The notes under the pieces were generated by a model. It did not search any database. It saw nothing but the letters and a program-made list of their open reading frames with translations, and was not told where the DNA came from. A program made the translations under genes and the position numbers. From Pseudomonas sp. PDM15 (GTDB lineage Bacteria > Pseudomonadota > Gammaproteobacteria > Pseudomonadales > Pseudomonadaceae), in contig NZ_JACVAA010000005.1 in assembly GCF_014851565.1 (NCBI RefSeq), forward strand, positions 186,001 through 250,000: DNA of 64,000 nt, given 5' to 3'. Every line of letters starts with the position of its first letter. Within the stretch, counting starts at the first letter, position 1. This document shows, piece after piece, positions 1-64,000 of the stretch.

Positions 1-972
1 CACGTCACCCTCGGCGGCGAACACCAGCGGGTTGTCCGACACCGCGTTGGCCTCCACCGCCAGCACCTCGGCAGCCTGGCGCAATTGGGTCAGGCAGGCG
101 CCCATCACCTGGGGCTGGCAGCGCAGCGAGTACGGGTCCTGCACCTTGTCGCAGGCGGCGTGGGAGCGGCCGATCTCGCTGCTGGCACCTAGCAGATGAC
201 GGTAGGCGGCGGCCGCGTCGATCTGCCCACGCTGGCCACGGGCGGCGTGGATGCGTGCATCGAAGGGCGCGCGCGAACCGAGCATGGCCTCGACGCTCAG
301 GGCCCCGCAGACGGTAGCGGCGGCGTACAGGTCCTCGGCCTCGAACAGACCGCGCAATGCGTAGGCGCTGGACACCTGGGTGCCGTTGAGCAGGGCCAGG
401 CCTTCCTTGGCGGCCAGGGTCATGGGCTCCAGGCCGGCGATGGCCAACGCCTCGGTGGCCGGCAGCCATTCACCCTTATGCCGCGCCTGGCTCTCGCCGA
501 GCAGCACCAGCGACATATGCGCCAGCGGCGCCAGGTCACCGGAGGCGCCCACCGAGCCCTTGAGCGGGATATGCGGATAGACCTCGGCGTTGACCAGGGC
601 GACCAGTGCCTCGATCACCTTGCGGCGGATGCCGGAGAAGCCGCGGGCCAGGCTGTTGATCTTGAGCAGCAGGATCAGCCGCACCATGGCGTCGTCCAGC
701 GGCTCGCCGATGCCGGCGGCATGCGACAGCACCAGCGAGCGCTGCAGCTTCTCCAGGTCGGCATTGGCGATGCGGGTCGAGGCCAGCAGGCCGAAACCGG
801 TGTTGATGCCGTAGGCCGTACGGCCCTCGGCGACGATATGGTTGACGCAGGCGACGCTGGCATCGATGGCCGCGTGGGCCGAGGTGTCCAGGCTGATGCG
901 CACAGGAGCCTGGTAGGCGGCGCGCAGTTGGGCCAGGGTCAGCTGGCCGGGAAGCAGATGCAGGGTATTCAT
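1..972 (-). CDS. hutH: Histidine ammonia-lyase HutH (3' end beyond window)
   Basis: Deaminates L-histidine to urocanate and ammonia, the first step of histidine catabolism. 324 N-terminal residues of about 510 are visible; the rest lies left of position 1. The Ala-Ser-Gly triplet that cyclises to the MIO electrophile is at residues 143-145 in [11 protein letters not shown], and the substrate-pocket segment [10 protein letters not shown] is at residues 52-61. The start ATG at 972 follows the permease gene by 49 bases, so it is probably the last visible member of the hutI-hutG-hutU-permease-hutH unit. Identification is firm; truncation is only by the window edge. Confidence 0.96.
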
Positions 973-1021
973 CGTTGTCTCCAGAGCCGGGCGGCTCGTG
1001 ACTGCCCGGCGCACAGGTAAT

Positions 1022-2422
1022 TCAGGCCTTGGCCACGGGTAGTACGGCACTCGCCGGCACGCTGCGCTTGCGCGCCACCAGGTAGTAGAGCACCGCCGGC
1101 ACCAGCAGGCCGATGATCCAGGAAATGTCCACGCCACCCAGGCGCTCCACCAGCGGGCCGGTGTACAGCTTGGTGGAGATGAACGGCAGCTGGATCAGCA
1201 CGCCGATCAGGTACACGGCAATGCCCGCCAGGTTCCAGCGCCCATAACGGCCGTCGGGGTCGGCCAGCGCCGCCACGTCGTAGCGCTCGCGGGTGATGAA
1301 GTAGTAGTCCACCAGGTTCACCGCGCTCCAGGGTGTGAAGAAGGTCAGCAGGAACAGGATGAAGGACTTGAACGCGCCGAGGAAGGAATGCTGGCCGAGC
1401 AGCGCCAGCACGGTGGCGGCCCCGACGATGCCGAGCACGAACAGCAGGCGCTGGCTGCGCGACACCTCGATATGGCCACGGAAGCCGCTGATGATGGTGG
1501 CGATGCACATGAAGCTGCCATAGGAGTTGAGCGTGGAGATGGTCACCTTGCCGAAGGCGATGCTGAAGTACAGCAGCGCGGCAATCGCCCCGGTGCTGCC
1601 CAGGCCGACGATATAGGCCACCTCGCGACCGGCGAACTGACCGTTGGCCAGGGCCGCGGCGAGCACGCCGAGGACCATCGCCACCTGGGCGCCGAGCACC
1701 GAGCCGGCGCCCACGGCGAGGAAGGTCTTCAGCGACGAGGTGCTGCTCGGCAGGTAGCGCGAGTAGTCCGCCACGTAGGGGCCGTAGGCGATCTGCCAGG
1801 ACGCCGCCAGTGAAACGGCGAGGAGGAACGACGACCAGCTGAAGTGGCGAATCTGCAGCAGCGCGCCGACATCGCTGATGGTCATCAGGCGGGCGAACAG
1901 ATAGACGAAGGCGATGATGCCGAGCACGCTGGCGATGCGGCCGATCCAGTGGATCACCCGGTAGCCGAGGGTGGTGGCCAGCACGATGCAGGCGGCGAAG
2001 ATAAGGATGCCGACGCTGTCGCTGGCGCCGGTGAGCTGGGCGATGGCCTGGCCGGACAGCACGGTGCCGGTGGCGGTGAAGCCGAGGTACATCAGGCAGA
2101 CCAGGGCGATCGGAATGGCCGCGCCATACACGCCGAACTGCACGCGGCTGGAGATCATCTGCGGCAGGCCCAGCTTGGGCCCCTGGGCGGCGTGCAGAGC
2201 CATCACCCCACCGCCGAACAGCTGGCCGATGAACAGGCCGATCAACGACCAGAACACGTCGCCGCCCAGCACCACGGCCAGGGCGCCGGTGACAATGGCG
2301 GTGATCTGCAGGTTGGCACCCAGCCACAGGGTGAACTGGCTGTAGAGGCTGCCGTGACGCTCGGCCTCGGGGATATAGTCGATCGAACGACGTTCGATCA
2401 GCGGCTTGTTAGCCTGGGTCAT
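1022..2422 (-). CDS. NCS1/cytosine-permease family transporter of the hut operon
   Basis: A 466-residue polytopic inner-membrane protein with about 12 hydrophobic segments, typical of the NCS1 (purine/cytosine permease) family; it opens with a short cytoplasmic tail and then the [17 protein letters not shown] helix. Placement between hutU and hutH matches the transporter gene at the same place in P. aeruginosa and supports urocanate or histidine as substrate. In Pseudomonas fluorescens a hut-linked permease of this kind takes up urocanate, so urocanate is the better guess, but substrate cannot be read from the sequence. It lies 87 bases after hutU, a gap that contains a strong hairpin. Confidence 0.85.
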
Positions 2423-2482
2423 CTGGTGTTCTCCACTGCGCCGTCCGTTGCCGGCGCTCTTGTTGTTGTCTGGGAACAGCGA

Positions 2483-2500
2483 GCCGGTGCGGGCACCGGC
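2483..2500 (-). other. Intergenic hairpin inside the hut operon
   Basis: A perfect 8-bp inverted repeat GCCGGTGC/GCACCGGC with a 2-base loop lies between the hutU stop and the permease start. No T-run follows on the transcribed strand, so it is not a classic terminator. Such hairpins often protect upstream mRNA or dampen read-through, which could set the permease and hutH lower than hutU; that role is inference. Confidence 0.5.
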
Positions 2501-2509
2501 AGTCTTCTT

Positions 2510-4174
2510 TCAACCGGTGATCATCGGCAACTTCAGGCCCTGCTCCTTGGCGCAGTCGATGGCGATCTGGTAGCCGGCATCGGCGTGGCGCATCACGCCG
2601 GTGCCCGGGTCGTTGGTCAGCACGCGGGCGATGCGCGCGGCCGCCTCGTCGGTGCCATCGCAGACGATGACCATCCCCGAATGCTGGGAGAAGCCCATAC
2701 CCACCCCGCCACCATGGTGCAGCGAGACCCAGGTGGCGCCGCTGGCGGTGTTGAGCAGGGCGTTGAGCAGCGGCCAGTCGGACACGGCGTCGGAGCCGTC
2801 CTGCATGGCTTCGGTTTCGCGGTTGGGGCTGGCCACCGAGCCGGAGTCGAGGTGGTCGCGGCCGATCACGATCGGCGCACTCAGCTCGCCGCTGCGCACC
2901 ATCTCGTTGAAGGCCAGGCCGAGCTTGGCGCGCAGGCCCAGGCCGACCCAGCAGATACGTGCCGGCAGGCCCTGGAAGGCGATGCGCTCGCGGGCCATAT
3001 CCAGCCAGCGGTGCAGGTGGGCGTCGTCGGGGATCAGCTCCTTGACCTTGGCGTCGGTCTTGTAGATGTCCTCGGCGTTGCCGGACAGCGCCGCCCAGCG
3101 GAACGGGCCGATGCCGCGGCAGAACAGCGGGCGGATATAGGCCGGGACGAAGCCGGGGAAGTCGAAGGCGTTGGCCACGCCCTCCTCCTTGGCCATCTGG
3201 CGGATGTTGTTGCCGTAGTCGAAGGTCGGCACGCCCAGCTTCTGGAAGTCGAGCATCGCCTGCACATGCACGGCCATGGACTGCTTGGCGGCCTTGACCA
3301 CCGCGGCCGGGTCGGTCTTGCCACGGTCCTTGTACTGCTCCCAGCTCCAGCCGATCGGCAGGTAGCCGTTGAGCGGGTCGTGAGCGCTGGTCTGGTCGGT
3401 GACCATATCTGGGCGAACCCCGCGCCTGACCAGTTCCGGCAGAATCTCGGCGGCATTGCCCAGCAGGGCGATGGAGATGGCCTTGCCCTCGCGGGTGTAT
3501 TTGGCGATGCGCGCCAGGGCGTCGTCGAGGTCCTTGGCCTGCTCGTCGACGTAGCGGCTGCGCAGGCGGAAGTCGATGCTCGATTGCTGGCATTCGATGT
3601 TCAGCGAGCAGGCGCCGGCCAGGGTCGCGGCCAGCGGCTGGGCGCCACCCATGCCGCCGAGGCCGGCGGTGAGGACCCAGCGACCCTTGAGGTCGCCGTT
3701 GTAGTGCTGGCGGCCGGCCTCGACGAAGGTTTCGTAGGTGCCCTGGACGATGCCCTGGCTGCCGATGTAGATCCACGAACCGGCGGTCATCTGGCCGTAC
3801 ATGGCCAGGCCCTTGGCATCCAGCTCGTTGAAGTGCTCCCAGCTGGCCCAGTGCGGCACCAGGTTGGAGTTGGCGATCAGCACGCGCGGCGCATTGCTGT
3901 GGGTCTTGAACACGCCGACCGGCTTGCCGGACTGCACCAGCAGGGTCTCGTCGTCGTTCAGCTCCTTCAGGGTGGCAACGATCTTGTCGTAGCACTCCCA
4001 GTTGCGTGCGGCGCGGCCGATGCCGCCGTACACCACCAGCTCCTTGGGGTTCTCGGCCACTTCCGGGTCGAGGTTGTTCATCAGCATGCGTAGCGGCGCT
4101 TCGGTCAGCCAGCTCTTGGCGGTCAGCTGGTTGCCACGCGGGGCGCGGATCTCGATGTCGCGAAACTTGCTCAT
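2510..4174 (-). CDS. hutU: Urocanate hydratase
   Basis: Converts urocanate to 4-imidazolone-5-propionate using tightly bound NAD+ as electrophile; cytosolic, second step of histidine catabolism. 554 residues, close to the usual 555-560. The dinucleotide-binding stretch [14 protein letters not shown] and the conserved motifs [25 protein letters not shown] and [17 protein letters not shown] are all present. The start ATG at 4174 follows hutG by 36 bases with a GGAGC ribosome site. No sign of damage. Confidence 0.97.
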
Positions 4175-4210
4175 GGGGGCTCCTTGTTCTTGTGCGGAGT
4201 GAGGTTCGGG

Positions 4211-5146
4211 CTAGAGGGTCAGCAGATGGATCAGGCGCGCCACCACCCGGGCGGTGCGGTTGTCGATGTCGTGTTGCGGGTTGAATTCGGCGAAGTCGAT
4301 CAGGCGCAGCTTGCCGCTGCCCTTGATCCGTTCCAGCAGCGGTTCGAGCAGCGCCAGCGGCACGCCGCGGGCGGCCGGAGCACTGACTCCAGGGGCCTCG
4401 CAGGCCGGCAGCACGTCGATGTCGAGGGTCAGGTAGAGGGCATCACAGCCGGCGATAAAGGCGTCCAGTTCGGCGCCGATGGTCTCCAGGCTCGACTCGC
4501 GGATCTCGCGGTCCTCGCGCACCAGCACCTGCAGTTCGGCGGCGCGGGCGAACAGGGCGCGGGTATTGCTGGCGCGGCTGACGCCCAGGCAGGCATAGCG
4601 GAACGGCCAGCCGCGGGCGGCACATTGCTCGGCGATCTGCGCGAAGGGCGTACCGGACGAATGCACATGGGCCGGGTCGCGCAGGTCGAAGTGGGCGTCG
4701 AAATTGATGATGCCGATCTTCGGAGCAGCCTCGCCGCTCAGATGCTCGGCCAGGCCGGACCAGCTGCCGAAGGCCACCTCGTGGCCGCCGCCCAGCACCA
4801 GCGGCAGGTGGCCGGCGTCCAGCAGGGTGCAGACGCCACGCGCGAGGCGCGCCTGGGCCGCCTCCAGGTCGCCGTCCGCGCAGAACACGTCGCCGGCGTC
4901 GTAAGCCGGGCCCTGGCGATGCCAGGGCAGGTTGGCCAGGGCCTTGCGCAGCAGCGGTGGGCCGCCCGCGGCGCCGACGCGGCCGTGATTGCGGCGCACG
5001 CCTTCGTCACAGGCGAAGCCGAACAGCGCCACGCCGGCCGGGCTGTCGGCCTGCAGCGGCTGGATGCGCTGGTGCCAGCGCGGGCTGTCCGGCTCGGGGT
5101 CGGTGCGGCCGGTCCAGGCCTCCATGGAGAAACGATCAGCGTGCAT
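4211..5146 (-). CDS. hutG: Formimidoylglutamase, ureohydrolase type
   Basis: Hydrolyses N-formimidoyl-L-glutamate to glutamate and formamide, the last step of the four-enzyme histidine route. The 311-residue protein belongs to the arginase/agmatinase fold: Mn-binding motifs GGGHE (119-123), DAHFD (150-154) and LDIDV (241-245) are intact. It is therefore not the deformylase that carries the same hutG name in the five-step route. The reading frame extends upstream to 5302 inside hutI, but ATG at 5146 gives the normal N-terminus MHADRF. It overlaps the hutI stop by 11 bases, showing translational coupling. Confidence 0.93.
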
Positions 5147-6353
5147 GAGTGATGGCTCCGGCGAAGATGCGTTGGCGCAGGCGTCCCGGCTGCACGGCGT
5201 AGGCCAGCTCGGCGGGGTGCTGGATGTCCCACAGGCACAGGTCGGCCGGGGCGCCGACGGCGATGCGGCCCAGTTCGGGGTGGCCGAGGGCGCGCGCGCC
5301 ATGGGCGGTCATGCCGGCCAGGGCCTCGCGCGGGGTCAGGCGGAACAGGGTGCAGGCCAAGTTGGCCAGCAGGCTGGGCATGCAGATCGGCGAGGTGCCG
5401 GGGTTGGCGTCGCTGGCCACGGCCATCGGCACGCCGTACTGGCGCAGCAGTGCAATGGGCGGCAGCTGGGTCTCGCGCAGGCAGTGGAAGGCGCCGGGCA
5501 GCAGCACGGCCACCGTGCCGGCCTCGGCCATGGCGCGCACGCCGGCCTCGTCCAGGTATTCGATATGGTCGGCGGACAGCGCGCCATAGCGCGCGGCCAG
5601 GGCGCTGCCACCAAGGTTGGAGAGCTGTTCGGCGTGGGCCTTGATGGCCAGGCCATGTTTATGTGCAGCCTGGAAGATGCGCTCGCACTGGGCCGGCGAG
5701 AAACCGATGCCTTCGCAGAACACATCCACCGCATCGGCCAGGCCCTCGGCCGCGGCGGCCGGAATCATTTCTTCGCAGACCAGGCGCACGTAGCCGTCGG
5801 CGTCGCCGGCGTATTCCGGCGGCAGGGCGTGGGCACCGAGCAGCGTGGTGGTCACCCGCACCGGACGCAGCTCGCCGAGGCGCCGGGCCACGCGCAGCAT
5901 CTTCAGTTCGTCGGCGAGGGTCAGGCCATAGCCGGACTTGATCTCGACCGTGGTCACGCCATCGACCAGCAGCGCATCCAGGCGCGGCAGGCTGGCAGCG
6001 ATCAGTTCATCCGCGCTGGCCGCGCGGGTGGCGCGCACGGTGCTGAGGATGCCGCCGCCGGCCTTGGCGATCTCGGCGTAGCTGACGCCTTCCAGGCGCC
6101 GCTCGAATTCGTCGGCGCGGTTGCCGGCATAGACCAGGTGGGTATGGCAGTCGACCAGGCCGGGGGTCATCACCCCGCCGCGCCCGGCCTGCTCGGCGCC
6201 GGCGGCCAGGGACTGGTCGAACTCGCGCTCGGGCCACAGCCCGGCAATGCGCTCGCCCTCCACCAGCACGGCCATGGGCTCGGGCAGCTGCTGCAGGCCA
6301 TCGAACAGGATGACGTCGCGCCAGAGGCGACGTGGCCGGGGAGACAAGGGCAT
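5136..6353 (-). CDS. hutI: Imidazolonepropionase
   Basis: Opens the ring of imidazolone propionate to give formimidoylglutamate. 405 residues, amidohydrolase fold: the metal motif [10 protein letters not shown] near residue 80, the conserved KSGYGL loop, and later His and Asp ligands ([18 protein letters not shown]) are present. The frame is open to 6395, but ATG at 6353 is preceded 7 bases away by GAGAGGA, so the upstream codons, which cross the operator, are not used. First gene of the minus-strand hut unit, followed by overlapping hutG. Confidence 0.96.
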
Positions 6354-6372
6354 CGGGTTGTCCTCTCGCTTC

Positions 6373-6386
6373 AATGTATATACATT
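6373..6386. promoter_or_regulatory. HutC-type operator in front of hutI
   Basis: AATGTATATACATT is a perfect 14-bp palindrome with core TGTATATACA, 20 bases upstream of the hutI start. The same core recurs at 6512-6521 in front of hutD. GntR-family HutC repressors, released by urocanate, bind palindromes of this general kind in Pseudomonas. No hutC gene is in the window, so the regulator is inferred. Confidence 0.7.
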
Positions 6387-6511
6387 TAAAGTCAACGCAC
6401 GGTGCCGTCAAGCATTGCCATCGGCGAGCTTGCGACCTCTACGGCAAGAGCCATTCAAGGCAGGCTGTCCGAGCCCAGAAAAAACGAGGCTTTGGCGCTG
6501 ATCAACCATTT

Positions 6512-6521
6512 GTATATACAT
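6512..6521. promoter_or_regulatory. HutC-type operator in front of hutD
   Basis: A second exact copy of the TGTATATACA palindrome, 21 bases upstream of the hutD start and about 137 bases from the first copy. The pair brackets the divergent hutI/hutD control region (6354-6541), which would allow coordinate repression of both units or looping between sites. Confidence 0.68.
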
Positions 6522-6541
6522 TAAATCGAGAGACGAACGGT

Positions 6542-7114
6542 ATGTCCTGCCGAATCATCGACCTGCAGACACTGCCCGCTACACCTTGGAAGAACGGCGG
6601 CGGCACCACTCGCCAGCTGGCCATCGCGCCGCCTGCCGCCGGGCTGGAGGATTTCGCCTGGCGCATCAGCTGCGCCCGGGTGGCCGGCGGCGGGCCCTTC
6701 TCGCCCTTCCTCGGAGTCGACCGCAGCCTGGCCGTGCTCGACGGCGCCGGTCTCGATCTGCAGCTGCTGGGCGCCAGCCGCACCCTGCGCCCCTGCGGCG
6801 AGGCGCTAGCGTTCGCCGGTGAGGCCGAGGTGACGGCTCAGCTGCTCGACGGCCCGGTCAGCGACCTCAATGTGATGACCCGCCGCGACGCCTGGCAGCA
6901 CCGCCTGTGGCATCTGCACCTGAATGGCGAACGAGCGCTGCACAACGACGCCGAGGTGCTGCTGCTCCTCTGCCATGGCGGCCAGGTGGACGTTCGGGAC
7001 CGAGCGACGCTGCACAGGGGCCAGGCCCTGTTGCTGGAAGGCGAACAGGGCCCGCTGCAGCTGCGCGGCAGCGCCGCCTGCCTGCAGGTGGCCCAGCTGT
7101 ATCGCCGCTCCTGA
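6542..7114 (+). CDS. hutD: HutD family cupin protein
   Basis: 190-residue member of the HutD/Ves family, a double-stranded beta-helix (cupin) protein encoded with hut genes in pseudomonads. Typical opening is visible (LPATPWKNGGGTTRQLAIAP), as are the WRISCARV and SDLNVMTRRD motifs. Work in P. fluorescens links HutD to tuning of hut expression, possibly by sensing or binding a pathway metabolite; the exact activity is unsettled. The frame is open back to 6332, but ATG at 6542 after GAGAGACG gives the family N-terminus. Divergent from hutI. Confidence 0.9.
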   Translation: MSCRIIDLQTLPATPWKNGGGTTRQLAIAPPAAGLEDFAWRISCARVAGGGPFSPFLGVDRSLAVLDGAGLDLQLLGASRTLRPCGEALAFAGEAEVTAQLLDGPVSDLNVMTRRDAWQHRLWHLHLNGERALHNDAEVLLLLCHGGQVDVRDRATLHRGQALLLEGEQGPLQLRGSAACLQVAQLYRRS

Positions 7115-7119
7115 AACGC

Positions 7120-7145
7120 GAAACCCCGCCATGGGGCGGGGTTTC
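7120..7145. terminator. Hairpin between convergent hutD and symporter genes
   Basis: GAAACCCCGCC and its complement GGCGGGGTTTC flank a 4-base loop. It sits between two convergent stops (7114 and 7163) and can form on either transcript; the T-runs are short (three). Confidence 0.7.
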
Positions 7146-7162
7146 GGCGAACGCGGCGTGGC

Positions 7163-8602
7163 TTACTCGGGCTGCAGCACCAGCGCCTGGTCCGGGTTGC
7201 GGTGCCACTGCGGCAGCAGCGAACCGACGATCATGGCGCCCAAGCTGAACAGCAGGCCGGCCAGTTGCGGCGGCCAGAAGGCCTCGTCGGTCAGGCTGTA
7301 TTCCAGGTACAGCCAGGAGCTCAGGCCGGCGACGATGGCCAGCAGGGCGCCCTGGGTGGTGGCGCGCTTCCAGAACAGGCCGGCGAACAGCGGCACCACG
7401 GCGGCGACCAGGGTCACCTTGTAGGCATTGCCGACCATCTCGTAGATGCTGGCGTCGGAGTACATGGCAAAGGTCAGGGTGGCGGCGGCGCAGACCACGA
7501 TGCTGATGCGCATGGCCAGGAGGAACTGCTTGTCGTTCATCACCGGCACGAAGCGCTTGAGCACGTTCTCGGTGAAGGTCACCGATGGCGCCAGCAGGGT
7601 GCCGGAGGCGGTGGACATGATCGCCGAGAGCAGCGCGCCGAAGAACATGATCTGGGCGAACAGCGGGGTCTTCTCGAGGATCAGGTGCGGCAGGATCATC
7701 TGCGCGTCTTCGGCCAGCCAGCGCTTCACCATCTGCGGATCGATGATCGACGCGGCGTAGGCCAGGAAGATCGGCAGCATGCAGAAGCACAGGTAGAAGG
7801 CGGCACCGAACATCGAGGCGCGGGCGGCGATGTTCTCGGTCTTGGCCGACATCACCCGGGCGTACACGTCCTGCTGCGGGATGGAGCCGAGCATCAGGGT
7901 CACCGCAGCGCCGATGAAGGCGACGATGTCCTTGGGCTCGAAGCTGTGCATGAAGGTGAACTTGCCTTCGCTGGCCGCCTTGCCGATCACCACGTCGGCA
8001 CCGCCGGCCATGTCACCGATCAGCCAGGTCAGGTAGATCAGACCGGCGACGATGATCAGCATCTGGAAGAAGTCGGTCAGCGCCACCGACCACATGCCAC
8101 CGAACAGGGTATAGAGCAGCACGATGAAGGTGCCCAGCAGCATGCCCTGGGTGGTGCTGATGGCACCGTCGGAGATCACGTTGAACACCACGCCCAGCGC
8201 GGTCAGCTGCGCCGCGATCCAGCCCAGGTAGGAGAACACGATGACCAGGCTGACGATCAGCTCGACGTTGCTGCCGTAGCGCTTCTTGAAGTAGTCGCCG
8301 ATGGTCAGCAGGTTCATGCGGTACAGCGGGCGGGCGATGATCAGGCCGACCAGCATCAGGCAGCCGAAGGAGCCGAACGGGTCTTCGATGATCCCGGCGA
8401 AGCCTTCCTCGATGAAGGTCGCGGGAATGCCCAGTACCGCCTCCGAGCCGAACCAGGTGGCGAACACCATGGCCGCGACAATGGGGAAGCCCATGCTGCG
8501 TCCACCTGCAGCGAAATCCTTGGAGTTCTTGACGCGAGTGGCGGCGTAGAAGCCGATACCGACGGTGACCAGCAGGTAGAGCGCAACGAACCAGATCAGC
8601 AT
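7163..8602 (-). CDS. Sodium:solute symporter (SSS family)
   Basis: Inner-membrane Na+-coupled transporter of about 13 helices. Family marks are visible: VKNSKDFAAGGRSM near the N-terminus, the GSEAVLGIPATFIEEGFAGI loop region, GGMWSVALTDFFQ, and MLGSIPQQDVYARVMSAK. Adjacent to hutD, so histidine or a related compound is a plausible substrate, but the family is too broad for certainty. Two starts are possible: ATG at 8602, directly ahead of the first helix with GGAAACGGGAA upstream, chosen here, or ATG at 8623 (seven more residues). Only a strong inverted repeat is seen in its leader. Confidence 0.85.
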   Translation of the reverse strand: MLIWFVALYLLVTVGIGFYAATRVKNSKDFAAGGRSMGFPIVAAMVFATWFGSEAVLGIPATFIEEGFAGIIEDPFGSFGCLMLVGLIIARPLYRMNLLTIGDYFKKRYGSNVELIVSLVIVFSYLGWIAAQLTALGVVFNVISDGAISTTQGMLLGTFIVLLYTLFGGMWSVALTDFFQMLIIVAGLIYLTWLIGDMAGGADVVIGKAASEGKFTFMHSFEPKDIVAFIGAAVTLMLGSIPQQDVYARVMSAKTENIAARASMFGAAFYLCFCMLPIFLAYAASIIDPQMVKRWLAEDAQMILPHLILEKTPLFAQIMFFGALLSAIMSTASGTLLAPSVTFTENVLKRFVPVMNDKQFLLAMRISIVVCAAATLTFAMYSDASIYEMVGNAYKVTLVAAVVPLFAGLFWKRATTQGALLAIVAGLSSWLYLEYSLTDEAFWPPQLAGLLFSLGAMIVGSLLPQWHRNPDQALVLQPE

Positions 8603-9088
8603 GTTTCCCGTTTCCAGAGGCATCGGCCCGCCACATGCTGCCCCGCGAGATGCAGGGGCTGGGAACGGCGGACCACAGGTTTTTGTTATGTCCGCCAGGC
8701 TCGTTCGAGCGGCCTGGCGGCACGGCCGCGCAGTCTGGCAAAAACGTAAAATATGTCAAACGAAAACAACGAAATACCTGCACATTTGTTTCAGAGCCTG
8801 GCCACGCACTTTGCTAAGAGCATGAGAAATAGCGATTTTTACACTGGAAATCCGCAGTCACAGTTTTAAATTTTTGACACCACCCCAGCTTCGCAGCGCC
8901 CGTCCCAGACCGCGCCCCCGCCGGTTCGCCTTGTAACAGCCAGTAACGCCCGCCGAATACGCACGGCTTGAGCCGGGCGGCCGCCTCCGGGATACTGCAC
9001 GCCGATTTGCGCACCGCCTGCCTGCCATACTGCGATGCGCCAAGTGGCCAACGGATTGCCTTCAGATAGAGACGGGGAGCCATCGTCG
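8603..9088. other. Divergent non-coding region, 486 bases
   Basis: No credible gene: the open frames here have no codon bias and no ribosome sites. The middle (about 8735-8885) is strikingly A/T-rich compared with its flanks and is the likely promoter zone for the symporter (minus) and the membrane protein at 9089 (plus). It also contains the inverted repeat at 8692-8720. Confidence 0.6.
8692..8720. other. Perfect inverted repeat in the symporter leader
   Basis: CCGCCAGGC and GCCTGGCGG are exact 9-bp complements around an 11-base spacer that itself contains CTCG-TT-CGAG. It lies 90 bases upstream of the symporter start. It could be an operator or an mRNA hairpin; no T-run follows, so not a terminator. 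Confidence 0.5.
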
Positions 9089-10030
9089 ATGATGAAAAGA
9101 AGCGACTGGATCTGGACCGTCATAGGTTTGGCCGCAGTCGTATTTTCCTGCTACCTGCTCTACAAGGAGATCCGCACGATCTCCCTGAACGAGCTGCAGG
9201 ACAGCCTCAATGCCATCTCCTTCCATAACTGGCTGATGGCCGCCGGTGCCACCCTCGGCGCCTACGTCGCCCTGGCCTGGTACGACCGCATCGCTATTGC
9301 CCACCTGGGCAAGAAGATTTCCTGGTGGTTCATCACCCTCTGCTCCTTCACCACCTACGCCCTGGCCCACAACATCGGCGCCTCGGTGTTCTCCGGCGCC
9401 GTGGTGCGCTATCGGGCCTACTCCAGCAAGGGCCTGGTGCCGTCGGAAATCGGCGTGCTGATCGTCTTCTGCTCCTTCACCTTCGCCCTCGGCGTGCTGC
9501 TCTCCGGCGGTGCCGTGCTGGTCTGCCAGCCTGACCTGATCAAGCGCGTGGCGGATGTCGGGCCCTGGTTGTCGGTGGCCATCGGCCTGCTCCTGCTCGG
9601 CCTGGTGGCACTCTACGTGCTCGGCTCCTGGCGCCATTTCAAGCCGTGGAAGTGGGGCAAGCTGCATGTCGAATATCCGCGCCTGGGCATAGTCGCCCGG
9701 CAGCTGCTGGCCGGGCCGTTGGAGCTGGCCTGCGCGGCGGCGATCATCTATTTCGCCCTGCCGGTGGAGGGCAATCCGGGCTATCTCGTCGTGCTCGGCG
9801 TGTTCCTCGCCTCCTTCTCCCTGGCGCTGCTGTCCCACGCCCCCGGCGGCCTGGGCGTGCTGGAAGTGACCTTCCTCGCCGCCATGCCGGAGCTGCCGAC
9901 CGCCGACGTGCTGGCCGCGCTGATCGTGTTCCGCGTGTTCTATCTGCTGTTGCCGTTCGCCCTGTCGATGCTGGTGGTGCTCGGCTTCGAATGGAGCCAG
10001 TGGAACCAGAGGCGCCAACGGCGCGATTGA
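9089..10030 (+). CDS. UPF0104 / lysylphosphatidylglycerol synthase-type membrane protein
   Basis: About 313 residues and eight predicted transmembrane helices, matching the LPG-synthase transmembrane (YbhN-like) family: conserved stretches NIGASVFSGAVVRYRAYSS and SLALLSHAPGGLGVLE are clear. It lacks the cytosolic aminoacyl-transferase domain of MprF, so it is not a full LPG synthase; members are thought to flip or handle lipids, function unsettled. ATG at 9089 is used because the upstream codons lack homology to the family. A SAM methyltransferase gene follows after 18 bases, so both are likely co-transcribed. Confidence 0.82.
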   Translation: MMKRSDWIWTVIGLAAVVFSCYLLYKEIRTISLNELQDSLNAISFHNWLMAAGATLGAYVALAWYDRIAIAHLGKKISWWFITLCSFTTYALAHNIGASVFSGAVVRYRAYSSKGLVPSEIGVLIVFCSFTFALGVLLSGGAVLVCQPDLIKRVADVGPWLSVAIGLLLLGLVALYVLGSWRHFKPWKWGKLHVEYPRLGIVARQLLAGPLELACAAAIIYFALPVEGNPGYLVVLGVFLASFSLALLSHAPGGLGVLEVTFLAAMPELPTADVLAALIVFRVFYLLLPFALSMLVVLGFEWSQWNQRRQRRD

Positions 10031-10048
10031 CCAGGACAGGGACGAGGC

Positions 10049-10783
10049 ATGAGCACACACAGCATCGAGCGGATCTACCCGCCTGACCTCGACCCGGAAA
10101 ACCCCAGCGACCAGACCACCCTGCGCATCCACCTGGAGCGCTACGAGTTCGCCGCCCAGCACCTGAGCGGCGACCGCGTGCTGGATATGGCCTGCGGCTG
10201 CGGCTACGGCACCGCCCTGCTGGCCGAGCAGCACCCGGACAAGCAGGTGACCGGCGTGGACATCGACCCCGAGGCCATCGCCTACGCCCAGCGCCACTAC
10301 CGCCTGCCCAACCTGCGCTATGTCTGCGCCGACGCCGAGCGCTTCGAGGCCGAGTCCGGCTTCGACAGCATTGTCAGCCTGGAGACCATCGAACACCTGC
10401 CGCACCCGCCGCGCCTGATCGCCAACTACGCGCGACTGCTGGCCGCCGGCGGCCGGGTGATCGCCTCGGTACCGATCACCCCGACCCTGGATGGCAATCC
10501 GCATCACCTGCACGACTTCAGCCGGCGCTCCTTCCTCGCCCTGTTCAGCCACCATCGCCTGCGCCCGCATGCGCAGCACCTGGAGCAGATCCAGTGGTGG
10601 CAGTTCCGCGGCCTGTTCTCCCGCCGGCCGGACCACGCCAAGCGACATCGCTCCGAGGGTGTGGGCAATGCGGTGCTCGGTTACTACCGGCGACACCCCA
10701 CCTACCTGTTTTCCCGCCTCGCGGCGATGCTGCGCTACGGCTTCAGCAACCGCTATCTGACCTGCCTGTTCCTCGCCGAATAG
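10049..10783 (+). CDS. Class I SAM-dependent methyltransferase
   Basis: 244 residues. Motif I is VLDMACGCGYGT (about residues 47-58), motif II the acidic VTGVDIDPEAIAYA, and motif IV/post-I LETIEHLPHPPRLI, giving the standard Methyltransf_11 fold. Substrate is unknown; pairing with the upstream lipid-type membrane protein hints at a lipid or envelope small molecule, but this is inference from spacing alone. Good GGGACGAGG ribosome site before ATG 10049. Confidence 0.85.
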   Translation: MSTHSIERIYPPDLDPENPSDQTTLRIHLERYEFAAQHLSGDRVLDMACGCGYGTALLAEQHPDKQVTGVDIDPEAIAYAQRHYRLPNLRYVCADAERFEAESGFDSIVSLETIEHLPHPPRLIANYARLLAAGGRVIASVPITPTLDGNPHHLHDFSRRSFLALFSHHRLRPHAQHLEQIQWWQFRGLFSRRPDHAKRHRSEGVGNAVLGYYRRHPTYLFSRLAAMLRYGFSNRYLTCLFLAE

Positions 10784-10917
10784 CCTGATCCAGAGCGGCC
10801 CAGGCGTTACATTACTGACATCGATGGGCACCATCAGGACGATCAACTTTTGTCTCGGCGGCGCGTGAGTACCATTTGCTCCGTAGCCACTTTCCAGCCC
10901 CTTCGAGGAGGCCCGAG

Positions 10918-11529
10918 ATGAACAAACAACTGATCGCCAGCCTGATCCTGTCCACCCTGACCAGCGCCGCCTTTGCCCTGCCGGGTGACGAACAACCGCC
11001 ACTGACCGAACTGCAGCACATCAGCGCCCCGGCCACCGTTGCCGAAGGTGGCGCGGATCGCCTGATCGACGGTCGCGATGTCGCCGAGAATGGCGCCGAA
11101 CGCACCAAGGCCTTCCGTGTTGCCGAAGGCGGTGCCGATCGCCTGCTCGACGGCCGCGACGTAGCCGAGAATGGCGCCGAGCGCACCAAGGCCTTCCGTG
11201 TTGCCGAAGGTGGTGCCGACCGCCTGATCGAGGGCCGCGATGTGGCCGAGAATGGCGCCGAGCGCACCAAGGTCTTCCGTGTTGCCGAAGGCGGTGCCGA
11301 CCGTCTGCTCGAAGGCCGTGACGTGGCCGAGAACGGCGCCGAGCGCACCAAGGCCTTCCGTGTCGCCGAAGGCGGTGCCGACCGTCTGCTCGACGGCCGT
11401 GACGTGGCCGAGAACGGCGCCGAGCGCACCAAGGCCTTCCGTGTCGCCGAAGGCGGTGCCGACCGTCTGCTCGACGGCCGCGCAGTTGCCGAGAATGGCT
11501 CCGAGCGGGTCGGCCGTCAGACCGCCTGA
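10918..11529 (+). CDS. Secreted tandem-repeat protein (VAEGGADR repeats)
   Basis: 203 residues, function unknown. A signal peptide (MNKQLIASL...SAAFA, about 20 residues) is followed by a short linker and, from residue 41, six 27-residue repeats, the last diverged at its end. Each repeat is itself a pair of related halves, VAEGGADRLLDGRD then VAENGAERTKAFR, so VAE-x-G-x-[DE]R occurs 12 times. The 81-base DNA units are nearly identical, indicating recent expansion or homogenisation. A GAGGAG site precedes ATG 10918, and a strong terminator follows, so it is a single-gene unit. Short Pseudomonas exported proteins with one to three such motifs exist, to my recollection, without known role. Confidence 0.8.
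   Translation: MNKQLIASLILSTLTSAAFALPGDEQPPLTELQHISAPATVAEGGADRLIDGRDVAENGAERTKAFRVAEGGADRLLDGRDVAENGAERTKAFRVAEGGADRLIEGRDVAENGAERTKVFRVAEGGADRLLEGRDVAENGAERTKAFRVAEGGADRLLDGRDVAENGAERTKAFRVAEGGADRLLDGRAVAENGSERVGRQTA
11038..11526 (+). repeat. In-frame 81-bp tandem repeat array
   Basis: Six consecutive units start at 11038, 11119, 11200, 11281, 11362 and 11443, each beginning with the GTT/GTC codon of VAEGGADR. Units differ mainly at third codon positions and at the Leu/Ile and Asp/Glu positions of RL[LI][DE]GR. The array is entirely coding. Confidence 0.95.
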
Positions 11530-11548
11530 CGCGGACAGCAGTACCCCG

Positions 11549-11574
11549 AAGCCCGGCGCCCGCCGGGCTTTTTT
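11549..11574 (+). terminator. Rho-independent terminator of the repeat-protein gene
   Basis: AAGCCCGGCG-CCCG-CCGGGCTT-type stem followed by TTTTTT. The T-run touches the stop codon of the convergent desB gene (11573-11575). Confidence 0.9.
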
Positions 11575-12652
11575 ATTGGGCGGGCACAGCCGGCGGCAGG
11601 CGATGGATCCAGATGCGTTTGAGCACGGTGGCGAACTGCGCAGACAGGGTTCCGCTGTTGTAGATCTGCCCATAGCGCCCGGCGATCTCGCGCACTTGTG
11701 TGGCCAGCTCGGCATAGCGGCGCGCCGGCAGGTCGGGGAACAGGTGGTGCTCGATCTGGTGGCTGAGGTTGCCGGTGAGGATATGCAGCAGCTTGCCGCC
11801 CTCCAGGTTGCTGGAGCCGCGCAACTGGCGCAGGTACCAGTGGCCGCGACTCTCGCCCGCCACCGACTCCTTGCTGAACACGGCGGCGCGTTCGGTGAAG
11901 TGGCCGCAGAAGATCACCAGGAAGGTCCACAGATTGCGCAGCAGATTGGCCAGCGCGTTACCGGCCAGCACGGCCAGGGCATTGGCGCCGACGGCCAGCG
12001 CCAGCAGCGGGAACAGCAGGTAGTCCTTGCCCCACAGGCGCAGCAGCTTGGCGCCGAACTGGCGGAGCAGCGGGCGTACCTCAGCGCCGTCGATCTTGCC
12101 CTTGTACCACTTGTCCAGCCGCAGGTGCTGAATGGCCACGGCGTACTGGAACAGCAGCGCCTGCAGGGTCACCCACAGCGGCTGCCAGCGATAGAACGGC
12201 TTCCAGCGCTGCTCGGGAAACAGCCGCACCACGCCGTAACCGACGTCGTCGTCCATGCCGATCACGTTGGTCCAGGTGTGGTGCACATGGTTGTGGGTGT
12301 GCCGCCAGAAATCGGCCGGGCCGACGATGTCCCACTCATAGCGGCGCCCGGCCAGCTCGGGATCGTTCATCCAGTCGTACTGGCCGTGCATCACGTTGTG
12401 GCCCAGCTCCATATTCTCAAGGATCTTGCCCAGCCCCAGCAGCAGGCTGCCGAGCAGCCAGGTGGGCGGGAACCAGCCTAGCATCAGCAGCGCGCGGCCG
12501 CTCCAGCAGCACAGCCGCACCACCCCGCGCACGCGGCGGATATAGCGCGCGTCAGCATCGCCGAGATCGGCCATGGTGCTGCGGCGCAGGCCGTCCAGCT
12601 CGGCGGCGAAGTCTTCCAGTTCGGCGGCGTTCAGTTCACGGTCGATTCGCAT
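11573..12652 (-). CDS. desB: Acyl-CoA delta-9 desaturase DesB
   Basis: Inner-membrane di-iron desaturase that introduces a cis double bond into saturated acyl-CoA, adjusting membrane fluidity. 359 residues with the three histidine boxes: HNVMH (85-89), HTHNHVHH (118-125) and HQIEHH (about 300), plus hydrophobic spans at 58-75 and 220-250. Order reductase-desB with divergent desT matches P. aeruginosa PA4888-PA4890. AGGAG sits ahead of ATG 12652, which is nine bases after the reductase stop, so the two are one operon. Confidence 0.93.
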   Translation of the reverse strand: MRIDRELNAAELEDFAAELDGLRRSTMADLGDADARYIRRVRGVVRLCCWSGRALLMLGWFPPTWLLGSLLLGLGKILENMELGHNVMHGQYDWMNDPELAGRRYEWDIVGPADFWRHTHNHVHHTWTNVIGMDDDVGYGVVRLFPEQRWKPFYRWQPLWVTLQALLFQYAVAIQHLRLDKWYKGKIDGAEVRPLLRQFGAKLLRLWGKDYLLFPLLALAVGANALAVLAGNALANLLRNLWTFLVIFCGHFTERAAVFSKESVAGESRGHWYLRQLRGSSNLEGGKLLHILTGNLSHQIEHHLFPDLPARRYAELATQVREIAGRYGQIYNSGTLSAQFATVLKRIWIHRLPPAVPAQ

Positions 12653-12661
12653 GGCGCGCTC

Positions 12662-13759
12662 CTAGATATCGAGTTGCACATCGCCCAGCGGGGCGCTGAC
12701 GCACAGCCGGATCGGCTGGCCCGGTTCGGCGAACGGCTCGCCACTGCGCAGGTCGCGCACCGTGCCGGCCAGCAGGGTGCAGGTGCAGCTGGCGCAGATG
12801 CCCTGGCGGCAACCGTGGGCCGGACGCAGGCCATGTTCCTCGGCCTGTTCCAGCAGGCTGCGGTTGCTGTCGCCCAGGGCCGCGACGCGGCTGCGGGCGA
12901 AGTCCAGGCGCACCGCCTGGCCGGGTTCGCTGATCCGCTGCGGCGGGCTGAAGGCCTCGACCTGCAGGGAACCGCCCCAGTTGTTGCGCACCGCCTCGAC
13001 GAAGCCGGCAGGGCCGCAGGCGAGCAGGCCGAAGTCGCTCATGCCGAGCAGATGGCCGGCCTGGAAGCGCCCGCCTTGGGGATCGTGCCGTGCGTCCTGG
13101 CCGGTCAGCAGCCAGCGCACCTGCAGGTTGGGGTGGCGCAGCATCAGTTGCTGCAGTTCTGCCTGGTAGGCGCGTTGTCCGGCCTCGCGTACGTAGTGCA
13201 GCAAGGTCACCGGCGCCGTATAACCACGCGCCAGGGCCTCGCGAAGCAGGCCGAGCAAGGCGGTGATGCCGCTGCCGGCAGCCAGCAGGCCGACGCCCGC
13301 GCCCTGCTCCGGCCACTGCAGTTCGCCCCGAGCCTGGCCTAGCTCCAGCACCGCGCCGACGGGCAGGTGATCGAGCACGCGATTGGACAGCCGCCCACCC
13401 GGTTGGCGGCGGATGCCCAGCTCGATCAGGCCGCCGGCGCCCACGCGGGTCAGGCTGTAGCTGCGACTGTGGCGCACGCCATCCAGCTGCAGATGCAGCT
13501 GCACGTGCTGGCCGGCGCGCCAGCCGCGGGCGTTGCCATTGCAGCGCAGGCGCAGGGCGAGCAGGTCGTCGCTGACCCACTCGCGCCCGACTACCCGGGC
13601 GAACACCCGGTTCAGACGCCAGGCCGGATGCAACCTGGCCAGCACGGCATCCACTTCCGCCTCACGCAGCCAGGCCCGCGTCGTCAGAGCGCGCAGTGGC
13701 CACAGCAGCGGCGCCAGCCAGCGAATGAGAAACAGCGGTAGGAGGGACATGGAAGACAT
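12662..13759 (-). CDS. Ferredoxin/flavodoxin-type oxidoreductase partner of DesB
   Basis: 365 residues: a hydrophobic N-terminal stretch, an FAD-binding domain (SYSLT motif RSYSLTRVG), an NAD(P)-binding domain (GVGLLAAGSGITALLGL) and a C-terminal plant-type 2Fe-2S domain with CRQGICASC and a distal Cys (RLCVSAP). It passes electrons from NAD(P)H to the desaturase. Homolog of P. aeruginosa PA4889. ATG 13759 is chosen; ATG 13750 three codons in is equally possible because ribosome sites are weak. Open frame upstream of 13759 runs through the operators and desT antisense and is not coding. Confidence 0.9.
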   Translation of the reverse strand: MSSMSLLPLFLIRWLAPLLWPLRALTTRAWLREAEVDAVLARLHPAWRLNRVFARVVGREWVSDDLLALRLRCNGNARGWRAGQHVQLHLQLDGVRHSRSYSLTRVGAGGLIELGIRRQPGGRLSNRVLDHLPVGAVLELGQARGELQWPEQGAGVGLLAAGSGITALLGLLREALARGYTAPVTLLHYVREAGQRAYQAELQQLMLRHPNLQVRWLLTGQDARHDPQGGRFQAGHLLGMSDFGLLACGPAGFVEAVRNNWGGSLQVEAFSPPQRISEPGQAVRLDFARSRVAALGDSNRSLLEQAEEHGLRPAHGCRQGICASCTCTLLAGTVRDLRSGEPFAEPGQPIRLCVSAPLGDVQLDI

Positions 13760-13763
13760 TCCA

Positions 13764-13779
13764 GTGAACAACTGTTCAC
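13764..13779. promoter_or_regulatory. DesT-type operator 1
   Basis: GTGAACA-AC-TGTTCAC, perfect 7-bp arms, five bases upstream of the reductase start. It matches the half-site GTGAAC of the palindrome known for P. aeruginosa DesT. Confidence 0.75.
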
Positions 13780-13804
13780 GCAGAATGGCTGACCGATCCA
13801 TTTC

Positions 13805-13822
13805 AGTCAACATTCGTTCACT
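13805..13822. promoter_or_regulatory. DesT-type operator 2
   Basis: On the minus strand this reads AGTGAACGAATGTTGACT, which differs from the palindrome I recall for P. aeruginosa DesT (AGTGAACGCTTGTTGACT) only in the centre. It lies 41 bases from operator 1, in the desT/reductase intergenic region, and probably controls the desaturase operon in response to the saturated/unsaturated acyl-CoA ratio. Confidence 0.8.
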
Positions 13823-13891
13823 GAACGTCATTCGACGCCGACAAAACGCATTTGCTAGAGTGCGCCGCAACCTCGCCATCGCCCGAACGTC

Positions 13892-14527
13892 ATGTCGCCA
13901 CGCGCCGAACAGAAACAGCAGACCCGCCAAGCCCTGATGGATGCCGCACTCAGCCTGATGGACAGCGGCCGCGGCTTCGGCAGCCTGAGCCTGCGCGAAG
14001 TCACCCGCACCGCGGGCATCGTGCCGACCGGCTTCTACCGCCACTTCGACGACATGGACCAGCTCGGCCTGGCCCTGGTCGCCGAGGTCGACGCGACTTT
14101 CCGCAGCACCCTGCGCGAAGTGCGCCACAGCCAGTTCGAGATGGGCAGCATCATCGAGGCCAGCGCGCGCATCTTTCTCGACGCGGTAAGCGCCAACCGC
14201 AACCAGTTCCTGTTCCTCGCCCGAGAGCAGTACGGCGGCTCGCAGCCGGTGCGCCAGGCCATCGGCTGCCTGCGCCAGCAGATCACCGCCGACCTGGCCG
14301 CCGACCTCAAGCTGATGAACCGCACCCCGCACCTGGACGAGCCGGCGCTGGAGGTGGTCTCCGACCTGGTGGTGAAGACTGTGTTCGCCACCCTGCCGGA
14401 GCTGATCGACTCCCCCGACGCGTCGCTGCCCGCCCATCTCACCCCCGAAGCCAAGATGACCCAGCAACTGCGCTTCATCTTCATCGGCGCCAAAAGCTGG
14501 CTGGGCCTGGGCCAGGGTCGCGAATAA
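13892..14527 (+). CDS. desT: TetR-family regulator DesT
   Basis: 211 residues. N-terminal helix-turn-helix: LREVTRTAGIVPTGFYRHF (about residues 34-52), the TetR signature. The C-terminal domain binds acyl-CoAs; in P. aeruginosa unsaturated acyl-CoA strengthens and saturated acyl-CoA relieves repression of desCB/PA4889. Divergent from the reductase-desB operon with two matching operators between. Start ATG 13892 has a poor ribosome site but gives the family N-terminus MSPRAEQKQQTR. Confidence 0.93.
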   Translation: MSPRAEQKQQTRQALMDAALSLMDSGRGFGSLSLREVTRTAGIVPTGFYRHFDDMDQLGLALVAEVDATFRSTLREVRHSQFEMGSIIEASARIFLDAVSANRNQFLFLAREQYGGSQPVRQAIGCLRQQITADLAADLKLMNRTPHLDEPALEVVSDLVVKTVFATLPELIDSPDASLPAHLTPEAKMTQQLRFIFIGAKSWLGLGQGRE

Positions 14528-14599
14528 GCGCACCAATCTGGCTCACGCCCCGCACTCGCGCACCGCAACTGCGCGCATAAAAGCCCCAACTTCAGGCAC

Positions 14600-14630
14600 C
14601 AAGCCGCCAGGCCTGGGCCTGTGCGGCTTG
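14600..14630. other. Long imperfect hairpin between desT and ureE
   Basis: CAAGCCGC pairs with GCGGCTTG (8 bp) and inside it CAGGCC pairs with GGCCTG around a TG loop, with one bulged T: a 31-base, nearly fully paired element. No T-run follows. It may terminate desT, act as a REP-like element, or shape the ureE leader. Confidence 0.5.
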
Positions 14631-14679
14631 GCAAGGGCCTTGCTCTAGCGTCAGGACCATTCCTGGCCGGAAGCCCAAC

Positions 14680-15180
14680 ATGCTGGTGATCCATCACCGC
14701 CTCGAACCCCAGCCCTACTGGGACGAAGAACTGCACCTGACCTTCGACGCCCGTAGCAAGAGCCGCCTGCGCTGCTTCAGCGCCGCCGGCGAGGACGTCG
14801 GCCTGTTCCTTGAACGCGGCCAGCCCGCGCTACGCGACGGCGACTGCCTGCGCGCCGAGGACGGCCGCATCGTGCGGGTTTGCGCCCGTCCGGAAACCCT
14901 GCTGCACGTCACCTGCGCGTCGAGCTTCGAGCTGATGCGCGCCGCCTATCACCTGGGTAACCGCCATGTCGCCCTGCAGCTGGGCGATGGCTGGCTGCGC
15001 CTGCTCGACGACTACGTGCTCAAGGCCATGCTCGACCAGCTCGGCGCCACCACCTGCACGGTCGACGCACCCTTCCAGCCCGAGCAGGGCGCCTATGGTG
15101 GCGGCCACCACCATTCGCATGCCGGCGAGGCCGAGTTCAGCTACGCACCGCGCCTGCACCAGTTTGGCGTGCGCCCGTGA
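14680..15180 (+). CDS. ureE: Urease accessory protein UreE
   Basis: Nickel metallochaperone delivering Ni2+ to the urease assembly complex. 166 residues with the N-terminal peptide-binding domain and a C-terminal metal-binding domain containing AAYHLGNRHV (the conserved metal His) and a His-rich tail GGGHHHSHAGE near residue 146. Its TGA overlaps the GTG of ureF (GTGA). The urease structural genes are not in the window; ureEFG also sits apart next to desT in P. aeruginosa. Confidence 0.95.
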   Translation: MLVIHHRLEPQPYWDEELHLTFDARSKSRLRCFSAAGEDVGLFLERGQPALRDGDCLRAEDGRIVRVCARPETLLHVTCASSFELMRAAYHLGNRHVALQLGDGWLRLLDDYVLKAMLDQLGATTCTVDAPFQPEQGAYGGGHHHSHAGEAEFSYAPRLHQFGVRP

Positions 15181-15851
15181 ACAAGGCCTGGGCCCTGCTG
15201 CGCCTGGCCAGCCCGCAGCTGCCGATCGGTGGGTACAGTTATTCCCAGGGCCTGGAGATGGCCGTGGAACGCGAGCTGGTACATGACCAGCACAGCGCCC
15301 GACGTTGGATCACCGATCAGTTGCTACTCAACCTGGCGCGTTTCGAAGCACCGCTGCTGCTGGCCCACTGCCAAGCGGCGGCAAGGGCGGACTGGCCACG
15401 CCTGGCCGAGCTTGCCGGGCAACACCGCGCCAGCCGCGAGACCCGCGAGCTGGCCCTGGAAAGCCGGCAGATGGGCTACTCGCTGCGCCAGTTGCTGGAA
15501 GGCCTGCCCGAGCTGGACCAGGAAGCCCGCAGTTTCCTCGCCGACCAGTCCGAGCTGGGCCTGGCTCCGGCCTGGGCCCTGGCCGCCCGTGCCTGGGCGA
15601 TCAGCCCGGATGACGCGATGGCTGCCTGGCTATGGGGTTGGCTGGAGAACCAGCTGGCGGTGTTGATGAAGACCCTGCCGCTGGGCCAGCAGGCCGCCCA
15701 GCGCCTGACTTCCGAACTACTCCCGCTGCTGGAACAGGCGCAGCAGCAGGCCACCACCCACGATCCACAACACTGGGGCAGCGCCGCCTTCGGCCTGGCC
15801 CTGGCCAGCATGGCGCACGAGCGCCAGTACAGCCGCCTCTTCCGCTCATGA
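15177..15851 (+). CDS. ureF: Urease accessory protein UreF
   Basis: 224 residues. Part of the UreD-UreF-UreG apo-urease activation complex, thought to gate GTP use by UreG. Family motifs at the N-terminus ([19 protein letters not shown]) and the central helical bundle are present. Starts at GTG 15177, overlapping the ureE stop by four bases, so translation is coupled. Confidence 0.95.
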
Positions 15852-15867
15852 GAAAAGGAAACACGCC

Positions 15868-16482
15868 ATGAACAGCCAACCCCTGCGCGTCGGTATCGGC
15901 GGCCCGGTCGGGTCGGGCAAGACCGCCCTGACCCTGGCCCTGTGCCAAGCCCTGCGCGAGCGCTACAACATCGCCGTGGTCACCAACGACATCTACACCC
16001 AGGAAGACGCCCAGTTCCTGGTGCGCAACGAGGCCCTGGCGCCCGAGCGCATCATCGGCGTTGAGACCGGCGGCTGCCCGCACACGGCGATCCGCGAGGA
16101 CGCCTCGATCAACCTGGAGGCGGTCGACCAGCTCAACCGGCGCTTCCCCGGCCTCGACCTGATCATCGTCGAATCCGGCGGCGACAACCTGTCCGCCACC
16201 TTCAGCCCGGAGCTGTCGGACCTGACCCTGTACGTGATCGACGTCTCCGCCGGCGACAAGCTGCCGCGCAAGGGCGGCCCGGGCATCTGCAAGTCCGACC
16301 TGCTGGTGATCAACAAGATCGATCTGGCGCCCATGGTCGGCGCCTCGCTGGAAGTGATGGACCGCGACGCCCGCAAGATGCGCGGCGACAAGCCGTTCGT
16401 GTTCAGCAACCAGAAGGTCGGCCAGGGTCTCGATGAGATCATCGCCTTTATCGAACGCCACGGCATGCTTAGTGCCGCTTAA
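15868..16482 (+). CDS. ureG: Urease accessory GTPase UreG
   Basis: 204-residue SIMIBI-class GTPase that powers nickel insertion. P-loop GPVGSGKT (residues 12-19), the Ni-binding Cys-Pro-His ([11 protein letters not shown], near 66-76), and the guanine motif NKID are all present. AAGGA precedes ATG 15868, 16 bases after ureF. Confidence 0.97.
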
Positions 16483-16490
16483 GCCATGAC

Positions 16491-16526
16491 TCCCTCTCCC
16501 CTCGGGAGAGGGCTGGGGTGAGGGAC
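16491..16526. repeat. REP-like palindromic element
   Basis: CCCTCTCCC and GGGAGAGGG form a 9-bp stem with a 3-base loop, followed by CTGGGGTGAGGG, the tail commonly seen in a dispersed repeat of pseudomonads and other proteobacteria. Lies between ureG and the HupE/UreJ gene. Only one copy is seen in this window. Confidence 0.6.
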
Positions 16527-16564
16527 ACCCCGCCAACGCCATGCCTTACCAGGAGTACTCATCA

Positions 16565-17137
16565 ATGAATCTGCGCAAAACCCTGTTCGCCATAGCCCTG
16601 TTCCTCAGCCCGGCGCTGGCCTTCGCCCATGCCGGCCATGACCACTCCGGCCTGATGGCGGGCGTCGCCCACCCGGTCACCGGCCTCGATCATCTGCTGG
16701 CGATGCTCGCTGTCGGCCTGTGGGCCGCGCAGCAGAGCGGCGCTGCACGCTGGGCGCTGCCGGGCACCTTCGTCGCCACCATGCTGCTCGGCGGCCTGCT
16801 CGGCTTCGCCGGGATGGAAATCCCACTGATGGAAACCGGCATCGCCGGCTCGGTGCTGGCCTTCGGCCTGCTGGTGGCGGTGGCCGCACGCCTGCCGCTG
16901 GCCGTGTCGCTCGGCCTCACCGGCCTGCTCGCCCTGACCCACGGCGTGGCCCACGGCCTGGAATTGCCGGAGCTGGCCAGCCCCTGGGGCTATGCCGCAG
17001 GCTTCGTGGCCGCCACCGCCGCCCTGCATGGCCTGGGCTACGCGGTCGTGCGTTACCTGCCGCGCGCCGCCGCGCCACTGGTGCGCCTGGCCGGTGCTGC
17101 TTCGGCGGGTGCCGGGGTCTGGCTGCTGGCCAGCTGA
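16565..17137 (+). CDS. HupE/UreJ family membrane protein (likely nickel permease)
   Basis: 190 residues: a signal-like first helix ending in AFA|HAGHDHSG, then six hydrophobic segments. The signature HPVTGLDHLLAMLAVGLWA and later LTHGVAHGLE are the metal-ligand motifs of HupE/UreJ secondary nickel transporters. Location after ureG supports nickel supply to urease. Start ATG 16565 has AGGAG ten bases upstream; the in-frame ATG at 16541 is less likely because the resulting signal peptide would be abnormal. Confidence 0.88.
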   Translation: MNLRKTLFAIALFLSPALAFAHAGHDHSGLMAGVAHPVTGLDHLLAMLAVGLWAAQQSGAARWALPGTFVATMLLGGLLGFAGMEIPLMETGIAGSVLAFGLLVAVAARLPLAVSLGLTGLLALTHGVAHGLELPELASPWGYAAGFVAATAALHGLGYAVVRYLPRAAAPLVRLAGAASAGAGVWLLAS

Positions 17138-17149
17138 GAAAGCGCTCAC

Positions 17150-17168
17150 GGGCGTGCCCGGCACGCCC
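17150..17168. terminator. Possible terminator hairpin after the HupE/UreJ gene
   Basis: GGGCGTGCC and GGCACGCCC are perfect complements around a single base. There is no real T-run, so it may only stabilise the 3' end. Confidence 0.35.
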
Positions 17169-17206
17169 TTGCTAGACTGGCGGGGTCTATCTCCACGGTT
17201 CCCGCC

Positions 17207-18100
17207 ATGCCTGTTCGTCCTCGCCGCGCGCTGATCGGCCTGCTGCTGTTGTGCTCCTCGATCGCCCACGGTGCGCAACCGCAAGGCCTGGAAGTGACGT
17301 GGAACATGAGCCCCTGGCCGGGGCTGATCAACATGCAGGACGGCCGCCCCAGCGACGGCATCATCGTCGACGTACTGCAGCAGATCATCCAGCGCCTGCC
17401 GCAGTACCAGCACCACTACCGGATGAACAACCTCACCCGCGGCCTGGAGCAGCTCAAGCGCGAGCCGCTGAGCTGCTTCCTGCCGACCTTCCCCACGCCC
17501 GAGCGCGACCAGCACGGCTACTACGTCGGCCTGTTCGTGGCCATGCCGCACCAGCTGGTGGTGCGCACCGCCGACCTGCAGCGCTTCAGCAAGGGCCAGG
17601 GCGAAGTGTCGATCCGCCAGCTGTTGCGCGACAACCAGCTGCGCGGCGGTCTGGTGCGCGACCGCAGCTACGGGCCGATCCTCGACCCGCTGCTGCAGGC
17701 GCCCGAGGCCCTACCACAGCTGCAGCGCATCCAGACCAGCAGCGCCGGCAGCAACCTCTACGGCATGCTCGAACACCACCGCATCGACTACCTGCTGGAC
17801 TACGCCGAAGTGGTGCAGTACGTGCAGCGCCAGCAGGGTGTGGCCCAGGGCCTGAGCCTGCTGCCGCTGAGCGAGGCCAGTTCGCCCTACGTCAGCGGCA
17901 TCTACTGCAGCAGGAACGCCGAGGGTGCCGAGCTGGTCCGCCAGATCGACCGGATCGCCCGCCTGCCCGAGGTCATCGCCTTGTTCATCGAGGCGCAGAA
18001 GGCCTATATGCCGCCGCGCACCCTGGCCCACTACCAACCCTGGCTGGATCGCTTCTTCGCCGAACGGCCGCACAAGGACCTGACCAACCTGCCGCGCTAA
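17207..18100 (+). CDS. Periplasmic solute-binding-like protein, function unknown
   Basis: 297 residues with a signal peptide (about 24, cleaved after IAHG/AQ). The body resembles family-3 periplasmic binding domains (SBP_bac_3-like, TIGR02285 type): VTWNMSPWPGLIN, SDGIIVDVLQQIIQRLP and a C-terminal YVSGIYCSRN segment. There are no transporter genes beside it, so it may be an orphan sensor or binding protein. No clear operon partner. Confidence 0.7.
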   Translation: MPVRPRRALIGLLLLCSSIAHGAQPQGLEVTWNMSPWPGLINMQDGRPSDGIIVDVLQQIIQRLPQYQHHYRMNNLTRGLEQLKREPLSCFLPTFPTPERDQHGYYVGLFVAMPHQLVVRTADLQRFSKGQGEVSIRQLLRDNQLRGGLVRDRSYGPILDPLLQAPEALPQLQRIQTSSAGSNLYGMLEHHRIDYLLDYAEVVQYVQRQQGVAQGLSLLPLSEASSPYVSGIYCSRNAEGAELVRQIDRIARLPEVIALFIEAQKAYMPPRTLAHYQPWLDRFFAERPHKDLTNLPR

Positions 18101-18187
18101 TCGCTATGACGGCCATCGAGACAATCTACGGGCCGATGCCACAGTGCCGGCCTAATCTGGCGGCCAGCCCCACGCGGAGATGCCGCC

Positions 18188-18271
18188 ATGCCCATCCACG
18201 ATTTCCTCTACGCCCTGCTGGCCTGCTACGCGGCCGGCGCCAGTGGTACTTGCCCGCAAGAGCTCGCCTGA
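18188..18271 (+). CDS. Possible 27-residue small protein
   Basis: ATG 18188 with GGAG ten bases upstream opens a short frame ([18 protein letters not shown]...) with one hydrophobic stretch, in the gap before the LOG gene. No homolog recognised; it could be a real small protein, a decayed gene start, or chance. Confidence 0.2.
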
Positions 18272-18323
18272 CCGATCGGACAGGGTTACCCTGTGCAGCC
18301 TTTTTCGCCTGGGAGCACCCTGC

Positions 18324-18905
18324 ATGAGCCTGAAGTCCGTCTGCGTGTTCTGCGGCGCCAGCCCCGGCGCGCGCCCGATCTACCGTGAAGCCGCCGAGAA
18401 CCTCGGCCGCAGCCTGGCCGAGCGCGGCCTGACCCTGGTCTACGGCGGCGGCGCCGTCGGCCTGATGGGCGTGGTGGCGGATGCGGCCCTGGCCGCCGGC
18501 GGCGAAGTGATCGGCATCATCCCGCAGAGCCTGGAACGCGCCGAGATCGGCCACAAGGGCCTCACCCGCCTGGAAGTGGTGGACGGCATGCACGCGCGCA
18601 AGGCACGCATGGCCGCGCTGGCCGACGCCTTCATCTCCCTGCCCGGCGGCCTCGGCACCCTGGAAGAGATGTTCGAGGTGTGGACCTGGGGCCAGCTCGG
18701 CTACCACGCCAAGCCGCTGGGCCTGCTGGAGGTGGAAGGTTTCTACGCACGCCTGACCGATTTCCTCGACCACCTGGTGGCCGAGCGCTTCGTCCGCGAA
18801 CCCCACCGCGCCATGCTGCAGGTCGGCGAGTCGCCGACCGAACTGCTCGATCGCCTGGCGGCCTGGCAGCCCACCGTCGCGCCCAAGTGGGTCGACCGCT
18901 CGTAA
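18324..18905 (+). CDS. LOG family protein (nucleoside-monophosphate phosphoribohydrolase type)
   Basis: 193 residues, Rossmann-fold LOG family (TIGR00730). The diagnostic PGGxGTxxE is present as [12 protein letters not shown] (about residue 108) and the FCGASPG motif at 11-17; GGGAVGLMG follows. The plant and bacterial enzymes release free cytokinin-type bases or ribose-phosphate from AMP-like nucleotides. Start ATG 18324 gives the family N-terminus [13 protein letters not shown]; the open frame before it is not conserved. Same order (LOG, TPR, MscS) as PA4923-PA4925. Confidence 0.9.
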
Positions 18906-18978
18906 CGCCTGCGAGGCCGATGACAGTAGCTCGACGCCATGCTACACAGAGGCTCCACCCAACAAGGATGTTTCGCCC

Positions 18979-19746
18979 ATGCCCCTGCTCGCGTTGCTGC
19001 TCATCGCCTGCCAGATCGTCTGTGGCCTGCACGTGGTCCGTAGCGGCCAGGAGCGCTACTGGCTGTACCTGATCATCGCCCTGCCCGGCCTCGGCTGCCT
19101 GATCTACTTCCTCGGCGTGATGCTGCCGGACATGCTCGGCAGCCGCAGCGGCCGTCGCGCGATCAACCAGCTGCACGACCGCCTCGACCCCGAGCGCCAT
19201 CTGCGCGCCCTGCGCGATGCCCTGGACCTGAGTGACACCCGCGAGACCCGCGTGCAGCTGGCCGACGAACTGCTGCGCCTGGAGCAATCCGCCGAGGCCG
19301 CCGACCACTATCGCGCCGCCCTGCGCGGGGTACATAGTCACGCGCCGGACATCATGCTCGGCCTGGCCCGCGCCCAGTTCGCCCTGGACAACGCTGCCGG
19401 TTGCCGCGAGACGCTGGACCAACTGATCCAGCACAACCCGCAGTACCGCTCCGCCGACGGCCACCTGCTGTATGCCCGCGCCCTGAGCCGGCTCGGCGAG
19501 CTGGCCAAGGCCGAGGAGGAATTCCACGCCCTGCTAGGCCACTTCGCCGGCCCCGAGGCGCGCTACCACTACGCCCAGCTGCTGCGCCAGGCCAACCGCA
19601 ATAGCGAGGCCCGCGCCCAGCTGGAGCAGATCGATCTGTACGCGCGGCGCGCGCCCAAGCACTACCGCAACCTGCACCAGGCCTGCCTGGCCCAGGTGCG
19701 CGAGGAACTCAAGGCGCTGGACGCCCCGCAGCAGCAGAGCGCCTGA
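18979..19746 (+). CDS. Membrane-anchored TPR protein
   Basis: 255 residues. Two N-terminal hydrophobic segments (3-18 and 27-48) resemble a phospholipase_D-nuclease N-terminal type anchor, followed by about four tetratricopeptide-like helical hairpins (from residue 75, e.g. EAADHYRAALRG, AKAEEEFHALL). Likely a cytoplasmic scaffold at the inner membrane; partner unknown. Same neighbour as PA4924. Converges with mscS at 19756. Confidence 0.75.
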   Translation: MPLLALLLIACQIVCGLHVVRSGQERYWLYLIIALPGLGCLIYFLGVMLPDMLGSRSGRRAINQLHDRLDPERHLRALRDALDLSDTRETRVQLADELLRLEQSAEAADHYRAALRGVHSHAPDIMLGLARAQFALDNAAGCRETLDQLIQHNPQYRSADGHLLYARALSRLGELAKAEEEFHALLGHFAGPEARYHYAQLLRQANRNSEARAQLEQIDLYARRAPKHYRNLHQACLAQVREELKALDAPQQQSA

Positions 19747-19755
19747 CGCCAGCCC

Positions 19756-20610
19756 TCAGCCGGCGGCCTGCTGGACGATCACCGTCTGCGCCGCCATCGG
19801 TGCCGGGAAACCGGCCTCGCCGAGAGCGTCCTTGATCACCTTGTTGCTGTCGAAGTAGACCTGCCAGTAGTGATCGGTGTGGCAGTAGGGCCGCACCGCC
19901 AGCACCGGGCCGACCAGGTTGAACTCGAGAATCTCCACGTCCACCGCCGGCGTCGCCAGCACGTTGTCGATGGCTGTGATGCGCTGCTTGAGCAGGGCCA
20001 CGGCGGCCTTCCAGTCGGTGGCGCCGGACAGCTGGGCGACCAGGTCGACGCGGCGGAAGGCGTTGTGCGAGAAGTTCTGGATGTTGTCGCTGAAGATCTT
20101 GTTGTTGCCCACCAGAGTCAGCACATTGTCCGGCGTGTTGATCGCGGTGACGAACAGGCCGATCTCGGTGACGGTACCGGTGACCCCGCCGGCGCAGATG
20201 AAATCACCCACCTTGAACGGCCGCAGCACGATGATGAAGCCGCCCGCCGCCATATTGGCCAGCAGCCCGGACCAGGCCATGCCGATGGCCAGACCGACCG
20301 CCGCGATCAGGGCCGCGAAGGTGGTGGTCTGCACCCCGAAGTAGCCGAGGATGCCGATCACCAGCAGGATGTTCAGCGTCACCGTGATGAAGTTGCCCAC
20401 GTAGCGCAGCACGGTCGGGTCGACCTTCTGCCGTCCCAGGGCCTTCTGCACCAGGCCTACGGCGAAGCCGATCAGCCAGCGCCCGATCACCCAGAAGGCA
20501 ATGGCCGCAAGGATCTTCGCGGCGAAGGCGGCACCGTACTGCGCCACCATGTCCATCAGCTGGTTGACCTTGGTGGTACCCACCGTGATCAGCGATTCGC
20601 CCTCTTCCAT
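19756..20610 (-). CDS. mscS: Small-conductance mechanosensitive channel MscS
   Basis: 284 residues, three N-terminal helices and a cytoplasmic vestibule. The pore helix shows the Gly/Ala pattern AALIAAVGLAIGMAWSGLLAN and is followed by the conserved beta-domain entry FKVGDFICAGGVTGTV and the NTPDN/VGNNKIFSDNIQNFS motif. Opens under membrane tension in hypo-osmotic shock. ATG 20610 with GAGGACA upstream is preferred over the longer frame to 20709. Confidence 0.92.
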   Translation of the reverse strand: MEEGESLITVGTTKVNQLMDMVAQYGAAFAAKILAAIAFWVIGRWLIGFAVGLVQKALGRQKVDPTVLRYVGNFITVTLNILLVIGILGYFGVQTTTFAALIAAVGLAIGMAWSGLLANMAAGGFIIVLRPFKVGDFICAGGVTGTVTEIGLFVTAINTPDNVLTLVGNNKIFSDNIQNFSHNAFRRVDLVAQLSGATDWKAAVALLKQRITAIDNVLATPAVDVEILEFNLVGPVLAVRPYCHTDHYWQVYFDSNKVIKDALGEAGFPAPMAAQTVIVQQAAG

Positions 20611-20760
20611 TGCCCTGTCCTCGCATGCCGTGAATGACAGCAGGAACGCTAGCACGCCATGGCCGAAACGCCTTGGCGTGGCGTCCGCTTTGCCGTTACG
20701 GCAAGGCACTTGGCCATCGTATACACTGCTGAAGCGTCCCCTCGCTTCCCGGTCCGCCCC

Positions 20761-21798
20761 ATGCGCCCGATCCTGGTGTTGCTCGCAGTTCTGCTACCCC
20801 TGGCCCCGGGCTTTGCCGCTGCCAGCGAGGCGGTGCTGCGGCTGCTGACCTGGCCCGGCTATGCCGACGCCGACCTGGTGGCGCAGTTCGAGCAACAGCA
20901 CGACGTGCGGGTGGAAGTCACCCTGGTTGGCAACGACGACGTGCTGCGCAGCAAGCTGGCGAAGAACAAAGGCGGCGACTACGACCTGATCGCCGCCAAC
21001 ACTGCCGAGATCGAGCGCTACATCGACCAGGGTCTCTTGCAGCCGCTGCAGCCGACGCGCATCGCCAATACCACCCGCCAGCTCTGGCGCTTCCGCGACT
21101 ACCCGAAGATTCCCGGCATCAGCCGCGACGGCAAGGTCTACGCCATCCCCTACACCTATTCGGAGATGGGCCTGATCTATGACCGCAGCCAGTTCAGCAG
21201 CCCGCCGCAGTCCATCACCAGCCTCTGGGACCCGCAGCTGCAGGGCCGGGTGCTGGCCTTCAATGGCAGCAGCCACAACTTCTCCCTGGCCAGCCAGGCA
21301 CGCGGTCGCGACCCGTTCCGTATCGAGCCAGACGACTTCCCTCTGCTCACCGAGCAGCTGATCGCCCTGCGCCGCAACGTGCTGACCTTCTATTCGCTGC
21401 CGGAGGAGGCGGCCAGCCTGTTCCAGGAGCACAAGGTCGCGCTGTTGTTCGCCAACTACGGGCGCCAGCAGCTCAAGCAGCTGCGCGACAGCGGCGCCGA
21501 CGTCGGCTACGTGATCCCCCGCGAGGGCGCCCTGGCCTGGCTCGACTGCTGGGCGATCAGCCGCGGCGCCAGTGACCTGAAGCTGGCCGAAGCCTGGATC
21601 AACTTCGCCCTGGAGCCGCCGATGAGCCGCGCCCTGGTCGAGCGCCAGGGCCTGTCCAACACCCTGCAAGAGGAGGAAAGCAGCGGCGTGCCCGGACGCA
21701 TGATCTGGCTGCGCCCGGTCGAGGACACCGAGCGCCGGACCCGCCTGTGGGAACGCATTCTCTCCGGCGAACGCCCGCCGCTGACGGAGGCGCCATGA
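20761..21798 (+). CDS. PotD-like periplasmic binding protein
   Basis: 345 residues with a signal peptide (cleavage near AAA|SEAV). Spermidine/putrescine-type binding fold: LRLLTWPGYADADLVAQFEQQ opening, GGDYDLIAAN, and YAIPYTYSEMGLIYD hinge region. There is no ABC permease or ATPase nearby. Its TGA overlaps the ATG of the diguanylate cyclase gene (ATGA), so the two products are made together; the known parallel is NspS, a PotD-like protein that signals to the membrane protein MbaA in Vibrio cholerae. Ligand is unknown. Confidence 0.85.
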   Translation: MRPILVLLAVLLPLAPGFAAASEAVLRLLTWPGYADADLVAQFEQQHDVRVEVTLVGNDDVLRSKLAKNKGGDYDLIAANTAEIERYIDQGLLQPLQPTRIANTTRQLWRFRDYPKIPGISRDGKVYAIPYTYSEMGLIYDRSQFSSPPQSITSLWDPQLQGRVLAFNGSSHNFSLASQARGRDPFRIEPDDFPLLTEQLIALRRNVLTFYSLPEEAASLFQEHKVALLFANYGRQQLKQLRDSGADVGYVIPREGALAWLDCWAISRGASDLKLAEAWINFALEPPMSRALVERQGLSNTLQEEESSGVPGRMIWLRPVEDTERRTRLWERILSGERPPLTEAP

Positions 21799-23507
21799 AG
21801 TTCGGCATCGCCTTCAAGCTCGGCTGCCTGCTGGCGGTGTTCGGCGTGCTGGTCTGCGGCCTGACCGGCTACTACTCCTACAGCAGCAGCCGCGCCATCC
21901 TGCTCAAGGCCGCCGAGCGCGACCTGCTCACCGCCACCCAGGTACTCGGCCGCAACCTGCGCGGCAGTATCGACGGTGTGGCCCGCGACGCCCTGCTCAT
22001 GGCCGCAGTATCCAGGGCCCGCGAGTTGCCCCGGGTAAATGACGAGGACCACCGCGAACACAGCGAGCATGACCTGGCCGAGCTGTTCCGCGCCCAGATG
22101 CAGGTGCACCCCGAGTACATGCAGATCCGCCTGATCAGCGCCACCGGCCACGGCCTGGAGCAGGTGCGCATCGACCGCGACGGCGAGCGTCTACTGAATA
22201 TCGGCGGCGCCGAGCTGCAGGAGAAAGGTCACTACGCCTACGTGTTCGACACCCTGCGCCTGCCGCCGGGCGAGGTGCGCCTGTCGCCCATCGTGATCAA
22301 CCATGAGCTGGGCGCCCACTCCGGTCTGGGCAAGCCGACCCTGCATGTGTCCACCCCGGTAGCCGACGCCGACGGCAAGGCCGGCGCCCTGATCGTGATC
22401 AACGTCGACCTAGACCAGATGTTCGACCAGATCAAGAGCGACCTGCCCAGCCACTATCAGGTGTACCTGAGCAACCGCTGGGGCGACCTGCTGATCCACC
22501 CCGACCATCGCCGCACCTTCGGCTTCGACCAGGGACGTCGACTGTTCATCCAGGAGGAGTTCCCCGATGTCGCCGCCCTGCTCGGCGACGGCAAGCAGAG
22601 CAGCCTGATCAGTCATACCGACGAAAGCGGCCACGATCTGGTGGCCGCGTTCGTCCGTGTCGCTGTCAACGCCAGCACCCCGGAACGCTTCATCATCCTC
22701 GGCCTGGCCCAGCCGGAGGACCATGTGCTGGCGGAGACCACACGCCTCGGCCGGCGCATCATCCAGGTGGTGATCCTCTCCAGCCTGCTGGCCCTGGCCA
22801 TCGCCATCGTCGCCTCGCGGGCCATGACCCATTCGCTGAAGAGCATCACCCTGGCCGTGCAACAGTTCACTCGCGAGCGCCGCAGCGGTCCGCTGCCGGT
22901 GCAGCGCCAGGACGAGCTGGGCCAGCTGGCACGCAGCTTCGCGCAGATGCAGGAGGAGATCCTCGACCAGCTCGACGAGCTCAACCAGAGCCGCAACGCC
23001 CTGGAGCACCTGGCGCGCCACGATGCGCTCACCGGCCTGCCCAACCGGCGCATGTTCTTCGAACGCCTGGACCACGCCCTGGCCAACGCCCGGCGTAGCG
23101 CCATGCCGCTGGCCGTTTTGTTCGTCGACCTGGATCACTTCAAGCAGCTCAACGACAGCCTCGGCCACGGCGCCGGTGACCGCGTGCTGCAGGCAGTGGC
23201 CAACCTGCTGCGCTCCGCCACCCGCGAGAGCGACACGGTGGCGCGCCTGGGCGGCGACGAGTTCGTCATCCTGATCGAGCAGATGGACGATCCGCAGCGG
23301 GTAATCGCGGTTCTGCACAAGCTGCACGAGCGCTTCCAGCTGCCCATGCTGCTGGACGGCCACGAGGTACAGGTGCAGGCCAGCATGGGCGTCAGCCTGT
23401 TCCCACGCGACGGCGACGATATCGAATCGCTGCTGCAGCAGGCCGACCGCGCCATGTACGCGGCCAAGAACGCCGGGCGCAACACCTACAGCTACGAGGC
23501 CCGCTGA
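21795..23507 (+). CDS. Membrane diguanylate cyclase with periplasmic sensor domain
   Basis: 570 residues. TM1 about 5-27, a large periplasmic double-Cache-type domain (about 30-318), TM2 320-341, HAMP to about 395, then a GGDEF domain. Catalytic GGDEF is intact at 486-490 and the inhibitory RxxD site is RESD at 477-480, five residues upstream, so product feedback is expected. No EAL domain. Makes cyclic di-GMP from GTP in response to a periplasmic signal, possibly delivered by the overlapping upstream binding protein. Confidence 0.92.
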   Translation: MKFGIAFKLGCLLAVFGVLVCGLTGYYSYSSSRAILLKAAERDLLTATQVLGRNLRGSIDGVARDALLMAAVSRARELPRVNDEDHREHSEHDLAELFRAQMQVHPEYMQIRLISATGHGLEQVRIDRDGERLLNIGGAELQEKGHYAYVFDTLRLPPGEVRLSPIVINHELGAHSGLGKPTLHVSTPVADADGKAGALIVINVDLDQMFDQIKSDLPSHYQVYLSNRWGDLLIHPDHRRTFGFDQGRRLFIQEEFPDVAALLGDGKQSSLISHTDESGHDLVAAFVRVAVNASTPERFIILGLAQPEDHVLAETTRLGRRIIQVVILSSLLALAIAIVASRAMTHSLKSITLAVQQFTRERRSGPLPVQRQDELGQLARSFAQMQEEILDQLDELNQSRNALEHLARHDALTGLPNRRMFFERLDHALANARRSAMPLAVLFVDLDHFKQLNDSLGHGAGDRVLQAVANLLRSATRESDTVARLGGDEFVILIEQMDDPQRVIAVLHKLHERFQLPMLLDGHEVQVQASMGVSLFPRDGDDIESLLQQADRAMYAAKNAGRNTYSYEAR

Positions 23508-23621
23508 GCCTTTGCCGCCGGCGTTCGGCACCGGGGTACTGGTCACCGCCGCCCCCTCAGTTTTCTCCTATCGCGACCTCGCCGACACGCCGTCTATGCT
23601 TGCCTTAACGCTTATCACCAG

Positions 23622-24629
23622 GTGCCTCCAGTGCTTCCACTGCTGGTCTGCGACGACTCCACCATGGCGCGCAAGCAGCTGATCCGCGCCCTGCCCCCCG
23701 AATGGCCGGTGACCATTACCCAGGCCAGCCAGGGCGAGGAAGCCATGGCCGCGATTCGCCAGGGCCTCGGCCAGGTGGTGCTGCTGGACCTGACCATGCC
23801 GGTGATGGACGGCTACCAGGTGTTGGCCAAGGTCCGCGAGGAAGGGCTGGATTGCCGCATTCTGGTGGTCTCCGGCGATATCCAGGACGAAGCCCAGCGG
23901 CGGGTCGCCGAGCTCGGCGCCCTGGGCTTCATCCAGAAGCCGGCGCCGGCCGAGGAGCTGCGGGCCACCCTCGAACGCCTCGGCCTGTTCCAGCCCCCCG
24001 CTAGCGGCGAATCCGCACCGGCCCATGAAGAACCGCTGTTCAAGGTCGGTTTCCGCGACGCCCTGCGCGAGGTCAGCAACGTTGCCATGGGCCGCGCCGC
24101 CGCCCTGCTGGCCGCAGAGCTGGGCGTGTTCGTGCAGCTGCCGATTCCCCAGGTCAACCTGTTCGAGGTCAGCGAGCTGCACATGGCTCTGGAGGACGCG
24201 CGGCGTGGCGAGCACCTCAGCGCCGTGTGCCAGGGCTTCATCGGCGAGGCCATCGCCGGCGAGGCGCTGCTGCTGTTCCATGATTCGGAGGTGGCCGACA
24301 TCGCCCAGCTGCTCGGCTGGCAGCCGAAGGACGCCGGCGAGACCTCGGAGATGCTGCTGGACCTGGCCAGCATCCTGATCGGCGCCTGCCTGGCCGGCAT
24401 CGCCGAGCAGATCGACATCCGCTTCTCCCAGGGCCACCCGCAGCTGCTCGGCCAGCACGCCGCCATCGGCGAGCTGATCCAGCTCAATCGCGAGCGCTGG
24501 AAGAAGACCCTAGCGGTGGAGATCAGCTATGGCCTGGAGGGCCACGCCGTGCATTTCGACCTGCTCCTGCTGTTCACCGAGGACTCGCTGCCCCGGCTGA
24601 CCGACAAGATCCGTTACCTGATGGAGTGA
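23622..24629 (+). CDS. Response regulator with CheC/CheX-like phosphatase domain
   Basis: 335 residues. Receiver domain 1-120 with acidic pair D11-D12, phospho-acceptor D56 (VLLDLTMPVMDGY) and K106 (FIQKPAP). From 140 a CheC/CheX/FliY-like domain: the first phosphatase motif is intact (REVSNVAMGRAAALL, E150 and N153), while the second helix (EMLLDLASILIGACL) has lost the canonical Asn. Predicted to dephosphorylate a receiver, perhaps its own. Start is GTG 23622 or GTG 23631; both have weak ribosome sites. The PAS gene follows after three bases. Confidence 0.85.
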   Translation: MPPVLPLLVCDDSTMARKQLIRALPPEWPVTITQASQGEEAMAAIRQGLGQVVLLDLTMPVMDGYQVLAKVREEGLDCRILVVSGDIQDEAQRRVAELGALGFIQKPAPAEELRATLERLGLFQPPASGESAPAHEEPLFKVGFRDALREVSNVAMGRAAALLAAELGVFVQLPIPQVNLFEVSELHMALEDARRGEHLSAVCQGFIGEAIAGEALLLFHDSEVADIAQLLGWQPKDAGETSEMLLDLASILIGACLAGIAEQIDIRFSQGHPQLLGQHAAIGELIQLNRERWKKTLAVEISYGLEGHAVHFDLLLLFTEDSLPRLTDKIRYLME

Positions 24630-24632
24630 CCC

Positions 24633-25076
24633 ATGACCGGCCGCGCGCAGATCGACATGCAGGAACTGCACTGGCTGCTCGATATCGTCCAGTGCCTGGA
24701 CGTGGGCGTGCTGGTGCTGGACCGCCAGTACCGCATCGAGGTGTGGAACAGCTTCATGGAGAACCACTCCGGCCTGGGCGCCGACCAGGTGCAGGGCCGC
24801 GAGCTGTTCGAGCTGTTCCCGGAGATCGACCGGGCCTGGCTGGAGCGCAAGGTCAACAGCGTGCTGCGCCTGGGTACCCGCGCCTTCAGCCTGTGGCAAC
24901 AGCGCCCGTACCTGCTGCGCTTCAAGAGCTACCGGCCGATCACCGGCCAGGCCGACTTCATGTACCAGAATCTCACCGTGCTGCCGCTGGCCGCGTCGCG
25001 GGGCCGGGTCGAGCACGTGTGCCTGGTGATCTATGACATGACCGACGCCGCCGTCGCTCAATTGCGCGGCGGCTAG
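24633..25076 (+). CDS. Stand-alone PAS domain protein
   Basis: 147 residues, essentially one PAS fold: ILVLDRQYRIEVWN-type core (VGVLVLDRQYRIEVWNSFME), GRELFELFPEID, and the closing beta-sheet VEHVCLVIYDMTD. No output domain. Begins three bases after the response regulator stop, so the two are co-translated; it may feed a signal to that regulator or to the membrane cyclase. Ends three bases before the convergent helicase stop. Confidence 0.85.
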   Translation: MTGRAQIDMQELHWLLDIVQCLDVGVLVLDRQYRIEVWNSFMENHSGLGADQVQGRELFELFPEIDRAWLERKVNSVLRLGTRAFSLWQQRPYLLRFKSYRPITGQADFMYQNLTVLPLAASRGRVEHVCLVIYDMTDAAVAQLRGG

Positions 25077-25079
25077 GCC

Positions 25080-26426
25080 TCAGCGCTTTTTCGGCCCCGG
25101 CTTGGGCTTCTCGCCGAACCTGGGCACGGCGCGCACGGCCTTGGCCTTGGGCTTGTCGTCCTCCGCATCAAACCAATTACCCAGGTGGATCTTGCCCTTG
25201 CCGCCCGCACCGGTGCCGGGGATCAGCTTCTGCTTGGGTTTCTTCGGCTTCTTCAGTACCGCGCCGCTGGCGTCGGTCACCGGCACCCGGTGGTCCGGCT
25301 CGAAGCCCGGTTCGTCCTGACGACGGATCACCTGACGGGTCAGCACCTCGATGGCCGCCAGCATTTGCACCTCGTCGGCGCACACCAGCGACACCGCCTC
25401 GCCGGTGGCCCCGGCACGGCCGGTACGACCGATGCGGTGCACGTAGTCCTCGGCGACGATGGGCAGGTCAAGATTGACCACCAGCGGCAGATCGTCGATG
25501 TCCAGGCCGCGGGCCGCCACATCGGTGGCCACCAGCACCCGCACCTCACCGGCCTTGAACCGCTGCAGCGCGCGCAGGCGCGACGGCTGCGGCTTGTCGC
25601 CATGGATCGAGTCGGCGGCGATGCCTTCGGCCAGCAGCAGCTGCTCCAGCTCGTCGACACCCTTGCGGGTCTTGCCGAACACCAGCAGCTGGTCCCAGCC
25701 GCGCTCGCGGTACAGGTGCAGGAACAGCTCGCTCTTGCGCTTCTTGTCCACGGTCACCAGCCACTGCTTGACGCCCTTGGCCGTGGCGTTGCGCGGGCTA
25801 ACCTCAATGGACAGCGGGTCGCGCAGCAGCTCCTTGGCCATCTGCCGGATGGCATCGGAAAAGGTGGCGGAGAACAGCAGGGTCTGGCGTTTGCGCGGCA
25901 GGGCGGCGAACAGCTCGTCCAGCTCGCTGGCGAAACCCAGGTCGAGCATGCGGTCGGCCTCGTCCAGCACCAGCGCCTGCAGCTGGTCGAAGCGCACCGC
26001 GTTCTGCCGGTACAGGTCGAGCAGCCGACCGGGCGTGGCCACCAGCAGGTCGATGCCTTTGCGCAGCTTGAGCATCTGCGGGTTGATGCTGACCCCGCCA
26101 TACACCGAGTAGGTGCGCAGCGGCAGGTTCTGCGCGTACTGCTGCACGGTCTGCTGCACCTGCTCGGCCAGCTCGCGGGTCGGCACCAGCACCAGCGCAC
26201 GCACCGAGTTGGCCGCCACCTGGCTGCCTTCCATCGTCAGTTTTTGCAGCAGCGGCAGGGCGAAACCGGCGGTCTTGCCGGTGCCGGTCTGCGCCGCGGC
26301 GAGCACGTCGCGGCCCTTGAGCACGGCAGGGATCGCCTCCTTCTGCACCGGCGTCGGCGTGCGGTAGTCGAGCGCCTCGAGGGTGCGCAGGATTGGATCG
26401 ATCAGGCCGAGGGTGGCAAAGGACAT
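25080..26426 (-). CDS. DEAD-box ATP-dependent RNA helicase, RhlE-like
   Basis: 448 residues. Ordered motifs: Q motif with TPTPVQKEAIP, I AAQTGTGKT, Ia PTRELAEQ, Ib TPGRLLD, II DEAD, III SAT, IV LVFGKTRKG, V ATDVAARGLDID, VI HRIGRTGRAG. C-terminus is a basic, low-complexity tail rich in Lys/Pro that likely grips RNA. Role: unwinding in ribosome assembly, mRNA decay or cold response. Start ATG 26426 (MSFATLGL) is the family start; the frame continues upstream without homology. Confidence 0.93.
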   Translation of the reverse strand: MSFATLGLIDPILRTLEALDYRTPTPVQKEAIPAVLKGRDVLAAAQTGTGKTAGFALPLLQKLTMEGSQVAANSVRALVLVPTRELAEQVQQTVQQYAQNLPLRTYSVYGGVSINPQMLKLRKGIDLLVATPGRLLDLYRQNAVRFDQLQALVLDEADRMLDLGFASELDELFAALPRKRQTLLFSATFSDAIRQMAKELLRDPLSIEVSPRNATAKGVKQWLVTVDKKRKSELFLHLYRERGWDQLLVFGKTRKGVDELEQLLLAEGIAADSIHGDKPQPSRLRALQRFKAGEVRVLVATDVAARGLDIDDLPLVVNLDLPIVAEDYVHRIGRTGRAGATGEAVSLVCADEVQMLAAIEVLTRQVIRRQDEPGFEPDHRVPVTDASGAVLKKPKKPKQKLIPGTGAGGKGKIHLGNWFDAEDDKPKAKAVRAVPRFGEKPKPGPKKR

Positions 26427-26482
26427 GGGGCGGAACCGGCAGGGGAACGAGCGCGCATTGTACCCGCTGCGCAGGGTTGCGC

Positions 26483-28540
26483 TCAGCCCTGCTTCTGCAT
26501 CTGCCGCAGCAGCGGCGTGCACTGGCTGGGCTCGTCGCCGCCGCTGGGCGCCACCAGCGCCAGCAGGCCGGCCGCCGGCGCCACCGCCACGCCGAGCGCC
26601 ACCAGGCCGGCGCCGCGCAGGGCCAGCGGTGTGCCCTTGACCCCGGCGTCGGGATTCTTGAAGGTGCCACGCACGAACAGCGGCGAGCGCAGGGAGAAGA
26701 TGCGCAGGCCCTTGGCCGCGGGGGTGACGACGAAATCGAGGCGCTCCTCGGCGAAGCTGGCGCTGCCGTCGACCTTGACCACTGCATTCTCGGTATCGAC
26801 CACGAACAGCCGACTGCTCATCAGCCCGTTGCGGATGCCGAGGTCGGCGGCGGCGCAGTTGATCTGTACCTCCTCGTCGCCGAACAGCTTGCCGACCAGG
26901 TAGTTGCCGACGTTGAGCCCGGCGATCTCCAGCAGGCCACGGCTCACCGCGCCATCGTTGATCAGCATCTTCAGCTCGCCATCGGCGCTGCCCAGCAGGG
27001 CCGCCACCGAGTTGCCGGTGCCACTCAGTTTGGCGTCGCCATTCAGCGCGCCGAGGCTGGTCTGCATCGGCGCGAAGGTGGGAAATAGCTGCTTGAGCTT
27101 GAGATCGCGGGCGCTCAGGCGCGCCTGCCCGCGCATCGGCACCTGCGCACCGTTCAGACGAATCTGCGCATCCAGCGTGCCGCCGGCCATGCCGAAGCGC
27201 AGGGGCTCCAGACTGAGCACACCGTCGTTGAGCACCAGGTGGGTATCCAGGTCGCGGATCGGCAGTTTCTCGTCATGCACGATGCGCTTGCCGGTGAAGC
27301 GTACGTCAGCGTCCATGCTGCGCCAGCGCTCGGTGCGAAACTCCTCCACCGGCAGCACCTTGTTCGCCGGCTGGCGGGCGGCGGCGCCGCGGGCCTTCTT
27401 CTCGGCATTGGAATCGGCGCCGATCAGCGGCGCCAGGTCGGCGAACAGCAGCTGGCTGGAGGTCAGCTGGCCGGACAGCTTGGGCCGCGGCTGGCGATTG
27501 ACGAAGGTCAGGTCGCCGTGGATATCGCTGTCGCCGATGCGTCCGTTGAAGCCCTGGTAGCGGAACAGCGCACCGTTGACGTCACGCAGGTCCGCCTGCA
27601 GGCGGCCATCGGTGCTGTACGGCGGGGTGTCCGGCAGGGTCACGCCGGTCAGCGGATAGAGTTGGCTCAGGCTGGCCCCGGCTAGCTGCAGGCGCAGGTC
27701 GAGGGCGCCGAGGTTCTGCGGATCGGTCAGGCTGCCGGCGACCCGGATGCGCGTGGCGCCGATGCGCACATCGGCCTGCAACGGGAATGGCAGGCTGGCA
27801 TCCTGCAACGCCAGCAGGCCGCCGACCTTGCCGCTGCCGCTCACCGCCTGGCCCTGAAAACGCCCCTTGGCACGCCAGGCGAAGGCGTAGTCCTGGGCCG
27901 CCGCATGTTCGTCGGCCAGGCGCTTGGCGGCGCTGTCACCGACTATCTGGGCAAACGGGATGGGCGCGCCGAGCGGATCTATCTGCGCCTCGAGGCGGGT
28001 CTTCGACACTTGGTCATCGAGGCTGACCACGCCCTGATCGAAGCCTATGGTGCCGATATCCAGGGTCCAGGGGCTCGGCTCGGCGACCTCATCCGTCTGC
28101 TCGCCACCCAGGTCGAAGGTCCAGTTGGCGCGGCCGTCGGCCAGGCGCTGCAGGCTGGCGTATGGCGCGCCGAGCTCGATGCGCGGGATGCTCACGGTCT
28201 TCCACAGCAGCGGCAGCGGTGCCAGGCGGAACTGCACCCGGTCCAGGCTGACGAAGGTGTCGCCCTCGGCCCACTCGGGATTGCCCAGGTTCAGCTGTTC
28301 GGCGGCGAAATGCGGCCAAGGCAGCCAGGCGCGCCAGCCACCCTCCTCCGATTCGCGCTGCCAGACCACGCTGAGGTTGCCCTCGATGGCGAACGGCCGG
28401 TTCAAGGCCTGCGACACCTTGTCATTGATGGTCGGGCGCAGCAGATTCCAGTCGAACAGCACGAGAAACAGCATGAGCCCCGCGACCGCCAGAAGCAGTA
28501 CGGCCAATGCGCCGCTCACCCACTTGCGAATCCGCAGCAT
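26483..28540 (-). CDS. AsmA family protein
   Basis: 685 residues. One N-terminal transmembrane helix (about 10-29) anchors a long periplasmic beta-rich body; the AsmA C-terminal region (GDAKLSGTGNSVAALLGSADGEL, AADLGIRNGLM) is plain. AsmA-like proteins are thought to bridge the periplasm for phospholipid transport and outer-membrane homeostasis. Ends in a short hydrophobic Ala/Gly stretch near residue 655 and a Cys (SQCTPLL). Divergent from tatD. Confidence 0.87.
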   Translation of the reverse strand: MLRIRKWVSGALAVLLLAVAGLMLFLVLFDWNLLRPTINDKVSQALNRPFAIEGNLSVVWQRESEEGGWRAWLPWPHFAAEQLNLGNPEWAEGDTFVSLDRVQFRLAPLPLLWKTVSIPRIELGAPYASLQRLADGRANWTFDLGGEQTDEVAEPSPWTLDIGTIGFDQGVVSLDDQVSKTRLEAQIDPLGAPIPFAQIVGDSAAKRLADEHAAAQDYAFAWRAKGRFQGQAVSGSGKVGGLLALQDASLPFPLQADVRIGATRIRVAGSLTDPQNLGALDLRLQLAGASLSQLYPLTGVTLPDTPPYSTDGRLQADLRDVNGALFRYQGFNGRIGDSDIHGDLTFVNRQPRPKLSGQLTSSQLLFADLAPLIGADSNAEKKARGAAARQPANKVLPVEEFRTERWRSMDADVRFTGKRIVHDEKLPIRDLDTHLVLNDGVLSLEPLRFGMAGGTLDAQIRLNGAQVPMRGQARLSARDLKLKQLFPTFAPMQTSLGALNGDAKLSGTGNSVAALLGSADGELKMLINDGAVSRGLLEIAGLNVGNYLVGKLFGDEEVQINCAAADLGIRNGLMSSRLFVVDTENAVVKVDGSASFAEERLDFVVTPAAKGLRIFSLRSPLFVRGTFKNPDAGVKGTPLALRGAGLVALGVAVAPAAGLLALVAPSGGDEPSQCTPLLRQMQKQG

Positions 28541-28656
28541 CCCTCGATTCCCGCTATGACTACTGCAGTTTCGACTGACGAAACGCGGGAACGCTCCCCA
28601 TGCTGGTGCACTCGAGTGAAATACCCGATGCTGGAACCTTCAACCGGACCCGCCCC

Positions 28657-29439
28657 ATGCAGCTGATCGATACCCACACCCACCTCGACTTCCCCGACTT
28701 CGACGCCGACCGCGCCGAGCTGCTGGCGCGCAGCCGCGCAGCGGGTGTGGAGAAGCTGGTGGTGCTCGGCGTGTACCGGGACAACTGGCAACGTCTATGG
28801 GACCTGGTGCAGAACAACGAGGGCCTGTATGCCGCCTTCGGCCTGCACCCGGTGTACCTGCAGCAGCACCGACCCGAGCATCTGGATCAGCTGCGCGAGT
28901 GGCTGCAACGCCTGGCCGGGCACCCACTCCTGTGCGCGGTGGGCGAGTTCGGCCTGGACTATTACGTGGAGAGCCTGGATCGCGCGCACCAGCAGCAGCT
29001 GTTCGAGGCGCAGCTCGACCTGGCCGCCGAGTTCGAGCTGCCCGTCCTGCTGCATGTCCGGCGCGCCCACGCGGCGACCATCGCCACGCTCAAGCGCTAC
29101 AGGCTGCCACGTGGCGGGGTGATCCATGCCTTCGCCGGCAGCTACGAGGAGGCGCGCGAATACATACGCCTCGGCTTCAGGCTCGGCCTAGGCGGCGCGC
29201 CGACCTGGCCCCAGGCCCTGCGCCTGCGCAAGGTGATTGCGCGCCTGCCGCTGGAGGCCATAGTGCTGGAGACCGACGCGCCTGACATGGCCCCGGCCAT
29301 GCACCCGGGCATGCGCAACAGCCCGGAACATCTGCCGGATATCTGCGCCGCCCTGGCCGAACTGTGCGACGTGATGCCGGAGGAACTGGCCCGCGCCAGC
29401 AGCCGCAATGCGGCCGAGCTGTTCGGCTGGTCGCTCTGA
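28657..29439 (+). CDS. TatD family metal-dependent hydrolase
   Basis: 260 residues, amidohydrolase-like TIM barrel. Metal ligands: DTHTHLDF (residues 4-11), the Glu of AVGEFGLDYY, HVRRAH, VIHAFAG and the final Asp of ETDAPDM. Members are 3'-5' DNases or act on damaged DNA ends; closest in style to the YjjV branch. ATG 28657 gives MQLIDTHTH; longer frame from 28600 is not conserved. Confidence 0.92.
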   Translation: MQLIDTHTHLDFPDFDADRAELLARSRAAGVEKLVVLGVYRDNWQRLWDLVQNNEGLYAAFGLHPVYLQQHRPEHLDQLREWLQRLAGHPLLCAVGEFGLDYYVESLDRAHQQQLFEAQLDLAAEFELPVLLHVRRAHAATIATLKRYRLPRGGVIHAFAGSYEEAREYIRLGFRLGLGGAPTWPQALRLRKVIARLPLEAIVLETDAPDMAPAMHPGMRNSPEHLPDICAALAELCDVMPEELARASSRNAAELFGWSL

Positions 29440-29477
29440 GAGAAGACTGAAACGGGTTTCACGCGCCCTATAACGAC

Positions 29478-29501
29478 AAGGCCCGCCGATTGGCGGGCCT
29501 T
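29478..29501. terminator. Bidirectional terminator between tatD and chemoreceptor
   Basis: AAGGCCCGCC and GGCGGGCCTT around a GATT loop, 38 bases after the tatD stop and 18 before the chemoreceptor stop. T-runs are modest on both strands. Confidence 0.8.
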
Positions 29502-29519
29502 GCTTGCTGCGGCGGCAGA

Positions 29520-31550
29520 TCAGACGCGGAAGGCGCCGATCAGCTCTTTCAGGCGCGCCACCTGATCGGACAGCGCGCGGCTGGCCTGCTCGGTCTCGAC
29601 GGCACCCTCGGCAGTGCGCTCGCCAGCCTGGTTGATTTCGACGATGTTCATGTCGATATCGTGGGCCACGGCGGTCTGCTGCTCGGCGGCGGCGGCGATC
29701 TGCTGGTTCTGGTCGACGATCATGCCGACCGCACCGAGGATGTTCTCCAGCGCGTGCTGCACCTGGGCCGACTGGTTTACGGTATTCTCGACCATCTGGT
29801 GGCTGCCGTTCATGGCCGTCACCGTGGCACCCACGCCGCTCTGCAGGCGACCGATCATCTGCTCGATCTCTTCGGTGGACTGATGGGTGCGCTTGGCCAG
29901 GTTACGCACCTCGTCGGCCACCACGGCGAAACCGCGGCCCTGTTCGCCGGCCCGCGCCGCCTCGATGGCGGCGTTGAGCGCCAGCAGGTTGGTCTGCCCG
30001 GCGATGCCCTTGATCACGTCCAGCACCTGGCTGATCGAGGCGCTGTCGGCGGCCAGCTGGTTGATCACCGTCACCGACTGGTCGATCTCGCTGGCCAGAC
30101 GCTGGATGCTGCCGACCTGGGACTCGACCATGGCGCGACCGCTGACGGTCTCGTCGTTGACGCTCTGCGCACTGCCCACCGCGGCCGCGGCGCTGCGCGC
30201 CACCTCCTGGGCGGTGGCGGACATCTGGTTCATCGCGGTGGCCACCTGCTCGATCTGCCCGCGTTGGGCGGACACGGCCTGGCTGCTCTCGCCGGAGACC
30301 AGCTCGACGCGATCGGCCTGGCGTTCCACTTCGGTGACAGTCTGGCCCACCAGCTCGATCAGGTCGCGGATCTTCGCCACGGTGCCGTTGAACACCTGGC
30401 CCAACTCGCCCAGCTCGTCCTGGCTCTTGACGTTGACGCGCACGGTCATGTCGCCGGCGGCGACCTGGCCGAGGGTCTTGCCGAAGCCCTTGAGGGTGCT
30501 GCGGGTCGAGACGTAGAAGCCGCCATACAGGTAGCCGATGGCGAGGAACAGCACCACCAGCGCCACGACCAGCAGGACCATCTGGGTACGCTTCTGCTCC
30601 AGGCGCTGGCTCAGTTCCTTGTCGAGGAAGTCGAGTACCGAGTCGTTCAGTGCGTAGGTCTTGTCGATGGCCGCGCTGAGCTGGTCATAGAAGCCCTGCC
30701 AGGGCGCATCCAGACTGTCGGCCATGAGCAGCTGCTCTTCCAGCACCGCGCTGACCTCGGTCAGGCTGTTGCGGCTGGCCTCGGCCCTGTCACCCAGCTC
30801 GCGCTTGGCATGGGCGTTGCCATCCAGCGCGCTCTGCAGCTTGAAGCCGTACTCGGCGTGCAGCTTCTCCAGCTCCAGCAGCAGCTCGTCGAGCTTGGTG
30901 CTGTCGGAAGAACCAAGAATGCCCTGACCCAGGGAGTAGGAGCCCAGGGCGCGGCCCTTGCTCAGGGCCTCGGTCACCGGAGGGCTGGCGGTGGTCATCA
31001 GCTCGGTCATCTGCCGCACGGTCAGTTCACTGTCTTGGCTGAGGCCGGACTGGCTGGCGACGAACTTGATGAACACCTCGGAGTTGTCCAGCGCCTTGAC
31101 CACCAGGCCGGCCTTGCTGCGCAGGGATGACTCGGCGGACACCGCATCCATGGCCGACTTGATGGCATCGCGCTGGGCGTTGAACTCCTCGATCTTCTGC
31201 GCGTCATCACTGGGCGACTCCAGCGCAGCCAGCATCTCGCTGACGCCGCTCTCCAGCGGACCGATCAGCGCGGTCAGCTTTTCCGCTTCACCGGACTGAC
31301 CGAGGACGGCATTGATCTCGTAGAGATCGTTGAGGCGCTCCAGATCCTGGCGCATCTTCATGCTCTGCTTGAGCAGCGCAAGGCTCTGCAGCTCGGTGCG
31401 CGTATCGACGAAGGCGTCGTAGGACTCGCGCACCAGGAAGTAGTTGGTGACCAGCATGGGCAGGAAGAACAGCACGCTGATCAGGCTGAACTTCATGCCG
31501 AAGCTCATGCGGTTCATCAGAGCGATGGCAGGGTACAACACGCTATTCAC
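29520..31550 (-). CDS. Methyl-accepting chemotaxis protein
   Basis: 676 residues. TM1 about 20-38 after [19 protein letters not shown], an all-helical periplasmic sensor of about 270 residues (long helical-bundle type), TM2 about 320-340, HAMP ([20 protein letters not shown]), and a long signalling coiled coil with the hairpin tip [19 protein letters not shown]. No CheR-tethering pentapeptide at the end (KELIGAFRV). Start is GTG 31550 with GGAGA eight bases upstream; the frame upstream of it lacks a ribosome site. Homologous position to PA4520 next to ampE. Confidence 0.93.
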
Positions 31551-31725
31551 TAGACGTCTCCTATTGCCATTATTGTTTTTTGCCAGCCGGGAGCGGGCTG
31601 ATCTATTGAACGGCAAGGTAGCGGTATATCTGAAATTCTAGCGGGAGTGGCCATTTGCCAGGCACAGTGCCCCCACAGCCTGTATACCGGATATCGGCCT
31701 TCGCCTCTGTAACTTAAGGTTAAGA

Positions 31726-32619
31726 ATGCGCGCACCTTTTCGCCTCGGCATTGATCTGGGTGGGACTAAGACGGAAATCATCGCCCTCGAAGCTTCCGAC
31801 GAGCGGTTGCGGCATCGCCTGCCCACTCCGCAGGGCGACTACCGAGCCACTCTACACACCATAGTGCAGCTGGTGAGCGAAGCCGAGCGGCAACTGGGAG
31901 ATAGCGGCAGCATTGGTATCGGCATCCCCGGTACCCGCTCGCCGGACCACGGCCGTATCAAGAACGCCAACTCCACCTGCCTGATCGGCCAGGACCTGCA
32001 GGGCGACCTGGAACACCTGCTGCAGCGCCCGGTCCGCCTGGCTAACGATGCCGACTGCTTCGCCCTGTCCGAGGCCACGGACGGCGCAGGAGCAGGCGCG
32101 GCCAGCGTGTTCGGGGTCATCCTCGGTACCGGCGTGGGGGGAGGCATCGTCATCCACGGCCGCCTGTTGAGTGGCCCGAATGCCATTGCGGGGGAGTGGG
32201 GTCACAACGCCCTGCCCTGGCGCAACGCGGAAGACGGCCCGGCGCGGCGCTGCTATTGCGGCCTGGACGACTGCATCGAAACCTTCCTCAGCGGCCCCGG
32301 CTGGGCCGCCCGCAGCGACCTGGGGCTGAATGCTACGCAGCTGGCCGAGGCGGCACAGCGTGGCGAGGCAGCTGCCGTAACGGCACTGCAACGCTACTGC
32401 GAGCAATTGGCGCGGGCGCTGGCATCGGTGATCAACGTCATCGACCCGGAAGTGATAGTGCTGGGCGGCGGGCTGTCGAACATGCCGGCGCTGTACCGGG
32501 AGGTGCCGCGCCTGCTGGTGCGGCACGTGTTCTCGGACCAGGTCAACACGCGCCTGGTGCAGGCCCGCCACGGCGACTCCAGCGGCGTGCGCGGCGCCGC
32601 CTGGCTGTGGCCAGAATAA
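31726..32619 (+). CDS. mak: ROK family fructokinase
   Basis: 297 residues. Phosphorylates fructose (or a related hexose) with ATP. ROK features: FRLGIDLGGTKTEIIALE N-terminal phosphate loop, GIPGTRSPDHG, the catalytic region NDADCFALSEA, and the zinc motif with CYCGLDDCIE preceded by GEWGHNALPW. Near-identical motif set to E. coli Mak, including KNANST and the C-terminal HGDSSGVRGAAWLWP. Divergent from the chemoreceptor. Confidence 0.88.
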   Translation: MRAPFRLGIDLGGTKTEIIALEASDERLRHRLPTPQGDYRATLHTIVQLVSEAERQLGDSGSIGIGIPGTRSPDHGRIKNANSTCLIGQDLQGDLEHLLQRPVRLANDADCFALSEATDGAGAGAASVFGVILGTGVGGGIVIHGRLLSGPNAIAGEWGHNALPWRNAEDGPARRCYCGLDDCIETFLSGPGWAARSDLGLNATQLAEAAQRGEAAAVTALQRYCEQLARALASVINVIDPEVIVLGGGLSNMPALYREVPRLLVRHVFSDQVNTRLVQARHGDSSGVRGAAWLWPE

Positions 32620-32627
32620 GATCGACC

Positions 32628-33446
32628 TTACAGCAGCAGGATCCACACGGCGAAGGCGGCGTACCACAGCACCGCGGCACGGATCAGCAGCTGCCACAGC
32701 TCGTCCAGGCTGTTGGCGCCCAGCTCTCCCGCCTGCGGCTCGGGCAGTTCGCTGGCGGCGCGACCGGCGTTGGCCACCAGCCGCGCGGCCGGCAGCTCCC
32801 AGGCCAGCAGATCGTGCAACACGGCTCGACTGACCGCGGCAAAGTTGCCCACCAGGGCGAAGCTGGCGGCCAGCACCCGCACCGGTAACCAGTCCATGGC
32901 ATGACGCAGCTGCCCCGCCCGCTCGGCGACACCGGGGCTGGCATGTTCGGCGCTCAGCGCCAGCAGCCGATAGGCCAGGGCCGGCAGCGGGCCGAGCAAG
33001 GCATACCAGAAGATCACTGCGAAGAAGCCCTGATAGGCCTGCCACAGCTCGTAGTCCTGCACTCGCTCGAGCAACTCGGCCTCGCCATCGGCGGCCACCC
33101 CCAGATCGCGCTCAGCCACATGCAGGGCGGCCTGATCGTCACCACGGCGCCAGGCATCGCGGAACGGCCCCAGCGCCGCCAGCACATCGCCACGGCCGAG
33201 GCTGTAGACCAGCACCAGCAGGTGCACCGGCAGTGCCAGCCAGCCATAGGCCAGTGGCTCGAGCACCAGCAGCAACAGGCCGAGCAGCACTACCGGCAGC
33301 AACACCGCCAGCAGCAGGGTTTGCCATGGTGACGGCCCCTCGCTACGCGCCAGCCATTGCAGCCAGGGGCCATCCTGCTGGATACGGCGGCGCCCGGAGG
33401 AAAACTTCTCCACCCAGAGCACCAGCAGCAGCACCAGAAAATTCAT
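32628..33446 (-). CDS. ampE: AmpE inner-membrane protein
   Basis: 272 residues, about four transmembrane helices (N-terminal MNFLVLLLVLWVEKF, 41-64, about 140-160, C-terminal). Family mark GRGDVLAALGPFRDAW is present. Encoded after ampD with a four-base ATGA overlap. Role in AmpC beta-lactamase signalling is uncertain; related to CobD/CbiB-type membrane proteins. Confidence 0.93.
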   Translation of the reverse strand: MNFLVLLLVLWVEKFSSGRRRIQQDGPWLQWLARSEGPSPWQTLLLAVLLPVVLLGLLLLVLEPLAYGWLALPVHLLVLVYSLGRGDVLAALGPFRDAWRRGDDQAALHVAERDLGVAADGEAELLERVQDYELWQAYQGFFAVIFWYALLGPLPALAYRLLALSAEHASPGVAERAGQLRHAMDWLPVRVLAASFALVGNFAAVSRAVLHDLLAWELPAARLVANAGRAASELPEPQAGELGANSLDELWQLLIRAAVLWYAAFAVWILLL

Positions 33447-34006
33447 TTACCGCTCTCCTCGGTCTGCAGGGCCGCACGCAGGCGTGCCCAGTCGAAAAAG
33501 GGCCCCGGGTCGGTCTTGCGCCCCGGCGCGATGTCGCTATGGCCACGGATACGCTCGACGCTCAACTCAGGATAGGCATGCAGCAGCTCCTTCGTCAGGG
33601 CCGCTAGAGCCTGGTACTGGGCATCGCTGAAGGGCAGCTCGTCGGTGCCCTCCAGTTCGATGCCGATGGAAAAGTCGTTGCAGTTCTCCCGCTCCTCGAA
33701 GCGCGACACGCCGGCATGCCAGGCCCGCTCTGCACAGGAGACGAACTGGGTAACGGCGCCATCACGCTCGATCAGAAAGTGCGCGGACACCTTGAGCTGG
33801 GCGATACCAGCGAAGTAGGGATGCTCGTCAACCGGCAGGCGGTTCTGGAAGAACTGCTGCACCTTGCCGGTACCGAACTGGCCCGGCGGCAGGCTGATGT
33901 TGTGGATCACCAACAGGGAGACCTCTCCCAGCGGGCGCTCGTTGAAGTTCGGCGAGGGGCAGTGACGGGCTCCGTCACACCAGCCGCTGGCAGGGTCCAG
34001 CCGCAT
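33443..34006 (-). CDS. ampD: 1,6-anhydro-N-acetylmuramoyl-L-alanine amidase AmpD
   Basis: 187 residues, cytosolic zinc amidase that cleaves the stem peptide from anhydro-muropeptides during cell wall recycling; its loss derepresses ampC in species with AmpR. Zinc ligands H35, H156 and D166 (GHSDIAPGRKTDPG) match the known AmpD set. Start ATG 34006 with a perfect AAGGAG; frame beyond it crosses the DUF1631 terminator. Forms an operon with ampE. Confidence 0.95.
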   Translation of the reverse strand: MRLDPASGWCDGARHCPSPNFNERPLGEVSLLVIHNISLPPGQFGTGKVQQFFQNRLPVDEHPYFAGIAQLKVSAHFLIERDGAVTQFVSCAERAWHAGVSRFEERENCNDFSIGIELEGTDELPFSDAQYQALAALTKELLHAYPELSVERIRGHSDIAPGRKTDPGPFFDWARLRAALQTEESGK

Positions 34007-34053
34007 TGCAGGCTCCTTGAAGACTGGCGCCACTCTAGCAGACTGCACCAACG

Positions 34054-34081
34054 AAAACGCCCGGCACAGAGCCGGGCGTTT
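34054..34081 (-). terminator. Terminator of the DUF1631 gene
   Basis: AACGCCCGGC and GCCGGGCGTT around ACAGA; on the minus strand the stem is followed by TTTTCGTT. It sits between the DUF1631 stop (34099) and ampD. Confidence 0.88.
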
Positions 34082-34098
34082 CATCTAGCCGGTGGCGC

Positions 34099-36438
34099 TT
34101 AGGCGCCCTTGAGCTTGCGCAGGTTACCGATCACCGACTCCAGGGCGCGATCGAACAGCAGCGCGTCATCGAGCAGGCGGATGGCGCCGCGGCGGAACTC
34201 CACGGCCAGGCCCATGCGGGTCTTCTCCATCACCTTCATACCAGTGCGGTTGACGAAGATGAACTTGCCGGTGGGCTTGATGATCGCCGCCAGCTTGCCG
34301 CGCAGCTTGTGCTCCTCGTCTTCCTGGATTTCCACCCAGCTGCCGACGCGCAGGCTGTCTACCTTCTCCAGCGCCTCGTCATCGTCCGGCAGACTGGCCT
34401 CGGGCTCCTGCGAACGGCTCTCGCCGGGTGCCAGCAGGACGATTTCCTCGACCACCTCGACCATGGCCGGAGCATCGACTTCAGGCTCCAGCGGCGGCAG
34501 CTCCAGCAAAGGACCGGCGCCCAGCTCGACGACGATCTCGGCAGACGCCTCGACGCCCTCCTCGTCCTCGGCCGGCAAGGCCTGTGGCTCGACGCTTTCG
34601 CGCTTGAAGCGCTGGAAGGCCTGGACATGCACGGCCTCCAGCTTGCTGAAAAACTCGCTGGTGATGAACGGGTCGATGGCAGCACTGGACAGGCCATCGC
34701 GCAGCGACTTGAGCAGACTCGGCACCAGCTCCAGCAGGCGCAGGCGATCTTCCGGGGACTCGTGGGGCTCCACGCTCCACACCAGATCGTCCATCACCAT
34801 CAGCGCCGCTTCCCACTCGGCGGACTCGGCACCGTGCTTCAGGCAGGTCAGCTGCAGCACCTTGCTCCAGCCTTCCTGCAGCAGACGCACCACCACTTCC
34901 GGCAGGGTCTTGCCGAGCAGACGCGAGTTCAGAGCCTGCTCCACCTGCTGACGAGCCAGTTCGGCCTTGGCACGACCTTCCTCGGCATCGCGGGTGCGCT
35001 GCTCCAGCAGCTCGCTGCGGCGCTTCTCGTCGCCGGTGAAGGCCAGGAACTCGGCTAGCACATCGGAGAAGATCGCCGGATCGTCGGTAAAATCATTGAG
35101 CAGACGTTGCACCACCTGCTCGATACGCTGGTACAGAGCATCGCGCTGCTCGTCACCCTGTGCACTCCAGCCCAACGCTGCGGTGGCGATCTCGTTGAGC
35201 AGGCGACGTGCCGGGTGGCTGCCACGGCTGAAGAAGGTCTTGTCCAGTACCGCGACTTTGAGCATCGGAATCTGCAGACGGCCTATCAGCGCCTTGAGCG
35301 AGTCGGGCAGGGTGCGGTCGTCGAGAATGAACTCGAACAGCATCGCCACCAGGTTGATCACGTCCTCGTCGACTTCGCCGACGATGCGCGCCTTGCCACT
35401 CTTGGCGCTGGCGCGAGACAGCAGGCTTTCCAGCTGGTTGCGCAAGTCGTAGTCATCGCTGACCTGAGGGCCACCAACCGGGAAATGCTGCTGCATGTGC
35501 GAAAGCAGGCGCATCAGGTCGTTGCTGGAGATCGGCACGGCATCTGCCGGAACAATGCGTTGTGGCAGCACAGAGGTACCGCGCACCTGGGAGAGCAACT
35601 GCTGTAGGGCACCGAAGACCTCTTGCACGCCTTCGTCGGCATAACTGCCGGCAGCGACCGAATCCTGACCAGCCGCGGACTCCGCTCTCTCAGCGCGGCT
35701 GGCAGCCTGCGGGCGCCCCGGCTGGCGACGGGCTGGCGGAGCGGACTTCAGCTCCGGCAGCACACCGGCCTCGACCAGTTGTTGGTTGGCATTGGCGTAG
35801 AGCTGATCGAGATCACCCAGCACGTATTTTTCGAACAACTTGAGGATGATCAGCTTGACGCGAATCTCCACCCCCAGTCCTTCGCAGGAGCCAAGAAATT
35901 GCTCACAGAGTACCCGCGGGCCTAGCGGGTTGGTCTTGTCCTCGACCTTCTTGCTGATCATTGCATTGAAGCGAGTGGTCAGGTGCCCCAAGGCCACTCC
36001 ATCACGATTCAGGACGCGCGAGACCATCGCATCCAGTGCCACCGACTCTTCCAGCACGTCGTCCTGAACCAGGGACAGGCTCTCGAAGGAAACGCCATCC
36101 AGCTGGGGAGCCGGCTTACCGATTTCATATTGATTCAGGGTGGAGAAGCTTTCGAACACGCGCTGCAGGAAACCACGCTCGATGGTCTTGCGCTTCAGGC
36201 GCAGGTCGCGCATGGCTTCGAAGAAGGAATTCTGCTCGGCGTTACTGGACGCACGATCGGCCATTTCGAAAAGGGTGTCGTCCGCATTGTCGAAGAGACC
36301 TTGCAGAGCCTGCTTGAGCTGCTGGGCAGCCTTGTCGCGCACCTGGGTCAGGGCCACGGGAAGCCTTCCTGCCGGCGAAGTTGGCGATTGCTCGGGGGCG
36401 ACCTTGTTCAGGTGCACCACTTTCGCGTCGGTCTTCAT
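34099..36438 (-). CDS. DUF1631 protein, copy 1
   Basis: 779 residues, function unknown. N-terminal conserved block DDTLFEMADRASSN with FFEAMRDLRLKR (about 50-85), a central block VINLVAMLFEFILDD and HPARRLLNEIA, coiled-coil basic helices (about 480-520), an acidic low-complexity segment (about 650-720), and a C-terminal beta-rich domain LRVGSWVEIQEDEEHKLR...FVNRTGMKV that looks PilZ-like but lacks RxxxR. Paralogue of the gene at 48170. Some databases call this family thymidine phosphorylase; nothing here supports that. Divergent from nadC; start ATG 36438 with GGGAGA. Same position as PA4523. Confidence 0.88.
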   Translation of the reverse strand: MKTDAKVVHLNKVAPEQSPTSPAGRLPVALTQVRDKAAQQLKQALQGLFDNADDTLFEMADRASSNAEQNSFFEAMRDLRLKRKTIERGFLQRVFESFSTLNQYEIGKPAPQLDGVSFESLSLVQDDVLEESVALDAMVSRVLNRDGVALGHLTTRFNAMISKKVEDKTNPLGPRVLCEQFLGSCEGLGVEIRVKLIILKLFEKYVLGDLDQLYANANQQLVEAGVLPELKSAPPARRQPGRPQAASRAERAESAAGQDSVAAGSYADEGVQEVFGALQQLLSQVRGTSVLPQRIVPADAVPISSNDLMRLLSHMQQHFPVGGPQVSDDYDLRNQLESLLSRASAKSGKARIVGEVDEDVINLVAMLFEFILDDRTLPDSLKALIGRLQIPMLKVAVLDKTFFSRGSHPARRLLNEIATAALGWSAQGDEQRDALYQRIEQVVQRLLNDFTDDPAIFSDVLAEFLAFTGDEKRRSELLEQRTRDAEEGRAKAELARQQVEQALNSRLLGKTLPEVVVRLLQEGWSKVLQLTCLKHGAESAEWEAALMVMDDLVWSVEPHESPEDRLRLLELVPSLLKSLRDGLSSAAIDPFITSEFFSKLEAVHVQAFQRFKRESVEPQALPAEDEEGVEASAEIVVELGAGPLLELPPLEPEVDAPAMVEVVEEIVLLAPGESRSQEPEASLPDDDEALEKVDSLRVGSWVEIQEDEEHKLRGKLAAIIKPTGKFIFVNRTGMKVMEKTRMGLAVEFRRGAIRLLDDALLFDRALESVIGNLRKLKGA

Positions 36439-36746
36439 TGCGAGTCTCCCGCAGGCTGCGTGATCAGAGCAGCCATGCATACAATCAGCTGGGCGTCGTC
36501 CGTAACGTCAAAGGTATGGCGCCAAACTTCATGGCCAACCTGAGTATAGGGGGAGGCGAAGCATGACCAAATACCCCCTTTCGCAGACATGACCCAGATC
36601 ACAGAGTGCGAAGCCAAGGTTACGAACGGTCATTTCGAACCGACATAAATCATCTGTCTAGCATAAAGGCTAGACATTCTCCCGTACCCGCTGCACCAGC
36701 CGTCGCCTCCCCCCCTATAATCGCGCACCGGAATATGGAGGACGAA
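36439..36746. promoter_or_regulatory. DUF1631/nadC divergent control region
   Basis: 308 bases without a gene. It holds the inverted repeat at 36655-36676 and a consensus -10 TATAAT at 36716-36721 that would start nadC transcription about 20 bases before its ATG. No good -35 is seen at the usual distance, which fits an activated promoter. Confidence 0.5.
36655..36676. promoter_or_regulatory. Perfect palindromic site upstream of nadC
   Basis: TGTCTAGC-ATAAAG-GCTAGACA: exact 8-bp arms around 6 bases, centred about 55 bases upstream of the nadC -10 box. Form and position suit a dimeric regulator; no T-run, so not a terminator. Regulator unknown. Confidence 0.6.
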
Positions 36747-37595
36747 ATGCCCAACCTGACCCTAGCCGAGCTCGGCGCCGAGATCGAAGCCAACGTACGC
36801 ACCGCGCTGCGCGAGGATATCGGTAGCGGCGACATCACGGCGCAACTGATCCCAGCCGAGCGCCTGGCCCACGCAACAGTGATTACCCGCGAGGCCGCGG
36901 TTATCTGCGGCACCGCTTGGGTCGATGCAGTGTTCCGCCAGCTCGACCCTCGCGTAGCCGTGCATTGGCAGGTCGGCGATGGCGATCGAGTCGAGGCCAA
37001 TCAGGCACTTTTCCACCTCGAAGGCCCCGCACGCGCGCTACTCAGCGGCGAGCGCAGCGCGCTGAACTTCCTGCAGACCCTGTCTGCCGTCGCAACTCGC
37101 TGTCGCCACTTCGCCGACTTGGTCGTAGGCACCCAGGTAAAACTGCTGGATACCCGCAAGACACTTCCCGGCCTGCGCCTGGCACAGAAGTACGCTGTGA
37201 CCTGTGGTGGCTGCCACAATCATCGAATCGGCCTCTACGACGCCTTTCTTATCAAGGAAAACCATATCGCCGCCTGCGGTGGTATCGCCCAGGCAATTAC
37301 CGCCGCTCATGGCATTGCCCCTGGCAAACCAGTAGAGATCGAGGTGGAAAGCCTGGAAGAACTGCAGAAGGCGCTGGAAACCGGCGCCGATATCATCATG
37401 CTCGACGAACTGAGCCTCGATGATATGCGCACCGCCGTTTCTCTTACGATGGGACGCGCCAAGCTGGAAGCATCGGGAGGCATCAACGAAAGCACCCTGC
37501 GCACCATTGCCGAGACCGGGGTGGACTACATCTCCATTGGTAGCCTGACCAAGGACGTCAAGGCCATCGACCTGTCGATGCGGCTGAGCCTGTAA
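36747..37595 (+). CDS. nadC: Nicotinate-nucleotide pyrophosphorylase (carboxylating)
   Basis: Makes nicotinate mononucleotide from quinolinate and PRPP in de novo NAD synthesis. 282 residues, the same as P. aeruginosa NadC. Motifs: [41 protein letters not shown] and the phosphate-binding [11 protein letters not shown]. Start ATG 36747 has GGAGG seven bases upstream; the in-frame ATG 36735 overlaps that ribosome site and is rejected. Confidence 0.96.
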
Positions 37596-37615
37596 TCAGG
37601 GCTCGCCAGAAACAC

Positions 37616-37645
37616 GAAGCCCCTCATCCACAGGGCCTTCTTTTA
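37616..37645 (+). terminator. Probable nadC terminator
   Basis: GAAGCCCC and GGGCCTTC form an imperfect stem with a TCATCCACA loop, followed by TTTTATT. Confidence 0.6.
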
Positions 37646-37767
37646 TTGCGGAGGAAACAGGGGGCAAGCCTGCGACTTTAGCATTACCTATGCGTCGCTC
37701 TACACCAATCTACACCGGCGCGGACGCAACAACAGCGACGTGGGGTACAGGATGAACGACAACTAAA

Positions 37768-38112
37768 TCAATTGTGCGTGCAGCTTCCGCCAGCAGCCAA
37801 GCTACAGGTCACTGTACCCGAACCTGGAGAACGTGGCGTAGCGGTAAACGAACCAGTCAATGTTAGTGTCGGCCCAGCATTTGTGTAACCAGAGCAAGCG
37901 CCTGTGCGCGCCGCAGATGGAGACTGACCATGATTCAACAGCACCAATGCATCGTTAGCATAGGTCTTTGCTTCGATCAGACAGGATCTATTCGCTGAGT
38001 TGGTAGTGTAGTTCTGATAAGCCGGAATCGAGATTGCCGCCAGAATTCCTATGATAGCTATAACTATCATTAACTCCACCAAAGTGAAGCCTCTATCAAG
38101 ATGCACCCTCAT
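37768..38112 (-). CDS. Type IV pilin, second copy (PilA2)
   Basis: 114 residues: 8-residue leader MRVHLDRG, then a typical class IVa mature pilin N-terminus [19 protein letters not shown] with Glu5, and a short globular domain with a C-terminal disulphide pair ([14 protein letters not shown]). Start ATG 38112 with GGAGGA. Protein is clearly paralogous to the pilin next door, but its codons are not: AGA, TTA, three ATA and GGA occur in the conserved helix, rare in this genome. In P. stutzeri a second tandem pilin, PilAII, dampens natural transformation; a similar modulating role is possible. Confidence 0.9.
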
Positions 38113-38202
38113 ATCTCCTCCCGCAAGCCTTGCCCATGCAGCGCGCCAAGCCAACACGACACGGGAAAATTAGAGCTATAAATTCTCTTTTCAAGCCGCC
38201 TA

Positions 38203-38233
38203 AAAATACGCCCCTGATATAGGGGCGTATTTT
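38203..38233 (-). terminator. Terminator between the two pilin genes
   Basis: AAAATACGCCCCT and AGGGGCGTATTTT form a perfect stem with a GATA-type loop. It ends the pilA transcript and works in both directions by symmetry, so the second pilin must use its own promoter or read-through. Confidence 0.92.
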
Positions 38234-38254
38234 GTAATCAGCTCAAGCGAAGGC

Positions 38255-38605
38255 TCACGGCGCGTGGGTGCACGAACCGCCAACACTCAGATCGCAGGTC
38301 ACGGTACCAGCACCAGGAGCACGAGGAACAGCAGTAAAGGTAGAAGCCAGAGTCAGACCAGCGCCAGCACCGGCATAAGACGCACAGGCACCGCCAGCAC
38401 GCGGGTTGGCAGCGGCGTTACCCAGGTTGATCTCGGTAATCGCAGTATTGGCGTACGCCTTGGCCTCAATCAGGCAGGAGTTGTTGGCAGAACGAGCGGT
38501 GTAGTTGGTGTACGCCGGGATGGCAATGGCAGCCAGGATGCCGATGATCGCGATCACGATCATCAGTTCGATCAGGGTGAAGCCTTTTTGCATTTGAACT
38601 TTCAT
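38255..38605 (-). CDS. pilA: Major type IV pilin PilA
   Basis: 116 residues: leader MKVQMQKG cut by PilD, mature N-terminus [25 protein letters not shown]-terminal disulphide loop [15 protein letters not shown]. Mature length of 108 is short against about 145-150 in P. aeruginosa. Codons are GC-rich and near-optimal, as expected for the highly expressed subunit. GGAGA precedes ATG 38605. Preceded by a sigma-54 promoter and divergent from pilB, the standard arrangement. Confidence 0.95.
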
Positions 38606-38649
38606 AAATATCTCCTTGAAGTGATCAGGCAGAAGCCTAGCAATGCATC

Positions 38650-38665
38650 AGCAGTTAGCGTGCCA
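38650..38665 (-). promoter_or_regulatory. Sigma-54 promoter of pilA
   Basis: On the minus strand TGGCAC-GCTAA-CTGCT matches the -24/-12 consensus (TGGCAC, five bases, TTGCW) with one change. It lies 45 bases upstream of the pilA start. PilR, the sigma-54 activator of pilA, is encoded at 58437 in this window. Confidence 0.88.
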
Positions 38666-38770
38666 ACTTCAGGAGCCCCTACATACAGGCCTAGCCCAAT
38701 AACCCAGCACTAATCCGCCGGCACAACCAGGTAACTTCCGACATTTTTTGTCACCCGCAGCTGAGGGGGT

Positions 38771-38799
38771 TTGGCAGCCCGGAGCAACTAAGCTATAAG
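38771..38799 (+). promoter_or_regulatory. Sigma-70 type promoter of pilBCD
   Basis: TTGGCA (-35), 17-base spacer, TATAAG (-10), one mismatch to consensus in each box. Transcription would begin about 28 bases before the pilB ATG, so pilB is not dependent on the sigma-54 site. Confidence 0.6.
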
Positions 38800-38833
38800 G
38801 CACGATTATTCGCTCCTGGCACGGACCCATCTC

Positions 38834-40534
38834 ATGAACGACTCGGTTTCTCTTTCCGGCCTGGCCCGCCAGGTGGCCCATGCCGGCCTTCTTGATGAGA
38901 AGGGCGCCCAGCAGGCACAGCTGCAGGCCGCGCGCAACAAACTGCCACTGATTACCTATCTGGTGCAAAACAAGCTGGTCAAGGCTCGTGACCTGGCCGA
39001 GCTGACCGCCGAGCAGTTCGGCGTGGCCTTCTTCGACCTAGGCGCACTGGATAAGGAAGGCCAGCCGCGCGACCTGGTCAGCGAGAAGCTAATCCGCCAG
39101 CATCGCGCCCTACCACTTTGGCGACGCGGCAATAAGCTGTATGTGGGGGTTTCCGACCCCAGCAACCATCAGGCTGTTACAGACATCCAATTCAGCACAG
39201 GCCTAAATACCGAAGGCGTACTGGTCGAGGATGACAAGCTGGGCGAGGCAATTGAAAAGTTCTTCGACACAGCCAGCGGGATGGATGATCTGGGGGATAT
39301 GGATCTCGACGGACTCGACGTCGAAGCCGTTGACGACGATAAGCAGGACAGCGGCACAGGCAACGACGCAGACGATGCCCCCGTGGTACGTTTCGTAAAC
39401 AAGATGCTTCTTGACGCCATCAAGGGCGGCTCGTCCGACCTTCACTTCGAGCCCTATGAGCGCACCTACCGCGTACGATTCCGTACCGACGGCATCCTGC
39501 ATGAGGTAGCCAGGCCGCCGGTGCAGCTTTCCCCGCGAATATCTGCACGATTGAAAGTCATGGCAAGCCTGGATATCTCTGAGCGGCGCAAGCCCCAGGA
39601 CGGGCGAATCAAGATGAAGATCTCCAAAACAAAGGCGATCGATTTCCGCGTCAATACTCTCCCCACTCTCTGGGGCGAGAAGATCGTAATGCGAATTCTT
39701 GACCCCAGCAGCGCGCAAATGGGCATCGACGCGCTGGGCTATGAAGAATTTCAGAAGGAGCTGTATCTCGGGGCGCTCAAGCAACCCCAAGGCATGATTT
39801 TGGTAACAGGGCCTACCGGCTCCGGCAAAACCGTATCGCTGTACACCGGCCTGAACATCCTCAACACAGTCGACGTAAACATCTCGACCGCCGAAGATCC
39901 CGTAGAGATCAACTTGGAAGGCATCAATCAGGTAAGCGTGAACCCCAAACAAGGCATGGATTTCTCCCTAGCACTTCGAGCATTCTTGCGCCAGGACCCG
40001 GATGTCATCATGGTTGGCGAGATTCGCGACCTAGAGACTGCCGAGATCGCCATCAAAGCCGCACAGACCGGTCACATGGTGATGTCCACACTGCACACCA
40101 ACAGCGCCGCCGAAACCCTTACCCGCCTGCGCAACATGGGAGTGCCCAGCTTCAACATTGCCACCTCTGTAAACCTGATTATCGCCCAGCGACTGGCGCG
40201 AAAGCTCTGCCTCCACTGCAAGAAGGAAGTCTCGCTACCGAGAGATGTGCTGCTCGGTGAAGGATTTCGCGAGGAAGAAATCGGCACATTCAAAGTTTAT
40301 GCCCCAGCCGGCTGCGACAATTGCAAGGACGGCTACAAGGGCCGTGTCGGTATTTATGAAGTAGTTAAAAACACGCCTTCACTGCAACGAATTATCATGG
40401 AGGACGGAAATTCCATCGATATCGCCTCACAGATGCGCAAAGATGGGTTCAACGACCTGCGCCGTTCCGGCCTACTTAAAGTAATCCAGGGCGTAACCAG
40501 CCTGGAAGAAGTCAATCGCGTGACCAAGGATTAA
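38834..40534 (+). CDS. pilB: Type IV pilus extension ATPase PilB
   Basis: 566 residues, cytoplasmic hexameric motor that drives pilin polymerisation. MshEN-type N-terminal domains (1-145), acidic linker (150-182), Walker A GPTGSGKT (326-333), Asp box, Walker B and His box (RQDPDVIMVGEIRD, TGHMVMSTLHTN), and a zinc tetracysteine (CLHCKKE ... CDNCKDG). Codon use is noticeably less GC-biased than housekeeping neighbours. First gene of pilB-pilC-pilD-coaE-yacG. Confidence 0.97.
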   Translation: MNDSVSLSGLARQVAHAGLLDEKGAQQAQLQAARNKLPLITYLVQNKLVKARDLAELTAEQFGVAFFDLGALDKEGQPRDLVSEKLIRQHRALPLWRRGNKLYVGVSDPSNHQAVTDIQFSTGLNTEGVLVEDDKLGEAIEKFFDTASGMDDLGDMDLDGLDVEAVDDDKQDSGTGNDADDAPVVRFVNKMLLDAIKGGSSDLHFEPYERTYRVRFRTDGILHEVARPPVQLSPRISARLKVMASLDISERRKPQDGRIKMKISKTKAIDFRVNTLPTLWGEKIVMRILDPSSAQMGIDALGYEEFQKELYLGALKQPQGMILVTGPTGSGKTVSLYTGLNILNTVDVNISTAEDPVEINLEGINQVSVNPKQGMDFSLALRAFLRQDPDVIMVGEIRDLETAEIAIKAAQTGHMVMSTLHTNSAAETLTRLRNMGVPSFNIATSVNLIIAQRLARKLCLHCKKEVSLPRDVLLGEGFREEEIGTFKVYAPAGCDNCKDGYKGRVGIYEVVKNTPSLQRIIMEDGNSIDIASQMRKDGFNDLRRSGLLKVIQGVTSLEEVNRVTKD

Positions 40535-40537
40535 ACC

Positions 40538-41761
40538 ATGGCGGAAAAAGCACTGAAGAACAGCATCTTCGCCTGGGAGGGCACTGACCGGCGCGGATCC
40601 AAAATGAAGGGCGAACTGAGCGGTCAAAATCCCGCACTAGTAAAAGCCCAGCTGCGCAAGCAAGGCATTAATCCGACACGGGTCCGCAAGAAATCCAACC
40701 TTACCATCGGCACGGGCAAGAAAATCAAGCCCATGGACATCGCCATCTTTACCCGACAGATGGCGACGATGATGAAAGCTGGCGTGCCACTGTTGACGTC
40801 CTTCGACATCATCAGCGAAGGCTTTGAAAACCCTAACATGCGCAAGCTGGTGGAAGAGCTAAAGCTCGACGTCGCGGCGGGCAATAGTTTTGCATCCTCC
40901 TTACGCAAACGGCCACTGTACTTCGACGACCTCTACTGCAACCTCGTCGAGTCGGGCGAGCAATCCGGCGCACTGGAAACCCTGCTCGACCGGGTCGCCA
41001 CTTACAAGGAAAAGACAGAGGCCCTGAAATCAAAAATCAAGAAGGCCATGAATTACCCCATCGCAGTTGTAGTGGTTGCGGTCATTGTTTCGGCAATTCT
41101 ACTGATCAAGGTGGTACCACAGTTCCAGGCCGTTTTTGATAGTTTTGGCGCCGAGCTTCCGGCCTTTACCATGATGGTGGTTAACCTCTCGCACGCTCTG
41201 CAGGAGTGGTGGTACCTGCTCTTGGCCGGACTTGTCGGCGCGACATTCGCACTGAAAACTATCTACCAACGCTCGGAGAAGTTCCGCAACTGGCTGGATC
41301 GACTCACTCTGAAGCTCCCTATTGTCGGCAAAATCATCTACATGTCCTCTGTCGCACGCTACTCCAGGACCCTGGCCACGACCTTCGCCGCAGGCGTCCC
41401 TTTGGTCGATGCCTTGGATTCAGTAGCCGGCGCGACAGGCAACATCGTCTTCAAATCAGCAGTCGATAAAATCAAACAAGATGTATCCACCGGCATGCAG
41501 CTCAACTTCTCAATGCGTGGCACTGGCGTTTTTCCATCGTTAGCATTACAGATGACTGCAATTGGCGAAGAGTCTGGGGCGCTGGATGAAATGCTGGATA
41601 AGGTCGCAACATATTATGAGGACGAAGTAGACAATATGGTTGATGGCCTAACCGCACTTATGGAGCCCATGATCATGGCGGTCCTCGGCGTGCTGGTCGG
41701 CGGCTTGGTTATCGCCATGTACCTGCCAATCTTCCAACTAGGCCAAGTAGTAGGCGGCTAA
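40538..41761 (+). CDS. pilC: Type IV pilus inner-membrane platform PilC
   Basis: 407 residues, polytopic platform that couples the motors to the growing pilus. Two GspF/PilC domains (FTRQMATMMKAGVPLLTSFD near 70 and YSRTLATTFAAGVPLVDALD near 275) and three transmembrane helices (about 170-195, 220-240, 380-400). Three bases after pilB. Confidence 0.96.
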   Translation: MAEKALKNSIFAWEGTDRRGSKMKGELSGQNPALVKAQLRKQGINPTRVRKKSNLTIGTGKKIKPMDIAIFTRQMATMMKAGVPLLTSFDIISEGFENPNMRKLVEELKLDVAAGNSFASSLRKRPLYFDDLYCNLVESGEQSGALETLLDRVATYKEKTEALKSKIKKAMNYPIAVVVVAVIVSAILLIKVVPQFQAVFDSFGAELPAFTMMVVNLSHALQEWWYLLLAGLVGATFALKTIYQRSEKFRNWLDRLTLKLPIVGKIIYMSSVARYSRTLATTFAAGVPLVDALDSVAGATGNIVFKSAVDKIKQDVSTGMQLNFSMRGTGVFPSLALQMTAIGEESGALDEMLDKVATYYEDEVDNMVDGLTALMEPMIMAVLGVLVGGLVIAMYLPIFQLGQVVGG

Positions 41762-41764
41762 TCC

Positions 41765-42634
41765 ATGCAGTTTGACTTTATGGCCGGCAACTTGCCGGCT
41801 TTTGTTTTGCTAGCAATCCTGCTTGGCCTATTAATCGGCAGTTTCCTCAATGTAGTGATCTACCGCCTGCCAGTCATAATGCAGCGCGACTGGCGTCAGC
41901 AGGCGCGGGAGATTCTTGAGCTTCCCGAGGAGCCCAAGCAGGACACTTTCAACCTGATCCTGCCGAACTCCTGCTGCCCCAACTGCGGTCGTCAAATTCG
42001 CCCTTGGGAGAACATCCCGGTGGTGAGCTATTTGTTCCTTAGCGGTAAGTGTGCAGGGTGTAAGGCGCCGATCAGCATGCGCTACCCGTTGATCGAACTG
42101 GCTTGCGGCATGCTGTCAGGCTATGTGGCGTTCCACTACGGCTTCGGCTGGCAGGCGGCCGGGGTATTGGTGCTGACCTGGGGCCTGCTGGCGATGAGCA
42201 TGATCGACTGCGATCACCAGCTGCTGCCAGATGCCTTGGTGCTGCCGCTGCTGTGGCTGGGCCTGATCGCTAACCACTTCGGCGTTATTACCAACTTGGA
42301 GGATGCCCTGTGGGGCGCGATCGTCGGCTATCTCAGCCTGTGGTCGGTGTATTGGCTGTTCAAGCTGCTGACCGGCAAGGAAGGCATGGGTTATGGCGAT
42401 TTCAAGCTGTTGGCCATGCTCGGCGCCTGGGGTGGCTGGCAGATTCTGCCGCTGACTATCCTGCTCTCCTCGCTGGTCGGTGCCGTGCTCGGGGTAATCA
42501 TGCTGCGTCTGCGCAACCAGGAAACCAGCACGCCCATCCCCTTCGGCCCCTATCTGGCCATTGCCGGCTGGATCGCATTGCTCTGGGGTGATCAAATAAC
42601 CGGGACCTATCTGCACTTCGCCGGTTTTAGATGA
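41765..42634 (+). CDS. pilD: Prepilin peptidase / N-methyltransferase PilD
   Basis: 289 residues, eight membrane helices. Cleaves prepilin leaders and N-methylates the new N-terminus, also for type II secretion pseudopilins. Zinc tetracysteine CPNC...CAGC near 71-98, catalytic aspartates in [12 protein letters not shown] and GMGYGDFK. Three bases after pilC; its TGA overlaps the ATG of coaE. Confidence 0.97.
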
Positions 42635-43242
42635 GCAAACCCTGGATTCTCGGCCTTACGGGCGGCATCGGTAGCGGCAAGAGCGCCGTCGCCCAGCACT
42701 TCATCGATCTCGGCGTCCACTTGGTGGACGCCGATCACGCCGCCCGCTGGGTAGTCGAGCCGGGGCGCCCTGCCCTGGCGACGATTATCGAGCGCTTTGG
42801 CGCGCAGGTACTGCAGGCCGACGGCACGCTGGATCGCGCAGCCCTGCGCCATCTGGTGTTCCAGGACGAGCAACAGCGCCGTTGGCTGGAAGGCTTGCTG
42901 CACCCGCTGATATTCCAGGAGATCAACCAGCACCTGGCCCGCGCCGAATCGCCTTACGCCATTCTGGTGTCGCCACTGCTGGTGGAGTCCGGCCAGCACC
43001 GCATGACCCAGCGCGTGCTGGTGGTCGACGCACCTGAGCACCTGCAGCTGCAACGCAGCATGCTGCGCGACAGCAGCTCCGAAGAGCAGATCCGCGCCAT
43101 CCTCAAAGCGCAGACCAGCCGCGAGGAACGCCTGCGTCACGCTGACGACGTGCTGATCAACGACCGCGACCTGGCCTGGCTGCAGAGCGAGGTCGAACGC
43201 CTACACCATTTCTACCTGACCCTGCGCGGAGGCCAACCATGA
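42631..43242 (+). CDS. coaE: Dephospho-CoA kinase
   Basis: 203 residues; last step of coenzyme A synthesis. P-loop GGIGSGKS (residues 11-18), [13 protein letters not shown] substrate motif and the SPLLVES segment. ATGA overlaps on both sides (pilD and yacG) show tight co-translation. Confidence 0.96.
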
Positions 43243-43433
43243 GCACCACAGTGGAATGCCCGACCTGCGGAGCACCCGTGGAATGGGGGCCGCAGAGCCC
43301 CAATCGACCCTTCTGTAGCGAGCGCTGCAAGCTGATCGACCTCGGTGCCTGGGCGTCCGAGAGCCATGCCATTCCTGGTGACTCCCTGGAGGACTCGCCC
43401 TTCTCCGACGACCTACCACCGCGCGAGCACTGA
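43239..43433 (+). CDS. yacG: DNA gyrase inhibitor YacG
   Basis: 64-residue zinc protein with CPTCG...[12 protein letters not shown] four-cysteine site and the family ending in an acidic tail. Binds GyrB and inhibits gyrase in E. coli. Overlaps the coaE stop by four bases. Confidence 0.94.
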
Positions 43434-43448
43434 TCACGCCGCCGCCCA

Positions 43449-43664
43449 TCACGGCCGCATAAAGGCGTAGTCGCGCTCCGGATCCAGATTGTCGGCGAGA
43501 AACTGCAGCTCCTGCGCCAGATCGGCCACCTCACGCTCCAGGCGATTCAGCTCCACCGCCTCGCTGAGCAGCGCCCGCAGACTCAGCAACGGGTCGAAGC
43601 CATGCCTCTGCGCCTGCTGCAGGCTGCTCTCCAGCTCCCGCCGCGCCCATGCGTGCACACCCAT
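43449..43664 (-). CDS. Small conserved helical protein
   Basis: 71 residues, no recognised domain. Mostly helical with a heptad-like stretch (LLSEAVELNRLEREVADLAQELQFL) suggesting a coiled coil. ATG 43664 has GGGAGG eight bases upstream; the frame runs on to 43697 without one. Convergent with yacG; a small gene sits here in other pseudomonads too. Confidence 0.7.
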   Translation of the reverse strand: MGVHAWARRELESSLQQAQRHGFDPLLSLRALLSEAVELNRLEREVADLAQELQFLADNLDPERDYAFMRP

Positions 43665-43758
43665 GATCCCGCCCTCCCGCGCCATTTCTCCCAGCATGTC
43701 GGCAGGGCAAGCCGCGAGCTTTGATCCAGATCAGCTGCGCTGGCGAGATAAACCGCGC

Positions 43759-44454
43759 TTATGGACGACGATCCGTATCGTCACCCTTCCACGGCGCCGC
43801 CAGGTAACGGGTGCGATTGAAGGTCTCCAGCCAGTCCGGATAGAACACCACCAGTCCGGTGACCAGCATGCCGTTGATGAAGGCCTCGGGGAACATCACC
43901 AGCCACAGGTAGCCGATGAAGTCTTCCAGCCAGGGCGGCATGACGTACAGGCCGTCATGCCAGAGCAGCCCCAACCCGCCCAGCAGACAGACCAGCGCTG
44001 TCAGCGCGGCGGGAAAGAAGCCGCAGCAGAAGATGTAGACGAACAGATTGCGCGGCTGACGCCGTTCCACTAGCACGGCAAAGGTTTCGGCGATGGCCAC
44101 AGGCATGGCCACCAGCAGCAGGCCATTGACGCCCAAAGCCGCCCAGTCCAGGCGCCCCAGCGCCAGCAGGCCCAACTGCGCGGCAAAGCCACAGAGCAAC
44201 GCCAGCGGCCAATCCAGCAGCAGGGTTACGGCGGTCATGCCAATGAAGTGAAAGGACAGCCCCGAGGCGAAGTCGCGACGCACCAGCCACAACAGAAACA
44301 GCGCCAGCATCGTGCCGAACAGCAGGTGTTGGCGGCGCTGGTCGCTGAACAGCTCAACCCAGGGCACGCGCCATAGCGCCCACAACAGCACCAGGGCATA
44401 GCTCAGCCAGCCCAGCCACAGACTGGCCGGCAGCAGCAGTTCGGCGGCGATCAT
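43759..44454 (-). CDS. Energy-coupling factor permease (CbiM-like) protein
   Basis: 231 residues, six to seven membrane helices. The segment [21 protein letters not shown] resembles the metal-binding region of CbiM-type subunits of cobalt/nickel ECF transporters, as does [17 protein letters not shown]. The N-terminal Met-His-Ile metal hook is absent (it starts MIAAELL), and no ECF ATPase or T-component is near, so transport capacity is doubtful. Its ATG overlaps the GNAT stop by four bases. Confidence 0.72.
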
Positions 44455-44873
44455 GACGCGCCCCTGGTCGAGAACACCTGGATATCCGTGCGCGCACTCC
44501 AGCCTTGCTGCGCCCGCCAGAAATCCAGAGCCTCGGGCGCATCGCGCAGCACGAAGACGTGGGACTTGCCCACGCCGAGCGCTGCCAGCCTGGCCAGCGC
44601 CTCGTCCAGCAGCCCCCTGGCCAGGCCGCGACCACGCCAGGGAGCATCGACCACCAGGTGCTGCAGATAGCCGCGGCGACCGTCGTGGCCCACCAGCAGA
44701 CAGGCGATGGGCGTGCCGTCGACCTCGATCAGCAGGCTCAGCTCGGGATTGCGCGCCAGATAGCGACAGAACGGCTCATAGGCATCCTCAGTGCGGATAC
44801 ATATGCCCGGCGTGCGCCGCCACAGCGCGAGCAATGCGGCGTGGTCGGCGGGAAGGATGGCGCGTATCTGCAT
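44451..44873 (-). CDS. GNAT family N-acetyltransferase
   Basis: 140 residues, one GNAT fold. Acetyl-CoA pyrophosphate loop [17 protein letters not shown] (about 78-94) follows LQHLVVD. Substrate unknown. Translated in overlap with the downstream membrane protein; the two products have no obvious common function. Confidence 0.85.
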
Positions 44874-44945
44874 GGCGGTTTCCGTGGCTGCTCGGTGCAG
44901 TCTACCGCGCCCGAACGCGACTGGCTTTTACGCTATTCTGCGGCC

Positions 44946-45572
44946 ATGGACGACTCCGACTACCTGCGCCTGCTCACACGCCAGGCGGAACAGGCCAACG
45001 AATTTCTCTCCAATGCACGCAAATGGGAGCGCGAGCGCTGGGTCTGCCAGCGCCTGCTGACTGCGCTCAACCTGCGCCACCGGCAGGACGAGTTCGCAAC
45101 CGGCCAGGAGCCGCCGGACGTGCTGTTCCGCGGCGCCAACTTCGAGGTGTTCTTCGTGCTTGATCGTGACCGCCGCCTCAATGACGAGTGGCGCGAGGAG
45201 CTGCAGCGTCGCCGCAGCGCCTTATCCCTCAGCCAGCTGCTGCGTCGCGAGGCGCGTCCACGGCGTATTCCAGCCAGCGAACTGCAAGCCCGCCTGGCGC
45301 CGACCCTGCGCAAGAAGGCGCACAACTATGGCGAGCGCGGTCTCGAACCGGGCGAGCTGGACCTGCTCGCCTACGTCAGCCTCAAGCGCGAGGTGCTGGA
45401 CCTCAACAGCCCCTTCCCCCCACCCAGCGAATACCTGCGTCAGGGCTGGCGCTCGCTGTCGCTGGTCGGCCCCAACTACGCCCGGGTGCTGTTCGCCCAC
45501 CGCGACGCGCCGGACTTCCTGCGCCACAACCTGGGCCGCACCGTGCTGTTCGACGTCGGTATCAGCCTGTGA
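44946..45572 (+). CDS. DUF1780 protein (putative endonuclease family)
   Basis: 208 residues. Matches the Pseudomonas DUF1780 family, which is classed as a putative endonuclease fold on weak evidence: PPDVLFRGANFEVFFVLD has the D-x(n)-E-x pattern of PD-(D/E)xK proteins. Activity is unproven. The MOSC gene starts within its stop codon. Confidence 0.78.
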   Translation: MDDSDYLRLLTRQAEQANEFLSNARKWERERWVCQRLLTALNLRHRQDEFATGQEPPDVLFRGANFEVFFVLDRDRRLNDEWREELQRRRSALSLSQLLRREARPRRIPASELQARLAPTLRKKAHNYGERGLEPGELDLLAYVSLKREVLDLNSPFPPPSEYLRQGWRSLSLVGPNYARVLFAHRDAPDFLRHNLGRTVLFDVGISL

Positions 45573-46051
45573 GTGAGCTCCTGGAGCTGCTCGCCACCGT
45601 GCCCCAGTGCGGCCGCGTGCGCTGGCTCGGCGTACGCCCGCAGGCGCGCGGCGTGATGCTCGAACCGGAGGCCGTCGAGGCCAGGCGCGAAGCCGGCCTG
45701 ACCGGCGATCACGCCCGCCCCGGGCCGCGCAATACGCGCCAGGTAACGCTGATCCAATGGGAACACCTGGCGGTGGTCGGCGCACTACTGAATCGCGAGA
45801 TCACTCCGGCCGATCTGCGCCGCAACATCGCCGTCGCCGGCATCAACCTTTTCAGCCTCAAGGGCCGGCGCTTCCGCATCGGCCAGGCACTGCTGGAGAC
45901 CACTGGCTGGTGCCAACCCTGCGCGCGCCTGGAGCAGCGCCTCGGTCCGGGCACCTTCCAGGCCATGCGCGGGCATGGTGGGATCACCGCGCGGGTGATC
46001 GAAGGCGGCATCATCCGCCTGGACGATCAAGTGCGCGTTGAGCCGGCATGA
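45569..46051 (+). CDS. MOSC domain protein
   Basis: 160 residues; a beta-rich MOSC domain with the conserved cysteine in TTGWCQPCARLE (about residue 113-117) and the NIAVAGINLFSLKGRRFRIG core. MOSC proteins handle molybdenum-cofactor-bound sulphur or N-hydroxylated substrates. Start GTG 45569 overlaps the DUF1780 TGA (GTGA). Confidence 0.85.
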   Translation: MSELLELLATVPQCGRVRWLGVRPQARGVMLEPEAVEARREAGLTGDHARPGPRNTRQVTLIQWEHLAVVGALLNREITPADLRRNIAVAGINLFSLKGRRFRIGQALLETTGWCQPCARLEQRLGPGTFQAMRGHGGITARVIEGGIIRLDDQVRVEPA

Positions 46052-46092
46052 GGGACGTGCCTAGAATGGGCGCATTCTTCGAGAGGATCGCC

Positions 46093-46266
46093 ATGAGCAG
46101 CCGTCTCAGCCCGGAAGACCAGAAACGCGTCGAGCAGTATCTCAGCGCTCCGCAGCATCAGGTGGAGCGCCAGCCGTTCCGCCCCTGGCGCCTTCTGTTG
46201 ATCGTCATCGCCCTGACGATCGGCCTCGGCCTCCTCTCCCGCCTACTTGTCGGACTGGCGCTATGA
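46093..46266 (+). CDS. DUF3094 small membrane protein
   Basis: 57 residues: a polar N-terminal half (LSPEDQKRVEQYLSAP) and one C-terminal transmembrane helix (RLLLIVIALTIGLGLLSRLL). GAGAGGA before ATG 46093. Matches a short family found beside ndh in pseudomonads; function unknown. Confidence 0.85.
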   Translation: MSSRLSPEDQKRVEQYLSAPQHQVERQPFRPWRLLLIVIALTIGLGLLSRLLVGLAL

Positions 46267-46326
46267 GCCGCATCGCGCTCGCCCAGTCGGGCCTACCGCT
46301 TTCCTTAAGCCTTGTGAGATATCCCC

Positions 46327-47625
46327 ATGACTCATCGTATCGTGATCGTCGGCGGCGGCGCCGGCGGCCTGGAGCTTGCTACCCGCCTGGGTAGAACCCT
46401 GGGCAAACGCAAACAGGCCAGCATCGTGCTGGTCGACGCCAACCTCACCCATATCTGGAAACCGCTGCTGCACGAGGTGGCCGCCGGCTCGCTGAACTCC
46501 TCGGAAGACGAGCTGAACTACGTGGCCCAGGGCAAATGGAACCACTTCGAGTTCCAACTCGGGCGCATGAGCGGTCTGGATCGTGCGCGAAAGACCATCA
46601 AGCTGGCTGCCACCCTGGACGAGGACGGTGGCGAGCTGCTAGCCGAACGCGAACTGGCTTACGACAGCCTGGTGATCGCCGTTGGCAGCACCACCAATGA
46701 CTTCGGCACGCCCGGCGCCGCCGAGCACTGCATCTTCCTCGACACCCGCGAGCAGGCCGAGCGCTTCCACCGGCAGATGCTCAGCCACTACCTGCGCGCC
46801 CACGCCGGCAAGAGCGACGACGGTCGCATCAGCGTGGCCATCGTCGGCGCCGGCGCCACTGGGGTGGAGCTGGCCGCCGAACTGCACCACGCTGCCCATG
46901 AACTGGCCGCCTACGGCCTGGATCGCATCCAGCCACAGAACATGCGCATCACCCTGATCGAGGCGGGCCCGCGCGTACTGCCGGCGCTGCCGGAGCGCAT
47001 CAGCGGCCCGGTACACAAGACCCTGGAGAAACTCGGCGTCACAGTGCTGACCGGCACCGCGGTGAGCCAGGTGACCGCCGAGGCGCTGCTTACCGCCCAG
47101 GGCATGGAGGTTCCTGCCAGCCTCAAGGTGTGGGCCGCCGGCATCCGCGCGCCGGCCTTCCTCAAGGATCTGGACGGCCTGGAGAGCAACCGCATCAACC
47201 AGCTGCTGGTGCGCCCGACCCTGCAGACCACCCTGGACGACAGCATCTTCGCCTTCGGCGACTGCGCCGCCTGCCCGCTCGGCGACGGCAGCGAACGCAC
47301 CATCCCGCCGCGCGCCCAGGCCGCGCACCAGCAGGCCTCGCTGCTGGCCAAGGCACTCAAGCTGCGCCTGGACGGCCAGGCCCTGCCGGAATTCCGCTAC
47401 CGCGATTACGGTTCGCTGATTTCGCTGTCGCGCTTCTCAGCGGTGGGCAACCTTATGGGCAATCTGATGGGCAGCGTCAAGCTGGAGGGCTGGCTGGCGC
47501 GGATGTTCTACGTGTCGCTGTACCGCATGCACCAGATGGCGCTGTATGGCGTGCTGCGCACCGCTCTGCTGATGCTCGGCGACCGCATCGGCCGCAGCAC
47601 CGAGCCACGCCTGAAACTGCACTAA
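46327..47625 (+). CDS. ndh: Type II NADH:quinone dehydrogenase
   Basis: 432 residues. Non-proton-pumping NADH oxidation at the inner membrane face. FAD loop IVIVGGGAGGLELATRLG (residues 4-21), NAD loop VAIVGAGATGVELAAEL (about 171-187), the FAD-contacting FAFGDCAAC, and a C-terminal amphipathic membrane-binding helix. 60 bases after the DUF3094 gene. Confidence 0.95.
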   Translation: MTHRIVIVGGGAGGLELATRLGRTLGKRKQASIVLVDANLTHIWKPLLHEVAAGSLNSSEDELNYVAQGKWNHFEFQLGRMSGLDRARKTIKLAATLDEDGGELLAERELAYDSLVIAVGSTTNDFGTPGAAEHCIFLDTREQAERFHRQMLSHYLRAHAGKSDDGRISVAIVGAGATGVELAAELHHAAHELAAYGLDRIQPQNMRITLIEAGPRVLPALPERISGPVHKTLEKLGVTVLTGTAVSQVTAEALLTAQGMEVPASLKVWAAGIRAPAFLKDLDGLESNRINQLLVRPTLQTTLDDSIFAFGDCAACPLGDGSERTIPPRAQAAHQQASLLAKALKLRLDGQALPEFRYRDYGSLISLSRFSAVGNLMGNLMGSVKLEGWLARMFYVSLYRMHQMALYGVLRTALLMLGDRIGRSTEPRLKLH

Positions 47626-47685
47626 GCACATGAGGAGCGGCTCGCCGCCCCTTCTCACATCGCCAGCTTTCTTACAGGCAACAAA

Positions 47686-47706
47686 AAGCCCGCGCTAGGC
47701 GGGCTT
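47686..47706. terminator. Terminator shared by ndh and the tRNA operon
   Basis: AAGCCCGC and GCGGGCTT-type stem around GCTAG; minus-strand transcripts continue into TTTTTGTT, plus-strand ones into TTCTTGTTT. It ends the tRNA transcript 11 bases after tRNA-Lys. Confidence 0.85.
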
Positions 47707-47716
47707 CTTGTTTAAA

Positions 47717-47792
47717 TGGTGGGTCGTGTAGGATTCGAACCTACGACCAATTGGTTAAAAGCCAACTGCTCTACCGACTGAGCTAACGACCC
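47717..47792 (-). tRNA. tRNA-Lys (UUU)
   Basis: 76 bases on the minus strand from GGGTCGTTAGCTCAG to CCA. Anticodon loop CTTTTAA gives UUU; T-arm GGTTCGAATCC; encoded CCA. Last of a three-tRNA cluster. Confidence 0.97.
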
Positions 47793-47797
47793 AAAAA

Positions 47798-47874
47798 TGG
47801 TCGGGGTAGGGGGATTCGAACTCCCGACATCTTGCTCCCAAAGCAAGCGCGCTACCGGACTGCGCTATACCCCG
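47798..47874 (-). tRNA. tRNA-Pro (UGG)
   Basis: 77 bases on the minus strand, CGGGGTATAGCGCAG to CCA, anticodon loop TTTGGGA (UGG), T-arm GTTCGAATCC, encoded CCA. Confidence 0.97.
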
Positions 47875-47883
47875 ATAGGAAGT

Positions 47884-47959
47884 TGGCTCCGCGACCTGGA
47901 CTCGAACCAGGGACCCAATGATTAACAGTCATTTGCTCTACCGACTGAGCTATCGCGGA
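47884..47959 (-). tRNA. tRNA-Asn (GUU)
   Basis: 76 bases on the minus strand, TCCGCGATAGCTCAG to GCCA, anticodon loop CTGTTAA (GUU), T-arm GGTTCGAGTCC, encoded CCA. First gene of the cluster. Confidence 0.97.
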
Positions 47960-48022
47960 ACTACGGTCTTCCCACCTCTTCCACTGGACCGGCCAGGCCG
48001 ATTCCCGTATCAGAGGCGCGCC

Positions 48023-48050
48023 ATTTTACGGCCCAGAATGCTTATGTCAA
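48023..48050 (-). promoter_or_regulatory. Sigma-70 promoter of the tRNA cluster
   Basis: Minus strand: TTGACA (48050-48045), 16-base spacer, TAAAAT (48028-48023), followed by the GC-rich GGCGCGCC discriminator typical of stringently controlled stable-RNA promoters. Confidence 0.88.
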
Positions 48051-48169
48051 CCCTGACAACGAGTTATTTCATCCGCACCGCCACCGGCGATAAAAGGCTA
48101 CTCTATTGCTAGAAACATGTTTGAGATCACAGCGATAGCCTCGACCCGGCTATCGCCCCAGGACGCCGC

Positions 48170-50539
48170 ATGAGCTCGCAGGACCTCCCACCACCCCAGA
48201 TTCCCGGCGTAGCCAGCCGCGCCATCCAGCCCCGCTTCGGCGAACTGGTCCAGGATTGCCGCAAGCTGGTGATGAACAACCTGGCCGAACACCTGACCGA
48301 GTTGTTCGCACAGGTCGACGACACGCTCTTCGAAGGCGCCGAAAAGGCCGAGAACAACAAGGTACAGAGCCTGTTCTTCGATGCCATGCGCGACCTGCGC
48401 AAACTGCGCCCACAGATAGAACGCAGCTACCACCAGCGCATCGCGCAGAACTTCGCCGACTTTCTCGACGGCAAACTCAAGGCCAAGGCTCAAGGCGGGG
48501 AAGCGGATAGCGAAAACCTGAGCCTGATGCAGAACGAGGAGTACGAGGAAAGCCTGCAGGTGACCAACATGGTCAGCAAGGTCAAGGCGCGCAGCAGCCG
48601 CGCCCTGTTCGCCCTGGAGCAGCGCCTGGCCCTACTCAACAACGGCCAGAAGCTGGTCGAGGATGCCAACCCCTTCGGCCCTCAGGCCCTGGCCGAGGCC
48701 TTCCGCGAGGCGTTGACACCCCACCCGCTGCCGCTGCGGATCAAGGTCATCCTCTATATGCTGTTCGACCGGCATGTGATGCAGGGCCTGGATACGCTGT
48801 ATGAGATGCTCAACCAGCGCCTGATCAACGCCGGCATCCTACCCAACCTCAAGTTCACTGCCCAGCGCTCGCCATCCGCCAGCCCGCCCAGCCGCCCGGC
48901 GGAGGGCGGCACAAGCGCGGCAGCGGCCCAGGCACCGGCCGGTACGGCGCTAGTTGTCGCTGCCAGCCATGCTGGTGCGCTGCAGAACATTCAGGCCGCC
49001 GCGCCGATCATTCAGGCACCGGCTGACCTCAGCGCGCCGCCACCACAGGACCCCGGCCAGCTGCTCGGCGGCCTGGCCGCCCTGCTCGGCGAGCGCCGCC
49101 AGCAGGACCTCGACGCACCGCTGCCGGGCGGCACCCGAAGCATCGCCAGTTTCGCCCCGCGCACGGCCACCAGCACCTACAGCGCCGGCGAGTTGCTCGA
49201 AGCGCTCACCCGCCTGCAGCAGCAGTCCGCCAGCACCCTGACCCAGCGCCTGCAGGGCCCGCAGCCGGTAGAGGACATCAAGGTCAACCTGCAGCAGCAG
49301 CTGGAGTCCCTCAGCAGCGTGCCGGGCCAGCAGAAACTGGCCGATCAGGAAGCCGACGTGATCGACCTGGTGGGCATGCTGTTCGACTTCATCCTCGATG
49401 ACGACAACCTGCCACACAGCTGCAAGACCGCCCTCTCCCACCTGCATACGCCTTACCTGAAGGTGGCGCTGCAGGACAAGGCACTGTTCACCCAGCACCA
49501 GCACCCGGCCCGCCGCCTGCTCAACACCATGGCCCAGGCCGGCGTGCTGTATGGCGGCGAAGGTGACGAGCGCGGTCTGCTGGCGAAGATCCACTGGGTA
49601 GTGGAGCGGGTGATTCACGGTTTCACCGGCGATCTGCAGCTGTTCGACAACCTGCTGGAAGAGTTCAACGAGTTCGTTGCCACCCTCAAGCACAAGGTCG
49701 AGCTGCGCGAGAAACGTGCGGTGGAGGCTGCCAAGGGTCGCGACCGCCTGCTCGGCGCGCGCCAGCAGGCGGTCGCGGTAATCCACAACGTGCTGCGCGA
49801 GCGCCAGCTGCCGAGCGTGATCCACAACTTCCTGGAACTGACCTGGGCCGATGTGCTGGTCTTCGTCCTGCTGCGCCACGGCGAACGCAGTGCCGAATGG
49901 CAGCGCGCGGGCGACGTGGCCGAACAACTGGCCTGGAGCGGCACACCTCTGGATGCCGATGGCCGCAGCCGCCTGCAGAACGTGCGCGTCACCCTGCTGG
50001 ACGAGCTGCGCAAGGGCCTGGAGCTGCTCGGCGGCTACCACGAGGACGGCATCCGCCGTCTGCTGCAGGACATAGTCGCCTGCCAGCACGCGGTGCAGGC
50101 GCAGCAGCCGCAGCTGGCCGCGCAGATCAAGAGCCAGCTGCAGGAAAGCCCGCTGGGCGCCATGCTCGGCGAGGACGCGGTCCTGGCCGAACCGGTCAAG
50201 CGCGAGGGCCAGCTGACGGCACGGGCCCAGGCGCTGATCAGGGAGCTGCAGCAAGTGGAGTTCGGCACCTGGTTCGAGTTCGTCCAGGGCAAGGACATCC
50301 TGACCCTCAAACTGTCCTGGTTCAGCCCGACCACGCACAACTACATGTTCGTCGATCACAGCGGCCAGCGGGTGGCAGTCAAGCCGATCCGCCAGCTGGC
50401 CAACGAAATGGAGCAGGGCCTGGCGCGCATCGTCGCACCGGAGCGCAGCGCACCCCTGGTGGACCGCGCCCTGGGTGCCATCTACCGTGTTCTGCAGCGT
50501 TTCACCGGGCGCGCCAACGAAGTCGGACAAGGAGCTTGA
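48170..50539 (+). CDS. DUF1631 protein, copy 2
   Basis: 789 residues, function unknown. Shares with the copy at 34099 the N-terminal DDTLFEGAEKAENN and FFDAMRDLRKLR block, the central VIDLVGMLFDFILDDDNLP and HPARRLLNTMAQAG block, and a C-terminal beta-rich domain (VEFGTWFEFVQGKDILTLK, MFVDHSGQRVAVK). The 230-330 linker is Ala/Pro-rich. The stop TGA touches the ATG of a PilZ gene, a strong hint of a shared c-di-GMP-linked role. Confidence 0.88.
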   Translation: MSSQDLPPPQIPGVASRAIQPRFGELVQDCRKLVMNNLAEHLTELFAQVDDTLFEGAEKAENNKVQSLFFDAMRDLRKLRPQIERSYHQRIAQNFADFLDGKLKAKAQGGEADSENLSLMQNEEYEESLQVTNMVSKVKARSSRALFALEQRLALLNNGQKLVEDANPFGPQALAEAFREALTPHPLPLRIKVILYMLFDRHVMQGLDTLYEMLNQRLINAGILPNLKFTAQRSPSASPPSRPAEGGTSAAAAQAPAGTALVVAASHAGALQNIQAAAPIIQAPADLSAPPPQDPGQLLGGLAALLGERRQQDLDAPLPGGTRSIASFAPRTATSTYSAGELLEALTRLQQQSASTLTQRLQGPQPVEDIKVNLQQQLESLSSVPGQQKLADQEADVIDLVGMLFDFILDDDNLPHSCKTALSHLHTPYLKVALQDKALFTQHQHPARRLLNTMAQAGVLYGGEGDERGLLAKIHWVVERVIHGFTGDLQLFDNLLEEFNEFVATLKHKVELREKRAVEAAKGRDRLLGARQQAVAVIHNVLRERQLPSVIHNFLELTWADVLVFVLLRHGERSAEWQRAGDVAEQLAWSGTPLDADGRSRLQNVRVTLLDELRKGLELLGGYHEDGIRRLLQDIVACQHAVQAQQPQLAAQIKSQLQESPLGAMLGEDAVLAEPVKREGQLTARAQALIRELQQVEFGTWFEFVQGKDILTLKLSWFSPTTHNYMFVDHSGQRVAVKPIRQLANEMEQGLARIVAPERSAPLVDRALGAIYRVLQRFTGRANEVGQGA

Positions 50540-50878
50540 ATGGACGATCGTCGCCAGCACAGCCGCCACACCACGCAACTGGGCATAGATGTTCTCGACC
50601 TGCACAGCGGCCGCCGCCTCGGCCGCATCGTCGACCTTTCCGAGGACGGCTTCATGCTGGCCAGCGAGGCTCCGCCGGAGGCCGACTCGGTCTGGGAGTG
50701 CCGCCTGGTGCTGGACCAGCCCCTGGACGGCATCCATGAAGTGCGTGTGGGCGCCGACTGCCTATGGAGCCGCGCCGGCGAGGCCGGACACAGCGGCTGG
50801 TGCGGCTTCCATATCATCGACCTGGCCGACGACCAGATCGGCCCACTGGCGCTGCTGTTGCGCCACCTGCAGGTCTGA
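50540..50878 (+). CDS. PilZ domain protein
   Basis: 112 residues, a single PilZ domain. Both c-di-GMP-binding motifs are present: RQHSR near residue 5 (RxxxR) and DLSEDG near residue 34 (D/NxSxxG). The DUF1631 stop immediately precedes ATG 50540, with GGAG inside the DUF1631 end. Probably an adaptor reporting c-di-GMP to the DUF1631 protein or a partner. Confidence 0.9.
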   Translation: MDDRRQHSRHTTQLGIDVLDLHSGRRLGRIVDLSEDGFMLASEAPPEADSVWECRLVLDQPLDGIHEVRVGADCLWSRAGEAGHSGWCGFHIIDLADDQIGPLALLLRHLQV

Positions 50879-50880
50879 AC

Positions 50881-50910
50881 GAAAAAGCCCCGGTCTCCCG
50901 GGGCTTTTTC
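50881..50910. terminator. Bidirectional terminator between PilZ gene and clpB
   Basis: GAAAAAGCCCCGG and CCGGGGCTTTTTC around TCTC: perfect stem with A and T tails on both sides, between convergent stops. Confidence 0.95.
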
Positions 50911-50923
50911 ATCATCGCCGAAC

Positions 50924-53488
<2,565 letters not shown>

Positions 53489-53561
53489 GAATTGTCCTTC
53501 CTTCAGAAAGCGGGCCGGAGCGCTGAACTGCTCCTCTGAGTGAAGCCCGGTATTGCTCTGT

Positions 53562-53589
53562 AGATAGGGACAGTTTCGGCCGATTCAAG
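53562..53589 (-). promoter_or_regulatory. Sigma-32 heat-shock promoter of clpB
   Basis: Minus strand: CTTGAAT (53589-53583), 13-base spacer, CCCTATCT (53569-53562), close to the RpoH consensus CTTGAAA/CCCCATnT. About 75 bases upstream of the clpB ATG. Confidence 0.85.
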
Positions 53590-53609
53590 CGCCGACTATT
53601 TGCTGTGGA

Positions 53610-54344
53610 TCAATCGACCAGCCACACCAGCGAAGCGAAGCGCCCGGTGCGGGCGGCGCGACGATAGGAGAAGAAGCGCTCGTCGTTGACGGTACAGAGG
53701 CCACCACCATATACGGCGGTGACGCCGCGAGCTGCCAGGCGGATGCGCGCCAGGGCATAGATGTCGGCCATGTACTTGCCGGCGTTGCGGCTGGGAAGAA
53801 AGACCTGCGCGGCCTCGGCGTGCTGCGCCAGGAAGGCTTCGCGCACCTCGGGGCCGACCTCGAAGGCCTGCGGGCCGATGGCCGGCCCTAGCCAGACCAG
53901 GATATCGGCTGGCTCGACCGCCATAGCATCCAGGGTATTTTCCAGCACCCCGTTTGCCAGGCCACGCCAACCTGCATGGACCGCCGCCACGCGAGTACCG
54001 GCACGGTCGCAGAACAGCGCCGGCAGGCAATCGGCGGTCAGCACGCAGCAGGCGATGCCCGGCGCGGAACTCCAGCTGGCGTCGGCGATGGGCACTTGAG
54101 CGGGATCGGCTGCGACTACGTCGGGGCTGTGCACCTGCTTCAGCCAGGCCGGCTGGCACCCCAGGCGCTCGACCAGCAGGCGGCGGTTGTCGGCTACGGC
54201 CTGCGCACCATCCTCGACGTGATCGCCGAGATTGAGACTGTCGAAGGGCGGCAGGCTGGTGCCACCGACTCTCGTGGTGACACAGGCGCGGACATTGGCC
54301 GGCGCCGGCCAGTCCGGCAACAGCCAGTCAGACGAAGGATTCAT
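53610..54344 (-). CDS. pgeF: Peptidoglycan editing factor PgeF (multicopper polyphenol oxidase family)
   Basis: 244 residues, YfiH/DUF152 family. Zinc-site motifs: LKQVHSPDVV, TADCLPALF and VHAGWRGLANG. Family members edit peptidoglycan precursors or cleave purine nucleosides in other species. Its start overlaps the end of rluD by 17 bases, so it is co-translated with it, as is usual. Confidence 0.92.
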   Translation of the reverse strand: MNPSSDWLLPDWPAPANVRACVTTRVGGTSLPPFDSLNLGDHVEDGAQAVADNRRLLVERLGCQPAWLKQVHSPDVVAADPAQVPIADASWSSAPGIACCVLTADCLPALFCDRAGTRVAAVHAGWRGLANGVLENTLDAMAVEPADILVWLGPAIGPQAFEVGPEVREAFLAQHAEAAQVFLPSRNAGKYMADIYALARIRLAARGVTAVYGGGLCTVNDERFFSYRRAARTGRFASLVWLVD

Positions 54345-55299
54345 TGTCCTGACGCAGCAGCGAGAGCATCCACACCAGATCTTCCGGCAGCGGCGAAACC
54401 CACTTCATGCGCTGCCCAGTGGCCGGATGCTCCAGCTCGAGGAAACGCGCGTGCAGCGCCTGACGCGGGAACTCCTTGAGGGTCTGCACCAGTGTCGGGC
54501 TGGCCGCCGGCGGAATGCGGAAGCGCCCGGCATAAAGCGGGTCGCCGATCAACGGGTAGCCGACATGGGTCATGTGCACGCGAATCTGGTGGGTGCGCCC
54601 GGTCTCCAGCTTGACCCGCACATGGGTGTGCGAGCGGAAGCGCTCCAGCACGCGGTAGTGGGTCACGGCCGGCTTGCCGCCATCGATCACCGCCATGCGC
54701 TGGCGATTGGCCGAGCTGCGGCCGATCGGCGCGTCGACGGTGGCGCCGGAGGTGATCACGCCGATGCAGATGCATTCATAGATGCGGCTGACCGTGCGCC
54801 TCTGCAGCTGATCGACCAGTTTGGTCTGCGCCTGCAGGGTCTTGGCCACCACCATCAGGCCGGTGGTGTCCTTGTCCAAACGATGAACGATGCCGGCGCG
54901 CGGCACGTTGATGATGTCCGGCACATGGTGCAGCAAAGCGTTCAGCAGGGTGCCATCGGCATGCCCCGCCGCCGGGTGGACCACCAGGCCGGCCGGCTTG
55001 TCGATCACCAGGATGTGCTCGTCCTCGTAGACGATGTTCAGCGGAATATCCTGCGCCACCCACTCGCCCTGGGCCTCCTGTTCGGCTTCCAGGCTGAGCA
55101 CGGAGCCGCTGTGGACGATGTCGCGCGGGCGAATGACGGCGCCATCGACGGTCAGGCGGCCGTCCTTGATCCAGGTCGACAGGCGTGAGCGCGAGTACTC
55201 GTCGAACAGCTGGGCGGCGACCTGGTCGAGGCGCTGACCACCGAGGTCGGACGGCACTTCGGCGGTGAGTTGGATGAGCTGATCGGAATCTTCGGACAT
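54328..55299 (-). CDS. rluD: 23S rRNA pseudouridine synthase RluD
   Basis: 323 residues. S4 RNA-binding domain (about 15-75, RLDQVAAQLF...RLTVDG), then the catalytic domain with the invariant Asp in GIVHRLDKDTTGLMVVA (near residue 145) and RVKLETGRTHQIRVH. Modifies helix 69 of 23S rRNA. Start ATG 55299 gives MSEDSDQLIQLTAEV; the frame upstream is antisense to bamD. Divergent from bamD. Confidence 0.96.
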   Translation of the reverse strand: MSEDSDQLIQLTAEVPSDLGGQRLDQVAAQLFDEYSRSRLSTWIKDGRLTVDGAVIRPRDIVHSGSVLSLEAEQEAQGEWVAQDIPLNIVYEDEHILVIDKPAGLVVHPAAGHADGTLLNALLHHVPDIINVPRAGIVHRLDKDTTGLMVVAKTLQAQTKLVDQLQRRTVSRIYECICIGVITSGATVDAPIGRSSANRQRMAVIDGGKPAVTHYRVLERFRSHTHVRVKLETGRTHQIRVHMTHVGYPLIGDPLYAGRFRIPPAASPTLVQTLKEFPRQALHARFLELEHPATGQRMKWVSPLPEDLVWMLSLLRQDNESFV

Positions 55300-55446
55300 G
55301 GGCTGCTGCGGAGGGCGGTGCGGCTTTTGGTTTCGGCGGCACGCTGTGGTTAAATACGGCGTCTTTGTCCCGGCGTTTTCCGGGGCGCTCATCATAACAG
55401 GACGGTCGAGGCCTAGACAGCCGCCGTCACAGGGACGCAAGCCACC

Positions 55447-56472
55447 ATGCAAGTGAAACACCTGCTGCTGATCGCCACCCTCGCCTTCGTTGCCGCGTGC
55501 TCCTCCAACAAGCCGGAAGTGGATGAGAACCTGAGCGAGACCGAGCTCTACCAGCAGGCCCAGGAAGATCTCAGCAGCAACAGCTACAACAATGCCATCG
55601 CCAAGCTGAAGGCCCTGGAGTCCCGCTACCCGTTCGGCCGTTACGCCGAGCAGGCTCAGCTCGAGCTGATCTACGCCTACTACAAGAACGTCGAGCCGGA
55701 GGCCGCCAAGTCCGCCGCCGAGCGCTTCATCCGCCTGCACCCGCAGCACGCCAATGTCGACTACGCCTACTACCTCAAGGGCTTGGCCTCCTTCGACCAG
55801 GACCGCGGCCTGATCGCCCGCTTCATCCCGCTGGACCTGACCAAGCGCGACCCGGGCGCCGCCCGTGACTCGTACAACGAGTTCGCCCAGCTCACCAGCC
55901 GCTACCCCAACAGCCGCTACGCGCCGGACGCCAAGGCGCGCATGGTCTACCTGCGCAACCTGCTGGCCGCCTACGAGATCCACGCTGGCCGCTACTACCT
56001 GACCCGCCAGGCCTACGTCGCCGCCGCCAACCGTGGCCGCTACGTGGTGGAAAACTTCCAGGAAACCCCCGCCGTCGGCGATGGCCTGGCCCTGATGGTC
56101 GAGGCCTACCAGCGCCTGGAGCTGAACGACCTGGCCGCCACCAGCCTGGAAACCCTGAAGCTGAACTACCCGGACCACCCGACCTTGGTCGACGGCCAGT
56201 TCGTGCCCCTGGAAGAGGAAGCGGACAACCGCTCCTGGCTGGCCAAGGCCACTCTGGGTCTGATCGAATCCGATGCACCGCTGCCGCCGGGCGAAACCCG
56301 CGCCAGCCAGGACGTGATTCGCCAGTACGAGGAAGCCCAGGAAGATATCCCGGACGAACTGCAGCCAGAGAATCAGGACGAAGAAGCCCAGGAAGACTTG
56401 GAGAGCGAAGCGGAAGGCAACAGCGATGACCGGTCTTGGTTCAGCTACATGACCTTCGGCCTGTTCGACTAA
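55447..56472 (+). CDS. bamD: Outer-membrane assembly lipoprotein BamD
   Basis: 341 residues. Lipobox AFVAAC with lipidated C18; five TPR-type hairpins (about 30-240) that hold BamA and BamC. Essential part of the beta-barrel assembly machine. The C-terminal acidic extension (about 280-340, Glu/Gln/Asp-rich) is longer than in E. coli BamD (245 residues), a pseudomonad trait. Confidence 0.95.
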
Positions 56473-56491
56473 GCCGTCAGTGCGACACGAC

Positions 56492-56515
56492 AAGGGAGGC
56501 CTGGCCTCCCTTTTT
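56492..56515 (+). terminator. bamD terminator
   Basis: AAGGGAGG-CCTGG-CCTCCC followed by TTTTT, 20 bases after the stop. Confidence 0.9.
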
Positions 56516-56617
56516 CATGCCCGCATTCCACGCACAGTGCACGACAGCAATGTTTTCCTGCTGCGCCACAAGCGGCTCCTTGGCTAAACTGCCAGCCTGC
56601 CAACGAGAGAGCACACC

Positions 56618-56845
56618 ATGTTCCGTCTGCTGTTCTGGGTCGCCGTGATCGCCGCCACCGTCTGGCTGTGGCGCCGCTTCAATCGCCCCGCCGCGCCATC
56701 AGCAAAGCCAGATGAAGATCAGCCGGCGCCCATGGTGCGCTGCGCCCAGTGCGGCGTGCATGTGCCACGCGACAAGGCGCTACCCCAAGAGCAGCTGTGG
56801 TATTGCAGCCAGGCCCACCTGGAGCAGGGGCAGCCACGGCAGTGA
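56618..56845 (+). CDS. PP0621-family small membrane protein
   Basis: 75 residues: one N-terminal transmembrane helix (LLFWVAVIAATVWLW) and a C-terminal zinc-ribbon-like part with CAQCGVHVP and WYCSQAHLEQ. Its TGA overlaps the GTG start of pilS (GTGA), so it is coupled to the pilus regulators; its role there is unknown. Confidence 0.88.
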   Translation: MFRLLFWVAVIAATVWLWRRFNRPAAPSAKPDEDQPAPMVRCAQCGVHVPRDKALPQEQLWYCSQAHLEQGQPRQ

Positions 56846-58434
56846 GCGCAGAGCATCTGACTCTCGATGGCATCCCCGGCCGACGGATACTGCGGCTGTA
56901 CAACCTGTACCGGGTTGCCCTCGGCCTGGCGCTGGTCCTGCTGATCTCCAGCAACCTGGACAGCGAGCTGCTGCAGCTGGCGCATGTGCAGCTGTTCCGC
57001 TACGGCAGCTGGGCGTACCTGATAGTCAACGTCCTGATAACGGTGCTGATGCAGCGCCCCAAGCACCTGATACAGGTGTTTGGTCTGGCACTGCTGGACG
57101 TACTGCTGCTCTGCGCATTGTTCTATTCGGCAGGTGGCACTCCCAGCGGCATCGGCAACCTGCTGATCGTCGCGGTGGCGATTGCCAATATCCTGCTACG
57201 CGGACGAGTCGGCCTATTGATTGCCGCAGCTGCTGCCATCGGCATGCTCGCCCTCACCTTCTATCTAAGCCTGCATCGCCCCGCAGCCGGAACCCAGTTC
57301 GTCCAGGCTGGTGCGCTAGGTGCGCTGTGTTTTGCCGCGGCGATTTTCCTCCAGGGCCTCAGCCAGCGCCTGCAGCAGAGCGAAAGCCTGGCCGAACAAC
57401 GGGCGGTCGATGTCGCCAGCCTGGAGGCGCTCAACTCGCTGATCCTGCAGCGCATGCGCACCGGCATCCTGGTGCTGGACAGGCAGCACAAGGTGCTGCT
57501 GGCCAATCAGGGCGCCCTCGGCATGCTTGGCCGCAGCAGGTTGGAAAACAAAGTGCTGGACCCGCATTGCCCGGATCTGGTCCAGCGCCTGCAACAATGG
57601 CAGCACAATCCGACCCTGCGCCCACAGAGCCTGCAGGCGATAGCAGACGGCCCCTTGCTGCAACCCAGCTTCATTCCCCTACACAGGGGCGATGAACTGC
57701 ACACATTGATCTTCCTCGACGATATCTCGCAGGTCACCCAGCAGGCCCAGCAACTCAAGCTCGCCTCGCTTGGCCGGCTAACTGCCGGCATCGCCCATGA
57801 GATCCGCAACCCGCTGGGCGCCATCAGTCACGCCGCACAGCTGCTACAGGAGTCGGAAGACCTGGAGGAGCCAGATCGGCGCCTGGCCCAGATCATCCAG
57901 GATCATTCGCGGCGGATGAACATGGTGATCGAGAACGTATTGCAGCTCTCGCGCCGCCGCCAGGCCGAGCCACAACTGCTCGATCTGAAATACTGGCTGC
58001 ATCGCTTCGCCAGCGAATTCCGCAACTCGGCGCGCCTGGATCAAACCCTGCACTTGGAAACCAGTAGTGGCAGCCTGCAGACCCGAATGGACCCGCACCA
58101 ACTGACTCAGGTGCTGACCAACCTGGTACAGAACGGTCTGCGTTATAGCGCCCAAAGCCATCAATTGGGCCAGGTGTGGCTTAAGCTTTATCGCGACGCC
58201 GAGAGCGATCTACCCACCCTGGAAGTACTGGACGACGGACCCGGTGTGCCAGCCGAGCAGTTACAACACATCTTCGAGCCCTTCTACACCACGGACAACA
58301 AGGGCACCGGCCTGGGCCTGTATATTTCACGCGAGCTGTGCGAAAGCAACCAGGCTCGCCTCGACTACAAACCGCGCGAGGGTGGTGGCAGCTGCTTCCG
58401 CATTACCTTCGCCCACCCACGTAAGCTGAGCTGA
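56842..58434 (+). CDS. pilS: Sensor kinase PilS
   Basis: 530 residues, the same as P. aeruginosa PilS. Six N-terminal membrane helices (20-170) sense pilin in the membrane; PAS-like segment (195-295); HisKA with phospho-acceptor H319 in AGIAHEIRNPLGA; ATPase with NLVQNGLRYS, DDGPGVP and GTGLGLYIS. Starts at GTG 56842. Acts on PilR to control pilA. Confidence 0.95.
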   Translation: MSAEHLTLDGIPGRRILRLYNLYRVALGLALVLLISSNLDSELLQLAHVQLFRYGSWAYLIVNVLITVLMQRPKHLIQVFGLALLDVLLLCALFYSAGGTPSGIGNLLIVAVAIANILLRGRVGLLIAAAAAIGMLALTFYLSLHRPAAGTQFVQAGALGALCFAAAIFLQGLSQRLQQSESLAEQRAVDVASLEALNSLILQRMRTGILVLDRQHKVLLANQGALGMLGRSRLENKVLDPHCPDLVQRLQQWQHNPTLRPQSLQAIADGPLLQPSFIPLHRGDELHTLIFLDDISQVTQQAQQLKLASLGRLTAGIAHEIRNPLGAISHAAQLLQESEDLEEPDRRLAQIIQDHSRRMNMVIENVLQLSRRRQAEPQLLDLKYWLHRFASEFRNSARLDQTLHLETSSGSLQTRMDPHQLTQVLTNLVQNGLRYSAQSHQLGQVWLKLYRDAESDLPTLEVLDDGPGVPAEQLQHIFEPFYTTDNKGTGLGLYISRELCESNQARLDYKPREGGGSCFRITFAHPRKLS

Positions 58435-58436
58435 AC

Positions 58437-59777
<1,341 letters not shown>

Positions 59778-59818
59778 TAGGTCGCGTCGACTGATTTACG
59801 AGCAGCTCCACCTTCGCC

Positions 59819-60931
59819 TCAACCCAGGCGCCAAGCTGGAGAGTATGGCGCCGGATCGATGATGGGCGCCTCACCAAGCATCAGATTCTTCAGCAACTCG
59901 CAGGATGCCGGAGCCAGTACCAGCCCGTTGCGATAATGGCCGCAATTAAGCCAGAGCCCCGGGTACTGCGGCAGCTCACCGATATAGGGAATGCCGTCCG
60001 GCGAGCCCGGCCGCAGTCCGGCCCAATGCCCGACCACCTCAGCATCAGCCAGTGCCGGCAGCAGCTCCTGGGCCGAGGCCTTGAGACCGGCCAACCCCTC
60101 GTCGGTGGGCGTTTTGTCAAAGCCTACATGCTCCAGCGTACTACCCACCAAAATGTGCCCATCCTTGCGTGGAATGGCGTAGCGACCTTTAGCCAAGACA
60201 ATGGCCGTCAGAAAGTTTGACGCACACTTGTAGAGAATCATCTGACCCTTAACCGGCTCGACTGGAAGATCGAGCCCTAGTGGCGCCAAAAGCTCAGCAC
60301 TCCAGGCGCCAGCCGCAAGCAGTGTCTGATCAGCAAGATAACACTCACCTTCAACCTTAACGCCAATAACTCTATTACCATCTATCAACGGGGTATCGAC
60401 AGAACTGCTTTCGCAGATCGTGACCTCAGGCATCATGACTAGAGCACGGCGCAAAGACTTGAGCAGCCTGGGGTTACGCACATTAGCGACGCCCGGCATA
60501 TGCAGCGCCTGCGTGAAGCTGGCCCCTAGAACAGGCATCTCGCTAAATAGTGCATCGCGATCCAGCTGCCGTAAGGGCTGCCCGGAACTACCCCCCCAGG
60601 AACATGCACAAGCCTCATCTTCCAGATCCAACCAATAAAGCCCAGTGGGATAAACCTCTGGATCTATACCGGTTTCATCAGCCAAGGCCCGCCCCAATTG
60701 CGGATAGAAGTCAGCAGACCAGTTCGCCAAGGCCTCAATCGCCGCACCATAGCGCCAGGGATAGAGAGGAGAAACTATCCCACCACCGGCCCATGAAGAT
60801 TCTTGCCCCACTTCTTTTCTTTCGAAAAGCACGACCTTACGCCCGTGCCGCCCCAGAAGCAGCGCGCTCAACATACCGACTACACCACCGCCGATAACTG
60901 CCACATCAAAACGCTCACAACCCCCTTGCAC
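59819..60931 (-). CDS. thiO: Glycine oxidase ThiO
   Basis: 370 residues, FAD-dependent amine oxidase (DAO family) that makes the iminoglycine needed for the thiazole ring of thiamine. FAD loop VIGGGVVGMLSALLLGR (13-29), ESSWAGGGIVSPLYPWRY, and the C-terminal AGLRPGSPDGIPYIG and NCGHYRNGLVLAPA motifs. Start GTG 60931 is the best-fitting but has a weak ribosome site. The 5' half of the gene is lower in GC than the 3' half. Divergent from the minor pilins, as PA4548. Confidence 0.92.
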   Translation of the reverse strand: MQGGCERFDVAVIGGGVVGMLSALLLGRHGRKVVLFERKEVGQESSWAGGGIVSPLYPWRYGAAIEALANWSADFYPQLGRALADETGIDPEVYPTGLYWLDLEDEACACSWGGSSGQPLRQLDRDALFSEMPVLGASFTQALHMPGVANVRNPRLLKSLRRALVMMPEVTICESSSVDTPLIDGNRVIGVKVEGECYLADQTLLAAGAWSAELLAPLGLDLPVEPVKGQMILYKCASNFLTAIVLAKGRYAIPRKDGHILVGSTLEHVGFDKTPTDEGLAGLKASAQELLPALADAEVVGHWAGLRPGSPDGIPYIGELPQYPGLWLNCGHYRNGLVLAPASCELLKNLMLGEAPIIDPAPYSPAWRLG

Positions 60932-60992
60932 TTCTAAAAATCTCTCTACACTTAGATTTCAAATCTCAACTTCAAGCAAGGATGCTGAAGTC

Positions 60993-61508
60993 ATGAAAAT
61001 ACAAAAAGGCCAGAGTTTGGTCGAAATCTTAGTGGTCACGACTATCGTTCTGATCGTTGCCGGCATCAGCGCGCCCTTCATCGGGACCTCCCTCCACCGG
61101 ATCAAAGATACTCAGATACTAAACCACATGCTGGGGCTGATTGCATTCGCACGCAGCGCTGCTGTTTTCACCCATCACACAACCCTACTCTGTTCAGGAG
61201 CCGAAGCCTGTTCAGGCTCACCTATCTGGACTGGCAATCTACTTGTTCTGCATGACTACAATGGAAATGGCCAAATAGACGCTGACGAACCCTTACTACG
61301 GCGCGAGCAGCTACCCGATGGCTACACATGGCACTGGCACAGCTTCCGCAAACTCACTCACATGCCCTACGAGCCAGACGGCACATCAAAGGCAGCGAAT
61401 GGCCGATTAACTTTGTGCAGATCAGGCCAGCCAGTAGAACAGATAGTCATCAGCCTATCGGGACGGACTCGCCATCAGTCGCCTGACGGAAAAGCCAGGT
61501 GCGGGTAA
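60993..61508 (+). CDS. fimT: Type IV pilus minor pseudopilin FimT
   Basis: 171 residues. Leader MKIQKG then QSLVEILVVTTIVLIVAGI; the first mature residue is Gln rather than Phe, while the +5 Glu is kept. GspH-type body. In related bacteria FimT takes part in DNA uptake. AAGGA ten bases before ATG 60993. Codons are AT-leaning for this genome. Confidence 0.88.
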   Translation: MKIQKGQSLVEILVVTTIVLIVAGISAPFIGTSLHRIKDTQILNHMLGLIAFARSAAVFTHHTTLLCSGAEACSGSPIWTGNLLVLHDYNGNGQIDADEPLLRREQLPDGYTWHWHSFRKLTHMPYEPDGTSKAANGRLTLCRSGQPVEQIVISLSGRTRHQSPDGKARCG

Positions 61509-61606
61509 GCATTTCATCGCGCTTTTTCTACGCCTGTCAGCGCCGAGTGGATTGGAAAAGAGCCAATACATAGGATCAGTTCGTGATCATCCAATCTGGA
61601 TCCGCC

Positions 61607-62050
61607 ATGCCCTGCCACCCAACCACCCGCCGCGCACAAGGTTTCTCTCTTGTAGAGCTAATGATCGTGCTGGCCATTATCGCGATTGTCGCGGCTATCG
61701 CCATTCCTGACTATCAATCATCAATGGCAGCCAACCGTGAAATTTCTGCCAGCAACAATCTATTAGGGGCGATGCAGTTCGCACGAAGCGAAGCCGTCAC
61801 TCGTAGAACTGGAATTACTGTTTGCGCCAGCTCCGACGGTAGTAGCTGCGGGGCTAGCTGGAGCGCTGGAGGCATAGTAAGAACTAACGCTGGAGTTGTA
61901 CTGCGGACCATCCCTGCAGCCAACGATGTCACGATCGCCGGCAACGCCATCACATTTCGCGGCAACGGCACCTCAGCAGGTGGCTCAATCACTGTAGGTA
62001 GCAGCAAGACTGTGTCGGTGAGCGCTATCGGTTACGCAAAAATTGAGTGA
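61607..62050 (+). CDS. fimU: Minor pilin FimU
   Basis: 147 residues from ATG 61607: leader ending RRAQG, mature FSLVELMIVLAIIAIVAAI, then a GspH beta domain with a Cys pair (TVCASSDGSSCGASW). Part of the FimU-PilVWXE tip-priming complex. GTG 61583, eight codons upstream with AGGA, is an alternative start and would lengthen the leader. Confidence 0.9.
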   Translation: MPCHPTTRRAQGFSLVELMIVLAIIAIVAAIAIPDYQSSMAANREISASNNLLGAMQFARSEAVTRRTGITVCASSDGSSCGASWSAGGIVRTNAGVVLRTIPAANDVTIAGNAITFRGNGTSAGGSITVGSSKTVSVSAIGYAKIE

Positions 62051-62058
62051 GAAGGTCA

Positions 62059-62550
62059 ATGAAGAATCACTATAGCGGGTTCACTCTGGTCGAGGTCATG
62101 ATCGCGGTTGTAATTCTGGCTGTCGGCCTTCTGGGCCTGGCCAGCCTGATGGTTCGTAGCCAGCAGTCCAACGAAAGCGCCTACGCCCGCAGCCAAGCTT
62201 CGCTCATGGCCTACGACATCATCGACCGCATGCGTGCCAACAAGGTCGCTTACTCCAGTACCGAATTGCGCAAGGTCAGCTATGCAACGCAAAACAATGC
62301 ATATGCCCTCGATGAACTCCCAACACCTTGTGGGACCCCAGCAAGCGGCAATCAGGCAGCAGGCAGCGCCCAGGCAACCCAGGACATCCGCCAATGGTGC
62401 AATGGGTTGACCGCATCTCTGCCAGGACTTGTGCCCGGAGGCACAAGCATCGTGAGGAGCGGGAATCGCTATACCGTCCGCATCCAGTGGCAGGAGCCCA
62501 GCTCCGACGGATTGGGAACCCAACTGATCAATGTGGAGGCAGAGCTATGA
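62059..62550 (+). CDS. pilV: Minor pilin PilV
   Basis: 163 residues; leader MKNHYSG, mature FTLVEVMIAVVILAVGLLGLA, characteristic of PilV (AVGLLGLASLMVRSQQ). Somewhat shorter than in P. aeruginosa (about 185). GAGAAGG precedes ATG 62059. Its TGA overlaps pilW. Confidence 0.92.
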   Translation: MKNHYSGFTLVEVMIAVVILAVGLLGLASLMVRSQQSNESAYARSQASLMAYDIIDRMRANKVAYSSTELRKVSYATQNNAYALDELPTPCGTPASGNQAAGSAQATQDIRQWCNGLTASLPGLVPGGTSIVRSGNRYTVRIQWQEPSSDGLGTQLINVEAEL

Positions 62551-63134
62551 ACCGACAACACGGCCTGTCCCTAATTGAGCTGATGGTCGCGATTCTGGTC
62601 AGCTCAATTCTGATCCTTGGTGTCACCGATCTGTTCAACGGCTCACTGTTCTCCAGCCAGAGCAATAGCCAACTGGCACGCATGCAAGAGAGCGGACGCA
62701 TTGCTCTGGAAGTCATTGGTGCCGATGCCAGGCGCGCCGGCTATCAGGGCTGCACTTCGGCAGACAACAGCTACACCCTCAGCGATGGCCACGTGCTACC
62801 GGATGATGCCGTCACCAGCACCGCCGCCACCGACGTGACATTCCGCTTCGCCTCGCCCGGCTCAGGCTGTTACGACAAGGACAACAATTACACCGCCGAA
62901 GACTTCAGCTCCCCGGCCGTAACCTATAGCACCGTGGGAAACAGCATCACCCGCAATGGCGATCCCATGCTCGACAACGCTAGCATGACGGTGAACTTCG
63001 TTCCCACCGGCACACCACTGACCGCGACGGCCATACGAGTGACCATTGTGGTCAGCGACGCCCGCACCACTACTCCCGAACCGCTGGCAAATCGGACGTT
63101 CAGCGCGACCTACGAGATGAGGAACCGCCTGTGA
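62547..63134 (+). CDS. pilW: Minor pilin PilW
   Basis: 195 residues; leader MNRQHG, mature LSLIELMVAILVSSILILGV. Clearly shorter than P. aeruginosa PilW (about 270), so the C-terminal domain is reduced. ATGA overlap with pilV; the stop overlaps pilX. Confidence 0.9.
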   Translation: MNRQHGLSLIELMVAILVSSILILGVTDLFNGSLFSSQSNSQLARMQESGRIALEVIGADARRAGYQGCTSADNSYTLSDGHVLPDDAVTSTAATDVTFRFASPGSGCYDKDNNYTAEDFSSPAVTYSTVGNSITRNGDPMLDNASMTVNFVPTGTPLTATAIRVTIVVSDARTTTPEPLANRTFSATYEMRNRL

Positions 63135-63598
63135 TGAAGAACCGAGATCAAAAAGGCATGGTGCTTCTGGTCAGCCTGCTGCTGTTGCTAATGCTGACCC
63201 TGCTGGCAATTGCCGCAGCCAACCAATCCACCCTGCAACTGCGCATCGCCTCCAACAGTGAACTGCAGAATGCTTCCTTCCAGGTCTCGGAGAGCGGCAT
63301 AGCACACTGGACTGAGGAATATTTTGCCTCTAAGAAATTCACCACAAGCGACGATGACACACTCATCTCTTCTGGCCGAACGGACCGAACGGAAGAGTTC
63401 ACCGTGGCCGTGGTGTCCGCCCCCAGCGCTGAGAACTGTGGCAGCAGTAAAAACACTATCGGCCTACGCCCAGGCGGCATGCAGCTCTACTGCTTCGATA
63501 TCGAGAGCACCGGCAAGGTGTGCGATGCATCCGGAACTATCTGCACGACGGCCGTACACCGGCAGGGCGGCCAGAAACGCGGCTCCGCCGCACAGTAA
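63134..63598 (+). CDS. pilX: Minor pilin PilX
   Basis: 154 residues; leader MMKNRDQKG, mature MVLLVSLLLLLMLTLLAIAAANQS, the PilX type that lacks Glu5. Contains a C-terminal Cys pair (YCFDIESTGKVCDASG). Shorter than the P. aeruginosa protein (about 195). Shares one base with the pilW stop. Confidence 0.9.
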   Translation: MKNRDQKGMVLLVSLLLLLMLTLLAIAAANQSTLQLRIASNSELQNASFQVSESGIAHWTEEYFASKKFTTSDDDTLISSGRTDRTEEFTVAVVSAPSAENCGSSKNTIGLRPGGMQLYCFDIESTGKVCDASGTICTTAVHRQGGQKRGSAAQ

Positions 63599-63649
63599 CC
63601 CGGCCCCCACCATTCGACTTTTCTGGCCCGCCACCGCCAAGGATTTGCC

Positions 63650-64000
63650 ATGAAAAACCACAGCTTTCTGCGCATGACTGCCCTTTCCTTCCTCACTGGA
63701 AGCCTGATCTTCAGCAGCGCTCTCAGCCACGCCGACGACACTGAAATCTTCTTTAGCAGCCCCGACACCAGTGTCGACACAGCCAAGCCCAACGTACTGT
63801 TCATCCTAGACAACTCCGGCTCGATGAACTGGGGCCTGACTGACAACAACAACGCTACAGGCGGCAACAAGTCACGCCTTACAGTACTCAAGGAGTCCTT
63901 CACCGACATCTTGGGCAACACCAGCGGTATTAATGCAGGGATCATGGTGCTCAACTCGCGCAGCGAGTATGGCAGCAGCCGCTTCATGTACCCGGTCACC
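63650..64000 (+). CDS. pilY1: Pilus tip adhesin PilY1 (3' end beyond window)
   Basis: 117 N-terminal residues of a protein usually over 1,000 long. Signal peptide (to about SHA|DD), then a von Willebrand A-like domain with the metal-site motif FILDNSGSMNWG (DxSxS). PilY1 sits at the pilus tip, in surface sensing and adhesion. ATG 63650 with AAGGA ten bases upstream. pilY2/pilE are expected just beyond the window. Confidence 0.93.
   Translation, partial: MKNHSFLRMTALSFLTGSLIFSSALSHADDTEIFFSSPDTSVDTAKPNVLFILDNSGSMNWGLTDNNNATGGNKSRLTVLKESFTDILGNTSGINAGIMVLNSRSEYGSSRFMYPVT

Follow-up and report, generated by a model that had tools for sequence, protein, structure and literature searches.

Organization of the locus

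The question raised by this locus is whether four adjacent genes form a single c-di-GMP signalling cassette that answers to a polyamine, as a first-pass annotation had proposed, or two separate units that lie side by side. The genes belong to a 64,000-nucleotide stretch of Pseudomonas sp. PDM15 DNA (the window) and, read directly from its letters and open reading frames, all lie on the + strand in the order binding protein, cyclase, receiver-CheC, and PAS. The first encodes a predicted PotD/PotF-fold periplasmic solute-binding protein (SBP; 20761-21798, 345 aa), and its stop codon overlaps the start codon of the cyclase gene by the 4 bp ATGA (21795-21798, +). The cyclase (21795-23507, 570 aa) has a dCache-type sensor (PF21623), HAMP, and GGDEF domains, and these two genes are here termed Module A. 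After a gap of 114 bases (23508-23621) comes the receiver-CheC gene (23622-24629, GTG start, 335 aa), followed 3 bases later by the gene for a lone PAS protein (24633-25076, 147 aa), and these two genes are termed Module B. The first-pass annotation had described this arrangement exactly to the base, in its overlap, its two gaps, and its single strand, and was also right that transporter subunits are missing, as a domain search found none among 17 typed genes of the window (two of the 17 being without any match). All four genes are under purifying selection (dN/dS 0.04-0.45 in 24 pairwise comparisons), and an Rfam search at gathering scores over positions 16000-30000 gave no match.

The binding protein and the cyclase are a linked pair

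It is clear from our surveys that the first two genes belong together. The cyclase gene lies directly 3' of the SBP gene in all 13 genus genomes having the SBP and follows it in the same way in 6/6 additional family genomes (19/19 over both surveys), and the two are adjacent at 79 of 80 named loci, these being the best 80 of 487, so that the linkage claim is limited to close relatives at about 55% identity or more. The named loci overlap with the survey genomes. The pairing is far beyond chance. The genuine linkage supposed by the first-pass annotation is therefore upheld, and the two genes stand together rather than apart in most relatives. The 4-bp overlap is found in 13/13 genus pairs and 41/79 of the named pairs (from the best 80 of 487 loci). 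A PotG-like ATPase or permease flanks 6/80 named loci (best 80 of 487) and adjoins the SBP gene in only one of them (L234). No clue to the ligand came from gene context, as among the 25 largest clusters of flanking open reading frames at the best 80 of 487 loci, none beyond the SBP, the cyclase, and an antisense shadow occurs at more than 21/80.

The cyclase itself looks active from its sequence. Its GGDEF domain scores above the domain cut-off (E 1.9e-55), and the intact inhibitory and active-site motifs that had been claimed for it are borne out as RESD-x5-GGDEF (23223-23264, +), an RxxD site followed by GGDEF. The HAMP domain spans residues 340-390 (22812-22964, +), and the periplasmic sensor region, residues 87-288 (22053-22658, +), matches PF21623, with dCache_1 below its cut-off. 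In a set made up of the window cyclase and 74 of the 79 downstream cyclases from the best 80 of 487 loci, GGDEF and HAMP occur in 75/75, PF21623 in 72/75, and EAL in 1/75. Excluded from the set were L167, which has a frameshift that was taken as it stood, and four partial sequences (L212, L215, L219, and L224), and the active-site motif matches in L184 and L203 are spurious.

The SBP and the cyclase probably act together in periplasmic sensing. The overlap suggests that the SBP would be translationally coupled to the dCache-HAMP-GGDEF cyclase; once loaded, the SBP would bind the sensor domain directly and report a periplasmic solute, and this report would set c-di-GMP, the ligand and the sign of the response both being presumptive. 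Two considerations weigh against this. An SBP encoded next to a receptor is not necessarily its partner, and interaction tests failed for AgtS with AgtB or PA0602 and for AruS with PA4985 (PMC11113362). In addition, when 26 of the 75 SBP-linked cyclases were compared with 18 SBP-free relatives, the sensor core residues were common to both, so the cyclase could itself bind ligand. In the same comparison, Q49, R53, E143, and H146 are near-invariant in the SBP-linked sensors and not in the SBP-free ones. Of the 18 sensor matches in the genus survey, 5 (27-36% identical) lack an SBP of this kind within 1.5 kb.

The binding pocket has been rewired

The SBP carries an SBP_bac_8 domain (E 6e-32) and a hydrophobic N-terminus that reads as a Sec signal, with no lipobox seen. 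An AF2 model from a 71-row alignment reached a pLDDT of 90.8 (an earlier model from 13 close rows, at 49.4, was set aside), and the best fold matches of the predicted structure are YdcS, PotF, and PotD. The pocket was aligned across 63 of the 79 loci with a readable SBP (from the best 80 of 487), the window, and seven paralogues from its own genome, with PotF residues as the reference (PMC8666671). Across the 64 rows comprising the 63 loci and the window, D39 of PotF is replaced by Gly and E185 by His in every case, the position of D247 is mostly Arg, Gln, Ser, or Thr, and W244 is Asn in 63/64, while the equivalents of W37 and D278 are retained. One of the four amine-binding carboxylates of PotD/PotF (D39, E185, D247, and D278) is thus kept, and one of three aromatic-box residues is replaced. 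The seven paralogues, as a control in the same alignment, have D39 and D278 in 7/7, an acid at E185 in 7/7, and D247 in 5/7. The cleft of the SBP family is invariant in its new form, with G33, H172, and D262 in 64/64 and N232 in 63/64.

These replacements make a linear polyamine an improbable ligand, and polyamine sensing was judged unlikely on the loss of the D39, E185, D247, and W244 equivalents. A sensor of the NspS-MbaA kind, in which the SBP delivers polyamine signals to the cyclase, would have in its favor the same gene order and overlap, the PotD/PotF fold, and the retained W37 and D278 equivalents. Nevertheless, it is very improbable given a pocket that has lost three of four PotF carboxylates and an aromatic-box residue, an SBP that scores 67.1 bits with NCBIfam PotD and 64.8 with PotF, below their cut-offs of 582 and 636, and the absence of EAL from 74/75 cyclases. 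Of the earlier proposal that the binding protein delivers a ligand to the periplasmic domain, the conserved and probably sensory pair stands, and polyamine as the ligand is not supported. It is also conceivable, if rather unlikely, that the SBP no longer binds a ligand and serves the cyclase only as a permanent structural component, the dCache domain of the cyclase sensing a ligand of its own. The dismantled polyamine site and the sensor core shared with SBP-free receptors would both fit such a history; however, the replacement residues of the cleft are themselves invariant, which looks like selection for some other ligand.

Module B is found with and without Module A

The first-pass annotation treated all four genes as one functional cassette, in which the receiver, CheC, and PAS proteins would feed into or tune the cyclase. 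When the co-occurrence of the four genes was checked, they were adjacent in only 7/13 genus genomes having the pair and at 14/80 named loci (best 80 of 487), and this layout, which keeps a spacing of about 2.8 kb in the seven genus genomes, is one group's arrangement. Conversely, 22/31 genomes with the lone-PAS module are without the SBP-cyclase pair, the modules lie apart in G014, G023, G109, and G126 (in G023 and G126, only the GGDEF type of Module B is present), and Module B was not found in the pair genomes G128 and G086. In G054, Module B adjoins the same helicase as in the window, and Module A is absent. The pair and the lone-PAS module co-occur in 9 genomes of the genus survey against 2.0 expected (hypergeometric 8e-6, relatedness uncorrected), an excess that would be compatible with a functional connection between them.

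Module B also has a conserved upstream element of its own. The sequence CTATGCT (23594-23600, +, in the window) stands upstream in 39/39 receiver-CheC regions of the window type and in 0/16 of the paralogous type; 34 of the 39 regions are distinct, the shuffle controls keep base content only, and some loci of one genome are counted twice here, as they are in the CheC-site alignment and PAS-form set below. Module A is directly upstream in 21 of the 39 regions and not in the other 18. The TATGCT within it may be a -10-like hexamer, and it is probable that Module B is transcribed from a promoter of its own. Because a consensus scan found no sigma-70 promoter site, it is conservation that argues for this promoter; the same scan gave one terminator-like match, inside the cyclase gene. 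As far as sequence evidence goes, the element points to separate transcription of the two halves, contrary to the single cassette. A four-gene operon as the general unit was rejected on the layout counts, the lone-PAS genomes without the pair, and the presence of CTATGCT with or without the pair. The shared spacing in the seven genomes and 14 named loci and the excess co-occurrence speak for a functional cassette, but Module B standing alone, the separated modules, and a common upstream element regardless of the pair make it quite unlikely.

Receiver-CheC and PAS proteins

The receiver-CheC protein has a clear Response_reg domain (E 3e-20) and a weak CheC part, which reaches E 1.7e-9 with NCBIfam CheC but scores 37.9 bits where the cut-off is 250, matches the PDB CheC structure 1xkr (E 3.8e-4), and is sub-threshold for Pfam CheX (17.7 against 27). 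With D/S-x3-E-x2-N as the CheC phosphatase motif, site 1 is intact (D146-x3-E150-x2-N153; 24057-24080, +), and site 2 is degenerate (D247-L-A-S250; 24360-24371, +), in agreement with the claim that one of two sites is kept. E150 and N153 are invariant in the 51 rows having the CheC part (of 54 aligned), and in the same rows site 2 combines D with S in 44 and with T in 7. The lone PAS protein matches PAS_4 (E 2.8e-12). A PAS gene lies 3' of receiver-CheC, within 283 bp, in 93/94 matches (split genes in G076 and G080 being counted twice), and the partner, as classed by open-frame length, is either a lone PAS or long enough for a GGDEF or a kinase. PAS-GGDEF and PAS-kinase forms occur among the relatives; in G082, the receiver, the CheC part, and a PAS-kinase are encoded by separate genes that lie next to one another, and L243 has a three-gene version of the module.

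The likely logic is that a kinase would phosphorylate the receiver, the CheC part would dephosphorylate it, and the state of the receiver would be read out through the PAS protein, which in the window comes without its own effector and may act by protein contact. The earlier suggestion that receiver-CheC resets phosphorylation was not sustained for this cyclase, as a domain search found no receiver or kinase domain in it, and there is therefore no phosphate on it to remove.

Two probable modules and their implications

We consider it most plausible, with a probability of about 0.68, that the locus holds two adjacent, separately evolving modules, an SBP-controlled cyclase whose ligand is probably not a polyamine (Module A, 20761-23507) and a receiver-CheC with its PAS protein (Module B, 23622-25076). 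More tentatively, Module A may represent a widespread, undescribed class in Pseudomonas and betaproteobacteria that links a new non-polyamine solute to c-di-GMP, and Module B a swap-in, swap-out phospho-switch whose core is connected to a kinase, to a cyclase, or to no effector at all, with the lone PAS acting in trans. Among the titles and abstracts listed from the open-licence literature, none dealt with such an SBP-cyclase pair or with a receiver-CheC protein and its PAS partner. Few worked cases are known in which an SBP drives a c-di-GMP enzyme, such as NspS-MbaA and ScrB-ScrC, and a pair conserved in Pseudomonas and numerous betaproteobacteria, its pocket invariant yet rewired, would add another, possibly larger class. 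As a two-gene unit, the pair is easily tested, and the receiver-CheC/PAS series, with its kinase, cyclase, and lone forms, amounts to a natural experiment on how effectors are exchanged and lost.

Comparison with known systems

Like NspS-MbaA of Vibrio cholerae, Sinorhizobium meliloti, and P. stutzeri, a system whose SBP binds norspermidine or spermidine and contacts the receptor, Module A has a PotD-like SBP gene directly upstream of that of a membrane c-di-GMP enzyme, usually overlapping it and with no transporter. In contrast to the MbaA-type receptor, which combines GGDEF and EAL, its cyclase has GGDEF with RxxD, and EAL is absent from the window protein. The core pocket of NspS consists of W41, Y233, D236, W261, and D263 (PMC9993111); mapped through motif spacing and the PotF alignment, the window SBP has W31, N232, R235, W260, and D262 and so keeps 3/5, without equivalents of Y233 and D236. 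PotF, PotD, SpuD, SpuE, and YdcS have a fold in common with the window SBP (Z about 29-34), which differs from them at the pocket positions described above and in having no transporter operon. The GABA/5-aminovalerate SBP_bac_8 proteins PA0602, PA4985, and AgtB and the GABA binders Atu4243/iGABASnFR belong to the same Pfam family or have the same fold (Z about 25-26) and show that the PotD/PotF-type fold accepts non-polyamine ligands; that the window SBP resembles them in its ligand is a guess.

For Module B, the CheC-type CheY-P phosphatases (Thermotoga CheC) are matched in one intact D-x3-E-x2-N site and in the association with a receiver, to which the CheC part is fused or, in G082 and apparently in G180, beside which it is encoded. 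The window family differs in its degenerate second site and in a PAS gene as near-constant partner. Another close system is the receiver-CheC with PAS-GGDEF of other Pseudomonas and of this genome (G000:C33, L118); although the window PAS is without GGDEF, the two systems have the same gene order and receiver-CheC proteins that are 64.6% identical.

Results

The PotD/PotF-fold periplasmic binding protein (SBP, 20761-21798) and the dCache-HAMP-GGDEF diguanylate cyclase that overlaps it by ATGA (21795-23507) are a genuine pair, module A. The gene for the receiver-CheC fusion (23622-24629) starts 114 bases past the cyclase, and the PAS gene (24633-25076) follows 3 bases later; these two form module B. 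The first-pass annotation had located all four genes exactly in the window sequence and had noted an absence of transporter subunits, which is borne out by a count of 0 among the typed neighbours in the window. Around the locus are ureE, ureG, genes for a TIGR02285-like, a TIGR00730 and a TPR protein, and a divergent MscS-type channel gene; downstream, past a convergent RhlE1 helicase gene, come a weak match to AsmA and the gene of a TatD-family protein. Among the best 80 of 487 SBP relatives, which were retained as named loci, the MscS-type channel gene (19756-20709, minus strand, divergent from the SBP) occurs near the SBP in 21/80, versus 14/80 for receiver-CheC, and the TIGR02285-like gene (17207-18100, plus strand; 123.3 bits against a cut-off of 143.3, no Pfam match) occurs near the pair in 9/80.

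The SBP is present in 13 of 199 genus genomes (E <= 1e-60), always with the cyclase directly 3' at a 4-bp overlap and starting with ATG, GTG, or TTG. It is present in 8/148 genomes of the family survey, six of them new, with a 4-bp overlap in two and a 2-bp gap in four. The best 80 of 487 relatives span Pseudomonas, Acidovorax, Rhodoferax, Thiobacillus, Gallionella, and others, the nearest being Pseudomonas sp. GD04019 (95%) and P. alcaligenes NBRC 14159 (87%). At these named loci, the cyclase is the next gene in 79/80, the remaining contig stopping within the SBP, and the 79 pairs include 41 with a 4-bp overlap and 22 with the genes 3 bp apart. Domain scans of 75 cyclases, namely that of the window plus 74 from the 79 pairs, matched GGDEF and HAMP in all 75, PF21623 in 72, dCache_1 in 58, and EAL in one. 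PotG-like or permease matches flank 6/80 named loci, some with short flanks; L234, whose cyclase is the EAL form, is the only locus where such a match lies directly 5' of the SBP. There (L234:4058-7666), an ABC ATPase-like match stands 133 bp upstream of the SBP and the GGDEF + EAL relative has 849 aa; this locus may link the pair to forms that arose from transporters or resemble MbaA. In Pseudomonas sp. UMAB-08 (L105 / L167), the GGDEF motif is where the cyclase frame breaks (525 aa), through either error or decay.

The SBP of the pair was absent beside sensor-domain relatives elsewhere in the class (29 loci, up to 1.5 kb each side), three of which were typed as a histidine kinase, a cyclase, and a protein ending in a PAS domain, and the genus survey gave five weaker matches to the sensor that likewise had no such SBP beside them. 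Pairing is therefore a trait of the SBP-cyclase family and not of the sensor domain at large. Core residues of the sensor are common to SBP-linked and SBP-free rows (26 and 18 compared), which counts against a sensor that serves an SBP only. Q49, R53, E143, and H146, near-invariant in the 26 SBP-linked rows and not the commonest residues in the 18 SBP-free rows, are candidate contacts with the SBP, nothing more.

Receiver-CheC matches were found in 81/199 genus genomes; a PAS gene of the same orientation follows 93 of 94 matches at a distance of at most 283 bp, the exception being a piece of a split gene. By open-frame size, 31 of these PAS genes are lone, 60 GGDEF-size, and 2 kinase-size. GGDEF was confirmed in the PAS protein of the window genome's own paralogue and matched in each of the 16 GGDEF rows included in the receiver-CheC/PAS tree; the two kinase forms that were scanned contain HATPase and HisKA, the latter below cut-off in one. 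G082 encodes receiver, CheC, and PAS-kinase separately, in three neighbouring genes of unchanged order; this three-gene arrangement, with a PAS-histidine kinase at L243:4089-6485 (minus strand), is a related, unfused form of module B. Window-type lone PAS forms cluster in the tree (support 0.95 for 24 rows, 0.53 for 25). Six others (L237-L242, a second clade with support 0.92) are nested among GGDEF rows, and GGDEF was therefore probably lost at least there.

Discussion

The four genes had been read as a single cassette, a view displaced by evidence that module B is a separate unit, as judged from its upstream element and gene neighbourhoods. The promoter-like element CTATGCT (23594-23600, plus strand) precedes the receiver-CheC start in 39/39 window-type upstream regions (34 distinct), versus 0.2 expected in shuffles and 0/16 in the paralogous type, at a distance of 27-56 bases (94 in one genome). 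Module A is directly upstream of it in 21 loci and missing from that place in 18. The modules adjoin in 7/13 pair genomes of the genus survey and in 14/80 named loci (best 80 of 487), all 14 Pseudomonas. They lie 1.8 Mb apart in G014 and on different contigs in G109; G126 and G023 have only a GGDEF-type module B, elsewhere in the genome, and the receiver-CheC search gave no match in G128 and G086. In G054, module B adjoins the same helicase gene with the pair absent. Counting against separateness, 9 genomes have both the pair and a lone-PAS module versus 2.0 expected with kinship ignored, an excess that could be due to shared ancestry, and against separate expression of module B, a consensus promoter scan found no promoter. 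The proposal that CheC resets the cyclase by phosphatase action is ruled out because the cyclase contains neither a receiver nor a kinase domain; the natural substrate of the CheC part would instead be its own or a related receiver.

Polyamine sensing is judged unlikely. The SBP model (AF2, 71 rows) is confident (pLDDT 90.8), and its best fold matches are YdcS, at Z 34.3, and PotF/PotD, at Z of about 32. In PotF, PMC8666671 describes a proximal group (S38, D39, D247) in which changes abolished putrescine binding, an aromatic box (W37, W244, F276), and a distal group (S85, S87, A182, E185, D278, L348), with W37, D247, D278, E185, and D39 at least 96% conserved among 250 PotF hits. Mapped by profile alignment onto 64 SBP family rows, D39 is replaced by G and E185 by H in all 64, W244 by N in 63, and D247 mainly by R (27), Q (15), S (9), or T (9); D278 and W37 are retained in 64/64, and W occupies the F276 position in 63. 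The same alignment has D39 and D278 kept in 7/7 PotD/F-type paralogues from the window's own genome. The pair's SBP is thus probably not a polyamine sensor, and its ligand would have at most one strongly held amine. Within its Pfam family, PA0602 and PA4985 prefer GABA and AgtB takes 5-aminovalerate, and an SBP gene next to a receptor gene does not always encode its partner, according to PMC11113362. The pair differs from NspS-MbaA, as described in PMC9993111, in two tested features, having no EAL domain in its receptor and a different SBP pocket; the two systems may still share the same logic.
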